Below are positions 1-64,000 of a stretch of DNA of 64,000 nucleotides, piece by piece. The number at the start of each line of letters is the position of its first letter. The stretch's first letter is position 1. Source of the stretch: Armatimonadota bacterium (GTDB taxonomy: Bacteria; Armatimonadota; Fimbriimonadia; Fimbriimonadales; Fimbriimonadaceae); assembly GCA_018268395.1 (NCBI GenBank), contig JAFDWQ010000008.1, positions 124,001 through 188,000 of the forward strand, read 5' to 3'. The position numbers and the translations under genes are program-made. Below the pieces are notes generated by a model. The model saw nothing but the letters and a program-made list of their open reading frames with translations. It had not been told where the DNA came from and ran no database searches.

Positions 1-470
1 TACTTACCTCCATCCGACGTGTGCCAATTGTCAAGCATGATCTGTACCGTCCGTCCATTGGACGTCCTCATTGCTTGAAGTGGGATAGCCTTCGTCATGT
101 CGGGCCCAGAACGCGACACGACGATCGGGCCCTCGGGTATGGCCAATCGCATTCTTGGCCATACGACGGCCTTATAAATCTCGCAGAACCTTTCTCGCGA
201 CAATTCGCTCGTAACTATTTCCTCAGGTGTCGCACTATCGTATAGCGTCTCCGGGTCGTTGTGGACGAGCGCCCACATAGAAGCCCTGGCTTCCGCATCG
301 ACCGGACTCCAGAGACTTAAGAAGACCCCTACCGCGACGAGAGCCAACGTTATGGTCGTCACGATGACCGGCCTGTGCCGTCGAAGCCAACGCACTCCTT
401 TAAACACTACACTGGACCTGTGGAGGAGACCCCGTGCAGTCACCAGCGCTTTCTGACCTTGTAGCATCAT
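1..470 (-). CDS. Membrane-anchored protein of unknown function, 3' end off the window
   Basis: The frame is open from an ATG pair at 470/467 to the left edge, at least 156 codons, so the C-terminus is missing. The N-terminus is basic (several Arg/Lys, including RWLRRHRP around residues 28-35) and is followed by one hydrophobic segment at about residues 36-53 (VIVTTITLALVAVGVFLSL). This fits a single-pass protein with the rest outside the cytoplasm. No domain is recognised. The start lies inside the 3' end of the Cys-rich gene (400-720) in another frame, so the two are probably translationally coupled. Codon use is noticeably less GC-rich than in genes beyond 2 kb. It could be a pilus-associated or secretion accessory protein, but only the neighbourhood suggests that. 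Confidence 0.5.
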   Translation of the reverse strand, partial: MMLQGQKALVTARGLLHRSSVVFKGVRWLRRHRPVIVTTITLALVAVGVFLSLWSPVDAEARASMWALVHNDPETLYDSATPEEIVTSELSRERFCEIYKAVVWPRMRLAIPEGPIVVSRSGPDMTKAIPLQAMRTSNGRTVQIMLDNWHTSDGGK

Positions 471-720
471 AGCTCGTGTACGGGTTACAGGGTGCTTGGG
501 CACTTGTGCAGTGGTACAAGACCTCCGTGCATTGACAGCAGAAATCACCTTGCTTCTGGCACGACGACGTCGTGCCGACGGTGCTCGTCCTAGAGCAGCT
601 TCCCGAGCACTGAAGATTGTTGCAATTATCGCCAAAGGCGCTCCAATTACAGCCAGCGTACCCAATGTAAGCCCCGCCTACAATTAATGCAACGCTAAGA
701 ATGGTTCTACATTTACACAT
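400..720 (-). CDS. Small secreted Cys-rich protein
   Basis: This 106-residue product starts at an ATG with an AGGA ribosome site about 9 nt upstream. I prefer it to a longer frame beginning at 771. A hydrophobic stretch at about residues 6-22 looks like a signal or anchor segment. It is followed by Cys24, which could be a lipidation or cleavage site (YAGC). The rest carries 12 cysteines, including a CCQC cluster at 61-64, with many Ser, Thr and Gly, so a disulfide-rich extracytoplasmic protein is likely. No family is recognised. It sits between a prepilin-like gene and a membrane protein, and a CxxC thioredoxin-like gene is two genes upstream, which suggests help with oxidative folding (inference). 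Confidence 0.6.
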   Translation of the reverse strand: MCKCRTILSVALIVGGAYIGYAGCNWSAFGDNCNNLQCSGSCSRTSTVGTTSSCQKQGDFCCQCTEVLYHCTSAQAPCNPYTSYDATRSESAGDCTGSPPQVQCSV

Positions 721-758
721 GACATTTGTCCTTTTACGTCGCTCCACACTATTACTAC

Positions 759-1361
759 TCAATCCTCCCAAAACTTATACTGATAGAACATTCCTCGTTT
801 GACTCGGAAAGCGATTGATCCTCCCAGGTGCATCCCAATGGCTCGTTGCATGCTGAAACCGTTTGCCGGATAACTGAGCTGATGGTTAGGGTCGAGGAAG
901 ACTATTGACGCGTCTCCCATCTTTTGAACATGAGCAATCCAGAATGCATCGTATTCTGTGCCAGCGCCTCTCTCGTTGTGGATCGGTGCCCACATCTGCC
1001 AATACGTTGCGTGCATAGAACTCCAAGGGCCCTTCCCATGACAATTCCACCAGTCAACGATGCCGTTTCTCTCCGCTTGCTTCCCAAGGATCGCAGTATA
1101 GGCAAGTCCAGGAAACCCCATCTCTGAACTCGGTGCGGGTGCGTCACTACCGTTCCATTCTTGCCGGTACAAAGTGAGCGCTGTGTAAATTTGTCGGAAA
1201 TTTGACACGCAGCGAGCTTGTTGCCCCCGATCGCGAATCGTTACAAGGGCCGGATACGTCAGAGCCACTAAAATCATCAGTATCGAGACGACGACAAGCA
1301 CTTCGACGACCGTGACACCACTGTCTCTGCAAATTTTCAGGACTGAAGTGGTTTTATTCAT
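759..1361 (-). CDS. Type IV prepilin-like (pseudopilin) protein
   Basis: The 200-residue product has a classic prepilin N-terminus: a short leader ending in Gly15, then V16 with the conserved Glu20 at position +5 of the mature protein, and a hydrophobic helix to about residue 40 (VEVLVVVSILMILVALTYPA). This is the substrate motif of prepilin peptidase PilD. The remainder contains several Trp and Tyr and two Cys and resembles the DUF1559/H-X9-DG type of pseudopilins by general pattern only. The 3' end lies 38 bp before the Cys-rich gene and the 5' end overlaps the thioredoxin-like gene by 8 bp, so the genes form one operon. No assembly ATPase or secretin is in view. Confidence 0.8.
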   Translation of the reverse strand: MNKTTSVLKICRDSGVTVVEVLVVVSILMILVALTYPALVTIRDRGQQARCVSNFRQIYTALTLYRQEWNGSDAPAPSSEMGFPGLAYTAILGKQAERNGIVDWWNCHGKGPWSSMHATYWQMWAPIHNERGAGTEYDAFWIAHVQKMGDASIVFLDPNHQLSYPANGFSMQRAIGMHLGGSIAFRVKRGMFYQYKFWED

Positions 1362-1863
1362 AGCTTACACCTGGAGGATACTCATCAGGATCGGATGCAG
1401 CCCAAATTAGCCTTCCGGCTCTCACGACGTATGACCTTGGTCGAAAGCACATGTTCAACTGTGTAGCAAGTCGGCCTTCGGGGTCAGACACGCACCATAT
1501 ACTCGGTTCAGAGCCAAAGCTCTTCTTTAGCTCCGCGGGAGGAGCCTGGCCAACGAGTACCACCGCATAGCTGGTCGTTTGGAGGCGGTGAAGATCGAAT
1601 GCCCTCAATGAGCAGCTGTTGCATTCCCCAAGAAGGATGAGGAGAAGATCTCTATCTTGCGGGATAGGCTTTCCGTTCAAGTCGACAGAGTTCCGGAAGA
1701 CTACGTCCCCCAGTTGCGGGTCGTTCTCCGTCAGGAACTCGAGGGACTTGCTGGAGGGCCGACTGAGCCAGCCCTGGCCCCTCATCGAAACAGTCAAGGA
1801 CAAGGCTCCAAGCATGAAGAGCGCCGATGCTTCGAGGAACGAGACTTGGAATCGTCGTTTCAC
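1354..1863 (-). CDS. Membrane-anchored thioredoxin-like protein with CxxC
   Basis: An N-terminal hydrophobic segment (around LFMLGALSLTV) anchors a domain in which the string LLLILLGECNSCSLRAF gives a beta strand followed by a CNSC motif. This is the arrangement of TlpA/redoxin-type thioredoxin folds facing the periplasm. A strand-rich C-terminal half (SYVVRAGRLIWA) fits the same fold, although the usual cis-Pro is not obvious. I place the start at GTG 1863, just before the basic and hydrophobic N-terminus. The frame stays open to GTG 1920, across a C10 tract. The gene overlaps the prepilin gene downstream. Likely role: disulfide formation or isomerisation for the Cys-rich neighbour (inference). 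Confidence 0.6.
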   Translation of the reverse strand: MKRRFQVSFLEASALFMLGALSLTVSMRGQGWLSRPSSKSLEFLTENDPQLGDVVFRNSVDLNGKPIPQDRDLLLILLGECNSCSLRAFDLHRLQTTSYAVVLVGQAPPAELKKSFGSEPSIWCVSDPEGRLATQLNMCFRPRSYVVRAGRLIWAASDPDEYPPGVSYE

Positions 1864-1904
1864 AGCTAATCGGTGACCACCAAGACTACTGTATCGCAAA
1901 ATCA

Positions 1905-1914
1905 CCCCCCCCCC
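1905..1914. repeat. Homopolymeric C10 tract
   Basis: Ten consecutive cytosines lie just upstream of, or in the first codons of, the thioredoxin-like gene, depending on the start used. If GTG 1920 is the start, the tract is inside the coding frame and slippage would switch translation off. If GTG 1863 is used, it lies in the leader. Confidence 0.9.
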
Positions 1915-1923
1915 AAGCACATC

Positions 1924-1968
1924 AAGTAAAAATACGAGGCCACTGGGGCCGGCCCCGGACTTCAGTCC
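1924..1968 (-). terminator. Weak possible terminator of the DUF192 cluster
   Basis: After the stop of the last DUF192 gene the minus strand reads a GGGG-CCGG-CCCC hairpin followed, about 13 nt later, by a T5 run. The stem is short and the run distant, so this is only a candidate. It does coincide with the drop in GC that begins at the left-edge cluster. Confidence 0.25.
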
Positions 1969-1987
1969 GCCTGGGTTCTATCCAGTC

Positions 1988-2641
1988 CTAACCACCGTCT
2001 TTGCTGACGACGGACTTTGGGATCTGGAACCCTGAACCGTCCTTGATCCCTCGTTTCTTGACCGTCCCTGCCCTGAGCTCGATCACGAATTGCGAAGGCC
2101 CCGCACTGGAATAATCCGTGGTCTCGTCGTGCGCTTTCATCGTATAAGTGTTCAAGACCTTGCCCGATTTGTCGCAATAGCAGACGTCGAGGTCGACAAG
2201 CGTGTTCCTCATCCAAAACCGGCGCTGTGCCTCTTGGCCGAAGGCGAAGACCATGCCTTCGTCGTCCTTAAAGTCCTTGTTCTCTAAGAACATCATGCCC
2301 TCGGAACGCTTTGCGTCCGTGTCCATGACCCAAAGGCGGAACTTGTGGCCATCGACCGAAACCTCGGCCTGCTCAAGATTGTCGAGTTGAAAGATCCTTG
2401 AGGAGAGCACACGGTGCTCGCCTGACTTGCTGCTGACCGGTTCGGGTTTCCCGGACTGACCGGAACCCCCGGAACCCGGACGGCCGCCCGTATCACCGGC
2501 CTGAGCCGAACCGGTCGTACCCTCGGACTTGCCTCCGGTGCCGCCGTCCTGAGCGATCGGACGCTCTTTCAGACCGGATTCGGGCCAGCAACCGACCGCA
2601 CAGGAACCGAGCACAAGAGCGGCGACACCGATGACTTTCAT
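1988..2641 (-). CDS. DUF192 lipoprotein
   Basis: The N-terminus (MKVIGVAALVLGSCAVGC) is a signal peptide ending in a lipobox, so the protein is probably lipid-anchored. A Gly/Ser-rich linker of about 60 residues follows, then a complete DUF192 domain with motifs such as LWVMDTDAKRSEGMMFL, RFWMRNT and DVCYCD. DUF192 proteins are small extracytoplasmic proteins of unknown biochemical role. I use ATG 2641 rather than the TTG at 2647; the upstream gene's stop is at 2644-2646, so the genes are packed end to end. The domain is a close paralogue of the next gene, indicating tandem duplication, and this copy has gained a lipobox and linker. Confidence 0.85.
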   Translation of the reverse strand: MKVIGVAALVLGSCAVGCWPESGLKERPIAQDGGTGGKSEGTTGSAQAGDTGGRPGSGGSGQSGKPEPVSSKSGEHRVLSSRIFQLDNLEQAEVSVDGHKFRLWVMDTDAKRSEGMMFLENKDFKDDEGMVFAFGQEAQRRFWMRNTLVDLDVCYCDKSGKVLNTYTMKAHDETTDYSSAGPSQFVIELRAGTVKKRGIKDGSGFQIPKSVVSKDGG

Positions 2642-2643
2642 GG

Positions 2644-3204
2644 TCAACGGACTCCGTCGTCCTTGCTCACGACCGACTCGTCGATGACGAATTTCATACC
2701 GGACTTGATACCAAGTTTCCTAAGGATGCCGGCCCGCAGTTCGATCACGTACTTCGATCCGCCCCGGCTCGAGTAGTCGGTCGTCTCGTCGAACGCTTTC
2801 ATCGTGTACGTGTTCAGGATCTTCCCGTCCTGGTCGCAGTAGCAAATGTCGAGGTCGACGTGCGTGTTGTGCATCCAGAACCTCCGGGTCTCTTCGCCGA
2901 GGAAGACGAAGATCATGCCCTCGTCGTCTTTGAAGTCCGTGTTCTTCAGGAACATCATGCCTTCGGACCTCTTGGCGTCCGTGTCCATGACCCAAAGATT
3001 GAACTTGTGCTTGTCGACGGTCACCTTGGTGACTTCGAGCTTGTCGAGCTGGAAGATCCGCTCGTCGACGAACCGGTGCTTGGGCTTAGGCTGCTCTTGT
3101 TGCCCCACTTTCGACTGCTCGTCCTGACGCATGGCGGCAAGGTCGAGGGTCGAGAGGGCGGGGCCGCTCGTCATCAGGGCGCTGGCTAGGATCAGGCTGG
3201 TCAT
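2644..3204 (-). CDS. DUF192 secreted protein
   Basis: A Sec-type signal (MTSLILASALMTSGPALS) precedes a DUF192 domain covering about residues 50-180, with the same signature strings as the downstream lipoprotein (LWVMDTDAKRSEGMMFL, RFWMHNTHVDLDICYCD). Length and motif order fit the family. The protein is predicted to be extracytoplasmic; its activity is not known. It begins 34 bp after leuD and ends within 3 bp of the next start, so it belongs to the same transcription unit. Confidence 0.85.
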   Translation of the reverse strand: MTSLILASALMTSGPALSTLDLAAMRQDEQSKVGQQEQPKPKHRFVDERIFQLDKLEVTKVTVDKHKFNLWVMDTDAKRSEGMMFLKNTDFKDDEGMIFVFLGEETRRFWMHNTHVDLDICYCDQDGKILNTYTMKAFDETTDYSSRGGSKYVIELRAGILRKLGIKSGMKFVIDESVVSKDDGVR

Positions 3205-3238
3205 CGGTGTCCTCGGTCAGAATTCTCTTTTTAGACGG

Positions 3239-3856
3239 TCAGCACGCCCCGACGGAACCCTTGTCCGGGGCGAAACTGTCCCAATGTGATTCGAAATCTC
3301 TTAACCGGCCCTCGTGGACGAGCGTCGTGCCGATCAGATCGAGCCCGGCGAGCAGTTGGCGCCGGGTCGTTTCGTTCATGGTGAACCCGAACGAACCCGC
3401 TCCGCACCGGACCGTCATCCCTTCGAGGTCGACGGTCGCCTCGGCACCGCTTCCCTGCTCCGCTAACCGGGCTTGATCGGCCTCCTCAAGTTCGACGAGA
3501 CAGAGGCCGCAGTTGGCGGCGTTGCTTCGGAAGATGTCGCTATAGCCCGGGCTCGTCGCGGTCTTCTTGGCGACTACGGCTTTGAACCCGCCTTGCTGGA
3601 TCGCCCAGACCGCGTGTTCACGGCTCGAGCCGCAGCCGAAGTTCGTGCCGACGACAAGGATCGATGCTCCTTCGGCTTCCGGACGGTCCAACGGGAATTC
3701 CGGCCCGCGAACGTCCTTGAACAAGAGTTCGCCATAGCCGCTCTTCGTGACCATGCTCAGAAACCGCGCAGGGATGATGCGGTCCGTGTCGACGTTGTCG
3801 GCGTCGTAGACCGCGATCCGGCCCGTATGGCTCGTAAAGCCCGACATGGAGTGCAT
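3239..3856 (-). CDS. leuD: 3-isopropylmalate dehydratase small subunit
   Basis: LeuD pairs with LeuC to isomerise 2-isopropylmalate to 3-isopropylmalate in leucine synthesis. The 205-residue length is typical. Diagnostic strings are NVDTDRIIPARFL near the N-terminus, the substrate loop NFGCGSSREHAVWAI, and SDIFRSNAANCGL. The start is ATG 3856, with an alternative ATG at 3847. The large subunit leuC is not in the window, so leuCD are separated or leuC lies elsewhere. The gene follows the SelW-like gene by 32 bp and precedes the DUF192 pair, all on the minus strand, with no metabolic link evident among them. Confidence 0.95.
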   Translation of the reverse strand: MHSMSGFTSHTGRIAVYDADNVDTDRIIPARFLSMVTKSGYGELLFKDVRGPEFPLDRPEAEGASILVVGTNFGCGSSREHAVWAIQQGGFKAVVAKKTATSPGYSDIFRSNAANCGLCLVELEEADQARLAEQGSGAEATVDLEGMTVRCGAGSFGFTMNETTRRQLLAGLDLIGTTLVHEGRLRDFESHWDSFAPDKGSVGAC

Positions 3857-3888
3857 TATTGACCACGGACGGCCTTATCGTCGGGCCG

Positions 3889-4137
3889 TCACGCGGAACG
3901 GACCGCTCGGACCACTTCGCCAGGCTCCGCGTGCCGCCCGGTCTCCTTCTTAGAGAAGACGATCCGGTCGTCCACGGTCACTTCGAACACGCCGCCTTTC
4001 GACGGCACGACGGTCACAGACTCCAAAACCGACTGCGCCCCGACCGGGACTTTGAACGCTTCGATCAGCTCAGCCGCCAGACCGACGGCCCTCGACGTGT
4101 AGTTTCAAGGGACGCAGAACTCGATGACGACTTTCAC
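3889..4137 (-). CDS. SelW/Rdx-family selenoprotein (in-frame UGA = Sec)
   Basis: Reading through one UGA at 4107-4105 gives an 82-residue protein with the Rdx (SelW/SelT/SelH) layout. A first strand VVIEFC is followed by Cys8-Val-Pro-Sec11, then NYTSRAVGLAAEL, and a C-terminal half containing GGVFEVTVDDRIVFSKKETGR and PGEVVRAVR. These are family hallmarks, so the frame continues well past the UGA and the Sec sits exactly at the second redox position of CxxU. The start is GTG 4137 with GGAG just upstream; an in-frame TAA precedes it, so no earlier start exists. It lies 9 bp after the DUF4287-AHSA1 gene. A standard gene caller would split or miss it. It needs SelA/SelB/SelC/SelD, none of which is in this window. 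The alternative is a pseudogene or a Cys codon misread. Confidence 0.85.
4072..4090 (-). promoter_or_regulatory. bSECIS-like hairpin downstream of the Sec UGA
   Basis: Immediately 3' of the UGA the mRNA can form a 7-bp stem (GGCCGUC with GGCGGCU, two G-U pairs) capped by the loop GGUCU. The loop starts 21 nt after the UGA and its first two bases are G. Both points match the known bacterial SECIS rule of a short stem with a G among the first two loop bases roughly 16-37 nt from the UGA. It was found by hand pairing only. Confidence 0.6.
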
Positions 4138-4146
4138 GGCTCCAGT

Positions 4147-4848
4147 TTAGACGCCTTCGGACGTTTCGGCCTTCCAGTCCTCGAACCGGACGGGTTTCCC
4201 GGACTCGAGCCACGACTTGAGGGACGTCAGGGCCCACGTCCAACCTTCCTTCATGTCCTCGCATCCCCGCGAGTCCGGAAGCTTGTGGTGAGTGACGGCC
4301 ACTTGGGTCTTCCCTTCTCCCTTGACGAGGAACTGGACACTGACGCTCGAGCCCGGACAGTGCTCCGGGTTTTCCCACGTGAAATCGATCCGGGCGACCT
4401 CGCCTTGTCCGTTCGGCGGTCCGACGGGCCGGATCCGACGATAGACGCCTCGGTCCTTATCGGCGTTCGCATACGACCCGCCTTCCCTGAAGTCGATCTG
4501 GGCCTCGGTCGTGAACCACGCGTTCCAAGCGTCGGACGACGTCCACGCTTCGAAAGCGGCCTCGGGGCCGACGGCCATGGTCCGGCTGACGTTCACCGCG
4601 AACGACCCGTCGCTGCGTTGTCCGGGCAGCCGGAGCCCGGTCTCCTGTTCGTATTGAACGGTGAGTTGCTGCGACCACCAAGGGTCGACTCCGTGCTCGG
4701 TTTCCAAGTGCGATGCGGCCGCCTTGTGGCCGTTTTTGGCGACGTCGAACGTGGCCAACACGGAGCGCCAGTGATCGATCGACCGTCCCGTCGCCGCCAT
4801 CACGGCCTCCGGGCCGCAGCCGTCTCCGGCCTTCTTCACGTTCGCCAT
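4147..4848 (-). CDS. DUF4287 plus AHSA1/SRPBCC domain protein
   Basis: The N-terminal 70 residues match the DUF4287 pattern (ATGRSIDHWRSVL, a His-containing middle, then LETEHGVDPWWSQQLTVQYE). The C-terminal about 150 residues are an AHSA1-type START/SRPBCC domain (AFEAWTSSDAWNAWFTTEA, DFREGGSY, TWALTSLKSWLESG). The domain forms a hydrophobic ligand cavity; no ligand is known. I start at ATG 4848 (MANVKKAG); the longer frame has an Arg-rich, unlikely N-terminus. The start overlaps the end of the PaiB-like gene by 13 bp, and the selenoprotein starts 9 bp after its stop. The fusion of these two domains is common in bacterial proteins of unknown function. Confidence 0.8.
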   Translation of the reverse strand: MANVKKAGDGCGPEAVMAATGRSIDHWRSVLATFDVAKNGHKAAASHLETEHGVDPWWSQQLTVQYEQETGLRLPGQRSDGSFAVNVSRTMAVGPEAAFEAWTSSDAWNAWFTTEAQIDFREGGSYANADKDRGVYRRIRPVGPPNGQGEVARIDFTWENPEHCPGSSVSVQFLVKGEGKTQVAVTHHKLPDSRGCEDMKEGWTWALTSLKSWLESGKPVRFEDWKAETSEGV

Positions 4849-5450
4849 GTTCCGTCCTCCTTCCCTCGTTCCTCCATCCAAGCGGCGACGGCGAGATCGT
4901 CGGTCGTCGACCGCTCCTTCAGCATCCGGACGACTCTCTGATGGTCGGTCGTCGACTTGTTCTGGCTCATCTTGAACTTGGCCGCACACTCTTCGATCTC
5001 CAGTTCGAAGGCGAAGATTCCGCCGAGTTTATCCCTCAACCAGCCGTCGGGATACGTTTCGGCCCCGACGCCCTCATACCGTCGCAAGACCTCGTCAAGG
5101 TGCGCGAACGATTCATCGGTGTCCAACAGCCGGGTCGGCCCCGTGGCATGGACGACGGCGTAGTTCCATGTCGGGACGGCCGGACTCTCTTCGTACCACG
5201 TCGGGGACACGTACGCATGGGGTCCGTTGAAGACCGCCGTCGCCCGGCCGCCGTCCAAAAAAGAGGCCTGCCCGTTCGCCTTGGCGACGTGGCCGCGCAG
5301 GCGACGGCCGTCGGCATCGAGGACGAGCGGCAGGTGCGTGATCCACGGACCGTCTCCACACACGAGGGTCGCGAACTCGTACTCTCGCATCAGTCGCTCG
5401 GCGAGCGCAGGGTCGGCACTTCGGAAGTGGGGCGGGACGTAGAGGGGCAT
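4836..5450 (-). CDS. FMN-binding PaiB-family protein
   Basis: The 204-residue product begins [10 protein letters not shown], the typical opening of the PaiB family (FMN-binding negative transcriptional regulators in B. subtilis), and continues with [46 protein letters not shown] and [13 protein letters not shown]. These cover the split-barrel FMN-binding fold from end to end. In most bacteria these proteins are annotated as regulators, but many may be flavin-binding enzymes. I chose ATG 5450 because it begins the conserved motif; the frame extends upstream with Arg-rich sequence. It is the first gene of a closely spaced minus-strand series. Confidence 0.85.
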
Positions 5451-5521
5451 GGGGCGGTTCCAGCTCCGATTCTGCACGTTTTCCGGCCTTTCGTCCAGGG
5501 TGCCATCATGGAAACGGACCG

Positions 5522-7960
5522 ATGTTCGCCTCCTTGTTCTTGGCCGCCGCCGTCTTCCCACCCGCCCCGCTCGAGCTCGTTTTCGACCGGGCCGCCTCCC
5601 ACTTCACCGAATCGTGCCCGGTCGGGAACGGGCGGCTCGGCGGGATGATGTTCGGAGGCCCTGAGATCGACAGGATCGTCCTGAACGAGAACACGTTGTG
5701 GTCCGGCGGGGTCCATGATCAGGACCGGAAGGACGCACACGAACATCGGGACGAGATCCTGGGATTGCTGAAGGAAGGAAAGAACGCCGAGGCCGAAGCT
5801 TTGGTGAACAAGTATTTCACGTGTGACGGACCTGGGAGCAGCCAAGGCGCAGGAAAGGACGGGCCGTATGGTTGCTACCAGACGCTGGGGGACCTCCGGG
5901 TCACGTTCCCTGGGCTCAAAGAAGCGACCGGCTACCGTCGCGTCCTGGACTTGGAACGGGCCACGGCCAAAACAGAGTTCGAATGCGGCGGCGTGCGCTA
6001 CCGTCGCGAACTGATCGCGAGCGCACCGTCACAAGCGCTCCTGTACCATGTGTCGGCAGACCGGGAGGGCGCCCTTTCGTTCGAGGCTTCCCTCACCCGA
6101 CCTGAGAACTCGTCGACGAGGCGGGAAGGTGACGACGGGACGGTCTTAGAAGGCCGGCTCCGGGACGCCGACCGGCCTGGAATGCGCTATATCGCCCGGA
6201 TGAAGGTCGTCCCGATCGGAAGGGGACAGGTTTCGACGGCGTACAACCGCGTGACCCTCAAGGGGGGCACCGAGGCGTTGATCATCGTCACCGCCGGAAC
6301 GGACTACAGCGGGCCCGTCAAAGGACGGCACATGGGAAGCCGCTTCCGCGAGACGACCGCGCGTCAGCTGTCGGAGGCGGCGCAAAAACCGTGGTCCGCG
6401 CTGCTTGCCGAGCACGTCAAGGACTACCGTAGGCTCTTCGAGCGCGTGTCGCTCGACCTCGGCGCGGCTCCAGACTTGACGACCGAAGCACGGATGCGGG
6501 CGATCGCTCTCGGCGGGAACGATCCTGCTTTCGCGGCTCTTTACTTTCAGTTCGGCCGCTACCTTTTGATCAGTTCGAGCCGAAAAGGCGGACTGCCCGC
6601 GAACCTCCAAGGCCTCTGGGCGGAGGAACTGCAGACGCCCTGGAACGGGGACTATCACATCGACATCAACGTGCAGATGAACTATTGGCCCGTCGATGTC
6701 ACGAACTTGGGCGAGTGCCAAGAACCGCTGACGAACCTGATCGAGTCGCTCGTCGAGCCGGGACGAAGAACGGCCAAAGCCTACTACGGGGCCCCCGGAT
6801 GGGTGGCGCACGTGATCACCAATCCGTGGGGCTACACGTCGCCAGGCGAGCACGCCAGTTGGGGGAGCACCTATTCGGGCGCAGGCTGGCTTTGCGCCCA
6901 CCTGTGGGACCACTACGCGTTCCAACAGGACAAGGGCTATCTCAAGCGAATCTATCCGACCCTCAAAAGTTCGGCCGAGTTCTTCGCTGCGACCCTGCTC
7001 CGCGATCCGAAATCCGGACACCTCGTGACAGGCCCTTCGAACTCGCCGGAGAACGCGTTCCGGTTGCCCGACGGAAGGACGGCCCACACCTGCCTCGGCC
7101 CGACGATCGACAGCCAGATCGTTCGCGAACTCCTGACGAACACCCGGAACGCCGGTCGCCTCTTGGACGTGGACGACGAGGATCCGGTCGGCTGGGACAG
7201 AACGCTGGCCGGTCTTGCCCCGAACACGATCGGGCCGGACGGTCGCCTACAGGAGTGGCTCGAACCCTATGACGAGCCGGAACCGACCCATCGCCATACG
7301 TCGCACCTTTACGGGCTGCATCCAGCCGCCGACGTGACCCGGTTCGGGACACCGGAACTGGCCGAAGCGGCCAGGAAAACGTTGGAACGGCGCGGGGACG
7401 AGTCCACGGGTTGGAGCATGGCGTGGAAGGTCAACTTTTGGGCAAGGCTCGGCGACGGAGACCGGTGCGTCAAGCTCTTGAGGAGCCTTTGGCGGCCGGT
7501 ATCGGACAAGGGCTTTGACTATGCGCACGGCGGCGGAACATATCCCAACCTCTTCTGCGCCCACCCGCCGTTCCAGATCGACGGCAACTTCGGCGGGACG
7601 GCCGGTATCGCCGAGATGCTCCTTCAAAGTCACCGGGAGACCGCCGACGGCCCCTACGTGGTCAGCCTCCTGCCGGCCCTGCCGACGTCGTGGCCGGACG
7701 GTCAAGTCCGTGGGCTGCGGGCCCGGGGCGGGGTCGAGGTCGGGATCGAATGGGCTTCGGGACGTCTCGTCCGGGCGACGTTGAAACGTGTGACGGGAGA
7801 CGGCCCTGTCCTCTTGCGGACCCCAGGCCCGGTCAAAGTCCAAGGACTGTCCGGTGAATCGTCACCGGTCACGCTTTCTGCCGTCCTGACCTCCTTCGGG
7901 CTGCCGAAGGGCCGTACCGTCGAGATCGTGCCCTTGACGATCAAAAGAACCGGTCACTGA
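5522..7960 (+). CDS. GH95 alpha-L-fucosidase-type glycosidase
   Basis: This 812-residue protein has a short signal peptide followed by the GH95 N-terminal domain ([30 protein letters not shown]), the catalytic (alpha/alpha)6 region with [33 protein letters not shown] and [16 protein letters not shown], and a C-terminal beta domain. Known members release alpha-1,2-linked L-fucose or L-galactose by inversion; the conserved Asn pair of the DINVQMNYW segment and [12 protein letters not shown] are in place. Length is normal and the domain set complete. It acts outside the cytoplasm on fucosylated glycans. The last 20 bp overlap the 3' end of a convergent gene. Exact substrate cannot be deduced. 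Confidence 0.93.
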
Positions 7961-8288
7961 CGACTTTGCCGTCTCGGACTTCATAGAGCGCGAGTTCGTC
8001 CATCGTCTGTTCCGCGCCGGTCTTCCGTTCGCGGACCTGGACCGTGAACTTCAGGATGAAGAACGGTTCGTTCACCCAGGGGCCTTCCACCGCGACGGAC
8101 AAGGTCTCGAACGTCTCGTCGAACCAATCGCCCTTGGCCTTGACGGCGTCCAACCCCTTGACCCCTCTCGGGTCGCCTTGCGCCTCCGTGCTCACGACGT
8201 CAGCGGCATAGTGCCGGTCGATCGCGACCGTGAACCGTTGCTCGCGGCACAGGGACGCGATGTCTTCACCGATCTGTTGTAGCGACAT
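7941..8288 (-). CDS. SnoaL/NTF2-like protein
   Basis: The product is 115 residues long with an N-terminal helix, then [28 protein letters not shown] and a C-terminal [18 protein letters not shown]. This is the cone-shaped NTF2-like fold typical of SnoaL-like proteins. Such proteins may be small enzymes or ligand binders; no catalytic residue set is recognised. It is convergent with the GH95 gene (20 bp overlap) and follows rnhA on the same strand by 38 bp, so it may be co-transcribed with rnhA. Confidence 0.7.
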
Positions 8289-8326
8289 CGCCCGATTGTA
8301 CGGCGTCGCGGTGCGAAGGTTCCAGG

Positions 8327-8887
8327 TCAGCCGTTCACGGCGAGATAGCCTTCGTCTTCAGGCAGGTCTGTCCGCTGGGACTGTTCGACAGAGCGCTCGT
8401 CGCACAACTCGTTCTCTTCGTGGCCCGCATGCCCCTTGAGCCAGCGGAACGCGACGTCGTGGGTTTCGCACAAGGCCAGAAGTCGGATCCAGAGATCGAC
8501 GTTGGCGGCCCGTTCGCCGGTCTTGGTGCGCCACCCTTTCGACCGCCAGCGCTTGGCCCAGCCTAGGGAGACGCTGTCCGCCAGGTACTTCGAGTCGGTC
8601 CAGAGCGTGACCTTACAGGGATACCGTAAGGCTTCAAGTCCGGAGATCGCGGCCATCATCTCCATGCGGTTGTTCGTCGTCCGACGAAACCCGCCGACGA
8701 CCTCCTTGCGCTTGTCCCCGTAGACGAGGACGCAACAGTAGCCGCCAGGCCCGGGGTTCCCTTTGCAGGCGCCGTCGGTGTACATGACGACTTCTTTCGG
8801 CGCCGAGGATCCTTCCGTCACAGGGTCCGAGGATACCAGCGGGCCCAGTTCCGACCCTGCCGCGACACTTTTTGTACAATCGGTCAA
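8327..8887 (-). CDS. rnhA: Ribonuclease HI
   Basis: RNase HI cuts the RNA strand of RNA-DNA hybrids. The catalytic acidic residues are all visible: Asp in [14 protein letters not shown], Glu in NNRMEMMAA, Asp in LWTDSKYL and Asp in ENELCDERS. The His of [10 protein letters not shown] is also present. The track start is a TTG that adds about 34 residues of unconserved sequence. GTG 8821 (giving about 17 residues before the core) is an equally good start, so the true 5' end is uncertain. The gene is divergent from an ECF sigma gene. Confidence 0.93.
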
Positions 8888-8930
8888 CCTGGACCTGGTC
8901 TCCCGCCTCTAACTCCTTTGACGGCACGAC

Positions 8931-9464
8931 ATGGACGACCGCGAACTGGCCCGATCCCTCCAAAGAGGGGAACCCCATGCCTTCGAAGCCCTTGTCGAAG
9001 GGCACTATGACGCCCTTTACAGGTTCTTGCGCCACCTCTCCCGTCACCGGGAAACGGCGGAAGACCTGACGCAACAAGCGCTCCTGAAGGCCGTCCGCAA
9101 CATCGGCTCGTTCCGCGGCGAGTCGTCTCTCAAGTCGTGGCTCCACCGCATCGCCTTGCGCGAGTTCACCGGCTGGCGCCGGAAGCGGCGGCTATGGCTC
9201 CCCCTCGACGCCTTGAAGGGCGTACCTGAACCGGCCTATGGCCAGGTCGACGAGGCGGAGTCGTTGCTCGCCCTGCTCCACGGTCTGCCCACCCCGCTCC
9301 GCGAAGCCCTCCTTCTCTTTCACGTCCAAGGACTCTCGGTGGAAGAGATCGCACTCGTGACCGGCGCCCCGGTCGGAACCGTCAAATCCCGCCTGCACCA
9401 CGCCCGCAAGCGTCTGCAGTCGGCCGAAAAGGACATTCAGGAATCGTACTGCTATGAACCATGA
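8931..9464 (+). CDS. ECF-type RNA polymerase sigma factor
   Basis: At 177 residues it has the region 2 signature (RGEPHAFEALVEGHYDALYRF, AEDLTQQALLKAVRNIGSFRGES, SLKSWLHRIALREF) and a region 4 helix-turn-helix (LREALLLFHVQGLSVEEIALVTGAPVGTVKSRLHHARKRL). Region 3 is absent, as in ECF sigmas. It directs RNA polymerase to a small stress regulon. The next gene overlaps its end by 11 bp and encodes a single-pass protein likely to be its regulator. A TACAAT hexamer at 8875-8880 could be a -10 element, without a clear -35. Confidence 0.93.
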   Translation: MDDRELARSLQRGEPHAFEALVEGHYDALYRFLRHLSRHRETAEDLTQQALLKAVRNIGSFRGESSLKSWLHRIALREFTGWRRKRRLWLPLDALKGVPEPAYGQVDEAESLLALLHGLPTPLREALLLFHVQGLSVEEIALVTGAPVGTVKSRLHHARKRLQSAEKDIQESYCYEP

Positions 9465-10656
9465 ACACGATATCGACAGAGGGTTCGCCGCCCTTCGGGA
9501 CGAACGACCGGAACCGGAATCGGCCCTGAAAGCGCTCAAGAAGCTGAGGAGCCCGGCACCCCGTAGGAACTGGACGGTGGTCGGCGTACCGATCGCGGTC
9601 GTCGCGGCGGGCGCCCTGTTCCTGGCCGTTCCCAGGACCTCGGCCGCGAACGAACTGAAGAGCGTCCTTCAAGCGCTCAGACAGGCCAAAGTCTGGATGG
9701 CGACGGTCTACGTGCTCGACCCTTCGGGCCGGGAGGTCGTGAGTCAACGGATCGCCTCGGACGGCCGTGTGCACAAGAAAGTCCTGAACCGGAGCGCACC
9801 CGGCATGGACGCCCGCTCTGAGACGGCGTTCTTCACCGTCGGAAACCGACGGTTCAACGTGTTCGACGACTGCACCTTGATCGACAAAAAGGGCCCGAGC
9901 ATGGAGGCCGCGCCGGAGCAAATCGTCGAAGACATGCTCACGGCGGGTCTGGTCAAGGACGTCCGAGTCGAACGTTCGGTCATCGACCGAGGAGCAAGAT
10001 TGGACAAGTACACGATGACTTGGGACCAGGTCGCGACGGGAGGCCGGCACGGCACGATCGCGATCTTCACCGAGCCCGGCACGAAACGGCCCGTCCGAAT
10101 GGTCGGACTCTCCGGGAATTCGGTCGGGTTCCATTCCGAATGGATCTACGACAAGGTCCCGGCCGAGATGCTGGACGCGACCGTGCCGAGCGACCGACCG
10201 TGCTACGACCTGACCGCTCAACGCGAAGACTTCTCCGCGAAAATGAAGTCGACGGAGCTCCGTCCAGGTGAAGTCAAGGTCGTCGGAGCGTGGTCGGACC
10301 GGGACGGCTACTTGCTCGTCATGACGTGCGGCGACGCAGGCAAGCCGGTCCTTCCTTCGGAGCCGAACATTCCTTGGAACAGGGCGTCTTCCGGTGGGAC
10401 GTGGAACTCGCCTACGATGGCGTTCGGGAAGCCGACCGTGGCCCACGTGCGCAAGGTCTCCGGACGTCTTCCGGACCGGATCAAGATCGATCTCCAGGTC
10501 TGGACCGACCCGGTCGGAGGACACTCCCGCGTCATTCCGGTCGACATCGAACCGGTCAAAACCTTTAGCGTCATCGCCTTGTTCACTCCTCTGAACGTCC
10601 CGTTCTTCGAAACGGCCGATTCCACGACGGAAAGCCCGACCCTGCCGGCCCGGTAG
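9454..10656 (+). CDS. Single-pass membrane protein, probable regulator of the adjacent ECF sigma factor
   Basis: A short cytoplasmic N-terminus of about 45 residues (MNHEHDIDRGFAALRDERPE) precedes one transmembrane helix near residues 45-62 (VVGVPIAVVAAGALFLAV) and an extracytoplasmic domain of about 330 residues. The arrangement and the 11-bp overlap with the sigma gene match anti-sigma factors, but no zinc-binding ZAS motif (HxxxCxxC) is present in the N-terminus. The outer domain has beta-rich segments (MATVYVLDPSGREVVSQRI, YTMTWDQVATGG) that recall LolA/RseB-like folds. Signal sensing is therefore likely outside the cell membrane (inference). Confidence 0.65.
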   Translation: MNHEHDIDRGFAALRDERPEPESALKALKKLRSPAPRRNWTVVGVPIAVVAAGALFLAVPRTSAANELKSVLQALRQAKVWMATVYVLDPSGREVVSQRIASDGRVHKKVLNRSAPGMDARSETAFFTVGNRRFNVFDDCTLIDKKGPSMEAAPEQIVEDMLTAGLVKDVRVERSVIDRGARLDKYTMTWDQVATGGRHGTIAIFTEPGTKRPVRMVGLSGNSVGFHSEWIYDKVPAEMLDATVPSDRPCYDLTAQREDFSAKMKSTELRPGEVKVVGAWSDRDGYLLVMTCGDAGKPVLPSEPNIPWNRASSGGTWNSPTMAFGKPTVAHVRKVSGRLPDRIKIDLQVWTDPVGGHSRVIPVDIEPVKTFSVIALFTPLNVPFFETADSTTESPTLPAR

Positions 10657-10675
10657 TCGGATCGGCCCAAGCGCC

Positions 10676-10713
10676 GCTCGCCGCTGTTCCCGACGGCGGC
10701 GAGCTCTTGTGTC
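10676..10713 (+). terminator. Probable intrinsic terminator after the sigma/regulator pair
   Basis: GCTCGCCG at 10676-10683 pairs perfectly with CGGCGAGC at 10697-10704 and is followed by TCTTGTGT. The T-tract is imperfect, so moderate confidence. Confidence 0.45.
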
Positions 10714-10812
10714 CGACCTCAACGGTCGCGTGTTCGGGCAGCGTCGTACCTTCGGCGTCCCTGTCCAAAGTCAGTGTGGACGACTCCCTCCCGCATGAGA
10801 CCATGGCCATCG

Positions 10813-12321
10813 ATGGACCACACGAGACCGGCTGCGCTCGCAGCCATGAGCCTCCTTGCAGCCGGAACCGCTTACGCCGACAAAGTCCCTGGCCAAGTCC
10901 ACTTGGACAAGGTCTTCGGCCCAGGCTCTTATAACGTCACGAGGATCGATCGGGACGACCTCGGATACACGCACGTCCGAGCCGAGCAGTCCTATCGCGG
11001 ACTACCCGTCTACGGCGGTGAGGCGATCGTGCACTTGAAGTCGGACGGCAGCCTGCACTATGTCACCGATGGTTCGATCCGGCCGAAACTCGCCCTCAAG
11101 CGGCCCCAGATGTCGACCTTCCGGCTCGAAGCCCTCGCAAGGGCCGACGTCGTGCTCGAGTCCGGATTCGTGCCCGTAGACGTTTTCTCTAGTCGGCGCA
11201 TGATCGTGCGGCACCTGGGCCACGATCGCGTCGCCCAGGTCGTCGAGTTCAAGGGTGTCGTCGCCAATGGGACGCGGACGGCGCCGGTCGTCTTCGTGGA
11301 CGCCGAGACCGGGAGGGTCTTCGCCCATGGTGACGCCATCAAGCACGCTTCCGGAGCCTCGTTCTACGAAGGGACGGTCACCCTTCCTCAAGCTCTGGTC
11401 TACAACGGCACCACCTACCTTGAGAACACCGTCTACAAGTTCGGCGTCTTCGACGGCCTTTACCAGGAGTTCGGCGGGGCGCGCTTCTTCTCGCCGACAG
11501 GGTCGTTCACGACCCAGAACCAGCGGTCCGGCGTCGACCTCTATCTCAATGCTTTCCGCACCGTCCTCTACTTCCTCAGCGCCCATGGTTACTTCATCGT
11601 GGACGGGAGCGGGGGCCCGGGCGCCTACTTCGCCATCAATGGCACGAAGGTCAACACGTTGAGGGCACACGACGTCGTGGCCGTCAACGCCTTTTGGGAT
11701 CCACAGCTGAACCTGGCGACTTTCGGCGACGGCGACATGCCGACGTACGGACCGTTCACCTGCCTCGATGTCGTCGCGCATGAATTGACCCACGGAGTCA
11801 TCCACGCCACATCGAACTTGGGGTCGCTCGACCAGACACAAGCCCTGGAGGAGTCGATCGCGGACGTCTTCGGAGCGATGACGGAGTTGTCCGTCTTCGG
11901 TGACAGTCCGGCCGTCTGGCTCGTCGGGGAGAAGGTCGTCACACCTTACTACCTCGGTGGCGCCCTGCGGAGCTTTGACGATCCCGAGTCGCTCGGCGGC
12001 ATCGACCATTACAGCGAGTGGACGCTTTCGACCGAGCCGCACGACGGAGCCGGCATCGGCAACAAAGCCTTCGCCATGGTCGCCCACGGCGGCGCGGTCC
12101 CTAACGAGCCGGGTCAAACGGTCACGGGAGGGATCGGTACCCGCAAAGCCGAGCTCATTTGGTTCCGGGCCGTCCGATATGGCCTGACCTTGAGCGGTCG
12201 CTTTCCGGACATGCGACGAGAGACGACTCAAGCCGCGATCGACCTTTACGGTCGAGGCAGCACCGAGGCGAAATGGGTCAAGAAGGTCTGGGACGAGTAT
12301 CTCGGAGTGCCGTATCTTTGA
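10813..12321 (+). CDS. M4-family (thermolysin-like) zinc metallopeptidase
   Basis: The 502-residue secreted pre-proenzyme begins with a signal peptide (AALAAMSLLAAGTAYA), continues with an FTP propeptide (YTHVRAEQSYRGLPVYGGEAIVHL) and a PepSY-like region, and ends with a complete M4 catalytic domain. The zinc and catalytic residues are in HELTH (about residue 323) and the third ligand glutamate in ALEESIADVFG. The C-terminal active-site region (AMVAHGG, LIWFRAVRYGLT) is also present. It should degrade extracellular proteins. I start at ATG 10813, which gives a good signal peptide; ATG 10795 and GTG 10774 are also in frame. There is no sign of truncation. Confidence 0.9.
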   Translation: MDHTRPAALAAMSLLAAGTAYADKVPGQVHLDKVFGPGSYNVTRIDRDDLGYTHVRAEQSYRGLPVYGGEAIVHLKSDGSLHYVTDGSIRPKLALKRPQMSTFRLEALARADVVLESGFVPVDVFSSRRMIVRHLGHDRVAQVVEFKGVVANGTRTAPVVFVDAETGRVFAHGDAIKHASGASFYEGTVTLPQALVYNGTTYLENTVYKFGVFDGLYQEFGGARFFSPTGSFTTQNQRSGVDLYLNAFRTVLYFLSAHGYFIVDGSGGPGAYFAINGTKVNTLRAHDVVAVNAFWDPQLNLATFGDGDMPTYGPFTCLDVVAHELTHGVIHATSNLGSLDQTQALEESIADVFGAMTELSVFGDSPAVWLVGEKVVTPYYLGGALRSFDDPESLGGIDHYSEWTLSTEPHDGAGIGNKAFAMVAHGGAVPNEPGQTVTGGIGTRKAELIWFRAVRYGLTLSGRFPDMRRETTQAAIDLYGRGSTEAKWVKKVWDEYLGVPYL

Positions 12322-12370
12322 CCGGCGGCGCCCTAAGAGTCGGTCGGCCTTGTGCCAGAATCTAAGTTAA

Positions 12371-12434
12371 GACTGAGGAGCGTTGCAATCCCGGAAACGG
12401 GACCAGGCTCAGTCTGAAAGTTCAACGGCGCTCG
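12371..12434 (+). promoter_or_regulatory. S-adenosylhomocysteine (SAH) riboswitch
   Basis: The leader of ahcY has the SAH riboswitch layout. P1 pairs GACTGAG (12371-12377) with CTCAGTC (12408-12414). The conserved segment GGAGCGTTGC follows the 5' arm. P2 is UCCCG-GAAA-CGGGA, and the ACCAGGCTC segment closes the core. GAGCGTTG can form the family's pseudoknot with CAACGGCGCTC at 12423-12433. In known examples SAH binding turns expression on. Confidence 0.88.
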
Positions 12435-12469
12435 TCCCGATCCTTCGGGGCGAGCGCTCTTGTCTTTTT
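12428..12469 (+). terminator. Riboswitch-controlled intrinsic terminator
   Basis: A 13-bp perfect stem (12428-12440 with 12445-12457, one G-U pair, loop TCCT) is followed by TCTTGTCTTTTT. Its 5' arm shares bases with the 3' strand of the SAH riboswitch pseudoknot, so the two structures exclude each other. SAH binding would prevent termination and allow ahcY transcription. Confidence 0.85.
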
Positions 12470-12506
12470 GGTGAACCGCGCCCGACGACCGGAACTTGAA
12501 ACGACC

Positions 12507-13919
<1,413 letters not shown>

Positions 13920-13920
13920 A

Positions 13921-13956
13921 AAAACGGGGGCAGGGCCGATCAAGATCCCTGCCCCC
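13921..13956 (-). terminator. Terminator for the minus-strand chimeric locus, possibly bidirectional
   Basis: A 10-bp stem (GGGGGCAGGG at 13926-13935 with CCCTGCCCCC at 13947-13956) is followed on the minus strand by GTTTTT. On the plus strand the T-run is missing, so it serves the minus-strand gene best. It lies directly after ahcY and probably also blocks read-through there. Confidence 0.75.
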
Positions 13957-13964
13957 TATGTCCG

Positions 13965-14692
13965 TCAGGGCCTCGACTTCGATCCCACCGGTTCCGGGTG
14001 GATCAGTTTGCCGCGAAGAGTGGCCGGTTTCTCCGATACGACTTGAAGCGGGTTCGCTTTGGCGTAGGCGTCTTTCCGGACGCCTGTGACCATCCAGCAG
14101 ACTTCCATACCTGGGGCGCTCGTCCGGATCTGGAAGCGCCCGTTCTGGATCTTGCGGGAGACCTTAGCCATCACGAATCCCTCCCCTTCTTCGTCCACCA
14201 CCGTGAGCTGGTATCGGAAATTCTCGTTCAACGCCATGAACCAGTCCGGTAGGGTGACGGTCGCGACCCCCTTGGCGTCTGTGCGGACCGTCCCGTCGTA
14301 CATGTTCTTCATCTCGTCGCTCTCGACGCACGAGTGGGAGAGGAAGGAGTTGTAGGGATCGAGCGGATTGTCGATCTTAAAGTTCTTGGCGCCGGCAGTG
14401 AACGTGTTGTTGACGTGGACGTTGTCCCAGAAGAGCAGATCGCTCGTTCCCGGGATGTCGATCGCCCGACCGCAGATGCCATGTTCCTTCGGGATTCCTG
14501 TAGCGAGCACTCGGGCCAAAGTTCCAAGGACAAGTCGGAACGGCGACGCCGATGCCCGGGTGCCACGGTCAAGCACGTCAAGAGGGCGGGAAGCTTCTTC
14601 CCGGTCACACGGACGACCTGGCCGCCCGGACCCTCCACGACCGCCGGGCCGAGGATCTTGATCACCACCCCTTGCTCCACGTCCCCGATCAT
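13965..14692 (-). pseudogene. Chimeric, frame-disrupted gene: SARP-like DNA-binding domain joined to a surface-protein C-terminus
   Basis: The 5' part (from 14692, or GTG 14719) encodes a winged-helix start like SARP/BTAD regulators: IKILGPAVVE, GKKLPALLTCLTVAPGH, DLSLELWP, then SRRNMASAV. After about 14480 that frame becomes meaningless. In another frame a sequence related to the conserved C-terminus of the neighbouring surface protein begins (KNFKIDNPLDP, YDGTVRTDAKGVATVTLPDWF, RYQLTVVDEEGEGF, VTGVRKDAYAKANP). The 3' frame is open to 13965. The locus therefore looks like two fused pieces with a frame change between them. A sequencing error at the junction could make it one unusual protein. 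Confidence 0.6.
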
Positions 14693-14797
14693 GATATCAG
14701 GGAATCCTAGACTTGGCACCTCGTGAACGCACGACCGTGTCCGAAGACACGAGGGACGCCATGACGGCGTCCCATCGCTCGGCGGGGCCGTCCTCTC

Positions 14798-16426
14798 CTA
14801 GGGCCCCTGACGGACGCTTTGCCTCGTCGCGATCGGTGCCGGAACCGGCGCCAAGGACTTCTCGAGTGGCTGCCCATAAAGGCCGGGCATCAGATATCTG
14901 CCCCGGTCCAAGCCTGTCTTTTCGACTTCCACCGGTGCCCCGAATTTCCGGACGTACGCGTCGTTCCGTCGCGCTTCCACACGCCAGTCGACTTCGACCG
15001 CCGGCCGGCTCGACCGGATCGTGAACGTCCCGTTCTGCGGCCTACGCACGAGCTTGACGAGCACGAATTCCTCGCCACCGTCGACAACGGTCAACTGCAC
15101 GGTCGGATCGGCATTGATCGCGTCGAAGTACTTCGGAAGGTCGACCGTCGCGAAACCCCTCGCGTCCGTGCGGACGGTCCCTCGGTACGAGTTCAGCGGT
15201 TCTGGACTTTCCGTGCAATAGTGGAGCAGGACAGCGTTGGCCGGATCGAGAGGATGGTCGATCAGAAAGCTCTTCGTCCCGGTCGCCACCACGCGGCCGA
15301 TCCCCATAAAAGCGTTTCCGCTGCCGTCCGTCGAGAATTGGCCCATGATCGCGCCGGGAAACCAGGTTTCGCCTTCGTCGATGTATCCGTAAACCCCTGT
15401 GGACTTTCCGATGCCACGGCCCATGACCCCATAGCTCGTCCCCTCGCCTAAGACCCCGGTCCCATACTGCGCGTCCGACCGACCGAGCACGCCCGCGCTG
15501 GTCGTCCCCGTCGTCGCACTGAACGGTGCATATCCGAAGATGCCCGCACCGTGCGTGCTGTCGCTTTGACCGAGCACGCCGTATGCGGTCCCGCTCGTCG
15601 CACTGGCATAGCCCGTCACGCCCCTTCCGTTTACGGTGCTTGCACTCTGACCCCAGACGCCGGACGAGTAGGCCGCAACGGGGTCCGTGGTCTCGCCCCA
15701 CAGGCCATAGCCGGAAACGGCCGAACCGTAGACCCCGATTCCTTGTCCGCCCGTCGTCGACGACGAATGCCCGCGTAACGCCCAGCCTGGACCGTCGGCA
15801 CCGTTGGTCACTTCGAACACCCCGGCACCTGGGACGGCCGAAGATCCGGCATAAGGCAAGGCGAACCCGCCGGGGTTTTGCCAGGTCGCGTTGCCGAAAT
15901 CGTCAGACGTCAAGACCTTGCCAGAGCCAGCTCCTGCCGGCACGAGGAGGCCGCCCAACGTGGCCGTCCCGTTGACGTCCAGGGTCGACGTCGGAGCCGT
16001 CGTCCCGATCCCGATGTATCCGCTCGTGTCGACGGTCAGCCGGGCCGGACCGTTTGCTGCAAAGAAAAAGAAGGGGTGGGGGCTCCGCGTCCCGAGCCAG
16101 CCTCCCGTCCCGTCGGCATAGGTGCCGAGTTCCGTCCCGCCGCTTCTGTGGACGATGCCATAGCCTGCGGCTTCCACTGTAAGGGGGTCCGTGACCGACT
16201 GCGTCCCGATGCCGACCGACGTTCCAAAGATCCCCGTTCCGGAGATGCTGGAGTGCCCTGTCTGAGCCGTTCCCGGCGACTCCGTCTGGATCCGGACAAA
16301 GGCAGGAAGGCTTCCTTGGACCTGCCCTGAAACCGGGCGCGATACGAGGACGGTCATGGCTGCGAGCAAACCTAACGCGGACAGTCCGGCGACGAGCGAA
16401 GTCCTTTGCCGTCTCATGAGCGACAT
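14798..16426 (-). CDS. Secreted Gly/Ser/Thr-rich surface protein
   Basis: The 542-residue product begins with a basic N-terminus and hydrophobic signal (SLVAGLSALGLLAAMTVLVS). Residues about 110-145 contain YIGIGTTAPTSTLDVNGTATLG, a motif common in tail-fibre-like and T5SS-type passenger regions. Many imperfect repeats follow, such as GVYGSAVSGYGLWGE, GVTGYASATSGTAYGVLGQSDSTHGAGIFGY and similar. The last about 130 residues form a conserved unit (FLIDHPLDPANAVLLHYC, YRGTVRTDARGFATVDLPKYF) seen across many bacterial surface proteins. Together this suggests an extracellular adhesin or structural protein. I use ATG 16426; earlier frame is unlikely because it runs under a divergent AraC gene. Confidence 0.75.
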   Translation of the reverse strand: MSLMRRQRTSLVAGLSALGLLAAMTVLVSRPVSGQVQGSLPAFVRIQTESPGTAQTGHSSISGTGIFGTSVGIGTQSVTDPLTVEAAGYGIVHRSGGTELGTYADGTGGWLGTRSPHPFFFFAANGPARLTVDTSGYIGIGTTAPTSTLDVNGTATLGGLLVPAGAGSGKVLTSDDFGNATWQNPGGFALPYAGSSAVPGAGVFEVTNGADGPGWALRGHSSSTTGGQGIGVYGSAVSGYGLWGETTDPVAAYSSGVWGQSASTVNGRGVTGYASATSGTAYGVLGQSDSTHGAGIFGYAPFSATTGTTSAGVLGRSDAQYGTGVLGEGTSYGVMGRGIGKSTGVYGYIDEGETWFPGAIMGQFSTDGSGNAFMGIGRVVATGTKSFLIDHPLDPANAVLLHYCTESPEPLNSYRGTVRTDARGFATVDLPKYFDAINADPTVQLTVVDGGEEFVLVKLVRRPQNGTFTIRSSRPAVEVDWRVEARRNDAYVRKFGAPVEVEKTGLDRGRYLMPGLYGQPLEKSLAPVPAPIATRQSVRQGP

Positions 16427-16498
16427 TCTAACGAGACAAACCCGTTCATAATTAAAGGATTCCGGCCAAGAGTCAAGGATTCCGGACAGAGAACTCCG

Positions 16499-17266
16499 AT
16501 GCAACGGACACGACTTGCCGACCTGTACAGCCCTCCGAGCCCATTGTTCCTCCATTGGGACACGTTCCTCGCCCCTGAGCAAGAGGAGTGGATCCAACCG
16601 CCCGACTTCTGGACGATGATCGTGTACATGCACAGCGGAGTCGCCCACATCGACGTCCACCCGTTCGCCTACGAGAGCGGAGACTGCCTGGTGTTCCCGC
16701 CGCAGTGTCGCGCCGGGCATTCCGTCATCGGTGAAGACCACCCGCATTACAGAATCCAGTTCGGCCTCAAAGGTGGGGGCGAGCGGCGGGCCGTTCCTCT
16801 CCGCAGTAGGCTCGACGGCGTGTTGACGGACGGCCTCGCCAGAGCCTACGGCTCCTTGTCCAACGTGGACCGTCATCCGCAGGCGTTCGTCTGGTACCTG
16901 CTTTGGCACATCAGCCTACCGGAGGCCGCTTACCGGAGCCGGACGGAACTTTACGAGGCAGAAGAATGGATCGCGGCACACCTTTCTGATCCTTTCCAGG
17001 TGAAGGACTTGGCCGAAGCCGTCGGCGTTTCCGAGCGGACCTTGCAGCGGCTGTTCCGGTCCGAGCACCAGTCCAGCGTCGCGCAGTTCGTCCGCGACCG
17101 TCGGGTCCGGGAGGCCGTCCGGCTGTTGACGCAGACGCGCCTGCCGGTGAAACAGGTCGGTGCCAGGGTCGGGATCCCGAACTCGCAAGGCTTCTACGGG
17201 TTCCTACGGGACGCTATCGGGATCGGGCCGACCGAAGTCCGGATCAGGACCGGAAGCAGGCCATAA
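16499..17266 (+). CDS. AraC-family transcriptional regulator
   Basis: The 255-residue protein has an N-terminal cupin-like sensor (WTMIVYMHSGVAHIDVHPF, ESGDCLVFPPQCRAGH) and a C-terminal AraC pair of helix-turn-helix motifs. The first spans FQVKDLAEAVGVSERTLQRLFRSEHQ and the second LPVKQVGARVGIPNSQGFYGFLRDAIGIGPTEVR. This is the architecture of sugar- or metabolite-responsive activators. The start ATG 16499 fits a leader of 72 bp shared with the divergent surface-protein gene, which may be a target (inference only). Confidence 0.88.
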   Translation: MQRTRLADLYSPPSPLFLHWDTFLAPEQEEWIQPPDFWTMIVYMHSGVAHIDVHPFAYESGDCLVFPPQCRAGHSVIGEDHPHYRIQFGLKGGGERRAVPLRSRLDGVLTDGLARAYGSLSNVDRHPQAFVWYLLWHISLPEAAYRSRTELYEAEEWIAAHLSDPFQVKDLAEAVGVSERTLQRLFRSEHQSSVAQFVRDRRVREAVRLLTQTRLPVKQVGARVGIPNSQGFYGFLRDAIGIGPTEVRIRTGSRP

Positions 17267-17290
17267 GCGGGATCCCTGCGAGCGAGCGCG

Positions 17291-18283
17291 TCACCAACGG
17301 TCGTCGCGGACAGCCAGGTCATAGACCGAACCGGGCCGGAACTGCCCCTGGAGGAACCCGATCGCGGACTCCTGTTCCGGGCTTCCGGACCGGGACCGGC
17401 AGGCGTCTTCCGTAAACGAGACGACGTCTTCGAGGGCGCGGCAATAACGGAAATACGTCAACGCCTGCACGTCCGGGACGACTTCCCCGTAGCCTTCGAG
17501 AAACGCGGCCCCACACTCCGGGTCGTGCCCCATGATGCCGCCATCGAGGAAGAACACGAGGTCGCACTCTCGCGGGGCGAGCCTAGCCCCGTCCCAATCG
17601 ACGGTCCAGACCGATCCGCTGTCGTCCACGAGGACGTTGCCGACATGGGCGTCGCCGTGACAAGGGACAAGCTCCCAGCCGCGCTGTCGGCACATCCGAC
17701 CGACCGCTTCTGTCCGCTCGATGAGCCGGACGACGTCGGCGCGGTGGGCATCGAGCACGGTTTGGGCGGGCCCGGACCGGCCGTTCTCGAACGCGTCCCA
17801 AAAGCGGTCGACGCCTGGGACGCGCCAGGTCTCCGTCGGGAGCGAAGCAGCGACGTCGGGCGGCACCTGGCAAGAATGGACGCAGCGGAAGAGCGTGCCC
17901 AAGGTCTTCCAATGCCCCGTCGCGAGCGGCTTTTCAAAGCCGTTCTTGCCGTTCAGGAATGGAAAGAGAAGGAACGTGGAACCACCTCGTCGGTAGAGCG
18001 GCCCACCCGCACGGGTCGCCAGCGGCGCCACGACGCCCGGCACGCCTTGTCTCGCCAGTTCGAACGTCAACGCAGCACCCGCCGCGACCGACGGCGACTG
18101 TTTCAGGAAACAGCGGCCCCCATCGAAGGTCTGCACCTCGAGGTTGACGGCGGTCGTGTCCAGCCCGGCCGGCCCCGGTCGGACGTCCGAAACGGCGAGG
18201 CCGTATCCGTCCGCCAGGACCGAAGTCACGAGCGTTTCGAGATCTGTGCTCACACGAGCGTCCTCAAGGCCCTGTGGCGTCAC
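17291..18283 (-). CDS. Aminoglycoside phosphotransferase (APH)-like kinase
   Basis: The APH/choline-kinase-like fold is marked by the Brenner motif in LVPCHGDAHVGNVLVDD (catalytic Asp) and the metal-binding VDWDGARLAPRECDLVFF. An N-terminal lobe around FDGGRCFLKQSPS carries the nucleotide-binding Lys. The 330-residue length is normal for the family, whose members phosphorylate small molecules; the substrate here is unknown. The start GTG 18283 overlaps the DinB stop as GTGA, so the two are translationally coupled; GTG 18253 is an alternative. Confidence 0.85.
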   Translation of the reverse strand: MTPQGLEDARVSTDLETLVTSVLADGYGLAVSDVRPGPAGLDTTAVNLEVQTFDGGRCFLKQSPSVAAGAALTFELARQGVPGVVAPLATRAGGPLYRRGGSTFLLFPFLNGKNGFEKPLATGHWKTLGTLFRCVHSCQVPPDVAASLPTETWRVPGVDRFWDAFENGRSGPAQTVLDAHRADVVRLIERTEAVGRMCRQRGWELVPCHGDAHVGNVLVDDSGSVWTVDWDGARLAPRECDLVFFLDGGIMGHDPECGAAFLEGYGEVVPDVQALTYFRYCRALEDVVSFTEDACRSRSGSPEQESAIGFLQGQFRPGSVYDLAVRDDRW

Positions 18284-18762
18284 TTCGGAAATCCGGGCGC
18301 GGTCTTGACGAGGTGCACTTGTCCTTGGTGGTAACCGGGGTGGTAGGCCAAGCGGGCGAGGGCTCCCCGTCCGTCGATGACCGGGCCGAGCGCGCTCACG
18401 ATCTCGCGCCGCAAGAGGTCGTCGCTCGGCTGTGTGATGACGGGACCGGCGTACGCCCGAGCGTCGTCGAGGACTTCGGAGACGAACGCTGGAGTGAGCT
18501 CTTCGGACGTGAACGGAAAGGGCCGTTCGTTGACGACGCCGTCGGTCGCGGCGGCCTTGACCCGACCGCGCACTCCTTCGGTCGCCTCGCCGAGCAATTG
18601 GGACACGAACGACACCTCGACTCCGGCCACGTGGACGGCCATTTCACCGATCGTCAACGCCCCATCGTGCATGCGAAAGTTGAGCTGTTCTTGGTCCAAA
18701 CCCGCGACCGCGTCGTCGAACCGCTTCCGTACCAGCTCCCACGTCTCGTCGAAACCGTTCAT
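18280..18762 (-). CDS. DinB-superfamily protein
   Basis: At about 160 residues this is a four-helix-bundle DinB-like protein: MNGFDETWELVRKRFDDAVAGLD, then LTIGEMAVHVAGVEVSFV, a C-terminal YHPGYHQGQVHLVK. Two of the metal-binding histidines typical of the family are visible (HVAG; YHPGYHQGQ). DinB proteins are often thiol-dependent S-transferases or damage-inducible proteins; no specific role can be assigned. I start at ATG 18762 because the conserved first helix begins there. The stop overlaps the start of the APH-like gene. Confidence 0.75.
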   Translation of the reverse strand: MNGFDETWELVRKRFDDAVAGLDQEQLNFRMHDGALTIGEMAVHVAGVEVSFVSQLLGEATEGVRGRVKAAATDGVVNERPFPFTSEELTPAFVSEVLDDARAYAGPVITQPSDDLLRREIVSALGPVIDGRGALARLAYHPGYHQGQVHLVKTAPGFPK

Positions 18763-18804
18763 GCCCCGAAGGTACCTGGCCCGACCGGACGTATACTTCC
18801 GGTC

Positions 18805-19377
18805 ATGCTCACGACCGCACTCGTGCTGTACACCGTGACCGTTTGGCCGAAGAACATGACCGACAGCGTGGCCGGCCTGTCGGTCAGCCAACGCGTGGTG
18901 ACCAACGCGTCATGGTGGGACCGGAAGTCGGGATACTTCGCGGTGAAGGTCATGGAGTGCGACGGCGCCCACCGGATGGTGACCTTGACGAAGGACCGGC
19001 GCATCCTGGAGGACATGGGCTATGACATGGCCCGTTTCGGTCGTAAAGCCAAAGGGGACGGCGAAGGTGCGGCCGTCCAGGACCATGCGTTCGACGCCGT
19101 CACCAAGCACGGAATCCGGATCGGAATGTCGAAGTCGACGGTCCTGGCCAAGTTGGGCCGCCCGTTCAAGACCGCTTCTCGTGGCGAAAAGGGCCAGTAT
19201 TGGTGCTGCCTCTTTAAGAAGGTCGTCATGGAGGACAAGGAGACGGGCGACGTGCTGCGCAACACCTACGTCTTCAAGAACGGCAAGCTGATCGAAATCG
19301 CGATCAACTTGGACAGCGTCCCGGGATGCGGAGAGGACAGCCTTTCAGACGAAGGTTGGCCTTGGACGAAGTTCTGA
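18805..19377 (+). CDS. Hypothetical protein with a BamE/SmpA-like segment
   Basis: The N-terminus MLTTALVLYTVTVW is a weak signal or anchor. The middle has HGIRIGMSKSTVLAKLGRPF, which resembles the BamE/SmpA loop (G-M-x3-V-x2-LG-x-P). The following FNYVF-type strands (LRNTYVFKNGKLIEI) fit that fold too. Two adjacent Cys (YWCC) are present. The role is unknown. The start ATG 18805 lies 42 bp from the divergent DinB start, so a shared promoter region is likely. Confidence 0.6.
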   Translation: MLTTALVLYTVTVWPKNMTDSVAGLSVSQRVVTNASWWDRKSGYFAVKVMECDGAHRMVTLTKDRRILEDMGYDMARFGRKAKGDGEGAAVQDHAFDAVTKHGIRIGMSKSTVLAKLGRPFKTASRGEKGQYWCCLFKKVVMEDKETGDVLRNTYVFKNGKLIEIAINLDSVPGCGEDSLSDEGWPWTKF

Positions 19378-19414
19378 CCCTCCCCGGCACCGCCTAGGGT
19401 AAGACTCGGGGTCT

Positions 19415-20224
19415 GTGGCCAGCGTCGCCCCCGTGCTCCGACAGATGTCGGGCCTGTACAGGATCTACATTCAAGACGGCCTCGCGTACAAGGCGGCCGG
19501 CTTCATCTGGATCTTGACCGACGTGACGACCGCGGTGACGATGCCGCTGGTCTGGCTGGCCGCATCGAAGACGGGCACGATCGCGGGCTTCTCCGGAAGC
19601 GACCTGGTGGTCTATTACCTGTGCATGCTGTTGATCGGCTGCTTCGTGGTCTGTCACTACATGTGGGACATCAGTTGGGAGATCAAAGAAGGCACGTTCT
19701 CCGCCCACATCATCCGGCCCGTCCCTTATCTCAGGTTCATTTTCGTGCGCAACTTCGCGTGGCGCTGCGTCCGGACCTCGATCTTCTTGCCCTTCTTCTT
19801 GCTGATCCTCTGGGGCTATTCGTCGTCGATCGGGACCGTGCGTCTCCATCTGGGTTGGGAGTTCTGGTTGTCCTTGGCCTTCGGACACTCGCTCAGCGTC
19901 GTGTTCGTCACGGGTTTGGCGATGGTCGCTCTCTTCGTCGAGGAAGCCCAGTCGATCTTCGAGATCTACTACTTCCCGATGCTGTTCCTGAGCGGACAGT
20001 TGTTCCCTCTCGCGCTCTTCCCCCCTTGGGTCAAGAACCTGGCCGTCGTGTTCCCGTTCTACTACACGACCGGAGCCCCGACCGAGATCCTGACGGGCCG
20101 CGTCACGGGCGACGCCGTCTTCCGGGTCTTGGGCGTCCAGGCGCTCTGGATCGTGTTCGCCTACCTGATGTTCAAAGTCCTCTACGGCTATGGATCGCGC
20201 CGCTATTCCGGCGTCGGAATGTAA
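19415..20224 (+). CDS. ABC-2-type transporter permease
   Basis: The 269-residue protein has about six hydrophobic segments and the typical ABC-2 permease opening (LYRIYIQDGLAYKAAGFIWILTD), a cytoplasmic turn EIKEGTFSAHIIRPVPYL and the C-terminal FPFYYTTGAPTEILTGR. It is related to the ABC-2 (DUF990-like) permeases. It would form a membrane channel with a partner ATPase. No ATPase or second permease is adjacent, which is unusual because these systems are normally clustered. Substrate unknown. The start is GTG 19415. Confidence 0.8.
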   Translation: MASVAPVLRQMSGLYRIYIQDGLAYKAAGFIWILTDVTTAVTMPLVWLAASKTGTIAGFSGSDLVVYYLCMLLIGCFVVCHYMWDISWEIKEGTFSAHIIRPVPYLRFIFVRNFAWRCVRTSIFLPFFLLILWGYSSSIGTVRLHLGWEFWLSLAFGHSLSVVFVTGLAMVALFVEEAQSIFEIYYFPMLFLSGQLFPLALFPPWVKNLAVVFPFYYTTGAPTEILTGRVTGDAVFRVLGVQALWIVFAYLMFKVLYGYGSRRYSGVGM

Positions 20225-20263
20225 CGGGATTCTCCTGTTTCCGTCCAGGTATACAGGCCTCAC

Positions 20264-21556
20264 ATGTCCACCCGCGGCATCCTTGTCCTCGCCGTTTTCT
20301 CCGTGTCCTTAGCCGCACAGGCCCAATGGGACGACGTGAAGCGATTGGGAAACGGGGGAGAGACCTACGTGTCCACCGACGGCAAAGGGACGGTCTGGGT
20401 GTCTTCGCACCTACCGACACAGGCTCTCGTCAGCCGCGACTTCGGAGCCACCTTCGAGAAGCCGAAAGTCTTCGGCGACGCGCTCGGCGACATGGTCGTC
20501 TACGCGCGTCCCAACGGCAAAGCCGTCGTGACGTATATGTACAACTTTAATGTCGCAGGCATGTCGACATGGAAGGTCAGCGACTACGGCAAGACGTGGG
20601 AACAGGGCAAAGGGATCCCTGGCCGGCCGCTCGATCGGGAATGGCCCGCCACCGACGAGAAGACGGGCGACGTCTTCATGATCTATTCGGACGGGTACAT
20701 CGGCGGCCCGAAGTCGAAGGGCGTCTTCCTCGCAAAGTCCACGGACGAAGGACTGACCTGGAAAGAGACGGGCCGCATCGACAAAGAGGCGGAGGGCGAC
20801 TACCCGGTCGACCCGCACCTCGTGTCTTCAGGCGGCAAGCTCTACGCCCTGTGGACGACGAGCAAAGACTACAACACGATCGACGCCTACAAGTTCGCGT
20901 CGTCCGGTGACGGCGGCAAGACGTGGGAGAACTTCGCCACGGTCGCGGCCGTGGACAAGATCGAGGGCGCCGACGTTCAAGAGCGATGGATGCTGGGCGG
21001 CCTCGCGGCGACAGGCGAGAAAGAGGTCGTCGCGTTCTACATGAACTACCGGTCCGTCACCGTCTTCGGCAATCAGATGCCGTGCCTCCTCGTGCACACC
21101 AAGGCCAGCCATGACGGCGGCAAGACGTGGGGCGAGCCTGTGCTCGCGGTTTCGGAAGGCGAACTCAAGAAATCGGCGGGCGCGTTCGTGACCAACCGCA
21201 TCTCCAACGAGAACTTCGGCCAGTACATGCAGTGCCTTTCATGGGGCGCGTTCGACGCCAAGGGACGGCTCCACATGGTCTGGGCGGACAACCGTGAAGG
21301 ACAGGAGAAGATCGGCGAAAGCGCGTTCGGCAAGTGGCGCGTCCGACACGCCGTCGCGGGCAAACCGGGCGGGCCGTTCGGAGGGTCCGAAGCGGTGTCC
21401 AAGGCGTTCACCTGCAAACGCCCGCCCCTCGACTTCATCTGTTGCGCCGCCGACGACAAGTACGTCTACGTCACGTGGACGGAAACGCCGGGCAGCACGG
21501 GCGGGATGGAGTTCTCCGGCGAGTTCTGGTTCGGGCGTCGCAAGCAGGACGAGTAA
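20264..21556 (+). CDS. Secreted BNR/Asp-box repeat protein (sialidase-like propeller)
   Basis: The 430-residue product has a clear signal peptide (ILVLAVFSVSLAAQAQ) and at least five Asp-box motifs: SRDFGATFEKP, SDYGKTWEQG, STDEGLTWKET, SGDGGKTWEN and SHDGGKTWGEP. These mark the blades of a six-bladed beta propeller as in sialidases and related exo-glycosidases. No sialidase catalytic triad (Arg-Arg-Arg, Glu, Tyr) is convincingly visible, so the enzymatic role is not proven. It may bind or degrade glycans, together with the GH95 and GH31 enzymes in this window (inference). Confidence 0.8.
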   Translation: MSTRGILVLAVFSVSLAAQAQWDDVKRLGNGGETYVSTDGKGTVWVSSHLPTQALVSRDFGATFEKPKVFGDALGDMVVYARPNGKAVVTYMYNFNVAGMSTWKVSDYGKTWEQGKGIPGRPLDREWPATDEKTGDVFMIYSDGYIGGPKSKGVFLAKSTDEGLTWKETGRIDKEAEGDYPVDPHLVSSGGKLYALWTTSKDYNTIDAYKFASSGDGGKTWENFATVAAVDKIEGADVQERWMLGGLAATGEKEVVAFYMNYRSVTVFGNQMPCLLVHTKASHDGGKTWGEPVLAVSEGELKKSAGAFVTNRISNENFGQYMQCLSWGAFDAKGRLHMVWADNREGQEKIGESAFGKWRVRHAVAGKPGGPFGGSEAVSKAFTCKRPPLDFICCAADDKYVYVTWTETPGSTGGMEFSGEFWFGRRKQDE

Positions 21557-21613
21557 CGCCCCGTACCTTCACCGGTCGCGCAAGACGGGCGGACGACGAA
21601 ACATAATCCCGGG

Positions 21614-22777
21614 GTGAGCAGCGGCAACGGCTGGCGCGCAGAGACCATCGCCCAGCACCTCGGTGAAGAAGAGTACGTCCTCGGGGCGGTCGTCCCGCCC
21701 ATCTTCCAGAACTCCACGTTCGTCTTCGAGAACTGGGACGACTTCGTGAACGCGTCGCAGAAGACCTTCGGGCCGCCCTACCACTACAGCCGGATGACCA
21801 ACCCGACCTGCGAGGTCGCCGAGGTCAAGATCGCCGCGCTCGAAGGCACCGAGCGCTGCAAACTCTTCGTCAGCGGGATGGCCGCGATCTCCACCGCCAT
21901 CCTCTCGAGCGTGAAGGCCGGCGACCATGTCGTCTGCGTGGACTCGTGCTACGGCCCGACGCGCCAGCTCGTCGCCGACTACCTGCCGAAGTTCGGCGTC
22001 TCGAGCACCTTCGTCGTCGGCGAGGACCCCCAGGAGGTCTTCGACGCCTGCCGACCCGAGACCAAGCTGATCTATCTCGAATCGCCGACGAGCATCGTCT
22101 TCCGCCTGCAAGACCTCGCCGCCATCGGCGCCTTCGCCCGCGGACGCGGTATCACCACCGCGATCGACAACACCTACTCGTCACCGCTCTATCAGAACCC
22201 GGCCCAGTTCGGGATCGACTTCGTGCTCCACACGGGCTCGAAGTACCTCGGGGGCCACAGCGACCTCATCGCGGGCGCCTTGTGCTGCAGCGAAGAGCGG
22301 CTGTCGGGCCTGATGAAGAACGAGCTGCCCATCTTCGGCAACTCCCTTCCCCCCTTCCAGGCCTGGCTCGTCACGCGCTCGCTGCGCACGATGCACCTCA
22401 AGATCCGCGCCGTCCGGGAGGCGGCGGATCGGGTCGCCGCGTTCCTCAAGTCGCACCCGGGCGTCGAGAAGGTGTTCCACGTCGGCGACGACGACCACCC
22501 CCAGCGCGAGCTCCGCGACAGGCAGATGTCGGGCTGGACCGGGCTGCTCACCTTCATGCCCCGCGACCAGCGCCGCGAGTCCGTCCGGGCGATGACCGAA
22601 GCCCTCCGCCTCTTCCGCCTCGGCGTGAGCTGGGGCGGCCACGAGTCGCTCGTCGTCCCGCTCGAGTTCCAGGCGATGGACTGGCCCGAGAAGAAGTGGC
22701 TCGTGCGGCTCTACTGCGGCCTCGAGCACCCCGACGACCTCACCGCCGACCTCGAGCAGGCCTTCACGAAAATCTGA
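21614..22777 (+). CDS. Cys/Met-metabolism PLP-dependent enzyme
   Basis: This 387-residue fold-type I enzyme of the gamma-synthase/beta-lyase family shows SRMTNPTCEVAEVKIAALEG, FVSGMAAISTAILSSVKAGDHVV, DCYGPTR-like DSCYGPTRQL, IDNTYSSPLYQNP and the PLP Lys in LHTGSKYLGGHSDLIAG. It could be cystathionine gamma-synthase or beta-lyase, methionine gamma-lyase or a related lyase. The catalytic region cannot separate these. Start GTG 21614. It is followed by the repeat-rich stretch at 22.8-23.3 kb. Confidence 0.88.
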   Translation: MSSGNGWRAETIAQHLGEEEYVLGAVVPPIFQNSTFVFENWDDFVNASQKTFGPPYHYSRMTNPTCEVAEVKIAALEGTERCKLFVSGMAAISTAILSSVKAGDHVVCVDSCYGPTRQLVADYLPKFGVSSTFVVGEDPQEVFDACRPETKLIYLESPTSIVFRLQDLAAIGAFARGRGITTAIDNTYSSPLYQNPAQFGIDFVLHTGSKYLGGHSDLIAGALCCSEERLSGLMKNELPIFGNSLPPFQAWLVTRSLRTMHLKIRAVREAADRVAAFLKSHPGVEKVFHVGDDDHPQRELRDRQMSGWTGLLTFMPRDQRRESVRAMTEALRLFRLGVSWGGHESLVVPLEFQAMDWPEKKWLVRLYCGLEHPDDLTADLEQAFTKI

Positions 22778-22820
22778 TCCGGAGCCCCCACTCTCACCCC
22801 GGAACAGACGGGCTCCGGGC

Positions 22821-23298
22821 TCCCCCTCGCCCCTCCGGGGGAGAGGGGGCGGGGGGTGAGGGGTCCGGAAAGCCCCCTACCCGTCTGCAGGTGAGGCCGT
22901 GCCCCGAAGATGAGGAGGGGGTCGGGGGTGGAGCGGTCTGAGTCCCTTCTCCTTGCCCCGGAAAAGACGGGCTCCGGTCTCCCCCTCGCCCCTCCGGGGG
23001 AGAGGGGGCGGGGGGTGAGGGGTCATGGGTCGGGGGTGGAGCGGTCTGAGCCCTCACTCTCGCCCCGGAAAAGACGGGCTCCGGTCTCCCCCTCGCCCCT
23101 CCGGGGGAGAGGGGGCGGGGGGTGAGGGGTCATGGGTCGGGGGTGGAGCGGTCTGAGTCCCTTCTCCTTGCCCCGGAAGAGACAGGCTCAGGACTCCCCC
23201 TCGCCCCTCCGGGGGAGAGGGGGCGGGGGGTGAGGGGTCCGGAAAGCCCCCTACCCGTCTGCAGGGGATGGCCGTGCCCCGAAGATGAGGAGAGGGTC
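22821..23298. repeat. Array of GC-rich palindromic repeats (types A and B)
   Basis: No gene is seen in the 527 bp after the PLP-enzyme gene. Type A is a long palindromic unit (core CCCCTCGCCCCTCCGGGGGA then GAGGGGGCGGGG) present in direct orientation at about 22821-22862, 22980-23023, 23086-23131 and 23194-23239. Type B (CCGTCTGCAGG...GTGCCCCGAAGATGAGGAGG) is at about 22873-22921 and 23247-23298. A segment GTCGGGGGTGGAGCGGTCTG recurs at 22921, 23029 and 23136, giving three tandem units of about 107-108 bp. The second type-B copy ends next to the DUF559 gene. Confidence 0.9.
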
Positions 23299-23304
23299 GG
23301 GGGG

Positions 23305-23688
23305 TCAGGGGTCGGGGAACGCCTTGCGGCCGGTCCGCTCCTCACACTGCCGCTGCACCTGGAGGAGGTCGTTCGCGAAGACTTCCCCGAACATCATGAG
23401 GTAGCGGCGGTTCGGGATCCGATAGGTCGCGATCCCGAGGTCTTGCAAGGCCCGATCCCGCGCCGCGTCGCGCGAGGGCTCGTGCTGCTCACCATCGAGC
23501 TCGACGCAGAGCATCGCCTCGCGGCAGAAGAAGTCGAGGCGGTAGGGGCCGACGGGGTGCTCACGGCGGAATTTGAAGCCCAGCCGGCCGTCGCGCAGGC
23601 TCTCCCAGACCTGCCGCTCGACGACCGAGGGTCCCTTCCTCGCCTTTCTGGCCCGGTTCTTGGCCGCCTCGCCCCGGTTCCTCGGCAT
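23305..23688 (-). CDS. DUF559 endonuclease-like protein
   Basis: The 127-residue protein contains the DUF559 core (Vsr-like PD-(D/E)XK fold): SVVERQVWESLRDGRLGFKFRREHPVG, YRLDFFCREAMLCVELDGEQHE and DLGIATYRIPN. The RLDFFC, VELDGEQH segments hold the acidic metal-binding residues. DUF559 proteins are predicted nucleases of unknown role. I use ATG 23688 (MPRNRGEAAKN). The frame continues upstream into an inverted copy of the type-A repeat, so the repeats nearly abut the gene on both sides, which suggests a physical association of gene and repeats. Confidence 0.8.
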   Translation of the reverse strand: MPRNRGEAAKNRARKARKGPSVVERQVWESLRDGRLGFKFRREHPVGPYRLDFFCREAMLCVELDGEQHEPSRDAARDRALQDLGIATYRIPNRRYLMMFGEVFANDLLQVQRQCEERTGRKAFPDP

Positions 23689-23708
23689 CGGTCTGCCGAG
23701 GTTACCGC

Positions 23709-23884
23709 CCCTCACCCCCCGACCCCCTCTCCCCCGGAGGGGCGAGGGGGAGCCGGACATTCCTCGCCCTGCGGATGGTCCGTGACGGGAGGGAGAAGGA
23801 GTAGGGGATGAGGGTTCCGGACCGGGCCAGGAGCATCGCCCCTCACCCCCCAGCCCCCTCTCCCCCGGAGGGGCGAGGGGGAGG
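23709..23884. repeat. Inverted type-A palindromic repeats upstream of the DUF559 gene
   Basis: Two copies in the opposite orientation to the 22.8-23.2 kb array lie at about 23709-23752 and 23839-23884 (CCTCACCCCCCGACCCCCTC and similar). With the array on the other side they bracket the DUF559 gene. Confidence 0.85.
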
Positions 23885-24153
23885 TGAGCAATTCAATCCT
23901 TGTCGTGTTTTAACCGGAACCGGCGGTGTGCTTTCCGGTCCTTGTCGCGTGTTTTCCGGTCCTTGTCGTGGTCCATCTTCGCGGATGGAGCACGCCAAGC
24001 ACTCTCTGGAGCACTCCCAGCGCTTACTGGAACGGCCCGAGTGACCCGTGCACCGCCATGAGCTCCTACTGGACCGCTCCTAGTGGACTTTGTGATTCTG
24101 GCAAGAGGAAGCGAGAAGAGGGCCGAAGCTCCCGGAGCGGGTGCGGTTGTGCC
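23885..24153. other. Gene-free stretch with short direct repeats
   Basis: No credible gene is seen. TTTCCGGTCCTTGTCG occurs at about 23932 and 23953 (period about 21 bp), with a partial third copy near 23897. Several TGGAGCAC-like words follow near 23985-24020. The remainder is unremarkable. Confidence 0.6.
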
Positions 24154-25152
24154 TTAGTCCAACCTTATCAAGAGAAACGCACGAGTGTCGCTGCCAAAGC
24201 TAGCAAAGCCAGCAATGTCCCCACGGCTGTTGATCGCGTAGGCCCTTTCGAGCCTCCAGCCATCGGGGATGTCTTCGGTGACGGTGTTCAGGTCGATCGT
24301 GCCGACGCCGGGCTCGACGAGACAGGCCCTTTCCCCACTGTTGAACCACGACCCGACGGCTTGCAGCGAGTCGTTCAGGTCCTGTAGTTCGGTATGGAAG
24401 ACGCCATAGGGCTGCATCGCTCCTCCCGGCGGGACGATGAAGCCCTGCGAGCCGGTGCTGACGTTGCTGGAGTAGCCGACGATGTAGCCGAGGTTGTTGA
24501 CGCCCTGGGCACGGCTTTCTGTGTCACCGAAGAGCACCCCGAGGTCGGTCATCCCCTCTCCCGCCTTCCAGCGGAACGCCCTGTTCGCCCCGGTTCCGAG
24601 AGCCGCGTTGCCGCACACGACTCCGGCGTCGTTGATGTCCCATGCGATAGCTCCCCAATCTGGATGGAGCCGGCCCAGCAACGTAGCCTTCCCCGAGGCG
24701 TCCCAGACGCAGGCGTCCGGCGGAGGTTCCAGGACATAACCGCAGGCCTGGCCCGAGTTGTTAAGCGCGAACGCCTCGCCACCGACCCGCCCGAGGAGGT
24801 CCAACATTCGGAACCCTTGACCCGCTTTCCACACGAACGGCACATCGCTGACGCGCTTGCCCGCCTTGAGGAGGTCGGTGTACCCGACGACCGTCCCTGT
24901 CGCGTTGACGTCCATACATATGCCCGGCCCCCAGGCGAACGGCATCGGGCCGGGTTTGCGCATCCCGGTCTCGGCTGTCCAGACAAAGAGCCGCGTGGCG
25001 ACGTGGGTCGCACCCACGACCGTCTGTGCATCGTTCAATCCGAACGCGAAGCTAGACGGCCCGCCCGGGCCGCCGAGGTCGATGCAACGGTACCGGACGG
25101 CGTGGGCGACGGGGCCCAGAAGGAGGAGGGAGAGCAGGGCCGTCCGCTTCAT
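24154..25152 (-). CDS. Secreted HAF-repeat protein
   Basis: The 332-residue product has a signal peptide (KRTALLSLLLLGPVAHA) and repeated HAF-type segments in which short motifs alternate: FAFGLNDAQTVVGATH, MDVNATGTVVGYT, FALNNSGQACGYV, WDINDAGVVCGNA, QGVNNLGYIVGYS, YAINSRGDIAGFA. Each has the pattern alpha-N-x-x-G-x-x-hydrophobic-G. These repeats build an extracellular beta-propeller. Function unknown. I use ATG 25152 since it starts the signal peptide. Confidence 0.8.
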   Translation of the reverse strand: MKRTALLSLLLLGPVAHAVRYRCIDLGGPGGPSSFAFGLNDAQTVVGATHVATRLFVWTAETGMRKPGPMPFAWGPGICMDVNATGTVVGYTDLLKAGKRVSDVPFVWKAGQGFRMLDLLGRVGGEAFALNNSGQACGYVLEPPPDACVWDASGKATLLGRLHPDWGAIAWDINDAGVVCGNAALGTGANRAFRWKAGEGMTDLGVLFGDTESRAQGVNNLGYIVGYSSNVSTGSQGFIVPPGGAMQPYGVFHTELQDLNDSLQAVGSWFNSGERACLVEPGVGTIDLNTVTEDIPDGWRLERAYAINSRGDIAGFASFGSDTRAFLLIRLD

Positions 25153-25241
25153 GCCCCCTAGTCTACGACAGTCCGGCCGCCCTCGGGGCACCACGGACGA
25201 AAAGCCGGTAGAGCGGGGCCAGCGGCCATAATCACTGCCAA

Positions 25242-26231
25242 ATGGTCAACCTCCAGCACCTCTTCCGACTGCTGCAGGACTACTGGGCGGCGCAGGGGTG
25301 CGCGGTCTTGCAGCCCTACGACACCGAAGTCGGGGCGGGGACGAGCCACCCGGCGACGGCGTTGCGCTGCCTCGGGCCGGAGCCGTGGAACGCGTGCTAC
25401 ATCCAGCCGAGCCGGCGGCCGGCGGACGGGCGCTACACCCAGAACCCGATGCGCAACCAGCGCTACTACCAGTTCCAGGTGATCCTCAAGCCGAGCCCGG
25501 AGAACGTGGTCGACCTCTACATGGAGAGCCTGAACGCGATCGGCTTCGACACGAAGAAGAACGACGTGCGGCTGGTGGAGGACGACTGGGAGAACCCCTC
25601 GCTCGGTGCGGCGGGGGTCGGTTGGGAGGTCTGGCTGGACGGGACCGAGATCAGCCAGTTCACGTTCTTCCAACAGATGGGCGGGATCGAGTGCCGGCCC
25701 GTCTGCGCCGAGATCACCTACGGCCCCGAGCGGCTCGTGCTGATGCTGAACCGACAGACGTCGATCTGGGAGGACCTGATGTGGAACGACAAGCTGTCGT
25801 ACCGGGACATCGAATTCGACCAGGAGATGCAGAACAACGTGTTCAACTTCGAGGTCGCTTCGACCGACTTCTTGTTCCAGCTCTTCGACATGTACGAGGC
25901 GGAGAGCAAGCGGGTGCTCGAGACCCCGGTGAGTTGGGACGCGGGGCGCGGGATCTTGACGGCCGGGGTTCCGTCTGCCCCCTCCTCGTCTGCAGGGGAT
26001 GGTCCGTGCCCCGAAGACGAGGAGGGGGTCGGGGGTGGAGCAGGGGCTCAGGCCCTCGTCTATCCGGCGTTCGACCTCGCGCTGAAGTGCTCGCACGTCT
26101 TCAACCTGCTCGACGCGCGCGGGGCGGTCTCGGTGACCGAGCGCGCAGCCTACATCAACCGGATCCGGGCGCGGGCCCGGGCGTGCTGCCTCAAGTACAT
26201 GGAGCGGTACAAGACGCCGACGACCGCTTAG
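25242..26231 (+). CDS. glyQ: Glycine--tRNA ligase alpha subunit with in-frame repeat insertion
   Basis: GlyQ is the catalytic alpha chain of the alpha2beta2 glycyl-tRNA synthetase that charges tRNA-Gly. All family strings are present: LQHLFRLLQDYWAAQGCAV, LQPYDTEVGAGTSHPATAL, YIQPSRRPADGRYTQNPMR, YYQFQVILKPSPENV, EVWLDGTEISQFTFFQQMGG, and C-terminal DLALKCSHVFNLLDARGAV, SVTERAAYINRIR. The protein is 329 residues, about 28 longer than usual. The extra block lies near residues 243-270 (PSAPSSSAGDGPCPEDEEGV), exactly where the DNA contains a type-B palindromic repeat. The gene otherwise looks intact. glyS is not adjacent. Confidence 0.95.
   Translation: MVNLQHLFRLLQDYWAAQGCAVLQPYDTEVGAGTSHPATALRCLGPEPWNACYIQPSRRPADGRYTQNPMRNQRYYQFQVILKPSPENVVDLYMESLNAIGFDTKKNDVRLVEDDWENPSLGAAGVGWEVWLDGTEISQFTFFQQMGGIECRPVCAEITYGPERLVLMLNRQTSIWEDLMWNDKLSYRDIEFDQEMQNNVFNFEVASTDFLFQLFDMYEAESKRVLETPVSWDAGRGILTAGVPSAPSSSAGDGPCPEDEEGVGGGAGAQALVYPAFDLALKCSHVFNLLDARGAVSVTERAAYINRIRARARACCLKYMERYKTPTTA
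25978..26028. repeat. Type-B palindromic repeat inside glyQ
   Basis: A perfect 14-bp inverted repeat (25978-25991 with 26015-26028; arm CCCCCTCCTCGTCT) encloses a 23-nt loop containing GGGGATGG and GTGCCCC. It is nearly the same sequence as the intergenic type-B copies near 22.87 and 23.25 kb, followed by the same GTCGGGGGTGGAGC. The element keeps the glyQ reading frame. Confidence 0.9.
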
Positions 26232-26285
26232 GCGGGGTGCAACCCGTCCGCGGGAATCTAGTATCGTAAGGACGGCGCACGGGAC

Positions 26286-27278
26286 ATGAGCGAAACGGTG
26301 GAAACGGCCTCCCAGGCTTTGGAACGCGAACTGAAGGCGTCCATCGACCGCGCCGTCGAAGCCAACGGTGGCGACACCGCGCCGATCCGGCCCGGGCACC
26401 GCGTCCCGTTCCATTGGCCGCCGCACCCGGTGAGCAAGGACTTCCACGTCCTACCGAGCGATTGGACGGGCCGCGCCACGTTGACGGTCGCGGGCGAGGA
26501 GTTCGAAGTCCAGATCGCACGGACGGCGCAAGGCGTGTTCGGCCGGATCGAGCGGGTCTGGAACGAGGCCCGCAGCCAGACGGTAGAGGACGTGCTCGTC
26601 GCGCTCCGGGAGGGTGCGGAGCCTTACTTCGCCCGGCAAGCCGCCCTCTCCCGGTGCTTGGGCCGGCAGGGCCGCTTCGAGGGCCTTGTCCGGGATCTGA
26701 CGCCCGTCGAACTGGTCCGGTTGCTCTATTGCCCCGACCGTGACATCGCCCAAGAGGCCCAGCTCGCCATCGAGACGAACGCGTCGTCGGGGGTTTATTC
26801 CGACGCTTTGATCCATGTGTTGGAAGACGACCGTCATCCTCACCGTCGGATCGCCCAGTGGTGCGTCCTCGACATGTTCGAGGACCTTCCGAGCTTCTGC
26901 CCGGACCCGGAGACGCAGGCCCGCGCGATCGACGCGGTCAAGTCCTTGATCTGGAGCGCCGGCGACGACTACGCGCGGACGGTCTATAAGGCGGGCGTCG
27001 TGCTCGGCGGGCACATCTGCACGGACCGGGCCGCCGAGGCGCTCCTGGCCTGTGTCGGAGCCCCGAGCAAGTTCGGACGGCGCAGCGCGGTCCACGCGGT
27101 CTTCCACCTGGCCGAGTGGATGCCGGAGTACCGTGACCGGACGGTCTCGGCGCTCGAGGAAGCCGCGAGAAGCGATCCCGAGGACCGGCTCCGCGAGTTC
27201 GCCGCGTCCATGGCGCGCGACGTCCGGTCGGGCGCGTTCGACCATATGACCGAACCGGCGTTTCCCGAAGAGCTCTGA
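26286..27278 (+). CDS. HEAT-repeat-like helical protein
   Basis: The 330-residue protein has no signal or membrane segment. Its N-terminal 90 residues are mixed (FHWPPHPVSKDFHVLPSDW), followed by helical repeats in HEAT/Armadillo style: AQEAQLAIETNASSGVYSDAL, HRRIAQWCVLDMFEDLPSF, EALLACVGAPSKFGRRSAVH, TVSALEEAARSDPEDRLREF. Such proteins are usually scaffold or interaction modules. The specific role is unknown. It lies 11 bp before the dacB-like gene and may be co-transcribed with it. Confidence 0.65.
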   Translation: MSETVETASQALERELKASIDRAVEANGGDTAPIRPGHRVPFHWPPHPVSKDFHVLPSDWTGRATLTVAGEEFEVQIARTAQGVFGRIERVWNEARSQTVEDVLVALREGAEPYFARQAALSRCLGRQGRFEGLVRDLTPVELVRLLYCPDRDIAQEAQLAIETNASSGVYSDALIHVLEDDRHPHRRIAQWCVLDMFEDLPSFCPDPETQARAIDAVKSLIWSAGDDYARTVYKAGVVLGGHICTDRAAEALLACVGAPSKFGRRSAVHAVFHLAEWMPEYRDRTVSALEEAARSDPEDRLREFAASMARDVRSGAFDHMTEPAFPEEL

Positions 27279-27298
27279 TCGGGATATTCTTGGCCGTG

Positions 27299-28522
27299 AT
27301 GCTCGACCTGCTCACCGCGTCCTTGGACGACGTCCTCGCCGACAAGCGCCTTCGGGGCGCCCAGATCGGGGTCTGCGTCACCGACGCGACCGGGAACGTC
27401 CTCTACGGCCGGTCGTCCGACTCGCGGTTCGTCCCTGCGAGCAACGAAAAGATCTTCTCGGCCCTCTATGCGATGGACGTGTGCGGACCGGACGCCGTCT
27501 TCCAGACCAAAGTGTGGAAGTTCAAGGACCGGATCGTCGTCTCGGTGCCGGGCGACGCGACATTGACCCTCGAGCAGCTCCGCAAGGCCCGCAAAGCGCT
27601 TCAGATCGCTCCCAAGACTCCCGTCGAAGTCCACGCCCCGTTCCAGCAGCAGCTCGGCCCAGGTTGGGAATGGGACGACCTGCCGTGGGCCTACGCGGCC
27701 CGGACGTCGCCGTTCGCGTTCGACGACGCGATGTTCGAGGTCTGGTCGGACAAAGGCAAGCTCCGCACTTTGGCACCGGAACTGAACGTCCGCGTCGTGC
27801 GCTCGTCGCGGGCTTCCCGCACGGTCCATTACGATCCTTCGACGGCCGTGTTGACCGTGAAGTCGCCGTTGCCCAAGTCGACGGTCCGTTTGGAGAAGTG
27901 CGCTCAGGCGAACCCGTTCGCCTCGGCGTCTTTGGCGCTGGGCGGCAAGGGGACGTACAGCGACGGGCCGCTCCCCGAGACTCCCGCCGACCTCGTCATC
28001 GACAGCAAGCCGCTCAGCGCCCTCGCGAAGACCTGCTTGGAACTGAGCGTCAACACGCAAGCCGAGCACTTGTTGGCGGTGGGAGCGCTCAAAGAGGGCC
28101 CGATCTTGGGCCGGCTGTACGACGTCGCCCCGGACCGGATGCGCGACTACCTCTGCAAGGTCGCCGCGATCGATCCGGAGACGTTTCGCCCCGTCGACGG
28201 TAGCGGCTTGAGCCGGCACAACTCGGTGACGCCGAACACGGTCTGCAAGGCCCTCCTCTACGCGTCGCAGCGGCCCTACTGGGAGACATGGAAGCACTGC
28301 CTGGACTCGCCAGGCGAGGGGACGATGACGTCGCGGCTCAAAGGCAGCAGTTTTCTGGGGAAGACCGGCACGATGGATGCAGTCGTGTGCCTTAGCGGGT
28401 ACGTGACGAAAGCCGACGGGTCGCTCCTGACCTTCAGTTTTCTCGTCAACGGAAACCTCGCCTCCGCCAACGACGTGCGGGCCGTTCAAGACCGGTTCGT
28501 GCGCACGTTGGAAAAAGGCTGA
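27299..28522 (+). CDS. dacB: D-Ala-D-Ala carboxypeptidase/endopeptidase, PBP4-like (S13)
   Basis: PBP4-type enzymes trim or cut peptide cross-links in peptidoglycan. The three active-site motifs are SNEK in FVPASNEKIFSAL (SxxK), SVN in LELSVNTQAEHLL (SxN) and KTG in FLGKTGTMDAVV, in that order and spacing. The N-terminal segment RGAQIGVCVTDATGNVLYGR is typical. No obvious signal peptide is visible, so the N-terminus or export route is uncertain. I use ATG 27299; TTG 27290 and GTG 27296 are just upstream. Its length (about 407 residues) fits S13 enzymes. Confidence 0.85.
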   Translation: MLDLLTASLDDVLADKRLRGAQIGVCVTDATGNVLYGRSSDSRFVPASNEKIFSALYAMDVCGPDAVFQTKVWKFKDRIVVSVPGDATLTLEQLRKARKALQIAPKTPVEVHAPFQQQLGPGWEWDDLPWAYAARTSPFAFDDAMFEVWSDKGKLRTLAPELNVRVVRSSRASRTVHYDPSTAVLTVKSPLPKSTVRLEKCAQANPFASASLALGGKGTYSDGPLPETPADLVIDSKPLSALAKTCLELSVNTQAEHLLAVGALKEGPILGRLYDVAPDRMRDYLCKVAAIDPETFRPVDGSGLSRHNSVTPNTVCKALLYASQRPYWETWKHCLDSPGEGTMTSRLKGSSFLGKTGTMDAVVCLSGYVTKADGSLLTFSFLVNGNLASANDVRAVQDRFVRTLEKG

Positions 28523-28527
28523 CCTTG

Positions 28528-28863
28528 ATGCGAACCAACCTCGCCTTGTCCGAACCCTTGAAGCGGTTCTTCCCGACCCGCGCCATCGCGCTCCTGATGG
28601 CCATCGGATTCCTCGATCTCGTCATGACGGCGGTGTTGCACGCGTTCGGCCTGATCGTAGAGTTGAACCCCGTCATGAAGGTGTTCATCGAAAGGAGCGA
28701 GTGGTTGTTCGTCCTTGTGAAGGGTTCGACCCTGGCCGCCGCTTGGTTCGCCATGGTCGCCTACTCGCGGGTCAACCTGGACTTCGTCCGACGAGCGGCG
28801 TTGACCGGTTCGATCGTCTATCTGACGGTCTGGACCGTGTGGTTCTTCTTCGGCAAACCCTGA
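28528..28863 (+). CDS. DUF5658-like small membrane protein
   Basis: About 111 residues with three hydrophobic segments (IALLMAIGFLDLVMTAVLHAF, LFVLVKGSTLAAAWFAMVA, TGSIVYLTVWTVWFFFG). The string LDLVMTAVL followed by ELNPVMKVFIE fits the DUF5658 family of short membrane proteins. The role is unknown. The start ATG 28528 follows an in-frame TTG 28525 and lies 5 bp after the dacB-like stop. Confidence 0.6.
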   Translation: MRTNLALSEPLKRFFPTRAIALLMAIGFLDLVMTAVLHAFGLIVELNPVMKVFIERSEWLFVLVKGSTLAAAWFAMVAYSRVNLDFVRRAALTGSIVYLTVWTVWFFFGKP

Positions 28864-28892
28864 GCGGGCCGGAGTCTCGGTAAAGTGGACGG

Positions 28893-29990
28893 GTGCCGAC
28901 CGTTGGTGACGCCCTTGCCGCCCTAGAAGAACTGGCCCCGTCTCGCGATGCGTTCTCGTTCGACAAGGTCGGCCTCCAGGTGGGCGACCCTATGCGACCC
29001 TTACGGTCTCTCGCCACGACGCTCGACGCGACGGAGAGTGCCGTCGCTTGGGCCGTGGACCAAGGTGCCGACCTGGTCGTCTCCCACCACCCTCTCGTCT
29101 GGGAACCCCTGACCGCCCTCCGATGGGACACGCGCAAAGGGCGCGTCCTCCGGCTTTTGACCGAGCGGGGGGTGTCCTTGATCGCGGCCCACACGAACTG
29201 GGACTGTGCCAAGGGGGGCGTCAGCGACGCCCTCGCCGCCCGGCTCGAATTGTCCGACGTGAGACCGTTCGGAAGTTCTGCGGTCGGCCCAGCTTGGAAG
29301 CTCGTGGCCTTCGTGCCCGTGGAATCGGCCGAAGCCGTCATCGACGCCGTCTCTTTGGCGGGAGCGGGCCGAATCGGGGAGTACGCGCGATGCGCTTTCG
29401 TCCACGAGGGCACGGGAACGTTCTTAGGAGGGCCAGACTCGAATCCGGTCATCGGACGGCCTGGCCGCATCGAAACCGTGCGTGAATCCAGAATCGAGTG
29501 CATCGTCCCGGACGGGGCTGTATGGGCGGTCGAAACCGCGCTTGTCGCGGCCCATCCTTATGAGACGCCCGCTTACGACTTTGTCCGGCTCCGTGACGCC
29601 TCCGGGCGGCCTGTCGGCAGGATCGGTCGGCTGACCGCTCCGATGTCCTATGCCGCCTTCGCGGGTCTGGTCGACGGAGCTTTGTCGACACGGTCGGTCC
29701 GTTGGGGCCAGGAGGGCGACGTGACCCACGTCGCGGTCTGCGGAGGCGCGGGCGACGACGATTGGGCGGCGGCGGCGAAAGCTGGAGCCGACGTGTTCGT
29801 CACGGGTGAAGTGAGGCACCACAATACGGTCGAAGCTTCGGAGGTCGTCCGCTTGGTCCAAGCGGGGCATTATGCGACCGAACAACCCGGGGTCGAAGCG
29901 CTGGCAGTCGCGCTGGAGGCAAAACTGGGGGTCCGGGCGAAAGTCTACGTCCCGGAACCGGGCGTCGACGGACGGCCGCTCGCGCATTGA
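28893..29990 (+). CDS. Nif3-like dinuclear metal-binding protein
   Basis: The 365-residue length corresponds to the long bacterial form of Nif3/YqfO with an inserted domain (about residues 125-235). Metal-ligand histidines appear in VVSHHPLVW, AAHTNWDCAK and VFVTGEVRHHNTVEASEVV with QAGHYATEQPGVEAL. The family is known as hexameric GTP cyclohydrolase-like or DUF34 proteins, but its true activity is uncertain. Start GTG 28893. It ends 10 bp before tRNA-Glu on the other strand. Confidence 0.85.
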   Translation: MPTVGDALAALEELAPSRDAFSFDKVGLQVGDPMRPLRSLATTLDATESAVAWAVDQGADLVVSHHPLVWEPLTALRWDTRKGRVLRLLTERGVSLIAAHTNWDCAKGGVSDALAARLELSDVRPFGSSAVGPAWKLVAFVPVESAEAVIDAVSLAGAGRIGEYARCAFVHEGTGTFLGGPDSNPVIGRPGRIETVRESRIECIVPDGAVWAVETALVAAHPYETPAYDFVRLRDASGRPVGRIGRLTAPMSYAAFAGLVDGALSTRSVRWGQEGDVTHVAVCGGAGDDDWAAAAKAGADVFVTGEVRHHNTVEASEVVRLVQAGHYATEQPGVEALAVALEAKLGVRAKVYVPEPGVDGRPLAH

Positions 29991-29999
29991 AACGAAGTG

Positions 30000-30075
30000 T
30001 GGTAGCCCGGACGGGGCTCGAACCCGCGATTTCCTCCTTGAAAGGGAGGCGTCCTAACCACTAGACCACCGGGCC
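30000..30075 (-). tRNA. tRNA-Glu (UUC)
   Basis: The minus strand folds into a cloverleaf: acceptor arm GGCCCGG/CCGGGCU, D-arm with AGUGGUUAGGA, anticodon loop CUUUCAA giving anticodon UUC, T-arm GGGUUCGAGCCC, discriminator A and an encoded CCA. The variable loop is short. Confidence 0.95.
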
Positions 30076-30110
30076 ACTTAGGGCTGTCCAGTGTGTCCGA
30101 AAGCCGTGGC

Positions 30111-30147
30111 GCAAAACAAGACCGCACAGGCCATGGGCCTGTGCGGT
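30111..30147 (-). terminator. Intrinsic terminator of the LysM-NlpC/P60 gene
   Basis: ACCGCACAGGCC (30121-30132) pairs with GGCCTGTGCGGT (30136-30147) in a 12-bp perfect stem, followed on the minus strand by CTTGTTTTGC. Confidence 0.8.
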
Positions 30148-30166
30148 GTCCTGTGATTTGGGCCTT

Positions 30167-31756
30167 TCAGCGTCCGACGGCGTCGGTGCCCTTTGTGACC
30201 TTGGGTTCGGTCGGAGCGCCCTCGTCCTTCTTGGGAGCCGCTTCCGGCTTCGTTGCGACGGCGTCCTCGCTCTTTTCGGTCGTCTTCTTTTTCGACGACG
30301 TCGATCTCGTGGACGGCTTTTCGTCGTTCGAAGACGACGCACCGTTCGCGACGCGCCGGGCTCCGGCGAACCGCTTGTTGTAGTAACCGTCGGAGAGGTC
30401 GTTGATCCGGACCTTTCCGCCGCCGCTGCTGGCGTGGATGAACTTGCCGTTGCCGACGTAGATGCCGACGTGGCTCACGCGGTCGCTGCGCGTCGTCTTA
30501 AAGAAGACCAAGTCTCCCTTCTTGAGTTCGTCCTTGGCGACCTTTTGTCCCTTGTGCGACTGCTCGTTGGCGGTACGCGGCAAGCGCGTGCCGTGGCGGG
30601 AGTACACGTAGCTCGTGAAGCCGCTGCAGTCGAACCCGTTCGTCGACGTCCCGCCCCATCGGTAGTGGACGCCCATGTTCTTCATGGCCGTCCCGATGAG
30701 TCCGTCCTTGTCGACGCTGTTCGAAGCCACGACGTCGTTATAGTCCGGGCTGGAGACCGTGCGACGAGGCTTGCGGTCGAACCTCGGAGTGCTCCGCCTG
30801 GACTCGCTGTTCCGGGCCACATAGGACTTGGCGGAAGACTTCGGCGCGGTACGGGCGATCACCGGTTCGCCCGAACGCCGACGGACGGCGCGGACTCCCG
30901 ATTCTTCCTCGGCCCTGGCCACCATTTCGGCGGTCACCGGCGCGAGCATGTCTCCGCGGATCCAGCCGACGGTGCCGCCGCTGAATTTGACTTTGTAGTA
31001 ATTGCCGATCCGGTCGGCGACGGTCGCGAACCGGCCGTATTCGACCAGGACGACTTTGCCCGCGTCGGGCCGGGCGCCGCTCCGGACGACCACGTTGTCA
31101 CGGATCACCCGCGCCCTCTTGGTCGTGATGCGGGCGATCTTCGAACCGCTCTTACCGGGCACGGTGACGGTGGAACCTGGTCGGAGCCTGTTCCAGTCGA
31201 CGCCCGGGTTCATCGCGCGAAGCTGCTTGGGCGTGATGCCATAGCCCCTGGCGATGATCCAATCGTTGTCGTCCGAGGTGACCTTGTGCTTGGACGTTCC
31301 CGTCGGCTTCGTGCTCGCAAGGGTCATGGTCGTCGGCTTGACGACTTCGGCGACCAAAGTGGGTTTCTGACGGTCGGGGACCTTGATCGAGAAGCCCGGC
31401 CTCAACGCCGTCCACTTCACTCCAGGGTTCATCGTCCGCAGTTCGCTCGGCTTGATGCCATAGCGCCGGGCCACCGACCAATCGGTGTCCCCGTTCTTCA
31501 CGATGTAGGCGCCCGGCCCGGCCTCGACGGCCGCGGGCTTGGACTTGATCCGTCCAGGGATGACGACGACCATTCCTGCGCGGAGCCGTTCGGGCTTCAC
31601 GTCAGGGTTGGCCAGCATGAGACGCTCGTAGCCCGTGCTGTACCTCTTGGAAATGCTGGCGAACGTTTCGTTCGCGCCGACGCGGTGCAAGTTGGGCGGT
31701 GTGTAGGCGGTGCCCGCCAATAAGGCGGTCGCCCAGAGCGTTCCGGAAATGATCAA
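30167..31756 (-). CDS. LysM-SH3-NlpC/P60 cell-wall hydrolase
   Basis: The 529-residue secreted protein begins MIISGTLWATALLAG, then three LysM-type modules (LHRVGANETFASISKRY; YIVKNGDTDWSVARRYG; HKVTSDDNDWIIARGYG), an SH3b-like segment (VVVRSGARPDAGKVV, YYKVKFSGGTVGWIRG) and an NlpC/P60 domain. The catalytic Cys is in TNGFDCSGFTSYVY and the His in VSHVGIYVGNGKF. It should cut peptide stems of peptidoglycan while LysM binds the glycan. A Ser/Lys/Glu-rich tail follows. Start TTG 31756 has a GGAGGAAG ribosome site upstream. A strong terminator follows at 30.1 kb. Confidence 0.9.
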   Translation of the reverse strand: MIISGTLWATALLAGTAYTPPNLHRVGANETFASISKRYSTGYERLMLANPDVKPERLRAGMVVVIPGRIKSKPAAVEAGPGAYIVKNGDTDWSVARRYGIKPSELRTMNPGVKWTALRPGFSIKVPDRQKPTLVAEVVKPTTMTLASTKPTGTSKHKVTSDDNDWIIARGYGITPKQLRAMNPGVDWNRLRPGSTVTVPGKSGSKIARITTKRARVIRDNVVVRSGARPDAGKVVLVEYGRFATVADRIGNYYKVKFSGGTVGWIRGDMLAPVTAEMVARAEEESGVRAVRRRSGEPVIARTAPKSSAKSYVARNSESRRSTPRFDRKPRRTVSSPDYNDVVASNSVDKDGLIGTAMKNMGVHYRWGGTSTNGFDCSGFTSYVYSRHGTRLPRTANEQSHKGQKVAKDELKKGDLVFFKTTRSDRVSHVGIYVGNGKFIHASSGGGKVRINDLSDGYYNKRFAGARRVANGASSSNDEKPSTRSTSSKKKTTEKSEDAVATKPEAAPKKDEGAPTEPKVTKGTDAVGR

Positions 31757-31938
31757 ACTTCTTCTTCCTCCTCCGGCGGCGGCGGTCCTGCGCCAACAGG
31801 CTCACCGCGCCGACATCCTACCGCTACACCGAGGAGGATGTCAACCCTCAACCGAACGATCCGGGACCCCGGACGCACGGACATACACATTATCGGCCGC
31901 CCCGGGTTCCCGCTCAGGTACAGTTTTTTCAACCGACT

Positions 31939-32820
31939 ATGCTCAGCGTGCTCATCGTGAACTGGAACACGAAGGACATGTTGCGCCGATGCCTCGCGTC
32001 CGTCCTTGAACATCCCCCCGCGGGCGAGTACGAGACGATCGTCGTGGACAACGGCTCCCATGACGGTAGCGCCGATATGGTGGAATCCGAGTTTCCAGGG
32101 GTCATCCTCGTCCGTGCAGGTTCGAATCTAGGCTACGCCGCCGGCAACAACTTAGCGTTTTCGAAGGCAAAAGGTGACTTTCTCTTAACGCTTAATCCCG
32201 ATACAGAATTCGAAGACGGATCATTGACAACGGCTTTAGGCGTCCTTAAATCATACCCTGAGTACGGTGTCTTAGGGATCAAGCTTATCGGACTTGACAA
32301 ATTAGTCCAAAAGTCCGTGAGAGGCTTTCCCACGATCCTTGGAATCTTGGGCGCGTGGACGAAACTCGACGCCCTTTGGCCTTATGGGCCCTTCGGGTCG
32401 TATTCCCTGCCGGCCTTCGACTATGCCCAAGACGGGCCGGCGCCTCAGCCGATGGGGACGTTCCTGCTCTTTCGCCGTACATCGTTAGAGACGGTCGGCG
32501 ACCCCCGAAAGCCGTTCGACGAGGCGTTCCCGATCTTTTTCAACGAGGTCGACCTGCTCTATCGGCTCCTACGGTCGGGCTGCCCGTGCTTCTATACGGC
32601 CAAGGCCCATGTCCTGCACCATCACGGGGCGAGCACGAAGCAGGTGCGCAAAAGTATGATCTGGGAGTCCCACGACAGCCTGGTGCGTTATTTCGGGAAA
32701 CACCTGAAGTGGCCCGCCCGGGCCCTCCTGCCCGTGATCGCCGCCGCGGCTTGGACAGGGGCTTTTCTCAGGGCGAAAGGCCACCATGCCGGATTTCGAA
32801 CTCAGCATCACGATCTGTAG
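31939..32820 (+). CDS. Family 2 glycosyltransferase (rhamnosyltransferase-like)
   Basis: A GT2 enzyme of 293 residues: SVLIVNWNTKDMLRRCLASVLEH, IVVDNGSHDGSADMVESEFP, GYAAGNNLAFSKAKGDFLLTLNPDTEF with the metal-binding DxD-like NPDTE, GTFLLFRR and NEVDLLYRLLRSGC. The type transfers sugars to cell-surface polysaccharides. The centre (32150-32330) uses many AT-rich codons unlike the flanks. It overlaps the following GT2 by 35 bp, and the three genes form an operon with the O-antigen-ligase protein. Confidence 0.9.
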   Translation: MLSVLIVNWNTKDMLRRCLASVLEHPPAGEYETIVVDNGSHDGSADMVESEFPGVILVRAGSNLGYAAGNNLAFSKAKGDFLLTLNPDTEFEDGSLTTALGVLKSYPEYGVLGIKLIGLDKLVQKSVRGFPTILGILGAWTKLDALWPYGPFGSYSLPAFDYAQDGPAPQPMGTFLLFRRTSLETVGDPRKPFDEAFPIFFNEVDLLYRLLRSGCPCFYTAKAHVLHHHGASTKQVRKSMIWESHDSLVRYFGKHLKWPARALLPVIAAAAWTGAFLRAKGHHAGFRTQHHDL

Positions 32821-33688
32821 CTGGAACACCGTCGAGGACCTGCGCGCGTGCCTCCAGAGCCTGAAGGCGGAAGCGGCCCAGGTGCCGGGGTTCGAAGTCA
32901 TCGTCGTCGACAACGCGTCCGAAGACGGGTCGCCGGACATGGTCGAGTCCGAGTTTCCGGAGTTCCGGCTCCTTCGCCAGACCGTCAACCTCGGGTTCAC
33001 GGGAGGGCACAACCTGGCGATCGCGGAACGGGCCGGTCGTCACGTCGCACTCTTGAACTCGGACACGGTCGTCCACCCCGGCGCGGTCCGGACGGTCTTG
33101 GAATTCATGGAAGGGCGTCCTGACGCCGGCGTCGTCGGCCCGAAGCTCCTGAACCCGGACGGAAGCCTTCAATACAGTTGCCGCAAGTTCCCCGACCCGC
33201 TCGCGGCGGCGTTCCGGAACACCTTCCTCGGACGGTGGTTCCCGGACAACAGATACGTCCGGGACTATCTCATGAAGGACGTCGCCCACGACCAGACCCG
33301 GGAGGTCGACTGGGTCAGCGGGGCCGCGATGTTCATCCGAGACGACCTGGTCGACGCGATCGGCGGGCTCGACGACCGCTACTTCATGTACTGCGAAGAC
33401 ACCGATTTCTGCAAAAGGACGTGGGAAGCGGGCTACAAAGTCGTCTATCTGCCGACGGCCGTCGTCACCCATGCGATCGGCCGGAGCACCGACCGCGTCG
33501 CGAACAAAATGATCGTCCGGTTCCACAAGTCGATGTTCCGGTTCTATCGGAAACATTTGATCCCCCGCGTCTGGGTGCCGCTACGACCGGGTTGTCTCCT
33601 ATTGGCCGCTCTCGCACTCTCGACCCGGGCCGGGCTATTCTTGGCCGGGAACGCCATGGACGCCCTGAAGCGGAGGTTCGCGAAGTGA
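32786..33688 (+). CDS. Family 2 glycosyltransferase
   Basis: The 300-residue paralogue of the preceding enzyme has LSITICSWNTVEDLRACLQSL, VIVVDNASEDGSPDMVESEF, HVALLNSDTVVHPGAV, DWVSGAAMFIRDDLVDAIGG and YFMYCEDTDFCKRTWEAG. These are the nucleotide-sugar and catalytic segments of GT2 enzymes of the WcaA/rhamnosyltransferase kind. A C-terminal hydrophobic segment may associate with the membrane. The stop overlaps the start of the ligase gene (GTGA). Confidence 0.9.
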   Translation: MPDFELSITICSWNTVEDLRACLQSLKAEAAQVPGFEVIVVDNASEDGSPDMVESEFPEFRLLRQTVNLGFTGGHNLAIAERAGRHVALLNSDTVVHPGAVRTVLEFMEGRPDAGVVGPKLLNPDGSLQYSCRKFPDPLAAAFRNTFLGRWFPDNRYVRDYLMKDVAHDQTREVDWVSGAAMFIRDDLVDAIGGLDDRYFMYCEDTDFCKRTWEAGYKVVYLPTAVVTHAIGRSTDRVANKMIVRFHKSMFRFYRKHLIPRVWVPLRPGCLLLAALALSTRAGLFLAGNAMDALKRRFAK

Positions 33689-35772
33689 GGCACGTGCGCC
33701 CGGAAGCCTGGGCGCTCTACGCGGCCGCGTTTCTGGCGCCGCTGATCGGTGGACAAGTCAGTCTCGAAGCCTCGCCTCTCGACGGCAGCCCGGCCCAGGC
33801 GGTTTTGGGCGGAGGTGAACTCCCGCTCGGTGCGAGGGCCCTGATCGGCCTGCTCGTCGTCGCCGCATTCGCCGTCACCCTGATCCGGAACCGCGTCGTC
33901 CAGATCCCACGACTGGATATCGCGGGCGTGACCCTCGTCGTCGTCGCCGTGACCGGCTTCTCCGTCCTTCTGTCCGCCTTTCCCTACGTTTCGACGGTCG
34001 GTTGGGAAACCTGGGTGCTCTACGGCACCTGCTTGTTCGCGGGCGTCGCCATCGTCGGCCGCAGGGCGGGAGTACGCGGGCTCCTCTGGGCGGTCGTGGC
34101 CGGAACGACGCTGTCGGCGGCGAAAGGCGTCGCGGAGTTCGGGGCCTTTCGGGCGACGGAACCGGGACACCGCATCTTCTCCGACTGGAACAACCCGAAC
34201 GCGTTGGCGGGAATCTTGGCTCTGGCCCTGCCTTTGTCTCTCGGCTTGCTTTTGACCGCCGAACGCGCCGAGGCTTTGGCGGCCGGAGCGTGCGGAACCT
34301 TGATGCTGTTCGCGCTTGTCTTGACCCAGTCCAAAGGGGGCATTTTGGCTGCCGGGACGGGCCTCTTGACCGCTCTCGTCCTGACCTTGGTCTGGAAGGG
34401 GGCGAAGCCGGCGCTCAGGTCGGTCGTCCCGCTCGTCCTCGCCGCCTTGCTCGCGTTCGCGGCGACACGGCCGATCGGGGGAGACGGAGGATCGGGGCTG
34501 TCACGGCTTACCGACGCTTCAGCGACGCAAGAGCAGTCGGTCGGGTTCCGACAATTGCTGTGGAAGGGCACGGCCGACCTCGTCCGCGAGCGGCCCATCG
34601 GGTTTGGAATCGGCACCTACCGGTTCGAATCGGCCCGGCCGGGACTGACGGAGCAGACGTTCCACTCCCACCAGACGTACCTGCAAACCGCTATGGAGAC
34701 CGGCGTGCCCGGAGTGATCGTCCTCGTCGCTCTGTTCGCGTTGTGGATCCGGACGTTCTTTTCCCGGTCGAAGACTTGGCCTTCACCGCACAGTTGGCTC
34801 CGGGCGGGCGTCGCGGGTTCAGTAGTGGCCGGGCTGACGGACGGACTTGTCGAGAGCAATCTGATCTATGTCGGCACAGGGGTGACCCTCTTCCTTGTCC
34901 TCGGAGCGGGACTTCAGGTCTCGAACGACGGGAGCGCACCGGAATCGACGCCGAAAAAACTCCGTTGGAGCGTCATGGTCGCCGGCTGCGCCGTCGTCGC
35001 CCTACTCTTGGTCCACGCCGCGTTGGTCGAGTCTCTCAAGGTCCAGGCGTTGTCGGCGATGAAAGAAGGCCGCCTCGAAGACGCCCGTTCGGCCGCGACG
35101 CTGGCGCGGTCTCTTGCGCCGAACGACGGTGAGGCGTACTATGTGTCGTCCTTCGTCGCCGGATCGGCCGCCGAGCGGTTTTCCGATCTACGGTCGGCCG
35201 CGGCGCTGCAGCCTTCGACGAAGTACTTGCGGGCCGCAGCCAAGGCCGCGCAAGCCACTGGAGAGCCGGCCTACGCGACGGGAGCGCTTCGAAAGGCCCT
35301 CGAGCGTGACCCGAACAACTTGGCGACCTTAGAGGCCCTGACCAAGCATCTGGACGATCTTGGAGACCGAGCGCTGGCCCTCCAGACTGCCAGGCGCCTT
35401 GTCGACGTCGAGAAGACGGTGTACTTCCAAGTCCGTGCCATCCCCCAACTCGTGCCTTTGGAAACGTACGACGCCCGGGTCTTTTTGGCCAAAGCCGAGT
35501 CGGACCCGCAGATCAAGGCCGAGCTTTTGTCGGAAGCCGTGGAGGGCTACGCCACGTATTTCGACCGGACGGTCGCGTTCGTCAAAGGACTCGCCTTACA
35601 GGCGAAGCGCTCGGACGTCACGTTCCTAGGGCACGACTTGGCCGAGGCCGAAGGCGTAGCCCAACGGGCACGGAAAGCGGCGGCCGAGGCGAAGGAGCTT
35701 TACTCGCGGTCGGGCGATTCCGGTTCGGCGTCCAAGGTCGACGCCGCGCTGTCCCGCATCCGGCTCGACTGA
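33685..35772 (+). CDS. O-antigen-ligase-like membrane protein fused to TPR repeats
   Basis: The 695-residue protein has about 10-11 hydrophobic segments in its first 430 residues, with the Wzy_C/WaaL motif region (FSDWNNPNALAGILALALPL, LTQSKGGILAAGTGLL, GFGIGTYRFESARPG, TFHSHQTYLQTAMETG). It ends in about 240 residues of TPR-like repeats (EGRLEDARSAATLARSLAPNDGEAY, TGALRKALERDPNNLATLEAL). Such proteins polymerise or attach surface glycans. The start GTG 33685 overlaps the GT2 stop. The 3' end runs 73 bp into the convergent PBP2 gene. Confidence 0.85.
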   Translation: MRHVRPEAWALYAAAFLAPLIGGQVSLEASPLDGSPAQAVLGGGELPLGARALIGLLVVAAFAVTLIRNRVVQIPRLDIAGVTLVVVAVTGFSVLLSAFPYVSTVGWETWVLYGTCLFAGVAIVGRRAGVRGLLWAVVAGTTLSAAKGVAEFGAFRATEPGHRIFSDWNNPNALAGILALALPLSLGLLLTAERAEALAAGACGTLMLFALVLTQSKGGILAAGTGLLTALVLTLVWKGAKPALRSVVPLVLAALLAFAATRPIGGDGGSGLSRLTDASATQEQSVGFRQLLWKGTADLVRERPIGFGIGTYRFESARPGLTEQTFHSHQTYLQTAMETGVPGVIVLVALFALWIRTFFSRSKTWPSPHSWLRAGVAGSVVAGLTDGLVESNLIYVGTGVTLFLVLGAGLQVSNDGSAPESTPKKLRWSVMVAGCAVVALLLVHAALVESLKVQALSAMKEGRLEDARSAATLARSLAPNDGEAYYVSSFVAGSAAERFSDLRSAAALQPSTKYLRAAAKAAQATGEPAYATGALRKALERDPNNLATLEALTKHLDDLGDRALALQTARRLVDVEKTVYFQVRAIPQLVPLETYDARVFLAKAESDPQIKAELLSEAVEGYATYFDRTVAFVKGLALQAKRSDVTFLGHDLAEAEGVAQRARKAAAEAKELYSRSGDSGSASKVDAALSRIRLD

Positions 35773-37556
35773 ACTTCCACCCTTGGTGCGGCCTTCCCGT
35801 TCAGATACTCCCGCACCATTTTCGCCGCGATCGGGGCGGCGACGTCACCGCCATGGCCGGCGTTCTCGAGCATGACGCAGATAACGACCTTAGGCGATTC
35901 GATCGGTGCCACACCGACGAACCAACTGTGCGTGTTGTGGTCCTTCAGGTTTTCCGCGCTGCCCGTCTTGCCTCCCCATAGGAGCCCGCCGATCTGGGCG
36001 GTGCGCGCCGTCCCGACTTCGATCACGTGGACCATCGCCGACGTTAGCGTGTCCCACTGATGTGCCGGGAGATCGAGCCTTGAGAGGACTTCGGCCGGAA
36101 CGAGACGGTTACCGCCCGACCCTTCCGGGTCTTTGACGGCGCGGACGATATGCGGCCGATAGCAGACGCCACGGTTGGCGATGAGCGCTCCGACTTCGGC
36201 CATTTGAAGCGGGGTCGTCGTCAACTCTCCTTGACCGATCCCGAGATTGACGGTGTCGCCCAACGACCATCGTCGGTCCCGGTGTTTCGCCCACCAGTCG
36301 ACAGTCGGAAGGACGCCACGGGACTGGGAAGGAAGATCGATCTCGCTCGGCCTTCCGATTCCGAGCGCGTCGCAGGTCTTTAGGATGTTCTCCCGTCCGA
36401 TCTTTCTCGCCAATTGGCCGAAGTAGGCGTTACAGCTCTTTGTGAACGCCCGGTCGAAGGCCACGGTCTCGTTCGGATGGTTCTTGCAAGCGACTTTCTT
36501 CCGTCCCACAAGGACATAGCCGGGGCAGTAGACCGATTCGTTCGGATCGAACACGCCGCTCGACATGGCGGCGAGCGTGATGACGAGCTTGAAGGTCGAA
36601 CCAGGTGCGTAGGCCCCACTGACCGCCCGGAAGAACAGGGGGCGGCTTTCGTCTTCGGCGAGGGCGGCGTACTCGTCCTTACTGATCCCTTTGAGAAAGA
36701 CCGAGGAGTCGAACGTCGGGTTACTGGCGAGACAGAGGACGCCGCCGTCGTTCGGGTCGATCATGACCACGGACCCCTTGTGGCCCTGAAGGAGCCCGAG
36801 AGCGGTCCGCTGAAGTCTGAGATCAAGGGAGAGGACGAGCGTGGATCCTGCCACCGCCTCGTCGGAACCCAGCGAGCGAATGGCTTTCCGTCGGGCGTCG
36901 ACGGCCACTTTCTCCGTTCCCGGTCGACCCATGAGGTCGCGCTCGTACTGTCGCTCGATCCCCTGAAGGCCGACGTATTGCGCCGGATCGATCCCTTGAG
37001 CCTTCAGCCGTTTGTTGTCGTCGTCCCTCGGCGGTCGGACGTAGCCCATGATGTGGCCCAGTTCCGGCCCGGCCGAGTACGACCGCATGCCCTGTGTCTC
37101 GACCGAGAACCCCGGCAGTTCGTCCGAGAGTTCGGCGATCTTCGAGGCCATCGCGACGTCGGCTCCGATGTACACCGGGACGGCGAGGTCGCCGGCTTGC
37201 GGGACGAGACGGATGGCTTTTTTCAGCGCTTGAGGCTCGATCTGAAGGATGGCCGCCACACGGTCGACGACGGCCGGATTCGCCATGGCCGTCCGCGGAC
37301 GCGCGAGAACCGTGATGCGAGGTTCGACTCCAGCGAGCAACCGTCCGGCCCGGTCGACGATCCGGCCCCGGGGCGCGAGTTTTTTGACGACGGCGATGCT
37401 CGAGACCTCGGCCCGCTCTTGGAGCTCGGAGGCCTGGACGATCTGCAGGAACCACATGCGGACCATGTAGCCGGCGATGACGGCGGTCACGGCGAACGGT
37501 AGGGCCAAGAGGCGCGCGTCGATCGCCCTGTCCGTCGGGGCGTGGATCACCGACAT
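35700..37556 (-). CDS. mrdA: Penicillin-binding protein 2 (transpeptidase)
   Basis: The 618-residue class B PBP carries an N-terminal transmembrane segment, a dimerisation domain (APRGRIVDRAGRLLA, GIERQYERDLMGRPG) and the transpeptidase domain with motifs SxxK (YAPGSTFKLV), SxN (TKSCNAYFG) and KTG (GGKTGSAE). It cross-links peptidoglycan; motifs such as YDRDL-like spacing suit the PBP2 elongasome enzyme. It is preceded by PBP1A with a gap of 1 bp. mreBCD/rodA are not in the window. Confidence 0.92.
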   Translation of the reverse strand: MSVIHAPTDRAIDARLLALPFAVTAVIAGYMVRMWFLQIVQASELQERAEVSSIAVVKKLAPRGRIVDRAGRLLAGVEPRITVLARPRTAMANPAVVDRVAAILQIEPQALKKAIRLVPQAGDLAVPVYIGADVAMASKIAELSDELPGFSVETQGMRSYSAGPELGHIMGYVRPPRDDDNKRLKAQGIDPAQYVGLQGIERQYERDLMGRPGTEKVAVDARRKAIRSLGSDEAVAGSTLVLSLDLRLQRTALGLLQGHKGSVVMIDPNDGGVLCLASNPTFDSSVFLKGISKDEYAALAEDESRPLFFRAVSGAYAPGSTFKLVITLAAMSSGVFDPNESVYCPGYVLVGRKKVACKNHPNETVAFDRAFTKSCNAYFGQLARKIGRENILKTCDALGIGRPSEIDLPSQSRGVLPTVDWWAKHRDRRWSLGDTVNLGIGQGELTTTPLQMAEVGALIANRGVCYRPHIVRAVKDPEGSGGNRLVPAEVLSRLDLPAHQWDTLTSAMVHVIEVGTARTAQIGGLLWGGKTGSAENLKDHNTHSWFVGVAPIESPKVVICVMLENAGHGGDVAAPIAAKMVREYLNGKAAPRVEVQSSRMRDSAASTLDAEPESPDRE

Positions 37557-37557
37557 T

Positions 37558-39885
37558 TTAGCCGTCGGGCCCCTTATGCGTCCGGCAGCGAGCCTTGGGA
37601 GCGCTGCCGGGTCGGTACGCCTTTCGGATCCGTTCCGGGCAATAGCGGGAAGCCCTCAAGCCGGAGTCGACGCAGACTTCAACGAGGACGACGTTGTCGT
37701 TCACCGGCAGCCTTCCGTCGCCCCTGCCTTCAGGCGTGGGATTCGTGTCGCCGTGTTTTTCGGCAGGCTTGTCACGCTTGGTTCCAGAAGGCCCTGCCTG
37801 AGCGGGTTCGGCCCCTTCGGGCGTTCCTTCCGTACCGTCGGCCCCCGAAGCTTCGTCCCCGGGCATGCCCGTGTCGGGTTCCTGGACTTCAGGTTCGGGT
37901 TCCGTCGTCGGTTCGGCCGCCCCGCCGTTCTCTTCGCGCGGATCGTCAACGACAGGCTCGTCGGCCGTACGGCGGCTCGAACCGCCTCTCATGCTGCGCG
38001 GCTGCTCGCCGTAGACCTCTTGTGCGTAATTCAAGATGTCGGCCCATAGTGGAGCGACCATGTGACCGCCCATGACGTAATCGTCCATGGGGCGGTAACG
38101 CACCCGGCCCTTCGCGTCTTTCGTCTCGTTCGCGACCCATCCGACCCCGATGAACTTGTCGGTGTAGCCACAGAACCAGGCGTCCTTGTTCTCGCTGGTC
38201 GTGCCCGTCTTGCCCCGTGCGTTCGTGACGTCGCCCGCCCGGGATCCCGTGCCGCCCGCGACCACGCCACGGAGGCAGGAGTCCATGCCGAGCGCCGCTT
38301 CGGGGCTGAGCTGCCGTCGCTTGAAGTTGGGGCCGAACACTTTGACGGGCAACCCGTCCGGGCCGATGATGCGGACGATGCCGAACGGGGTGAACCGGTC
38401 GCCGCCGCTCTGGAACACGCTGTAGGCGGTGGCCAGTTCCATCGGCGTGACTTCGTCGGCTCCGAGCGCGATCGTCTCCACCCGCGGGAGATCGCTTTCG
38501 ATCCCAAAGGCGCTATGGGACATGGCGATGACGTTGTCGAGGCCCACTTTGTCCATGGCCCACATCGCCGGATTGTTGATGGACTGGGCCAAGGCCCGCC
38601 GGACCGAAACGTCGCCGCCCTGGCCTCCGCCGCGGATGGGCCGCTTACGGCCTCGGTCTTCGATGTAGTACTTCTCGTTGCTCACGGACCCGTCGGGATC
38701 CAGAGCGCCGTATTCGAACGCGGTCGCATAGACGAGGGGTTTGAACGCCGAACCCGGCTGTCTACGGCCTTGCGTAATGACGTTGAACTGGTTCTTCTTA
38801 TAGTCGGGCCCGCCGACCATCGCGAGGACGCCGCCGCTCGCGTCCATGAGGAGGAACGCCGACGTGGTGATGCGCAGACCACGGTTCCGGGAGACCATGC
38901 GCTTGACCTCTTTTTCGGCGTACGCCTGCAGTCTGAGGTCGATCGTCGTTTCGATCCTGTAGCCGCCGGACGTCAGGTCGATGTCCGGCAACTCCTTGCG
39001 GACGACGGACTTCACGTAGTCGCAGAAGTAAGGGGCGATCCGGTCTTGGCTCCCGGTCACCCGCTTCTTCAGGACGATCTTCTCCTTTAAGGCGCGGCCG
39101 TACTCCGTTTCGGTGATCCAGCCCTCGTCGTGCATGATGCCGAGCACGACGTCGCGGTTGTGCAGGGCCGTCTTCATGTCGACGTACGGGTTTTCGTCGC
39201 TCGGACGTCGGACGCACCGGGCCAGGAGCGCGGCCTCGCTCAAAGTGAGCTTATCGGCCGTCTTTCCAAAATAGACCTCGGCCGCCGCGGCGATCCCATA
39301 CGCGCCGGCCCCGTAGAACACCTGGTTCAGGTAGAGCTCCAGGATCTGCGACTTGGTGAGCTGACGCTCGATCATGGTCGCCAGCGCCATGTCCTGGACT
39401 TTTCGGTCGACGGTCTTGCGGGAGTTCGTGTACGTGCGCTTGACGAGCTGCATCGTGATGGTGCTGCCGCCCTCGACGCGCTTGCCGCTCACCGTCGAGA
39501 AGACGGCGCGGCCCATGCCCCAGAAGTCGACGCCCTGGTGGTCGTAATACCGCTTGTCTTCGGCTGCCAGGGTCGCGTCGATGACCCGCTTGGGGACGTC
39601 TTGGATGCGGATCGGCTTACGGAACTCCGTCGCCATCGACTCCATGACCTTGCCGTCCTTCGAAAGGATCAAGGACCGGTCTTTCGCCACGAGCTTCATG
39701 CGCTCGGGGAGGTCCGGGATCATCGCCGCCGCATCGTCGAGCTGACGCTTGGCGTACAACGCGCCGGTCAGACCGACAAGGAAGGTCAGTACGAAGAGGG
39801 TGCTACACCCGATCTTGAGCCGACGCCAGAATTTCGGCCTCTTTCCGACCGAAGGCGCCCGTGGGATCGCCGAAGTCCTAGCCAA
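37558..39885 (-). CDS. mrcA: Penicillin-binding protein 1A (glycosyltransferase/transpeptidase)
   Basis: The 775-residue class A PBP has a cytoplasmic basic tail and TM helix (CSTLFVLTFLVGLTGALYA), a GT51 domain (AAEDKRYYDHQGVD, EGGSTITMQLVKRTYTNSRKT, LNQVFYGAGAYGI) and a transpeptidase domain (QPGSAFKPLVYA, AQSINNPAMW, ARGKTGTTSENKDAWF). A Pro/Glu/Gly-rich acidic region follows and a short C-terminal tail with Cys pairs (VEVCVDSGLRASRYCP) that recurs in many class A enzymes. The start appears to be TTG 39885. It pairs with PBP2 1 bp downstream, a two-gene peptidoglycan unit. Confidence 0.92.
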   Translation of the reverse strand: MARTSAIPRAPSVGKRPKFWRRLKIGCSTLFVLTFLVGLTGALYAKRQLDDAAAMIPDLPERMKLVAKDRSLILSKDGKVMESMATEFRKPIRIQDVPKRVIDATLAAEDKRYYDHQGVDFWGMGRAVFSTVSGKRVEGGSTITMQLVKRTYTNSRKTVDRKVQDMALATMIERQLTKSQILELYLNQVFYGAGAYGIAAAAEVYFGKTADKLTLSEAALLARCVRRPSDENPYVDMKTALHNRDVVLGIMHDEGWITETEYGRALKEKIVLKKRVTGSQDRIAPYFCDYVKSVVRKELPDIDLTSGGYRIETTIDLRLQAYAEKEVKRMVSRNRGLRITTSAFLLMDASGGVLAMVGGPDYKKNQFNVITQGRRQPGSAFKPLVYATAFEYGALDPDGSVSNEKYYIEDRGRKRPIRGGGQGGDVSVRRALAQSINNPAMWAMDKVGLDNVIAMSHSAFGIESDLPRVETIALGADEVTPMELATAYSVFQSGGDRFTPFGIVRIIGPDGLPVKVFGPNFKRRQLSPEAALGMDSCLRGVVAGGTGSRAGDVTNARGKTGTTSENKDAWFCGYTDKFIGVGWVANETKDAKGRVRYRPMDDYVMGGHMVAPLWADILNYAQEVYGEQPRSMRGGSSRRTADEPVVDDPREENGGAAEPTTEPEPEVQEPDTGMPGDEASGADGTEGTPEGAEPAQAGPSGTKRDKPAEKHGDTNPTPEGRGDGRLPVNDNVVLVEVCVDSGLRASRYCPERIRKAYRPGSAPKARCRTHKGPDG

Positions 39886-39925
39886 GTGTCTAGCGATTAT
39901 GACGTGGCAGATAGCCGGGTCGTTG

Positions 39926-40891
39926 CTAACCTGAGACCGTCGACGCCAAGCGACGTAGGACCTCTTCGGTCTGGCTTCCGATCAGCGCGAACTTGTAGCC
40001 GCCCGTCTCCCACACGTGGCTGTGCGTGTTCGGGCCTTCCAGGCGCTTCAATCTCTGTCCGTCGAGCTGGCCCTGGATCTGGAACAACGAGAGGTGGCCG
40101 TCTTTGCTGTCGTACACGGACATCAAAACTTTGGTCCCCCGTGGGGTCATCTTACGGACGGAGCTCAGCTTCCAGGGGGCTTTCAGGCGGTAGGGCCTGA
40201 ACCCGAGGTCGCGGCCGTACTCGGCCAGTTCGTCTTCGGGCGTGACCCGCTTCGCCCCGGCGACGATGAGTTCGAATGCCCTCTGAGGGAAAGAGGGGCT
40301 GAAGTCGACGGACGTGTACTCGACCGAGCCCGCTTGGTCGCCTTTACTGTTGAAGGTCTGCAGCCGGAGGACGACCCAGTGGACGGTGTCGACCCAGGCC
40401 CGGGCGTTCACGCGGCCGGACGGGCCGGTGACTTCGAGGAGCTTCGTCGCGACGCCGGCGACCTTGCCACCGTCGGACTCGGACACTTTCGTCCCTGGGA
40501 ACATACCGGCCAAGCGGCCGAGCCTCATCGACGATTCCCGCTCTCGGGCCGGAAACTCCCGGATGACGTTGCGCGACGGGAAGTAGACCAGTCGCTTGCG
40601 TCCGTCTTCGACCGCGATCTCGCCCTTGTTCGGGCCTGTGGACGTCACTTCGGTCCTCATCCGGAAGCCGTCCCGATAGACCTTTTCGGTGACGAGCCGG
40701 CGGTCGCCCTGATCGGGGACTTGCACGACGCGGACGCCGGACAGCCGGACCCGTGAGGCGGCGTCCATGACCTTTCGGAACAACGGATGGACGGTCGGCG
40801 GCGGGCCCTCGTGCCGTCCGCGGGGCTTCCCTTGAGCGGAGACGGCGACCGCCGAGAGGGCGATCCAGACGAAGAGGGCGGCGCGGATCAT
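39926..40891 (-). CDS. RseB/MucB-like periplasmic regulator
   Basis: The signal peptide (LFVWIALSAVAVSAQG) precedes a MucB/RseB N-terminal LolA-like domain (VRVVQVPDQGDRRLVTEKVYRDGFRMRTEV, AVEDGRKRLVYFPSRN) and a C-terminal domain (KLSSVRKMTPRGTKVLMSVYDSKDGHLSLFQIQG, FALIGSQTEEVLRRLA). RseB binds misfolded outer-membrane or lipid signals and protects the anti-sigma factor. The order sigma, anti-sigma, RseB on the minus strand matches the sigma-E operon. The start overlaps the anti-sigma stop. Confidence 0.82.
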   Translation of the reverse strand: MIRAALFVWIALSAVAVSAQGKPRGRHEGPPPTVHPLFRKVMDAASRVRLSGVRVVQVPDQGDRRLVTEKVYRDGFRMRTEVTSTGPNKGEIAVEDGRKRLVYFPSRNVIREFPARERESSMRLGRLAGMFPGTKVSESDGGKVAGVATKLLEVTGPSGRVNARAWVDTVHWVVLRLQTFNSKGDQAGSVEYTSVDFSPSFPQRAFELIVAGAKRVTPEDELAEYGRDLGFRPYRLKAPWKLSSVRKMTPRGTKVLMSVYDSKDGHLSLFQIQGQLDGQRLKRLEGPNTHSHVWETGGYKFALIGSQTEEVLRRLASTVSG

Positions 40892-41328
40892 CAGGATCTG
40901 GGCTTCGGCGCCTCTTGGGTCCAGGCCACGCCGAGACCGCTCTCGAGGTTGGCGTCGTTATGGGCCGTCAAAAGGCTTTCTTCCAGTCCGGCCGACGCCT
41001 GGGCGACGGGACCGTTCGGGGCGTCGGGCCTTTCCGGGGCCGGCGGCTTGGCCGACAGGCTGACGAACGCGAACGCGGCCAGCGCCGTCGCGGCGACTCC
41101 ACCGGACAGCCACGTCCAGACGGCCGTGCGCCTCTTCTTCGGGGAGACCGCGAGCAAACGCCCGTTGAGCTTGCTGCGCCAAGCAAGGCTCGGCTCGGGA
41201 TCGGGAAGGTCGTGGACGATCTTTCCGAGGCCCGCCGAAGCCTCCAAGGCTTCGTCCAACGCCAAGACGACGTCCGGCGTCATCGGCTGTTCCTCCGACA
41301 GCTTCCTCATGTGTCCGTTGTTCATCAT
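40891..41328 (-). CDS. Anti-sigma factor (RseA-like)
   Basis: The 145-residue protein has a short cytoplasmic N-terminus, one transmembrane helix near residues 73-91 (WLSGGVAATALAAFAFVSLSA) and a short outer region. The first 60 residues (MRKLSEEQPMTPDVVLALDEALEASAGL) and WRSKLNGRLLAVS resemble RseA-type sigma-binding domains. It should hold the sigma factor at the membrane until cleaved. It lies between sigma and rseB, and starts 1 bp after the sigma stop. Confidence 0.82.
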   Translation of the reverse strand: MMNNGHMRKLSEEQPMTPDVVLALDEALEASAGLGKIVHDLPDPEPSLAWRSKLNGRLLAVSPKKRRTAVWTWLSGGVAATALAAFAFVSLSAKPPAPERPDAPNGPVAQASAGLEESLLTAHNDANLESGLGVAWTQEAPKPRS

Positions 41329-41329
41329 A

Positions 41330-41959
41330 TCAAACTCCCGTTCCCGTGGCCAAGTACTGGCCGATCACTTTCTGCAGGTGCGCCCTTGCGAGGAACAGTC
41401 GGCTCTTGACCGTCCCGACGGGCACGTCGACGGTCATCGCGATCTCTTCGTAAGCCATGTCTTCCTTGTCGTGAAGCAAGAGGACCGTCCGGAGCTTTTC
41501 GGACATGCCTTCAAGCGCCCGTTCCAGGACTTCGGCAAGTTCTTCGTTCATGACGAGCTCCTCCGGGCTCCACCGGTTGTCGGCGAACTCGATCGGCTCG
41601 TCGTCCGAAACCGAAGGTTCAAGGCTCGTATGGACCGGGGTACGGTCGCCTTTGCGCGACCGGTCGACGCACAGGTTATAGGCGATCCGGAAGAGCCAAG
41701 TCCTCAATGACGCCCTTCCGTCGAACCGGGACATCCCTTGGAACGCCTTGATGAAGACCTCTTGGGTGACGTCCAACGCCTCCTCCTCGCTCCGAAGCAT
41801 GCGGCGCACGAAGCCGAGCACTCGGGTCTGGTAGGCGTCGACGATCCTCCCGAACGCTTCGTAGTCGTTCCGGAGGCACTTCGCCACCAGGGCCTGTTCG
41901 GTCGCGGTGTCGATCTGACGTCTTGAACTCAATCGGCCGGCTCCTGCGAGTCCGCTCAT
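41330..41959 (-). CDS. rpoE: ECF sigma factor, RpoE-like
   Basis: The 209-residue product has sigma region 2 (LVAKCLRNDYEAFGRIVDAYQTRVLGFVRR, EALDVTQEVFIKAFQGMSRFDGRASLRTWLFRIAYNLCVDRSRKG) and region 4 (MSEKLRTVLLLHDKEDMAYEEIAMTVDVPVGTVKSRLFLARAHLQ). With downstream anti-sigma and RseB-like genes it forms an envelope-stress module. The position next to PBP1A and PBP2 suggests control of cell-wall synthesis (inference). The start is ATG 41959. Confidence 0.93.
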   Translation of the reverse strand: MSGLAGAGRLSSRRQIDTATEQALVAKCLRNDYEAFGRIVDAYQTRVLGFVRRMLRSEEEALDVTQEVFIKAFQGMSRFDGRASLRTWLFRIAYNLCVDRSRKGDRTPVHTSLEPSVSDDEPIEFADNRWSPEELVMNEELAEVLERALEGMSEKLRTVLLLHDKEDMAYEEIAMTVDVPVGTVKSRLFLARAHLQKVIGQYLATGTGV

Positions 41960-42039
41960 CTGACGGTACAGACGAACACGGCCCCGCGGGGTTCACTGTC
42001 CCATTGTAGGCGGGGACCGTTCCTTCACCTGTTTTTGGC

Positions 42040-43152
42040 CTATCCCGGGGCCCGGTCCCCGGACAAGGACGTATGAAGGACCCGCTCGACGCACACGCAG
42101 TCCTTCCACGCACCGTCCAGGCGTCCGTGCGAGCGGTGCGTCCCGACCGTCCGGAAACCCAGGCGCCGCAGGACCGCCAGGCTTGCCCGGTTTTCAGGAA
42201 AGACGCGCGACATCAACTTGTGAAGTCCATGGGCTACGGCCGCTTCGACGAGTCCCTCCATCGCGACCGTTCCGAGCCCCCGCCCCCTCAGGTGCCTCCG
42301 GACATAGACGGAAAACTCTGCGATACCGCCGTAACAGCACCGGTCCGAGTAAGGGAAGGCAGCGGCGAACGCAACCACGGTCCCGTTGAGCTCCACCACC
42401 ACTTTCGGCAGGTCGCAATCGAACCAGTCCCGGATGTCTTCGGCGGTCCGCGACCTTGTTTCGAAGGTCGCCACCCGGTCTTCGATGCCCTCGTTGTAGG
42501 CGGCCGCCATGGCTTCCGCATCGGACGGCAGGGCCGCGCGGACTTTGAGCCCCGAGGCCCCCGGTGCGACCGACCCGGAATTGGGCCGCTCGCTCGACAA
42601 GAGGGCGTAGACCAGACTGTCCTTCCGCTCGCCGTCCGGTAGTCGGACGTCCGACCGGAGGGTGCCTTCGTACACCATCCCGCACTTCTCGGCGACGCGG
42701 GCACTGGCGCGGTTCTCCGGGTCGCACCGCCAGACGAGACGCTCGAACCCCCACTCGTCGAAACCCCACTGGATCAGCGCCTTCAAGAGCCGCGTCCCCG
42801 TCCCTTGGCCGGACCTGTCCGCACGGATCCACATCCCGATCTCGGCGTTCCGCGATTCCAGGCTCCCGACCCGGATGTGGTACCCGGTACTGCCGACGAA
42901 CGACTCGCCCTCTAGAACGGCCAACGTGAAGTCTTCACGGTCGTCGAACTTGCGCACAAGTTGCTCGACGGTCTTTTCATAGTCTTGCGCCGTGGAGTCC
43001 GGTCTGGCCCACGGCATCCAAGGACGCAGGTGCTCGTAAGACGATCGGACGGCTTCGGCAAGGTGCACCCCGTCTCCGGGGCGATAGGCTCGGACCGTGA
43101 GCCCGTCGGCGAAGAGCCGGCGCGGGGGCCATGTCGCAGCGTCGAGGTCCAT
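42040..43152 (-). CDS. Two-domain GNAT acetyltransferase (RimJ-like plus PAT-like)
   Basis: The 370-residue protein contains two GNAT domains. The first (residues about 15-180) has a RimJ/RimL type layout (SSYEHLRPWMPWA, IRADRSGQGTGTRLLKALIQWGFDEWGFERLVWRCDPENRASARVAEKCGM). The second (about 200-365) is phosphinothricin N-acetyltransferase-like (RAALPSDAEAMAAAYNEGIEDRVATFET, SVYVRRHLRGRGLGTVAMEGLVEAA, GLHKLMSRVFPENRASLAVLRRLGF). Both have the acetyl-CoA binding loop Q/R-x-x-G-x-G/A. Substrates unknown; an alternative name for the second domain is arsinothricin/PPT N-acetyltransferase. The two domains are fused in one frame. Confidence 0.85.
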   Translation of the reverse strand: MDLDAATWPPRRLFADGLTVRAYRPGDGVHLAEAVRSSYEHLRPWMPWARPDSTAQDYEKTVEQLVRKFDDREDFTLAVLEGESFVGSTGYHIRVGSLESRNAEIGMWIRADRSGQGTGTRLLKALIQWGFDEWGFERLVWRCDPENRASARVAEKCGMVYEGTLRSDVRLPDGERKDSLVYALLSSERPNSGSVAPGASGLKVRAALPSDAEAMAAAYNEGIEDRVATFETRSRTAEDIRDWFDCDLPKVVVELNGTVVAFAAAFPYSDRCCYGGIAEFSVYVRRHLRGRGLGTVAMEGLVEAAVAHGLHKLMSRVFPENRASLAVLRRLGFRTVGTHRSHGRLDGAWKDCVCVERVLHTSLSGDRAPG

Positions 43153-43206
43153 TCCCCAATCTACCTGTGAGCCCGTGAGCTACGGCGCCGTCGAACGGAG
43201 AGAAGC

Positions 43207-43280
43207 TGGCTGGCGGACTAGGATTCGAACCTAGACTGACGGCACCAAAAACCGCTGTCCTACCATTAGACGATCCGCCA
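43207..43280 (-). tRNA. tRNA-Gln (UUG)
   Basis: The cloverleaf has acceptor arm UGGCGGA/UCCGCCA, D-arm UAAUGGUAGGA, anticodon loop UUUUGGU giving UUG, T-arm UAGG-UUCGAAU-CCUA, discriminator G and an encoded CCA. A TACCAT hexamer at 43296-43291 may be a -10 element; no -35 is clear. Confidence 0.95.
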
Positions 43281-43358
43281 ACAGGGAGCGATGGTACCCC
43301 GCCGCGTCGGTTCGGGAAGCGAGGTCCGAACCGCGTCTGGGACGTGTATCCTCGCACC

Positions 43359-44198
43359 ATGCAGCCACGCCCGTTCGAAGAGACCATCCATACCGACTTC
43401 GCGTCGCGGCTCGACTATGCCGGGTACCTGAAGCTCGAGGAGATCTTGGCCGCGCAAAGCCCGTTGAGCGACCCTGTCCACCACGACGAGACGCTCTTCA
43501 TCATCCAGCACCAGACCTCCGAGCTCTGGATGAAGCTCGTCATCCACGAACTCAAAGCGGCGATGGCCTTCATCCGGGCCGACCAACTCGAACCCAGCTT
43601 CAAGATCCTTGCCAGGGTCAAGCACGTCCAGCGGATCCTCTTCGAACAGTGGGCCGTCCTCGAAACCTTGACTCCGACCGAGTACGCACAGTTCCGAGGC
43701 GTGCTTGGGAATTCGAGCGGGTTCCAGTCGCATCAGTTCCGGACGATCGAGTTCCTTCTGGGCAACAAGGACGCCGACTCCGTCCGTGTCTTCCGGCACC
43801 GTCCGACGGTCGAAGCCTCTTTGAACCAAGCGCTCCACGCACCGAGCATTTACGACGAGTTCCTCCTCTACCTGGTCCGCCATGGGCTCGCAAAGAGGGA
43901 GGACGTCGAGCGGGACTGGTCCATGCCCTATGCGGCCAAGCCAGGGATCGTCCGGTCGATCAAGGCCATTTATGACGATCCGTCGGCGAACTGGGACGCC
44001 TATGAGATGTGCGAGAAGCTCGTGGACGTCGAGGAACAGTTCACCCTTTGGCGCGTCCGGCACATGTTGACCGTCGAGCGGATCATCGGGCACAAAATGG
44101 GGACTGGCGGAAGTACTGGTGTAAGTTTCTTACGTAAAGCTATCCATATCCGCCTATTCCCGGAACTCTGGGACGTGCGGACGGAGATCGGTGCATGA
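43359..44198 (+). CDS. kynA: Tryptophan 2,3-dioxygenase
   Basis: TDO opens the indole ring of tryptophan to N-formylkynurenine using heme. The 279-residue sequence from ATG 43359 has [60 protein letters not shown], and C-terminal heme-region [29 protein letters not shown]. The frame also opens at GTG 43344. It overlaps kynU by 4 bp (ATGA). A short AT-rich codon patch is seen at about 44115-44160. Confidence 0.95.
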
Positions 44199-45454
44199 AT
44201 TTGCCGGCGACGGGCGCCCTGACCGAGGGAGTGGTCCGAGAGTGTCTTGCACCCCTGTTCTCGTACACGGTGCAGGGGATGTCGGTCTGTGACGACCCTG
44301 ACCCTTCGGTCGCAAACGGGGACGGCTTCAGCGGTGCTTATCTTGCGAACCATTCACTGGGCCGACCCCCCGACGCGACGCTGGACAACGTCGTTCGTGC
44401 GATGCGACTGTGGTACGGGAGGCTCGACGAGTGTTGGGAAGACGACCGCTGGATGTCTGAAGTCCAAACGTTCCGATCCCAGATCGCCCTCCTTCTTGGC
44501 CTGGACGTTCCGGACTGCGTCGTCCCGAAAACGTCGGCCGGACAAGGCCTGCGAGCTGTCCTCAACGCCTTTCCGCTCGACCGTCCTTTGCGGGTCGTCG
44601 CTACTACGGGCGAATTCGACAGTATAGATTTTATTTTAAAAACTTATACACAACGTGGAAGAGCAGTTGTCAAGTGGGTGCCTCCGGGCGGACGTCAAGG
44701 CGGCGTACCCGTCTTCGGGCCCGCCGACGTCTGTGCCGCGGTGACGCCGGACACCGACCTCGTCATCGTCTCGAGCGTCTTCTTTGGGACGGGCCAGATC
44801 CTACAAGGGGTGGAGGACATCGTGGCTTGCGCCAAGCGGCACGGCGCGCGCGTCCTCGTCGACGCCTATCATGCGGTAGGAGTCGTTCCGTTCGACATGA
44901 CGGAACCCGAGGTCGATTTCGTCATCGGCGGGAGTTACAAATATCTCCGGGGCGGCCCGGGGGCGTGTTATCTTGCCATCGCGCCCCAGGTGCTGGACGA
45001 CGATCGCCTGCAGACGCTCGATACAGGATGGTTCGCCAAAAAGGACGTGTTCGCATACCGCAGGCCGGACCCGCCCGAGTACGCCACTGGAGGGGACGCG
45101 TGGATGGAAAGCACGCCGCCGGTCCTGACCGCCTTTCAAGCCAATCCCGGGATCCGCACGACCCTGTCCGTCGGTGTCGGACGGGCCCGGGCGTACAACT
45201 TGGACCAACAGGACGCGCTCAGAGACCGATTCAGGTCACATGGCGTCGACTGCTTCCAGCCCCCGGACCCCGAGGCATATGGCGCCTTTACCCTCGTCCC
45301 TCACCCGGACGCGTCGGGTCTTGCCGCCCGACTCAAGGAGAGAGCGGTCACGGTCGATGCCCGCGGCGGGTTCGTACGGTTCGGACCCGACTTCTTGACG
45401 ACGACCGACGAACTCGAGGCCGCGGCCCAAGCGACGGCCGCTTGTTGGGGATGA
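44195..45454 (+). CDS. kynU: Kynureninase-like PLP enzyme
   Basis: Kynureninase converts kynurenine to anthranilate. Family motifs: [58 protein letters not shown]-like [51 protein letters not shown] with the PLP Lys in SYKYL, and [31 protein letters not shown]. The 419 residues and the 4-bp overlap with kynA support the pathway. The formamidase step between them has no gene in the window. The segment 44600-44660 uses AT-rich codons. Confidence 0.9.
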
Positions 45455-45517
45455 CGCCGAGCGGCGGCCCTCGTCACGATCAGGGCCGCCGCGTTCGCGT
45501 CACGTCCAGACTCGGAC

Positions 45518-46210
45518 TTAGCGTTTCCTTCGCCGTGCGAGGACAAGGGCTCCGACCGCCATGCCGATGAGAGTGGTCGGTTCCGGAACCGGATTGACGC
45601 GCCACCGGCCGTTCGGGAGGTCCAACGAAAACTCGAGAGCGGTCACTCCGTCCGACGCGAACGTCGCGTTGCCCGCCGCGTTGCCGAAGTCGGTACCGAT
45701 CGAGTAACCCCAGTCGCCTTGCCTCCGGAACTTGAATTCGTACGCTCCGGCCGCGAAGACGCCCGTGTACCGGTGAAGGCCGTTACCCATGTCGGTAAGG
45801 GACGCGAAGGGGTCGGTCCAGCCGTTCACCGAGCCCATCATCTCCCAACCGAACAGACCCGAATCGGACCAACCGACCCGCTTGTCGCCGTTCGGCATCC
45901 AACCGTCGGCGTACGACGTCGACGGATTGAAGAAGAACGTGATCTCGCCGTTCGCATTGGCGACCGTCCGGGCATTGGAGGGCGGCCCGTTGAACGACCA
46001 GTCCGGTGTCGTGCATTTGAACTCGTAGCCTTGACCGGCGGTCAGTCCCGTCGCGGTCGCCGTGTAGACTCCGCTGCCCGCGAACGTCTCGCTCATCGTC
46101 AGGTCGCCAAGGTTGCCCCAGTCGTTGAACTCGCCGCGGACGACGTATTGGGCCATCGAGGCCGTCGACACCAGGGCGGTGACTGCAAAGAAAGCGGTCC
46201 GGATCATCAT
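45518..46210 (-). CDS. PEP-CTERM sorted secreted protein
   Basis: The signal (RTAFFAVTALVSTASMAQ) is followed by two repeated starch-binding/CBM-like segments (VVRGEFNDWGNLGDLTM, GMGSVNGWTDPFASLT-like GSVNGWTDPFASLTDM and YEFKFRRQGDWGYSIG). The C-terminus is a PEP-CTERM tail: VPEPTTL, a hydrophobic helix (LIGMAVGALVLA) and RRRKR. In diderm bacteria this directs sorting by exosortase. I use ATG 46210 with GGAA upstream; GTG 46216 is two codons earlier. Confidence 0.85.
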   Translation of the reverse strand: MMIRTAFFAVTALVSTASMAQYVVRGEFNDWGNLGDLTMSETFAGSGVYTATATGLTAGQGYEFKCTTPDWSFNGPPSNARTVANANGEITFFFNPSTSYADGWMPNGDKRVGWSDSGLFGWEMMGSVNGWTDPFASLTDMGNGLHRYTGVFAAGAYEFKFRRQGDWGYSIGTDFGNAAGNATFASDGVTALEFSLDLPNGRWRVNPVPEPTTLIGMAVGALVLARRRKR

Positions 46211-46380
46211 TTCCACTCCGTCACTAACGGCTCCATTCTATTAGATGCGAGGGACGATTACGTTAGGGATACGTATTCTTCAAACCCCAAAACCAGCCCG
46301 TTTCGGCAAAATCCGGCAGAATTGCCAGCGGTCGACCGTTCCTGGCCAGAATCGGCTTCATGGGCCAGAATGGAACCTGA

Positions 46381-48711
46381 ATGTTCTTCACGAAGTACCC
46401 GCATCCGGCCAACTTCTCGTTCGTGAGGGACTACGACGAAGCCTCGGGGCGGGCTCTTGCCGGAAGTCGAGAATTCGAACTCAGAGTCCGGAGCTATGAG
46501 AACGGCCACTTTCGGATGTTTGCCGACGATCCGCACGTCTGGCGTACCGGATTGACCCTGTCCGGACTCGAAGCGCCGTCGCCGGCCGCCGCCGGCCGCG
46601 TCGAAATCGGTAAGCCGTTCGACCTGACCTTGCTCGACGACGATGGCCGACCCGTCGTCGCGACCGTGCCAGGGCAGGGGTTCGGCGTCAGCGGGCAGGC
46701 CTCGCTGTTCCAGTTCGAAGTGCCGCCCGACAGCCTCTACTTCGGAATGGGTGAAAAGTGGTTCGGCAGGCTCGAGCTCTCTGGAGTCCGGACGAAGTTC
46801 TGGAACACGGACGTTTGGAGCGACTTCCACTGGGGACAATGGAGCGAACACGCCGCCGACCCCCCGTATTTCTCGACGCCGTATCTGGCCGTCCGGACTT
46901 CGGCGGGGTGGACCGGGTTCCTGTTGGACGACCCCGGCGTCACGTTCATGGAAACCCCGGGAAAGGACGCCACCCGGGTGTTCGTCGAGTGGCAGCGCAC
47001 GTCCAACAAACTGATCTTGGGGTCCGAAAACGGTCGGCCGGACTTGTGGATCCTCCATGACAAGACGCTTGCAGGTTTGACGCGCAAGCTTCAGGCGTTG
47101 GTCGGAAAGACTCCTCTGCCGCCCCTATGGTCTCTGGGTTACCACCAGTCCCGTTGGGGATACGGAGGGCACGACGATCTCATGATGTTGGACCAGAGGT
47201 TCGAGAAGGAGGAGATCCCTTGCTCGGGGCTTTGGCTCGACCTCGACTACATGGACGGGTTCCGCATCTTCGAGACGAGCAAGAAGCAGTTTCCAAAGGG
47301 CGCCCAAGCGACGGCCGATTCGCTGGCCAAGAACGGGCGCCGGATCGTCCCGATCATCGACCCTGGCGTGAAGAAGGAACCTGGCAACAGGGTTTACGAC
47401 GAGGGTCGCGAACACGACGTGTTCTGCAAGAACGTCGAAGGCGGCGAGTTCGTCGGGCTCGTCTGGCCGGGCGAGACCGTGTACCCGGATTTCAACCTTT
47501 CCTCGGTCCGGTCGTGGTGGAGCGGCCACGTCGCGGAGTTCCGGCGGTCGGGCTTTGGGGCGGCTTGGATCGACATGAACGACCCGTCGACGGGGCCCGT
47601 CGATCCCAACGGTCTGTTGTTCCACGGCGGTGTGGTCCCGCACGGCGTCTTGAGGAACCAATATGCGCTCGGGATGCAGATGGCGACCCGCGACGGCTTC
47701 CTCCAGGCGTTTCCGGACGAGAGACCGTTCCTTCTGTCACGGTCGGGGTCGACCGGTTCGAGCCGCTACTCGGCGATTTGGACCGGAGACAACGTTTCGA
47801 ACGAACACTATCTCCGGCAGTGCGTCCCGACCGTCCTCGGAATGTCGCTCAGCGGCCTTCCCTTCTGCGGCCCTGACGTCGGGGGGTTCGGAGGCGATGC
47901 GGGCCCGGAACTCATGTCCCGTTGGATCCAGGCGTGCTTCTTGTTCCCGTTCTTCCGGAACCACTCCACGAACGACAGCCGGTACGAAGAACCTTGGCGG
48001 TATCCGGCGAAGACAAAGGCCGTGATCGCACGGTTCATCCGCCTCCGCTACACCTTCCTTCCCTACTTGTACCAATTGTTCGCGGACCACGAAGAGACAG
48101 GCGAACCGATCGTCCGACCGTTGATCTACGCCTACGACGAACCGGATCTCGCGTCGGCCGATGGCCAGTTCCTCATCGGTCCTGAACTGTTGCAGGCGCC
48201 CGTCTTATCGCTAGGGGCCAAATCGGTCGATGCCGTCCTTCCGGGCGAGACGCCGTGGTTCGACCTCGCTACAGGAGACTGGTTCCAGCCTGGCCGCCAC
48301 AAGCTCAAAACCAAGAAGAGCGAGAGCCCCTTGTTCGCCCGGCAGGGTGCCCTCGTCCCCGTCCAGGAACGAGTCTCTCTCGATGGGTCCGTCGATTTGA
48401 GCTCGCCGACGTTCCTCGTGGCCCTGCATCCCGACGTGGACGGCACGTTCCGGACGGTCTACGTGGCCGACGATGGGGTCAGTTTCAGCTATCAGAAGGG
48501 CGAACGGTCCGCCATCGAGGTCGGGGTGACGTCCAAGAAGGGAAAGGTCCGCGTGGACTGGCGACAGGTGCAGGACGGGTTCGGGCCGATACGGCCGAAG
48601 TTCTGGTTCTTGGGCGGGCGTCCGGACGTCACGGTGAACGGCGCGAAGGTGCAGGGTCGGACACTGGAATTCGCCTTTACGGGCCGTCCGATCGACGTGT
48701 GGGAGGTCTAG
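46381..48711 (+). CDS. GH31-family alpha-glycosidase
   Basis: The 776-residue enzyme has the N-terminal beta-sandwich, a catalytic (beta/alpha)8 barrel (LPPLWSLGYHQSRWGYGG, SGLWLDLDYMDGFRIF), the nucleophile Asp398 in WIDMNDPS, the acid/base region LSRSGSTGSSRYSAIWTGDN, and C-terminal beta domains. GH31 members include alpha-glucosidases, alpha-xylosidases and sulfoquinovosidases; the specificity is not obvious. No signal peptide is seen, so it may be cytoplasmic or periplasmic. Convergent with a small ORF at its 3' end (4-bp overlap). Confidence 0.93.
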   Translation: MFFTKYPHPANFSFVRDYDEASGRALAGSREFELRVRSYENGHFRMFADDPHVWRTGLTLSGLEAPSPAAAGRVEIGKPFDLTLLDDDGRPVVATVPGQGFGVSGQASLFQFEVPPDSLYFGMGEKWFGRLELSGVRTKFWNTDVWSDFHWGQWSEHAADPPYFSTPYLAVRTSAGWTGFLLDDPGVTFMETPGKDATRVFVEWQRTSNKLILGSENGRPDLWILHDKTLAGLTRKLQALVGKTPLPPLWSLGYHQSRWGYGGHDDLMMLDQRFEKEEIPCSGLWLDLDYMDGFRIFETSKKQFPKGAQATADSLAKNGRRIVPIIDPGVKKEPGNRVYDEGREHDVFCKNVEGGEFVGLVWPGETVYPDFNLSSVRSWWSGHVAEFRRSGFGAAWIDMNDPSTGPVDPNGLLFHGGVVPHGVLRNQYALGMQMATRDGFLQAFPDERPFLLSRSGSTGSSRYSAIWTGDNVSNEHYLRQCVPTVLGMSLSGLPFCGPDVGGFGGDAGPELMSRWIQACFLFPFFRNHSTNDSRYEEPWRYPAKTKAVIARFIRLRYTFLPYLYQLFADHEETGEPIVRPLIYAYDEPDLASADGQFLIGPELLQAPVLSLGAKSVDAVLPGETPWFDLATGDWFQPGRHKLKTKKSESPLFARQGALVPVQERVSLDGSVDLSSPTFLVALHPDVDGTFRTVYVADDGVSFSYQKGERSAIEVGVTSKKGKVRVDWRQVQDGFGPIRPKFWFLGGRPDVTVNGAKVQGRTLEFAFTGRPIDVWEV

Positions 48712-48866
48712 CGGACCTTGCGCGAAACGGCCAGCCCGACGGCCATGAGGACCGGCAAGGCGGCTTTGACGGCCGCGTTGTCAACGCTCGGTGCGTGGAG
48801 CCCAGCGGCTTGGGCCGTGGCGACGAGACCGATGAGAAGGAAGACTGCGACCGTCCATGTCCGCAT
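48708..48866 (-). CDS. Small two-helix membrane protein (52 aa)
   Basis: This ORF, below usual gene-finder size limits, encodes MRTWTVAVFLLIGLVATAQA, then a short linker and a second hydrophobic segment (AALPVLMAVGLAV) ending in SRKVR. The arrangement (signal or anchor, helix, basic tail) recalls PEP-CTERM-like tails but lacks a PEP motif. It overlaps the GH31 stop by 4 bp. No ribosome site is strong. It may be a small membrane protein; spurious coding cannot be excluded. Confidence 0.35.
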   Translation of the reverse strand: MRTWTVAVFLLIGLVATAQAAGLHAPSVDNAAVKAALPVLMAVGLAVSRKVR

Positions 48867-48970
48867 GCCCTTGGGCCCTGCAATCCGCGTGCCACGGGCA
48901 GGTCGGGAACTTTCTTCGGCCCATGACCCTCAAATCCCCTAGGTAGAAAGCCAACACTAGTACTAGAGCC

Positions 48971-49279
48971 ATGTCTCAGACCCTAGCTTGTCCGTTCGTC
49001 GAGATCGAGGAAACGATCCCCGAGACGCTGTTCGTCTTGAAACATCCTCCTTCGAACAAGTTCGGCTGCTATTGCCACCAGGGTGTGCACGGTCTCGCAT
49101 GTTTCAGCACGGAGGGATCGGCCTTCCGGTTCGCCGAGTGGATCGACCTCAGCGGTATGGCGTGCATCGAAGTCAGCTTCGACGAGGCCCGGGAGATCGC
49201 CAAAGCCCGTCCGATGCCGATCGTCAGCGTGATGCTCTTGGACGACCTCGCCGAACCCAAGATCCACTTCGTCCGCTAG
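48971..49279 (+). CDS. Hypothetical small protein
   Basis: The 102-residue protein has two adjacent Cys/His clusters (FGCYCHQGVHGLACFS), then FAEWIDLSGMACIEVSFDEAREIAKARPM and IVSVMLLDDLAEPKIHFVR. Its soluble alpha/beta pattern has no recognised family; the Cys positions could bind metal. It stands alone between convergent and co-directional genes. ATG 48971 is the only good start. Confidence 0.6.
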   Translation: MSQTLACPFVEIEETIPETLFVLKHPPSNKFGCYCHQGVHGLACFSTEGSAFRFAEWIDLSGMACIEVSFDEAREIAKARPMPIVSVMLLDDLAEPKIHFVR

Positions 49280-49377
49280 TCGCCCGCGACTCTGCCGGTC
49301 TCGGCCACAACCCCTAATTCTCGGGGTGAAGACGGCGACAAGTCTGCCGTTATCCATTGTGGGACGATACGTCCCGA

Positions 49378-49977
49378 ATGCTTATCGTGCCCTTGTCAGG
49401 ACCCTATTTCGACCCGGCCGTCCGGTCGGCGTCCGTTCTCCGGCTGCAACCTGCCGTCGGCCAGCGGCCGCTCGGGCGGAACGTGCACCGGCCTGCCGCA
49501 GACGTCGGAACGACGGCTGCGGCCGACCTCTCGCCACCTGCGGCGCCGTCTCAGCGGTCGCGCGCCGCCTCCGCCGTTTTAGGCTACTTGGCCGACCTCG
49601 TGGACAACGTCCAGTCCGGCATGGAGCAGAACCGTCGTGCGACGGATCCTGCACGTGCGAACCGCAGGTTGCTCGACACCGCTTCGGAACTGGCCGATTC
49701 GATGGTCACCGAAGCCCGCGTCGAAGGACAACCGTTGTTCGGCCGCCCAGGTCAAGGCCCTCAGGCCGCCTATGAGAAGCAGTCCCGCACCGCGGTCGAA
49801 GCCCAAACCGTCGATCAGGCACGAGGACTGCTGACCGAGGCGTCGCGCTTGTTCCGGTCGTTGCAGCCCAGTACGGCCGAAGAAGAAAAGAGGGCGAACT
49901 ACGTCCTCGGTAAGTTCAGGGACCGTGTCCGGGACGCTTCGACGTCCGGAACCGGCCCTGTCGACTCAACCCTTTAG
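49378..49977 (+). CDS. Hypothetical helical protein
   Basis: About 199 residues from ATG 49378. After a low-complexity Pro/Ala/Arg start, residues about 75-190 look strongly helical (YLADLVDNVQSGMEQNRR, ANRRLLDTASELADSMVTEARVEG, TVDQARGLLTEASRLFRSLQ). No family is recognised; the style loosely resembles flagellin-like or filament helices but without specific motifs. The end overlaps the convergent coaD gene by 12 bp. Confidence 0.5.
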   Translation: MLIVPLSGPYFDPAVRSASVLRLQPAVGQRPLGRNVHRPAADVGTTAAADLSPPAAPSQRSRAASAVLGYLADLVDNVQSGMEQNRRATDPARANRRLLDTASELADSMVTEARVEGQPLFGRPGQGPQAAYEKQSRTAVEAQTVDQARGLLTEASRLFRSLQPSTAEEEKRANYVLGKFRDRVRDASTSGTGPVDSTL

Positions 49978-50451
49978 TCCGGTCTTCGCGGCCATGTGCC
50001 GCGCGACCGGGCCGGGGACGAACGGGGTCGCGTCGCCCCCGAGACGTGCGACCTCCCTCACGACCGAGCTCGACAAGAACGAGTATTCGTCTCGCGTGAT
50101 CAGGAACAGGGTCTCGACGTGCGGTGCAAGTTTCCTGTTCGCCATCGCGACTCGGAACTCGTATTCAAAATCGCTGACAGCCCTGAGGCCTCGGACGATG
50201 ACGTTGCACTCTTGCGAATCGGCGTAATCCACGAGCAGGCCGGAAAAGACGGCCACGCGGACGTTCTTCAGCGATCCTGCGCACTCTTCGAGCAGGGCGG
50301 CGCGGTCGTCGACGGACAAGAACGGGCTCTTGTCGGAATTGACGCCGATCGCGACGATCATTTCGTCGAACAGGCCTGAAGCCCGTTCGATGATGTCGAG
50401 GTGTCCGAGTGTCGGCGGGTCGAACGAGCCAGGGTAGATCGCGCGTCGCAT
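49966..50451 (-). CDS. coaD: Phosphopantetheine adenylyltransferase
   Basis: CoaD makes dephospho-CoA from 4'-phosphopantetheine and ATP. The 161-residue protein shows the HxGH-type motif (YPGSFDPPTLGHLDIIERA), NSDKSPFLSVDDR, VRGLRAVSDFEYEFRVAMANR and EYSFLSSSVVREVARLGGD. Length and motif spacing are complete. The start is ATG 50451. It is 11 bp from the downstream end of the CorC-type gene on the same strand. Confidence 0.95.
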   Translation of the reverse strand: MRRAIYPGSFDPPTLGHLDIIERASGLFDEMIVAIGVNSDKSPFLSVDDRAALLEECAGSLKNVRVAVFSGLLVDYADSQECNVIVRGLRAVSDFEYEFRVAMANRKLAPHVETLFLITRDEYSFLSSSVVREVARLGGDATPFVPGPVARHMAAKTGLKG

Positions 50452-50462
50452 CGGGCCGGAGT

Positions 50463-51776
50463 TTAGCGTCCTTGGGCCGTGTCGACGGTCGGTGACGGCG
50501 GGTCCGTCAGCAACAAGAGGCGCGTGACGCGCCGTCGGGCCATGTTTTCGACTCGGAGGCGCCCGATGGGAAGGGTCACGGAGTCGCCCAGCTTCGGGAC
50601 GTTGCCCAGCTCCTGGGCGACGATCTCGGCGAGGCCCTCGGTCGTATAACCCGTCTCAAAAGGTTCGACACCGAGGAATTCCAGGAGTTCGTCGTACCGG
50701 ACGTCGGCGCGGGCCGTGACGCGGTTCGGCCCGGTCCTTTCGATCGGAGGCCTCTCGCTTTCAAGACTGTCTTCGAGTTCGCCGAAGACCTCCTCGACGA
50801 CGTCCTCCAAAGTGAGCAGACCCGCGGTACCGCCATATTCGTCGCGGACGAAGAGGATCTGGGTCTTCTCTTGCCTCATGAGCTGGACGATGCGGTCCAG
50901 CGTCAGGCTCTCGGGCACGAAGACGGCGGGCCGGAGGACCTTCGACAGGGAGAAATCCTCTTCGTCCCAATGCCGGACAAGGTCTTGCAGATAAACGACA
51001 CCGAGCACATCGTCGATGTCCTCCCCGCACACCGGGATCCGGGAATGGGCGACCGTCCGCATCGCCTGTGAAATCTCGGCCCGGGTCTGAGAGTCCGCGA
51101 TCCACTTGATGTCCAGCCGGTGCACCATGACGTCCGCAGCGTCCAGCCGGTCCAGTTTGAGGGCGCGGTGGATGACGGTCGCCTGCGATTCTTCGAAGTG
51201 GCCCTCGTCCTTCCCGGCTTCGATCAGGAGCGATAGTTCCTCGCGGCTCACGACTTCGTCCGCTGCCCCGTCCATCGAAATCCCGAACGGCCTCAGGGTC
51301 AGTTCGCTGCCTTTGCGCGTCAACCAGATCAAGGGAGAGACCGCCATGACGAGGAAGCGAAGCGGCCCTGAGGTCGCCAACGCCGCTCGCTCTGGATTGG
51401 CAAGGACGGCGTACTTCGGCACGAGCTCCCCGAGGATGACAAGCGGGAGGGCGACGACGATGATCGATAGGAATTTGATGAGCGACACGGGAAGGAAGCC
51501 CAAAAATTTCTCGAGGACGCCGTGAAGGTAGGGCTCGGTCACGGAGCCTGTCGCGATGCCGCACAACGTGATCGCGACCTGCGTTCCGGCCACATAGACC
51601 GAGATATTGTCGAGCGCCTTAAGGACCTGCTTTGCAGAACGGTTCCCCTTCTTAGCAAGGGCCTCGATCTTGGTCCTGCGGGCGCCGACAAGGGCGTATT
51701 CCCCGGCGACGAAGAAGGCGCTTCCGATCAGCACGAGGATGCTGATCACGAGAGTCATCACGACTTCGCCGTCCAT
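50463..51776 (-). CDS. CNNM/CorC-type (HlyC/CorC) transporter
   Basis: The 437-residue protein has a DUF21 (CNNM) membrane domain with about four hydrophobic segments (LVISILVLIGSAFFVAGEYALVGARRTKIE, LPLVILGELVPKYAVL), a CBS pair (DRLDAADVMVHRLDIKWI, DEYGGTAGLLTLEDVVEEVFG) and a C-terminal CorC_HlyC domain (TARADVRYDELLEFLGV). Homologues affect Mg2+/Co2+ efflux. It is followed by coaD on the same strand. Confidence 0.9.
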   Translation of the reverse strand: MDGEVVMTLVISILVLIGSAFFVAGEYALVGARRTKIEALAKKGNRSAKQVLKALDNISVYVAGTQVAITLCGIATGSVTEPYLHGVLEKFLGFLPVSLIKFLSIIVVALPLVILGELVPKYAVLANPERAALATSGPLRFLVMAVSPLIWLTRKGSELTLRPFGISMDGAADEVVSREELSLLIEAGKDEGHFEESQATVIHRALKLDRLDAADVMVHRLDIKWIADSQTRAEISQAMRTVAHSRIPVCGEDIDDVLGVVYLQDLVRHWDEEDFSLSKVLRPAVFVPESLTLDRIVQLMRQEKTQILFVRDEYGGTAGLLTLEDVVEEVFGELEDSLESERPPIERTGPNRVTARADVRYDELLEFLGVEPFETGYTTEGLAEIVAQELGNVPKLGDSVTLPIGRLRVENMARRRVTRLLLLTDPPSPTVDTAQGR

Positions 51777-51821
51777 GTGTGGGCCTCAGTTTATCAAATC
51801 GGTCACGGCCTTCGGGCAAGG

Positions 51822-52847
51822 TCACGCCAAGGCGGGCTCTAACCGTTGCCGAAGGAAGACGGCCCGGTGCCTGTCGGCCGTCTTGGGATCCTGCGTCCCG
51901 TGGACTTCCATGGTCGACACCCACTGGTCCACGTCCCGGCTCGAAGCGGGGGCCCCGTCGATGCCTGCGCTTGCGGCCCACCTCACCCAACCGAGGACCC
52001 GGAGAGCGTCGGCCAATGAGATGTCCGACGAGGCCACGGCGTATTCGACGGCCGACCGGGTCTTCTCCGTCAACGACCGACGTGTGATCTCACGACGGGC
52101 CTGGCGTTCCTCGGCCAAAAGGTACTCACAGGCGCCGGAAAACTCGACGATCGCGCCCGTCGTCGCGCTGACTTGGAAGAACGCTCCCACTGCTCGGCTC
52201 GATTCGCCGAAGAGACCCCTCGCCGTCAACCGCCAGGCGGACAAGGCTTTCAAAACGGCGGGCAAACGCTTCGTATGGGCCAGGCCGATCAAGTGGAACA
52301 GGGCCGAGAGCCTTCGGCCCTCCCCCGCGTTGTAGGGGCTCGACGTCAGGTGACCGTACTGGGGCGACCACATGAACGTCATATGGCTTTCGAACTGCCG
52401 GACGACGGACGAGACGGCCGAGTGGGCGTTGCTCAGGCTCCAACCGGCGGTCAAGGCTTGGAGCCTGAAGTGGTCTTCTTCGTTGACCATCACGCTGACC
52501 GTCCGTGACTTGTCCAGCAACAGGCAACGGGCGGGTTCCCGGTGTTGGAACTCGGGCGAGATCAGACGGCAACCTAGGAGAAAGTCGCGTTCCGCTTCTG
52601 AGATCCGGAGGGTGAAGTCGAGGGCCGAGTCGGCGGCCACGCCCTTGGCCAATTCTTGGACGCTCTTGAGCTCCTCGATCGTTGCGACGTGCGGAAACCG
52701 CTTGCCGCAGACGTTACGGGCAAAGCGGACGCGAGTGCTGACAACGATGTCCGATTCGGGAGCGTCGGGACCGAGCCAGGCAGGCGGAGTCATGCTCCGC
52801 AACACCATCTTCTTCCAGCTTTCGCTTTCCGGTTCGATCCGACGCAT
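51822..52847 (-). CDS. ATP:guanido phosphotransferase (McsB-like) lacking the signature Cys
   Basis: The 341-residue sequence matches the catalytic fold of protein-arginine kinase McsB: VVSTRVRFARNVCGKRFP, the carboxylate motif VNEEDHFRLQ (N122-E123-E124-D125) and FHLIGLAHTKRLP. However the guanido-kinase signature C-P-T-N is altered: at residues 165-174 the sequence is GHLTSSPYNAGE, with Ser170 where the reactive Cys normally sits. The family uses that Cys for phosphoryl transfer. So this may be inactive, regulatory, or use another mechanism. No mcsA or clpC is nearby. The start directly follows the lipoprotein stop. Confidence 0.8.
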   Translation of the reverse strand: MRRIEPESESWKKMVLRSMTPPAWLGPDAPESDIVVSTRVRFARNVCGKRFPHVATIEELKSVQELAKGVAADSALDFTLRISEAERDFLLGCRLISPEFQHREPARCLLLDKSRTVSVMVNEEDHFRLQALTAGWSLSNAHSAVSSVVRQFESHMTFMWSPQYGHLTSSPYNAGEGRRLSALFHLIGLAHTKRLPAVLKALSAWRLTARGLFGESSRAVGAFFQVSATTGAIVEFSGACEYLLAEERQARREITRRSLTEKTRSAVEYAVASSDISLADALRVLGWVRWAASAGIDGAPASSRDVDQWVSTMEVHGTQDPKTADRHRAVFLRQRLEPALA

Positions 52848-53615
52848 CTACTCGATCTCGAACGTGAAACGGTGGGCAGGCTTGCCGGCGACTTCGATCT
52901 GGGCGACGTAGGTGCCGGGCCTCCAGTCGCGGTCGACCAAGAACTCCGCCTTCAACATGCTGTCCTGAAGGGCGAGCGCCGGTTGTTCGACGCTTCCGAT
53001 TTCGACTTCCCCGTTCCCGCGCTTCCGGAAAATGCGCCACACGACTTTGGGTTTCGTCGTGTCGATGCCGCGCGTCGAGACTTGCAGGTGGATCTTGCGT
53101 TCGGTCGACTTCAGACTCTCCCGTTTGGGGCCGGGAAGGCCGTGCCCGTCGTCGGCCGCGATCGAATGGGCTCCGAAAACGAGCTTTTGAGACTGACCTG
53201 TCACGACATAGTCCCGCTCCAAGAGTTTCTCGCCGTCGAGCGTGACGTCGACGGCGTAAGTCCCGACTGGCCAGTCGTTGGCCAAGGTCACTTCGGCCCG
53301 CATTTCGTCGCCTTCGACGTTGCCTTCCAACGTCTTGATCTGCTTACCGGACCCCGCGACCGTGTTTTTGGCGGTGAAGATCCAGACCGCTTTCTCGCCC
53401 TTGGCCGCTCGGTCCAGACGGACACGGAACCGCTGTGTCCGCTGCCGATAGTCGAAGGTTTCGACCTCCTTGCCCGGCTTACCGTCGACGTCGGACACCA
53501 ACGCGAAGGCCTGGACTTGGAAGGGCGTCTTGGAGTCCGGCCCGACGGAGGCTTTCGGCGGCGCACACCCGACGGCGAAGGCCAAGAAGAGCGAAAGCGG
53601 CACGGCTCGCGGCAC
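52848..53615 (-). CDS. Lipoprotein with two beta-sandwich-like domains
   Basis: The N-terminus PRAVPLSLFLAFAVGC is a lipobox-type signal. The rest shows two similar strand-rich parts (FDYRQRTQRFRVRLDRA, GNVEGDEMRAEVTLANDWPVGTYAVDVTLDGE and QVSTRGIDTTKPKVVWRIF, LVDRDWRPGTYVAQIEVAG). The DWPVGTY and DWRPGTY strings mark the repeat. No enzymatic motif is seen. Start GTG 53615. It abuts the McsB-like gene, with stop and start adjacent. Confidence 0.7.
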   Translation of the reverse strand: MPRAVPLSLFLAFAVGCAPPKASVGPDSKTPFQVQAFALVSDVDGKPGKEVETFDYRQRTQRFRVRLDRAAKGEKAVWIFTAKNTVAGSGKQIKTLEGNVEGDEMRAEVTLANDWPVGTYAVDVTLDGEKLLERDYVVTGQSQKLVFGAHSIAADDGHGLPGPKRESLKSTERKIHLQVSTRGIDTTKPKVVWRIFRKRGNGEVEIGSVEQPALALQDSMLKAEFLVDRDWRPGTYVAQIEVAGKPAHRFTFEIE

Positions 53616-53653
53616 CCTGGGACTTTACTCCGAAGCCCTGGGGCGCAAGGGCC

Positions 53654-56149
53654 TCAGTCCGTGTCGACACGGCCCGGCTCGTCCCAGGGACGGTCGGGAT
53701 AGGGGCGCTTGCCTTTGTGGATCGAATACCAGACGATGCGGTTGAGCCAGTAGAAGTCCGCACGGTCCAGTCCGGACCAGTCTAACGACATCGTCTTGTC
53801 GTGCCAGTACTTGTCCATCGCGGTCATCTCCTTGTCGGGATTCCGCTCGCCCAGCGGCACGTTGTTCTTGGCGACGGTGTACGGCGTCAGGTCCGGTCTT
53901 TCGACGAAGCATTCGGTGACAGGTGTGGCGATCGTGTCGAACTTGGTCATCGGCTTGAACCCCAACATCTCCTCGATCGAGCGCAAGATGTTCACCTGGG
54001 TCAAGAAGCCGCTGTTGACGACGCCCCGCTTCGAATACGGGCTCATGACGAGCGTGGAGGTGCGGTGTCCGTCGACGTGGTCGGGTCCGGCTTGAGCGTC
54101 GTCTTCCGTCACGAAGATGCACGTCTCCTTCCACACCTTGCTGTGCGAGACGATGTCGACGATCCGGCCGAGGGCGAGGTCGTTGTCGGCCATCATGCTG
54201 CGGGGGGTCGGATACGCCTTCGACGTCCCTTCCGTGTGGTCGCTCGGAAGCGACATGACGATCAGGTTCGGGACTTTGCCTTGCGCTTCGAACGAACGGA
54301 ACTCGCGCTCGAAGACGTCCACGCGGCTTTGGTCGCTTTGGATCAGCGGCCAATAGTGGTAGTCCGGACACAAGACGGCCTTGAGACTGGGTACGCGCGT
54401 GTGGGCCTTGTACTTGAACTCGTTCCGTCCTGTTTCGCGGTCCTCCCAGGCTTCGAACCAGTCCTTCGGTTTGCGGGGTTCGTAGAGCGCCTGGTCGTCA
54501 CCCGCCCACTCGCCATAGACTCGGACGGTCTTGCCGGCCTTCATCGCCGCGTCCCAGATCCGGCCCGTGCTGTTCAGCGCCATCGCGTCCTCACCGTCGT
54601 CCGGATACGTCCGCGAGTAGCCGACGTAGAAGTGCTCTAAGTATTCGTTGGCGCCGGCTTGGTTCGCCCATTGGTGGCCGTCGGCGCTGTTCGTCCCGCA
54701 CACATAGGCGTTGTCGAAGAGCCCGAACGTGCGCGCCAGTTTGCGGTGGTTCGGCATGGCGGATTCGCCGATGCTGCACAGGGACGGATCGCCGTTGCCC
54801 TCCGGCATGTCGCCGTAGATCTCGTCGTAAGTGCGGTTCTCCTTGATGATGTAGATCACGTGCTTGATCCCACCCTGGTACACCTTCATCTTCGGCTTGT
54901 ACAGGTCGGCGGGGGTGTTCCAAGCGTTCAACTCCGCGACTTTCGCCGATTGGACCTTCAGGTCGGCGCCGAGATCGACGACGCTCACGGTGCCCTGAAA
55001 GTCGTGCGCGTTCCGGGCTTTGGCGCCCTTGACGGAGTTCTTGACAGAGCCGTTGCCCTTCGTGTTGACCACGTACGCGGTACGGCCGTCCGAGGTCAGT
55101 TGGACGCCGGTCGGATAGTAGCCTGCCGGGTGGTAGCCCTTGACCCTTCCCGTCGCCGGATCGATGACGCACAGCGCGTTGTCGCCGCCGTTGCAGGCGT
55201 AGAGCGTGCCGTCCCGGTATGCCAGTTCGTTCGGCATAGAACCGATGACCTTCTTACCGTTGAACCGGAGCTCGATCGTCTTGACGACTTTCCGCTTCTT
55301 CCAGTCCACGACGCTGATGCTGTCGCTCATCGCGTTCGCCACGTACACGAGGTCGCCGGCCACCGCAAGGCCCGTCGGATGGAATCCGACGTAGACGGGC
55401 GACGTTCCGCCCGTCTTGAGGTCGACGATCGAGACCGTGCCTGTCGCGGTACTGCCTTCGTGCGTGACTTTGAGCTCCAGGTCCTGGCTAAGGTCTTTCT
55501 CGTCGTCCTCGTCAGGCGGTTCGCCGCCCCAGTTCGAGACGATCAGCGTCGACTCGTCCGGGCTCAGCCGCACCGTGAACGGCAAACGCTGCGCTTCAAG
55601 GTAGCGCAGGACCTTTCCGGTCGACGTGTCGACTTCGGCCGCGCTGCCGAGGTTCGTGCAGGCGACGTAGAGGCGGGAACCGTCGCCGTTCAGACACATG
55701 CCGCCGGGAACCGGGTTCGTCTTCTCGCCTTCCTTTTTGAGGACGATCTTCTGCGCCGCCTTCAGCCTTTTGTCCGAGTAATCGAAGACCTGGACGTGAC
55801 CTGCGTCGGTCGAGACGTACAGGCGGTCGCCGCCGTGGGACCACAGCACGCCGTGGAACCCCGCATTGGCGCCAAGGGCGACGTCGCTACCGGCGACCAT
55901 CCCCTTCCCCTCCACGAGGAACACCTTGTTCTTCGCCACGACCGCGACCAGACCGTCCTTCGGGTTCAGGGCGAGGTCGCTCAAACGCTGGTCGAACGCG
56001 ACAGTACCGGGCAAAACGGTCTGTCCCGAAGACACGAGGAACGTGCCGTCCGGTTGGGGCCCCATCGCTTTACGGAACGGACTGAAGGGGCTGGCGAAGA
56101 GCACCCCGACGGCGATCAGGCTCAAGGCGGTGACGACGGCGCGTCGCAT
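53654..56149 (-). CDS. YncE-like propeller plus phosphoesterase-family protein
   Basis: This 831-residue secreted protein has a signal segment (VVTALSLIAVGVLFASPFS), a seven-bladed YVTN/YncE-type propeller (about residues 50-420: KRLYV-like DRLYVSTDAGHVQVFD, TGTVSIVDLKTGG, DNALCVIDPATG) and a C-terminal phosphoesterase domain (VIYIIKENRTYDEIYGDMPEGNG, DNAYVCGTNSADGHQWANQAGAN, FVTEDDAQAGPDHVDGHRTS). This domain resembles phospholipase C-type enzymes and alkaline-phosphatase-like phosphoesterases. It lies between a lipoprotein and a GNAT gene. Substrate unknown. Confidence 0.85.
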   Translation of the reverse strand: MRRAVVTALSLIAVGVLFASPFSPFRKAMGPQPDGTFLVSSGQTVLPGTVAFDQRLSDLALNPKDGLVAVVAKNKVFLVEGKGMVAGSDVALGANAGFHGVLWSHGGDRLYVSTDAGHVQVFDYSDKRLKAAQKIVLKKEGEKTNPVPGGMCLNGDGSRLYVACTNLGSAAEVDTSTGKVLRYLEAQRLPFTVRLSPDESTLIVSNWGGEPPDEDDEKDLSQDLELKVTHEGSTATGTVSIVDLKTGGTSPVYVGFHPTGLAVAGDLVYVANAMSDSISVVDWKKRKVVKTIELRFNGKKVIGSMPNELAYRDGTLYACNGGDNALCVIDPATGRVKGYHPAGYYPTGVQLTSDGRTAYVVNTKGNGSVKNSVKGAKARNAHDFQGTVSVVDLGADLKVQSAKVAELNAWNTPADLYKPKMKVYQGGIKHVIYIIKENRTYDEIYGDMPEGNGDPSLCSIGESAMPNHRKLARTFGLFDNAYVCGTNSADGHQWANQAGANEYLEHFYVGYSRTYPDDGEDAMALNSTGRIWDAAMKAGKTVRVYGEWAGDDQALYEPRKPKDWFEAWEDRETGRNEFKYKAHTRVPSLKAVLCPDYHYWPLIQSDQSRVDVFEREFRSFEAQGKVPNLIVMSLPSDHTEGTSKAYPTPRSMMADNDLALGRIVDIVSHSKVWKETCIFVTEDDAQAGPDHVDGHRTSTLVMSPYSKRGVVNSGFLTQVNILRSIEEMLGFKPMTKFDTIATPVTECFVERPDLTPYTVAKNNVPLGERNPDKEMTAMDKYWHDKTMSLDWSGLDRADFYWLNRIVWYSIHKGKRPYPDRPWDEPGRVDTD

Positions 56150-56196
56150 AGCGCGAGGTTACGCGGTCCGTGGACGGATTTGTGTTCGACGGAACG

Positions 56197-56724
56197 TTAA
56201 AGCGGGAGGGCGAATCCCCATTCCGGGCTTTGGTCGGGATCGCCGGGGCAAATCCTCTCCCCGACGCGGACCGCTCCCATCCCCTCATAGAGGGCGTGGG
56301 CGTGAGCAAGCTTTTTGTCGCTCCAGATCTCGAGGGTGTCGCACCCGCGGGCGCGCGCTTCCTCGATGACGGTCTGAGTCAGGGTGCGTCCGAGCTTCAG
56401 GCCCCAAGCGTCCGGGTGGACGTAGAGTCGGACGAGTTCGCAATCGGCGCCTGCGACACGCGGGTCGCCGTCGACGACGGTCGCGCTTCCCCGTTCCCCG
56501 GGAATGCGCCCGAACGTCATCAAGCCCACGCATCCCACGGCGCGCCCCTCGTGCTCGGCCGTCCAGAAGCGGTTCTCCGGTTCAGGATAGGATCGGGCGA
56601 CGTCGAAGAGGTCGGCACAGTAGCCCTCAGGGTCCCAAGCGAACCCGTACCGGTCGTAGACGGTCTTGACAGCGTCGACGACCGCGTCCGTGTCCTCGGG
56701 TCGGAAGGGGCGGACGAGCGGCAT
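56197..56724 (-). CDS. GNAT-family N-acetyltransferase
   Basis: A 175-residue GNAT enzyme: PLVRPFRPEDTDAVVDAVKTVYDRYGF, AVGCVGLMTFGRIPGERG, the acetyl-CoA motif LYVHPDAWGLKLGRTLTQTVIEEARARG and HALYEGMGAVRVGERIC. I use ATG 56724 since the conserved start begins there. Substrate not assigned. The promoter of tRNA-Lys begins 41 bp away on the opposite strand. Confidence 0.82.
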   Translation of the reverse strand: MPLVRPFRPEDTDAVVDAVKTVYDRYGFAWDPEGYCADLFDVARSYPEPENRFWTAEHEGRAVGCVGLMTFGRIPGERGSATVVDGDPRVAGADCELVRLYVHPDAWGLKLGRTLTQTVIEEARARGCDTLEIWSDKKLAHAHALYEGMGAVRVGERICPGDPDQSPEWGFALPL

Positions 56725-56764
56725 CCGGCGAGGGTACCGCCCGCTCGTCCGGGCCCACGGCACC

Positions 56765-56793
56765 TTGACCTCGCCGAGGCCGACTGGTACAAT
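56765..56793 (+). promoter_or_regulatory. Sigma-70-type promoter of tRNA-Lys
   Basis: TTGACC at 56765-56770, a 17-bp spacer, and TACAAT at 56788-56793 match the consensus. The tRNA begins 14 bp after the -10 element. Confidence 0.85.
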
Positions 56794-56806
56794 CCAGGGC
56801 CCGGTT

Positions 56807-56882
<76 letters not shown>

Positions 56883-57157
56883 CTCTTTTGAACCTGTACC
56901 GTTCGGCCAGCGTACGGTTTTTCCATGCCCTAAGATCGGATTGACAGTTTAAGTGACAGTTTTGAGGGTCGCATAAACCGGGCAAAGACCTGCTTTCCGT
57001 GAGATGGCGCATTTTCATTCCCACATCGCTCCGTGTCGACCGCATCCGACATCAATTTCGTCACTGGGCAAAGCGAAACCGAAAAGGGCCGTCCTGATCG
57101 GGCCGGAGCAGAAGGGCACAGATCCACTCTTAACGAGCTCTGTGCAAGAATTCGGCG

Positions 57158-58102
57158 ATGACGGTCCCTGACCTCGGACGTCTTGAACAGGTGGACCTGC
57201 GTGCCATTTGGACAAGTGAAGCAGGCTCTTTCACGCCCTGGCTTGCGTTGGAACCGAACTTGGCCCTCCTTGGCGAGGCCATCGGAGCGGAGCTCTTGCT
57301 TGAGTCCACGGAACGGCCCGTCGGCCCTTTCAGGGCCGACCTGCTCTGCAAAGACGTCAGCAGCGACACATGGGTCTTGATCGAGAATCAGATCGAGCGG
57401 ACGGATCATGGCCACCTTGGTCAGCTTCTTACGTATGCTGCGGGCCTGAGTGCCGTGACGATCGTCTGGATCGCCCAGCGCTTCACCGACGAGCACCGTG
57501 CAGCGCTTGACTGGCTCAACGAGGTCACAAGCGAGGAAATAGCGCTGTTCGGGCTGGAGGTCGAGCTTTGGAGGATCGGGGACTCGGTTCCGGCGCCAAA
57601 GTTCAACGTAGTGTCGAGGCCGAACACCTTTGTCAAAAGACAAGTCGCCGAAAGGTCTGCCGCTTCGTCCAATGCGGGAGCCTTCTACACGGAGTATTGG
57701 TCCGCTTTTTGTGACAGCCTGAGAGCCGTGGGCAGTCGCTTCGGCACCCGGACATCGTCAGGCGATAACTGGATCGCATGGTCCGCAGGAAGAAGTGGCT
57801 TTGGCTACTGCTGCTTGGTCTCACGCCCCAAGAAGAGGGTGACAGCTCGCATATTCCTGCCTGGTTCGACGGCCAAGGACTGCTACAGGCAGTTACTCGA
57901 GCGGCGGGACGATCTTGATGCCGCACTCCCGGGCCTGTCATGGGAACCACGACCGACAAACGTTGAGAGCTACATTTCGCTTTACCTCGACGGTGCCGAT
58001 CCCAATGACCGCACCGACTGGCCCCGCCAACACGAGTGGTTGAGAGCTCGCCTTGACGAACTCGACCGAGTCTTCGGCCCGGTGATACGGCAACTCCCGT
58101 AA
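57158..58102 (+). CDS. DUF4268 protein, probable PD-(D/E)XK nuclease-like
   Basis: The 314-residue protein contains an N-terminal nuclease-like segment (FRADLLCKDVSSDTWVLIENQIERTDHGHLGQLLTYAAG), which has the D-x..-E-N-Q arrangement of restriction-like folds, then WIAQRFTDEHRAALDWLNEVT and a C-terminal DUF4268 region (WSAFCDSLRAVGSRFGT, GFGYCCLVSRPKKRVTARIFL, DWPRQHEWLRARLDELDRVF). It stands between tRNA-Lys and a type I restriction cluster, which suggests a defence role. The 275 bp upstream hold no clear gene. Confidence 0.75.
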   Translation: MTVPDLGRLEQVDLRAIWTSEAGSFTPWLALEPNLALLGEAIGAELLLESTERPVGPFRADLLCKDVSSDTWVLIENQIERTDHGHLGQLLTYAAGLSAVTIVWIAQRFTDEHRAALDWLNEVTSEEIALFGLEVELWRIGDSVPAPKFNVVSRPNTFVKRQVAERSAASSNAGAFYTEYWSAFCDSLRAVGSRFGTRTSSGDNWIAWSAGRSGFGYCCLVSRPKKRVTARIFLPGSTAKDCYRQLLERRDDLDAALPGLSWEPRPTNVESYISLYLDGADPNDRTDWPRQHEWLRARLDELDRVFGPVIRQLP

Positions 58103-58339
58103 GCCTGGACGGCTGCCTGGAAATGTGGTGCAGTAAGCAAAGGTCGGAGGGCAGAACCATTGGTCGGTCGTAGCGTTCACAGATTGCCTGCCGTCAAAAA
58201 GCGCTTCCCTCTACGTGCATGAGGACTTGCCGCCCGATGAGAAACGAGGCAGGAGAGCTGCCCTGCAGTTTGAAACTCAGGGGTGTCGGCTTGGCGTGAA
58301 GGTGACCGTCAGACCTGATCGGCCATGTAGCCAGCCCAC
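58103..58339. other. Intergenic stretch with a possible coding relic
   Basis: No complete gene is seen. A plus-strand frame from about 58170 to 58346 reads a coherent segment (LYVHEDLPPDEKRGRRAALQ) without a start, which may be the remnant of a lost gene. It could also be chance. Confidence 0.2.
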
Positions 58340-61300
58340 CTACTGATAGGCGTTGAGGAGACGGTCCGGATACTTCTCGTAGAAGTGGTCGAAGAGCGTG
58401 ACGACCTTATTGTCATAGTCAGTCTTCGAATAGCGCGCGGGAAGGCCCCTGTCGAGGGTGTCCTCGATCGCAAGTTGCACTCGTGACCGTGCGCTCATTC
58501 GGCCGCGCCAATCCAAGTCCAAGAGAGACTTCAGTCTGACGAGCAATTCGCGGGCCACCAGCTTCACTTGGGCTCTCTCTTCTGAGCTCAGTTCAGGGGC
58601 TGGGCGGGTCAGGATGTCAAAGATGACCAACTCCTCCTCCGTCAAGTTCTCCCGGACATGTCGCTGATCCTCCTCTCCCATTCCTTGGGTCAGTTCGACG
58701 AGTTGCTTGAACAGGCCCTCTATGTTCGCGGCACCGGCGTTGTAAGCGGCGATCAGTTCCTCGAACTTCATTAAGAAGTCTATGCGCGTCGGATTCAGTC
58801 GGATCATGTTGTCGAGCCGGGCCCGAATCGCCGCCTTCAACATCTCTAACTCCGTGCTCTTGTGCTCGGACTTATCAAATCGCCTCCGGAGCGCCTCGAA
58901 GTCTATTTTGGAGAGGTCGATATGCCTCGTTTCGGCGATGATGCTGACCCCTGCAATGGATTGGTCCAAGACATGAGCAATCCCGGTCATCACCTCGGAT
59001 ATGTCGATTGGCCCCGGGCTTAAGCGTTGCTTGATCTCGCCCGCAATCGTCGCGAGGCACGCGACCCGGGGCGTAAATTTCGCCGCCAGTGGATGCGGTT
59101 TGACCGCGTTGTAGAGTGTCGCGACGAACCGCTCGATTGCCTGGAACTCCTTGCGAAGGTCGTCGGGAGCGATCATGGCGTCCACCGCATCGGCGATGAG
59201 CTCCAATTTGGCCATGCTTCCGACCTTCTCGGCCTCGATCGCGGCGAGCGACACTCCGTGCAAGGTGCAGAACTCCGCAGCCCCGGAGCATGCCTCCTCG
59301 AGGAGCTTCGCCAGGGCGTCTTTGTCCTTCACGGGGCCGCCTGCCCCTCCGCCGGGCCCATAGATCGCCAGCGCCTTCTCCAACGAAAGGAAGACGTTGG
59401 CGTAGTCCACGATCACGCCGCTCTGTTTTCCAGGATAAACGCGGTTTGCCCGAGCAATCGTCTGCATCAGCGTGTGATTGCGCATCGGCTTGTCCAGGTA
59501 GACCGTAGAACACGACGGCGCGTCGAACCCGGTCAGCCACATCGCGCACACAAAGACAAGTCGGAGAGGGTGCTTGGTGTCCTTGAACTTCTCGTCCAGC
59601 GGCTCGCGGTTCATCTTTTCCCGGTGAGGAACGATGTTCAGTCCGAGGGCAGCCAACTTCTCGATTTCGTTTTGCTCCGGCGAAACGATCAGCGCCATCT
59701 CGCTCGTGTTCAAAATCTCGAGGCGGGCGCGAAGTTCCTCTCGTTCGTTTTTTCCAAGGTGAACAGACTGAAGTGCCTTCTCGACCCGCTTGGATTCTCT
59801 CTTCCAGTGCACCGACACCTTGTCGTACATCTTCAGGGCTGTCGCCTTGTCGATGCTCACGACCATCGCCTTGCCCGGTCGCCCATCCCCGAGCAGCCCC
59901 CGTCCCAGGAAGTGGCGAACGATGTCCTTTGCCACTGTCTCCAGCCGGTCGTCCCGCGTGATCAGGTGGTACTGCTGGCCGAGCCGCTGCTCCAACAGCC
60001 GTTCCTGGTCCTCGTTCAGCCCAGCCGCCTCGACGAGGTCGTAGATGTCCTCGTTGAGGTCCGGGTTGACCAGTTGAAGCTCCGGCGTCCGGTTCTCGTA
60101 GAACAGCGGCACCGTCGCCCGGTCTTCGACCGACTGCTGGAAGTCGTAGATCGAACAGTAGTCGCCGAAGACCTAGCGGGTGCGCTCTTCGCCCGCCATG
60201 AGCGGCGTGCCGGTAAAGGCGAGGAACTTGGCGCGAGGCAACGCCGAGCGCATGTTCATCGCCATCGTGTCGTACTGGCTGCGGTGCGCTTCGTCGTTCA
60301 ACACGATCACGTCGTCGCGTTCGCTGAGCTTCTCGTCGGTCTGGAACTTGTGGATCGTGGTGAAGACGTAGCGGTGGTTGCCACGCAGCAGCTCCCGCAG
60401 GTGCTCGCCACTCCGGGCATGGCACTCTTTGCTCTCTGCCTCGCTCACAGCTCCGCATGCTTTGAACGTCTTGGCGATCTGGTCGTCCAGCTCCACCCGG
60501 TCGGTGACGATCACGAACGTCCAGTTCCCCGGCAGCTTCCGCAGGATCTTCTGGGCGTAGAAGACCATTGAGAAGCTCTTGCCGCTGCCTTGGGTGTGCC
60601 AGAAGACGCCGCCTCGGCCCGTGTACTCGGCCCTGGCCCTCTCCGTCGCGGCGATCGCGTTGTTTACACCAAGATACTGGTGGTTCTGGCCGAGCACCTT
60701 CACCAGCCCCGCCTTATGCTCGCTGAAAACGGTGAAGTTCTCGACGATGTCGAGCAGCCGCGTCTTGTCGCAGACGCCGCGGAGCATCGTCTCCAGGGAC
60801 ACGGTGCGGGGCTCATCCTCTCTTTCGATTCGCTTCCACTCGAAGTACCTCTCCCAGTCGGCGGTGAGGCTGCCGACGTGGCTCTCGGTGCCGTTCGAGG
60901 TGATGATCGCGGCGTTGAACCACCAGAGCGCGGGGATGCCGTTGAGCGGGTGCTTGTAGCTGGTGATGTTGCCGTCGAAGGCCTCGCGGTCGGGCACTCC
61001 CGGCTTCTTGAACTCGAAGACGACGAGCGGGAGGCCGTTGACGAAGCCGATCACGTCGGGGATGCAGCTGTACATAGGCCCCGTGATCTTCAACTGGCTG
61101 ACGGCGAGGAAGTCGTTGTCGGTCGGGTTCTCCCAATCAATGACCCGGGCGCGCTCCTGCTTCTGTCCACCGCTGGGGTCGGGGATCGAGACGAGCACGC
61201 CGTTCTTGAGGAGTTCGTAGACCTCCCGGTTCGCTCCCTCCGGGCTCATTCCCGTCCGGCTGCGGGTGAGGGTGTCAATCGCTTGCTGGACGCCGCTTTC

Positions 61301-61513
61301 GGGGAGGTCGGGATTGAGTTTCTTGAGTCCTGCGCGGAGTCTCGGCACCAGGACGACCTCACCCGGAGTCTTCCGGCCGTTCACCGAAACCCCACCCCCG
61401 GAACCCGAAGGAAACGCCTCCCCCTCCGCACACACCGTCGCCCACCCCATCTCGCGCAGCAGAGCGAGCGCAGGCTCCTCGACCAAGTGTCGCTCGGTGT
61501 AGTCGTGGCTCAA
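58340..61513 (-). pseudogene. hsdR: Type I restriction enzyme R subunit interrupted by one amber codon
   Basis: The frame 61513-58340 spans 1058 codons with a single TAG at 60175-60173 (codon 447). Upstream are the PD-(D/E)XK nuclease residues Asp153, Glu167 and Lys169 (PDVIGFVNG, VVFEFKKPG), Walker A (TQGSGKSF at about 307-314), the DEAH-box (VLNDEAHRSQ) and motif III (FTGTPLMAGEERTR). Directly after the stop the same frame continues VFGDYCSIYDFQQS, then helicase motifs (LTGFDAPSCSTVYLDKPM, MQTIARANRVYPGK). So the gene is otherwise intact; one base change restores it. Start is TTG 61513, overlapping the ATPase stop (TTGA). Likely inactive as a restriction enzyme. Confidence 0.9.
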
Positions 61514-63465
61514 GCGGACGGCTCCCCCGGCTCCTGTATCTCCAGAATGACGACCAGCAACTGCCTGAGCGGCTCGAGTTCGAACAAATCACTCATCTTC
61601 TCGCCCAACGTTAACCTTTCTCGGAGTTCATAGACCTTCGAAAGGTCAAACTTCTTTGATCCAGGTGCCACCCAACCTTGATCCTTACTCAGGTGCTCAA
61701 TCTCCCCGTCTAGAACGCCCATGCCACGACTCCTCAACTTCAGCAGGAAGGCGTTTAGCTTCTCATTGTTGAACTCGGAAGCATGCTTAGCCGTGTAGAA
61801 GAGCTCCCTGGAGTTCTCGCGCAAGTTGTTCCTGCCCTTGGCGATCGTGCCTTTCCAACTCTTACCAACGTGAGCCTGCTCGTAGAACTCCATGGGAAGC
61901 TGCTCCAAGGAAAGATGAGGCTTGACGTCGAAGTCGTCGGGCTTCGTTGGATCTCTCAGGAGAAAGTCGAAGTCGGCAAGGATGTAGCATGCCATGCCCA
62001 GTTCCAAAACCACTTTGGCCATCTTGACCAAGCGGTCCTTTCCCTCAACGGAAATGAGAGATACGTTTTGGCGATCGAGCTCGCCTGGAAAGAGTTCGTC
62101 AGCAGTCGCTCTCAGGATGTGCTCGTCAAGGCCCTCACAGAGCGCGACCTTGTCTGCGAAGAAAATCTCATTCTGGTTGTTGTTGATGAGGAGCCCAAGG
62201 AACTCGCGAGCGTCTAGTGCTTGTGCGATCGTGCCGAAGTTGCCGTCCTTCTTGACAAGGAGCAGATTAAACGTATCCGTCGCAGTCCGGAGGAACTCCA
62301 CACCATGGGTGGTAATGATCACTTGGTTGCGGTTCCCGTCCAGGAAGTCGTCGAGTCGATCGCTGATCACCCGCCTTGCGTGAGGATGGAGGTACAGTTC
62401 TGGTTCCTCAACGCAGAGGAGGGCCGACGCCGCAGTGTTCACCTCTCGGGTGTAGAAGGCGAACAGGCCCATGATCGTGGCGCTCTGGATGCCAGCGCCC
62501 TTGTCAACTAAGGGGCTCTTGAAGCCGTCGTCCACGTACAAGCCGCAGTTCTTGTAAAGCTCGGCATCTGTGTCGCCATGGAACTGGATGGATAGCTTCG
62601 CTCCAGGAAAGGAAACGGACAAAGTATCGTTCTCCACCTTGTCAGTCACGCCGACGAAGATTCTGTCGCCTTCTAGCTGCACCTGCTTTAGCGCCGTCTG
62701 TAGCGCCGGATCATCTAGGCAGTCCTTGGTCAGATGGCGCATCAGCTTTCCAAACCAGGTCCACTGGGAGACCCGCAGCTGCGTCGCTGGATCGCGGAAA
62801 GCTGGGAGGATGGCGCTCTGTAGGAGCTCGTTGCGAACCGAGGCACCGAATGTCAAAACCCAGCCATGAGCCTCAGATTCTCGGTACAAGAATCGAATCT
62901 CTTTGAATATCCCCTCCTCAGTCAGGATCGCCCGGAACGCGTATGCGAAGTGACGCATGGGATCGAGCTGGGTCTTAAACTTGTTCTGGTTCTTTAGCTT
63001 TGAGTCGACCCAAACGGTATAGACTTGATCTCTGTTGGGCGCAAAGATGTGCCTATACCGAGCACCCAAGTCCGCCAGTTCAACCCGCGTGGCCTCGCCC
63101 GTGCCGTCATCCAACCTCTTTCCCCAGAAGCTGTATCCAGCGCACTTGTCAATCTCATCCCAATTTAGGTCTTCGCCCTCCTCGCGCTGGAGTTCGCACC
63201 AGATGAAGATCTCGGGTGCCGTGCTCTCAGTGACCTCTCCGTGTTCGTCCACTGTTCGGCTCCAGTGAAAGTCGGTTTCGGTGACACGCTCTGACTTCGT
63301 CCACGCTGGCGCAGCTTCGCCCAGGACAATGTCCAGCGCCCTGACGATGTTGCTCTTCCCGGCGTTGTTCCGGCCGATGATGACGTTCTTTCCAGGTGTG
63401 AAGCGCAGGTCGAGTTCGGAGATCGACCTGAATCCGCGAATGTAAAGCCGACTGAGGTGGATCAG
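61510..63465 (-). CDS. OLD-like AAA ATPase embedded in the type I restriction operon
   Basis: The ATPase begins upstream of the ORF-caller's GTG 63252. In the same frame IHLSRLYIRGFRSISELDLRF and the Walker A GRNNAGKSN (residues 31-39) are read from a CTG at 63465, the only possible near-cognate start because no ATG, GTG or TTG lies between it and an upstream stop. The CTG overlaps the hsdS stop as CTGA. Later motifs include CVEEPELYLHPHARRVISDRL (Walker B and SMC-like) and IITTHGVEFLRT. The C-terminal about 250 residues (ALCEGLDEHILRAT, YILADFDFLL) fit an OLD-family TOPRIM domain, a predicted nuclease. A role in defence is likely. Confidence 0.8.
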   Translation of the reverse strand: MIHLSRLYIRGFRSISELDLRFTPGKNVIIGRNNAGKSNIVRALDIVLGEAAPAWTKSERVTETDFHWSRTVDEHGEVTESTAPEIFIWCELQREEGEDLNWDEIDKCAGYSFWGKRLDDGTGEATRVELADLGARYRHIFAPNRDQVYTVWVDSKLKNQNKFKTQLDPMRHFAYAFRAILTEEGIFKEIRFLYRESEAHGWVLTFGASVRNELLQSAILPAFRDPATQLRVSQWTWFGKLMRHLTKDCLDDPALQTALKQVQLEGDRIFVGVTDKVENDTLSVSFPGAKLSIQFHGDTDAELYKNCGLYVDDGFKSPLVDKGAGIQSATIMGLFAFYTREVNTAASALLCVEEPELYLHPHARRVISDRLDDFLDGNRNQVIITTHGVEFLRTATDTFNLLLVKKDGNFGTIAQALDAREFLGLLINNNQNEIFFADKVALCEGLDEHILRATADELFPGELDRQNVSLISVEGKDRLVKMAKVVLELGMACYILADFDFLLRDPTKPDDFDVKPHLSLEQLPMEFYEQAHVGKSWKGTIAKGRNNLRENSRELFYTAKHASEFNNEKLNAFLLKLRSRGMGVLDGEIEHLSKDQGWVAPGSKKFDLSKVYELRERLTLGEKMSDLFELEPLRQLLVVILEIQEPGEPSA

Positions 63466-64000
63466 GCACCCCCAAGAAGGCGTGGGAGCAGCAGATCGCG
63501 GGTGCGGCGTAGGGTGGCAATTGATTTCTTTAGCACAGTGACCTGCTCCAAGATTGGGTCGAGGGCTGCATTAATGCATGACAGCATGGCGGCCGGCGGA
63601 ATAGCCACTTTGATTTCCTTGATGTGCGAGTCGCCAAGGTGAGCCACGGTCGTGCCAACGATCGACTTGTTAAGTTCCTGAATTGGCCTTTCGAGGAGAA
63701 GATAGAGCAGGTGGTTGCCGACCGCTCCGGTCGGCTCGAATCGTGCAACGCGTTGAACCTGCAAAGCAGGACCAGCGGACCAGACGCACATGTGGAAGTC
63801 GCCGTCCATCCCAACTAGGATATGGCCGTCACGGATGTGATACTTCGGGTGCGCTTCCTCATCGGTGTACGTTTCCGCCTTTCCCTTCGGGATGTCGCGG
63901 ATACGAACGATGGGGGTTCCGATGCCGTCGGTGTTGAACTGCTGGGACTTGAAGGCAAAGCCGTAGGTGACTTGCGCAACATCCTTTACTCCCTTGACCT
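63462..64000 (-). CDS. hsdS: Type I restriction specificity subunit, C-terminal part
   Basis: The frame is open to the right edge, so the 5' end is missing. The visible part reads VAQVTYGFAFKSQQFNTDG, IVRIRDIPKGKAETYTDEEAH, ILVGMDGDFHMCVW, then GNHLLYLLLERPI, VGTTVAHLGDSHIKEIKVAIPP and a final helix (LEQVTVLKKSIATLRRTRDLLLPRLL). These are the target recognition and central conserved helix segments of HsdS. The stop overlaps the ATPase start. hsdM should lie beyond the window edge. Sequence specificity cannot be inferred. Confidence 0.88.
   Translation of the reverse strand, partial: VKGVKDVAQVTYGFAFKSQQFNTDGIGTPIVRIRDIPKGKAETYTDEEAHPKYHIRDGHILVGMDGDFHMCVWSAGPALQVQRVARFEPTGAVGNHLLYLLLERPIQELNKSIVGTTVAHLGDSHIKEIKVAIPPAAMLSCINAALDPILEQVTVLKKSIATLRRTRDLLLPRLLGGA

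Follow-up and report, generated by a model that had tools for sequence, protein, structure and literature searches.

Does the in-frame UGA at positions 4107-4105 of the window, by which we mean the whole 64,000-nucleotide stretch of DNA analysed here, encode selenocysteine (Sec)? The initial annotation read the minus-strand frame that begins at GTG 4137, crosses this UGA and stops at 3889 as an overlooked SelW-like selenoprotein. From the sequence evidence assembled below, we consider that the locus is almost certainly an intact SelW-like (Rdx) selenoprotein gene, in which Sec would be inserted at residue 11 via a hairpin to form a C8-x-x-U11 redox pair. The features on which the argument turns are the following.

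3889-4137, minus strand: predicted SelW-like/Rdx selenoprotein gene, GTG start, TGA stop at 3891-3889 (PF10262, TIGR02174, AlphaFold2/Foldseek)
4105-4107, minus strand: in-frame UGA, the U11 codon of C8-V-P-U11, predicted to specify selenocysteine (column with TGA in 93 distinct genes and TGC in a single one)
4114-4116, minus strand: cysteine codon C8 of the CxxU motif (column invariant in a 30-sequence alignment)
4072-4090, minus strand: candidate bacterial SECIS (bSECIS) hairpin, stem GGCCGUC / GGCGGCU, loop GGUCU at 4083-4079 (MFE, compensatory pairs, shuffles)

Reading frame, family and predicted fold

Translation of the minus-strand frame 4137-3889 yields 82 residues and passes through UGA 4107-4105 at U11 (VKVVIEFCVPUNYTSRAVGLAAELIEAFKVPVGAQSVLESVTVVPSKGGVFEVTVDDRIVFSKKETGRHAEPGEVVRAVRSA), so that the coordinates, frame, UGA, end and product first proposed are all reproduced. 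GTG 4137 is the sole available start because it is preceded by the in-frame TAA 4149-4147, which is the stop codon of the upstream AHSA1-domain gene. The terminal codon of the gene is also TGA; TGA would therefore be used in two senses within one gene.

For the profile and structure work, Sec was written as Cys in the product. In the profile search, the product scored above the cut-offs of both PF10262 (Rdx; 71.9 bits versus 22.6, E 4.9e-20) and TIGR02174 (CXXU_selWTH; 54.7 bits versus 34.2), and the homology extends over both sides of the UGA, where the initial annotation had recognized Rdx strings. The score against the narrower equivalog NF041051 (SelTWH_Campy; 79.7 bits, E 1.4e-22) lies under its cut-off of 88 bits, and the product is therefore not filed under it. 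An AlphaFold2 model built from 30 aligned natural sequences (mean pLDDT 96.5, pTM 0.85) has a thioredoxin-like fold in which the CxxC/CxxU motif follows the first strand (E2-8, motif 8-11, H14-27). Its best Foldseek matches are the SelW-related entries 2fa8, 3dex, 2ojl, 2obk, 2p0g and 2oka (TM 0.81-0.86), and the next ones are MIEN1 and mouse SelW. Positions 8, 11, 49 and 63 (C, C/U, G and K) are invariant in the 30-sequence alignment, with Sec written as C.

Conservation of the UGA and of the downstream hairpin

The Rdx profile recovered 39 genes from 291 genomes of the phylum, and 38 of them contain exactly one internal TGA, including those of all four genomes of the genus; the single gene lacking one belongs to genome G062. 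Read codon by codon, residue 11 is TGA in 31/31 phylum genes, the other seven TGA genes (G150-G155 and G157, one genus) being represented by the internal-stop count only. It is likewise TGA in 62/62 relatives fetched from other bacteria, which by their record titles include Chloroflexi, Gemmatimonadetes, Actinomycetota, Planctomycetota, Acidobacteria and bacilli, and which represent close relatives of the query rather than an Rdx census. Across all fetched loci the codon is TGA in 110, a number that includes genes fetched twice and corresponds to the 31 phylum and 62 other-group genes (92 distinct sequences), and TGC in one, a distant relative within the phylum that has Cys at this position (locus L119, from G062). 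Cys forms also exist elsewhere: five of the seven plasmid-borne homologues read have TGC. Homologues thus have either Sec or Cys where the in-frame UGA stands, namely at the second redox position, as the initial annotation had placed it. Chance is ruled out by conservation, because the UGA of 93 distinct genes falls in one alignment column that is flanked on either side by protein homology. Moreover, in 16 in-register comparisons with relatives, differences downstream of the UGA number 477/347/679 at codon positions 1/2/3, the pattern expected for a translated frame.

The hairpin GGCCGUC-GGUCU-GGCGGCU has 7 bp and an MFE of -11.3 kcal/mol, and its loop starts 21 nt past the UGA, which bears out the 7-bp stem, loop and suitable distance described at the outset. 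It stays within all the bounds that the published bSECIS model sets (PMC13188914). A generic hairpin alone is nevertheless weak evidence, because 169 of the 1506 TGA trinucleotides of the window (11%) precede a hairpin that satisfies the general bSECIS limits of 4 bp or more in the stem and an MFE of -7.5 or lower. Nor, given its composition, does the 39-nt stretch fold with unusual energy when compared with shuffles (z 0.12). Only this locus in the window combines a GGTCT loop, a stem of at least 6 bp and that distance from a TGA.

Comparison across relatives is more telling. Among the 31 distinct phylum sequences, each of the inner five pairs is kept in 28 to 31, and pairs 6 and 7 in 16 and 14, respectively; since the latter hold in about half of the sequences, the conserved core is 5 bp. 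All 31 have G as the second loop base, and the UGA-to-loop distance is constant at 21 nt.

Could the UGA encode Sec while the hairpin merely reflects constraint on the amino acids and codons of the RAVGLAAE segment, rather than a SECIS element? This segment is conserved in its residues and GC-rich, and coding alone accounts for many of the pairs: when codons were exchanged only between sequences sharing the same amino acid (1000 runs), a mean of 167.4 +- 2.7 of the 217 cells remained paired. The observed value in the phylum, 181/217, was however reached in none of the 1000 shuffles, and the observed pairing also exceeded all shuffles in the other phyla and in all 92 sequences combined. Furthermore, in a 26-sequence alignment the covariation score was 0.306 versus 0.132 for shuffled data (0/500 as high) and at most 0.127 when the partner was slid by 1-3 columns, and one stem pair alternates between C-G, G-C and U-A. 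The Cys homologue L119, the single Cys control in the phylum, keeps only 2/6 pairs as read from its sequence. Together with the constant spacing, these observations make a purely coding origin of the hairpin very improbable. The compensatory changes support the bSECIS reading of the initial annotation, and decoding of the UGA very probably proceeds through a bacterial SECIS element.

Within the loop, bases 1 and 4 are interdependent among the 92 distinct UGA-Rdx sequences (G/C 27, G/U 0, A/C 17, A/U 30; p 8e-9, uncorrected for ancestry). This dependence is not forced by the protein, because base 4 mostly opens a Leu codon, for which CUG and UUG are synonymous. The published bSECIS model (PMC13188914) refers to pairing of two loop bases, N1 and N2, which, as we read it, would correspond to the first and fifth loop bases here, as opposed to the first and fourth observed. 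That Rdx in the phylum is almost purely Sec-containing (38/39) and, in addition, that the loop dependence is a real determinant of SelB recognition beyond shared ancestry is a proposal we put forward tentatively and regard as rather unlikely.

Selenocysteine machinery and gene neighbourhood

The source genome (3.72 Mb, 99.8% complete) encodes selA (428.8 bits), selB (342.6 bits versus a cut-off of 242), selD (345.9 bits) and a tRNA-Sec (selC) with anticodon TCA. The supposition that this organism makes selenocysteine, which the absence of these genes would have contradicted, is therefore backed by a complete decoding machinery. The selD gene itself (L017:1423-2412, minus strand) has its own in-frame UGA (CAGUASKLG), followed by a strong 7-bp hairpin whose loop, GCAAG, is unlike the GGUCU loop of the Rdx gene. 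Because the formate dehydrogenase homologues of the source genome have no internal stop, selD and the Rdx gene are the only Sec genes found among those inspected in it.

Across the phylum, a strong selA match is present in 34 of the 38 genomes with a UGA-Rdx gene versus 108 of the 253 others (Fisher p 3.4e-8, with shared ancestry ignored and seven weak matches set aside). Three of the remaining UGA-Rdx genomes, G070 (73% complete), G006 (72%) and G209 (88%), lack any selA match, and G004 (92% complete, in 1060 contigs) has weak partial matches only. One genome of the same family has its Rdx gene within 1 kb of selA, and in two bacilli selD and selA flank the gene.

These data bear on the possibility that the UGA is translated, for instance as Trp or Cys, by a near-cognate tRNA or through general stop readthrough, which would likewise keep the downstream frame under selection. 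Such readthrough is, in our judgement, more improbable still than a hairpin shaped by coding alone: tRNA-Sec and selA/B/D are present in the genome, UGA also serves as the final stop of both the Rdx gene and selD, UGA-Rdx genes accompany selA, and a covarying hairpin follows the UGA. Least credible of all is a pseudogene in decay, its Cys codon mutated to TGA. Such a change takes a single mutation from TGC or TGT, and other bacteria do have Cys homologues; yet 93 distinct genes of several phyla share the UGA, close relatives show none of the frameshift or decay that would have spoken against the initial annotation, the downstream codons are under constraint and the hairpin covaries.

The immediate neighbours of the Rdx gene, a leuD-type gene (Aconitase_C domain) downstream and the AHSA1-domain gene upstream, give no clue to its function, and homologues of the neighbouring leuD-type, AHSA1-domain and FMN-binding genes were found in no other fetched Rdx locus. 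An automatic clustering of neighbourhoods was set aside, being dominated by frames of doubtful coding status. Elsewhere in the window, a SAH riboswitch is located at 12369-12440 on the plus strand (62 bits versus a gathering score of 37), and two adjacent, slightly overlapping minus-strand genes (1988-2647 and 2644-3204) both encode DUF192 proteins, an apparent tandem duplication.

Proposed decoding and relation to known systems

In the selenoprotein reading of the locus, SelB with Sec-tRNA(Sec) would bind the hairpin just 3' of UGA 4107-4105, selenocysteine would be placed at residue 11 to form the C8-x-x-U11 redox pair, and translation would stop at TGA 3891-3889. The product might then act as a thiol/selenol-disulfide oxidoreductase with a thioredoxin fold, the selenol being the likely attacking group and C8 the partner thiol; a redox function has been suggested for the CXXU motif (PMC1088965). 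The reading frame, the family, the predicted fold, the Sec machinery, the conserved UGA and the covarying hairpin are what the analysis shows; Sec insertion itself, the redox chemistry and any substrate are inferred.

Bacterial SelW-like selenoproteins with CxxU form an established family, known since 2005 (PMC1088965, PMC1794560). With 48 genes, they outnumbered every other selenoprotein family in the Sargasso Sea survey (PMC1088965), and they are reported to have few or no Cys counterparts in Sec-using organisms (PMC1794560). A full-text literature search combining selenoprotein or selenocysteine with Armatimonadetes, Armatimonadota or Fimbriimonas returned nothing relevant as judged by title and abstract. 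The gene is thus a fresh SelW-like member in a lineage for which we found no report, and selenocysteine use is documented here for both the genome and the phylum. In addition, the bSECIS model could be refined with the 92 distinct SECIS sequences, which vary naturally within a fixed geometry.

It had also been proposed that gene callers would miss such a gene. This is plausible for simple callers, as the records of Cytobacillus and Thermomicrobium roseum indicate; however, NCBIfam models do name the family a (seleno)protein, and the class is not an unknown one. In T. roseum DSM 5159 plasmid NC_011961.1 (407770-408785), a TGA occupies the Sec codon of the Rdx gene and the annotated CDS (458-640 of the locus) begins downstream of it, so that the record holds a truncated protein. 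In Cytobacillus spongiae plasmid NZ_CP089998.1 (370250-371268), a UGA-Rdx gene adjoining selD has no listed CDS in the PLSDB gene table, which is itself incomplete. UGA-Rdx genes in public plasmid records can therefore be without a listed CDS or annotated only past the UGA.

With the bacterial SelW-like selenoproteins (PF10262; TIGR02174) the gene shares family, size, CxxU motif and the succession of UGA and bSECIS element, and it differs from them in its host lineage. The E. coli fdhF SECIS element has a bulge, whereas the hairpin described here has none and a conserved core of 5 bp; its GGUCU loop is that of fdhF. At the level of predicted structure, the fold resembles those of the bacterial SelW-related proteins 2fa8, 3dex and 2p0g (within the TM range given above) and of mouse SelW (2npb; TM 0.68). 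By sequence, 2fa8 and 3dex are the two closest structures, and both have Cys at the position where the protein encoded in the window has its predicted Sec, and Rdx relatives from other phyla have a shorter loop after the first helix.
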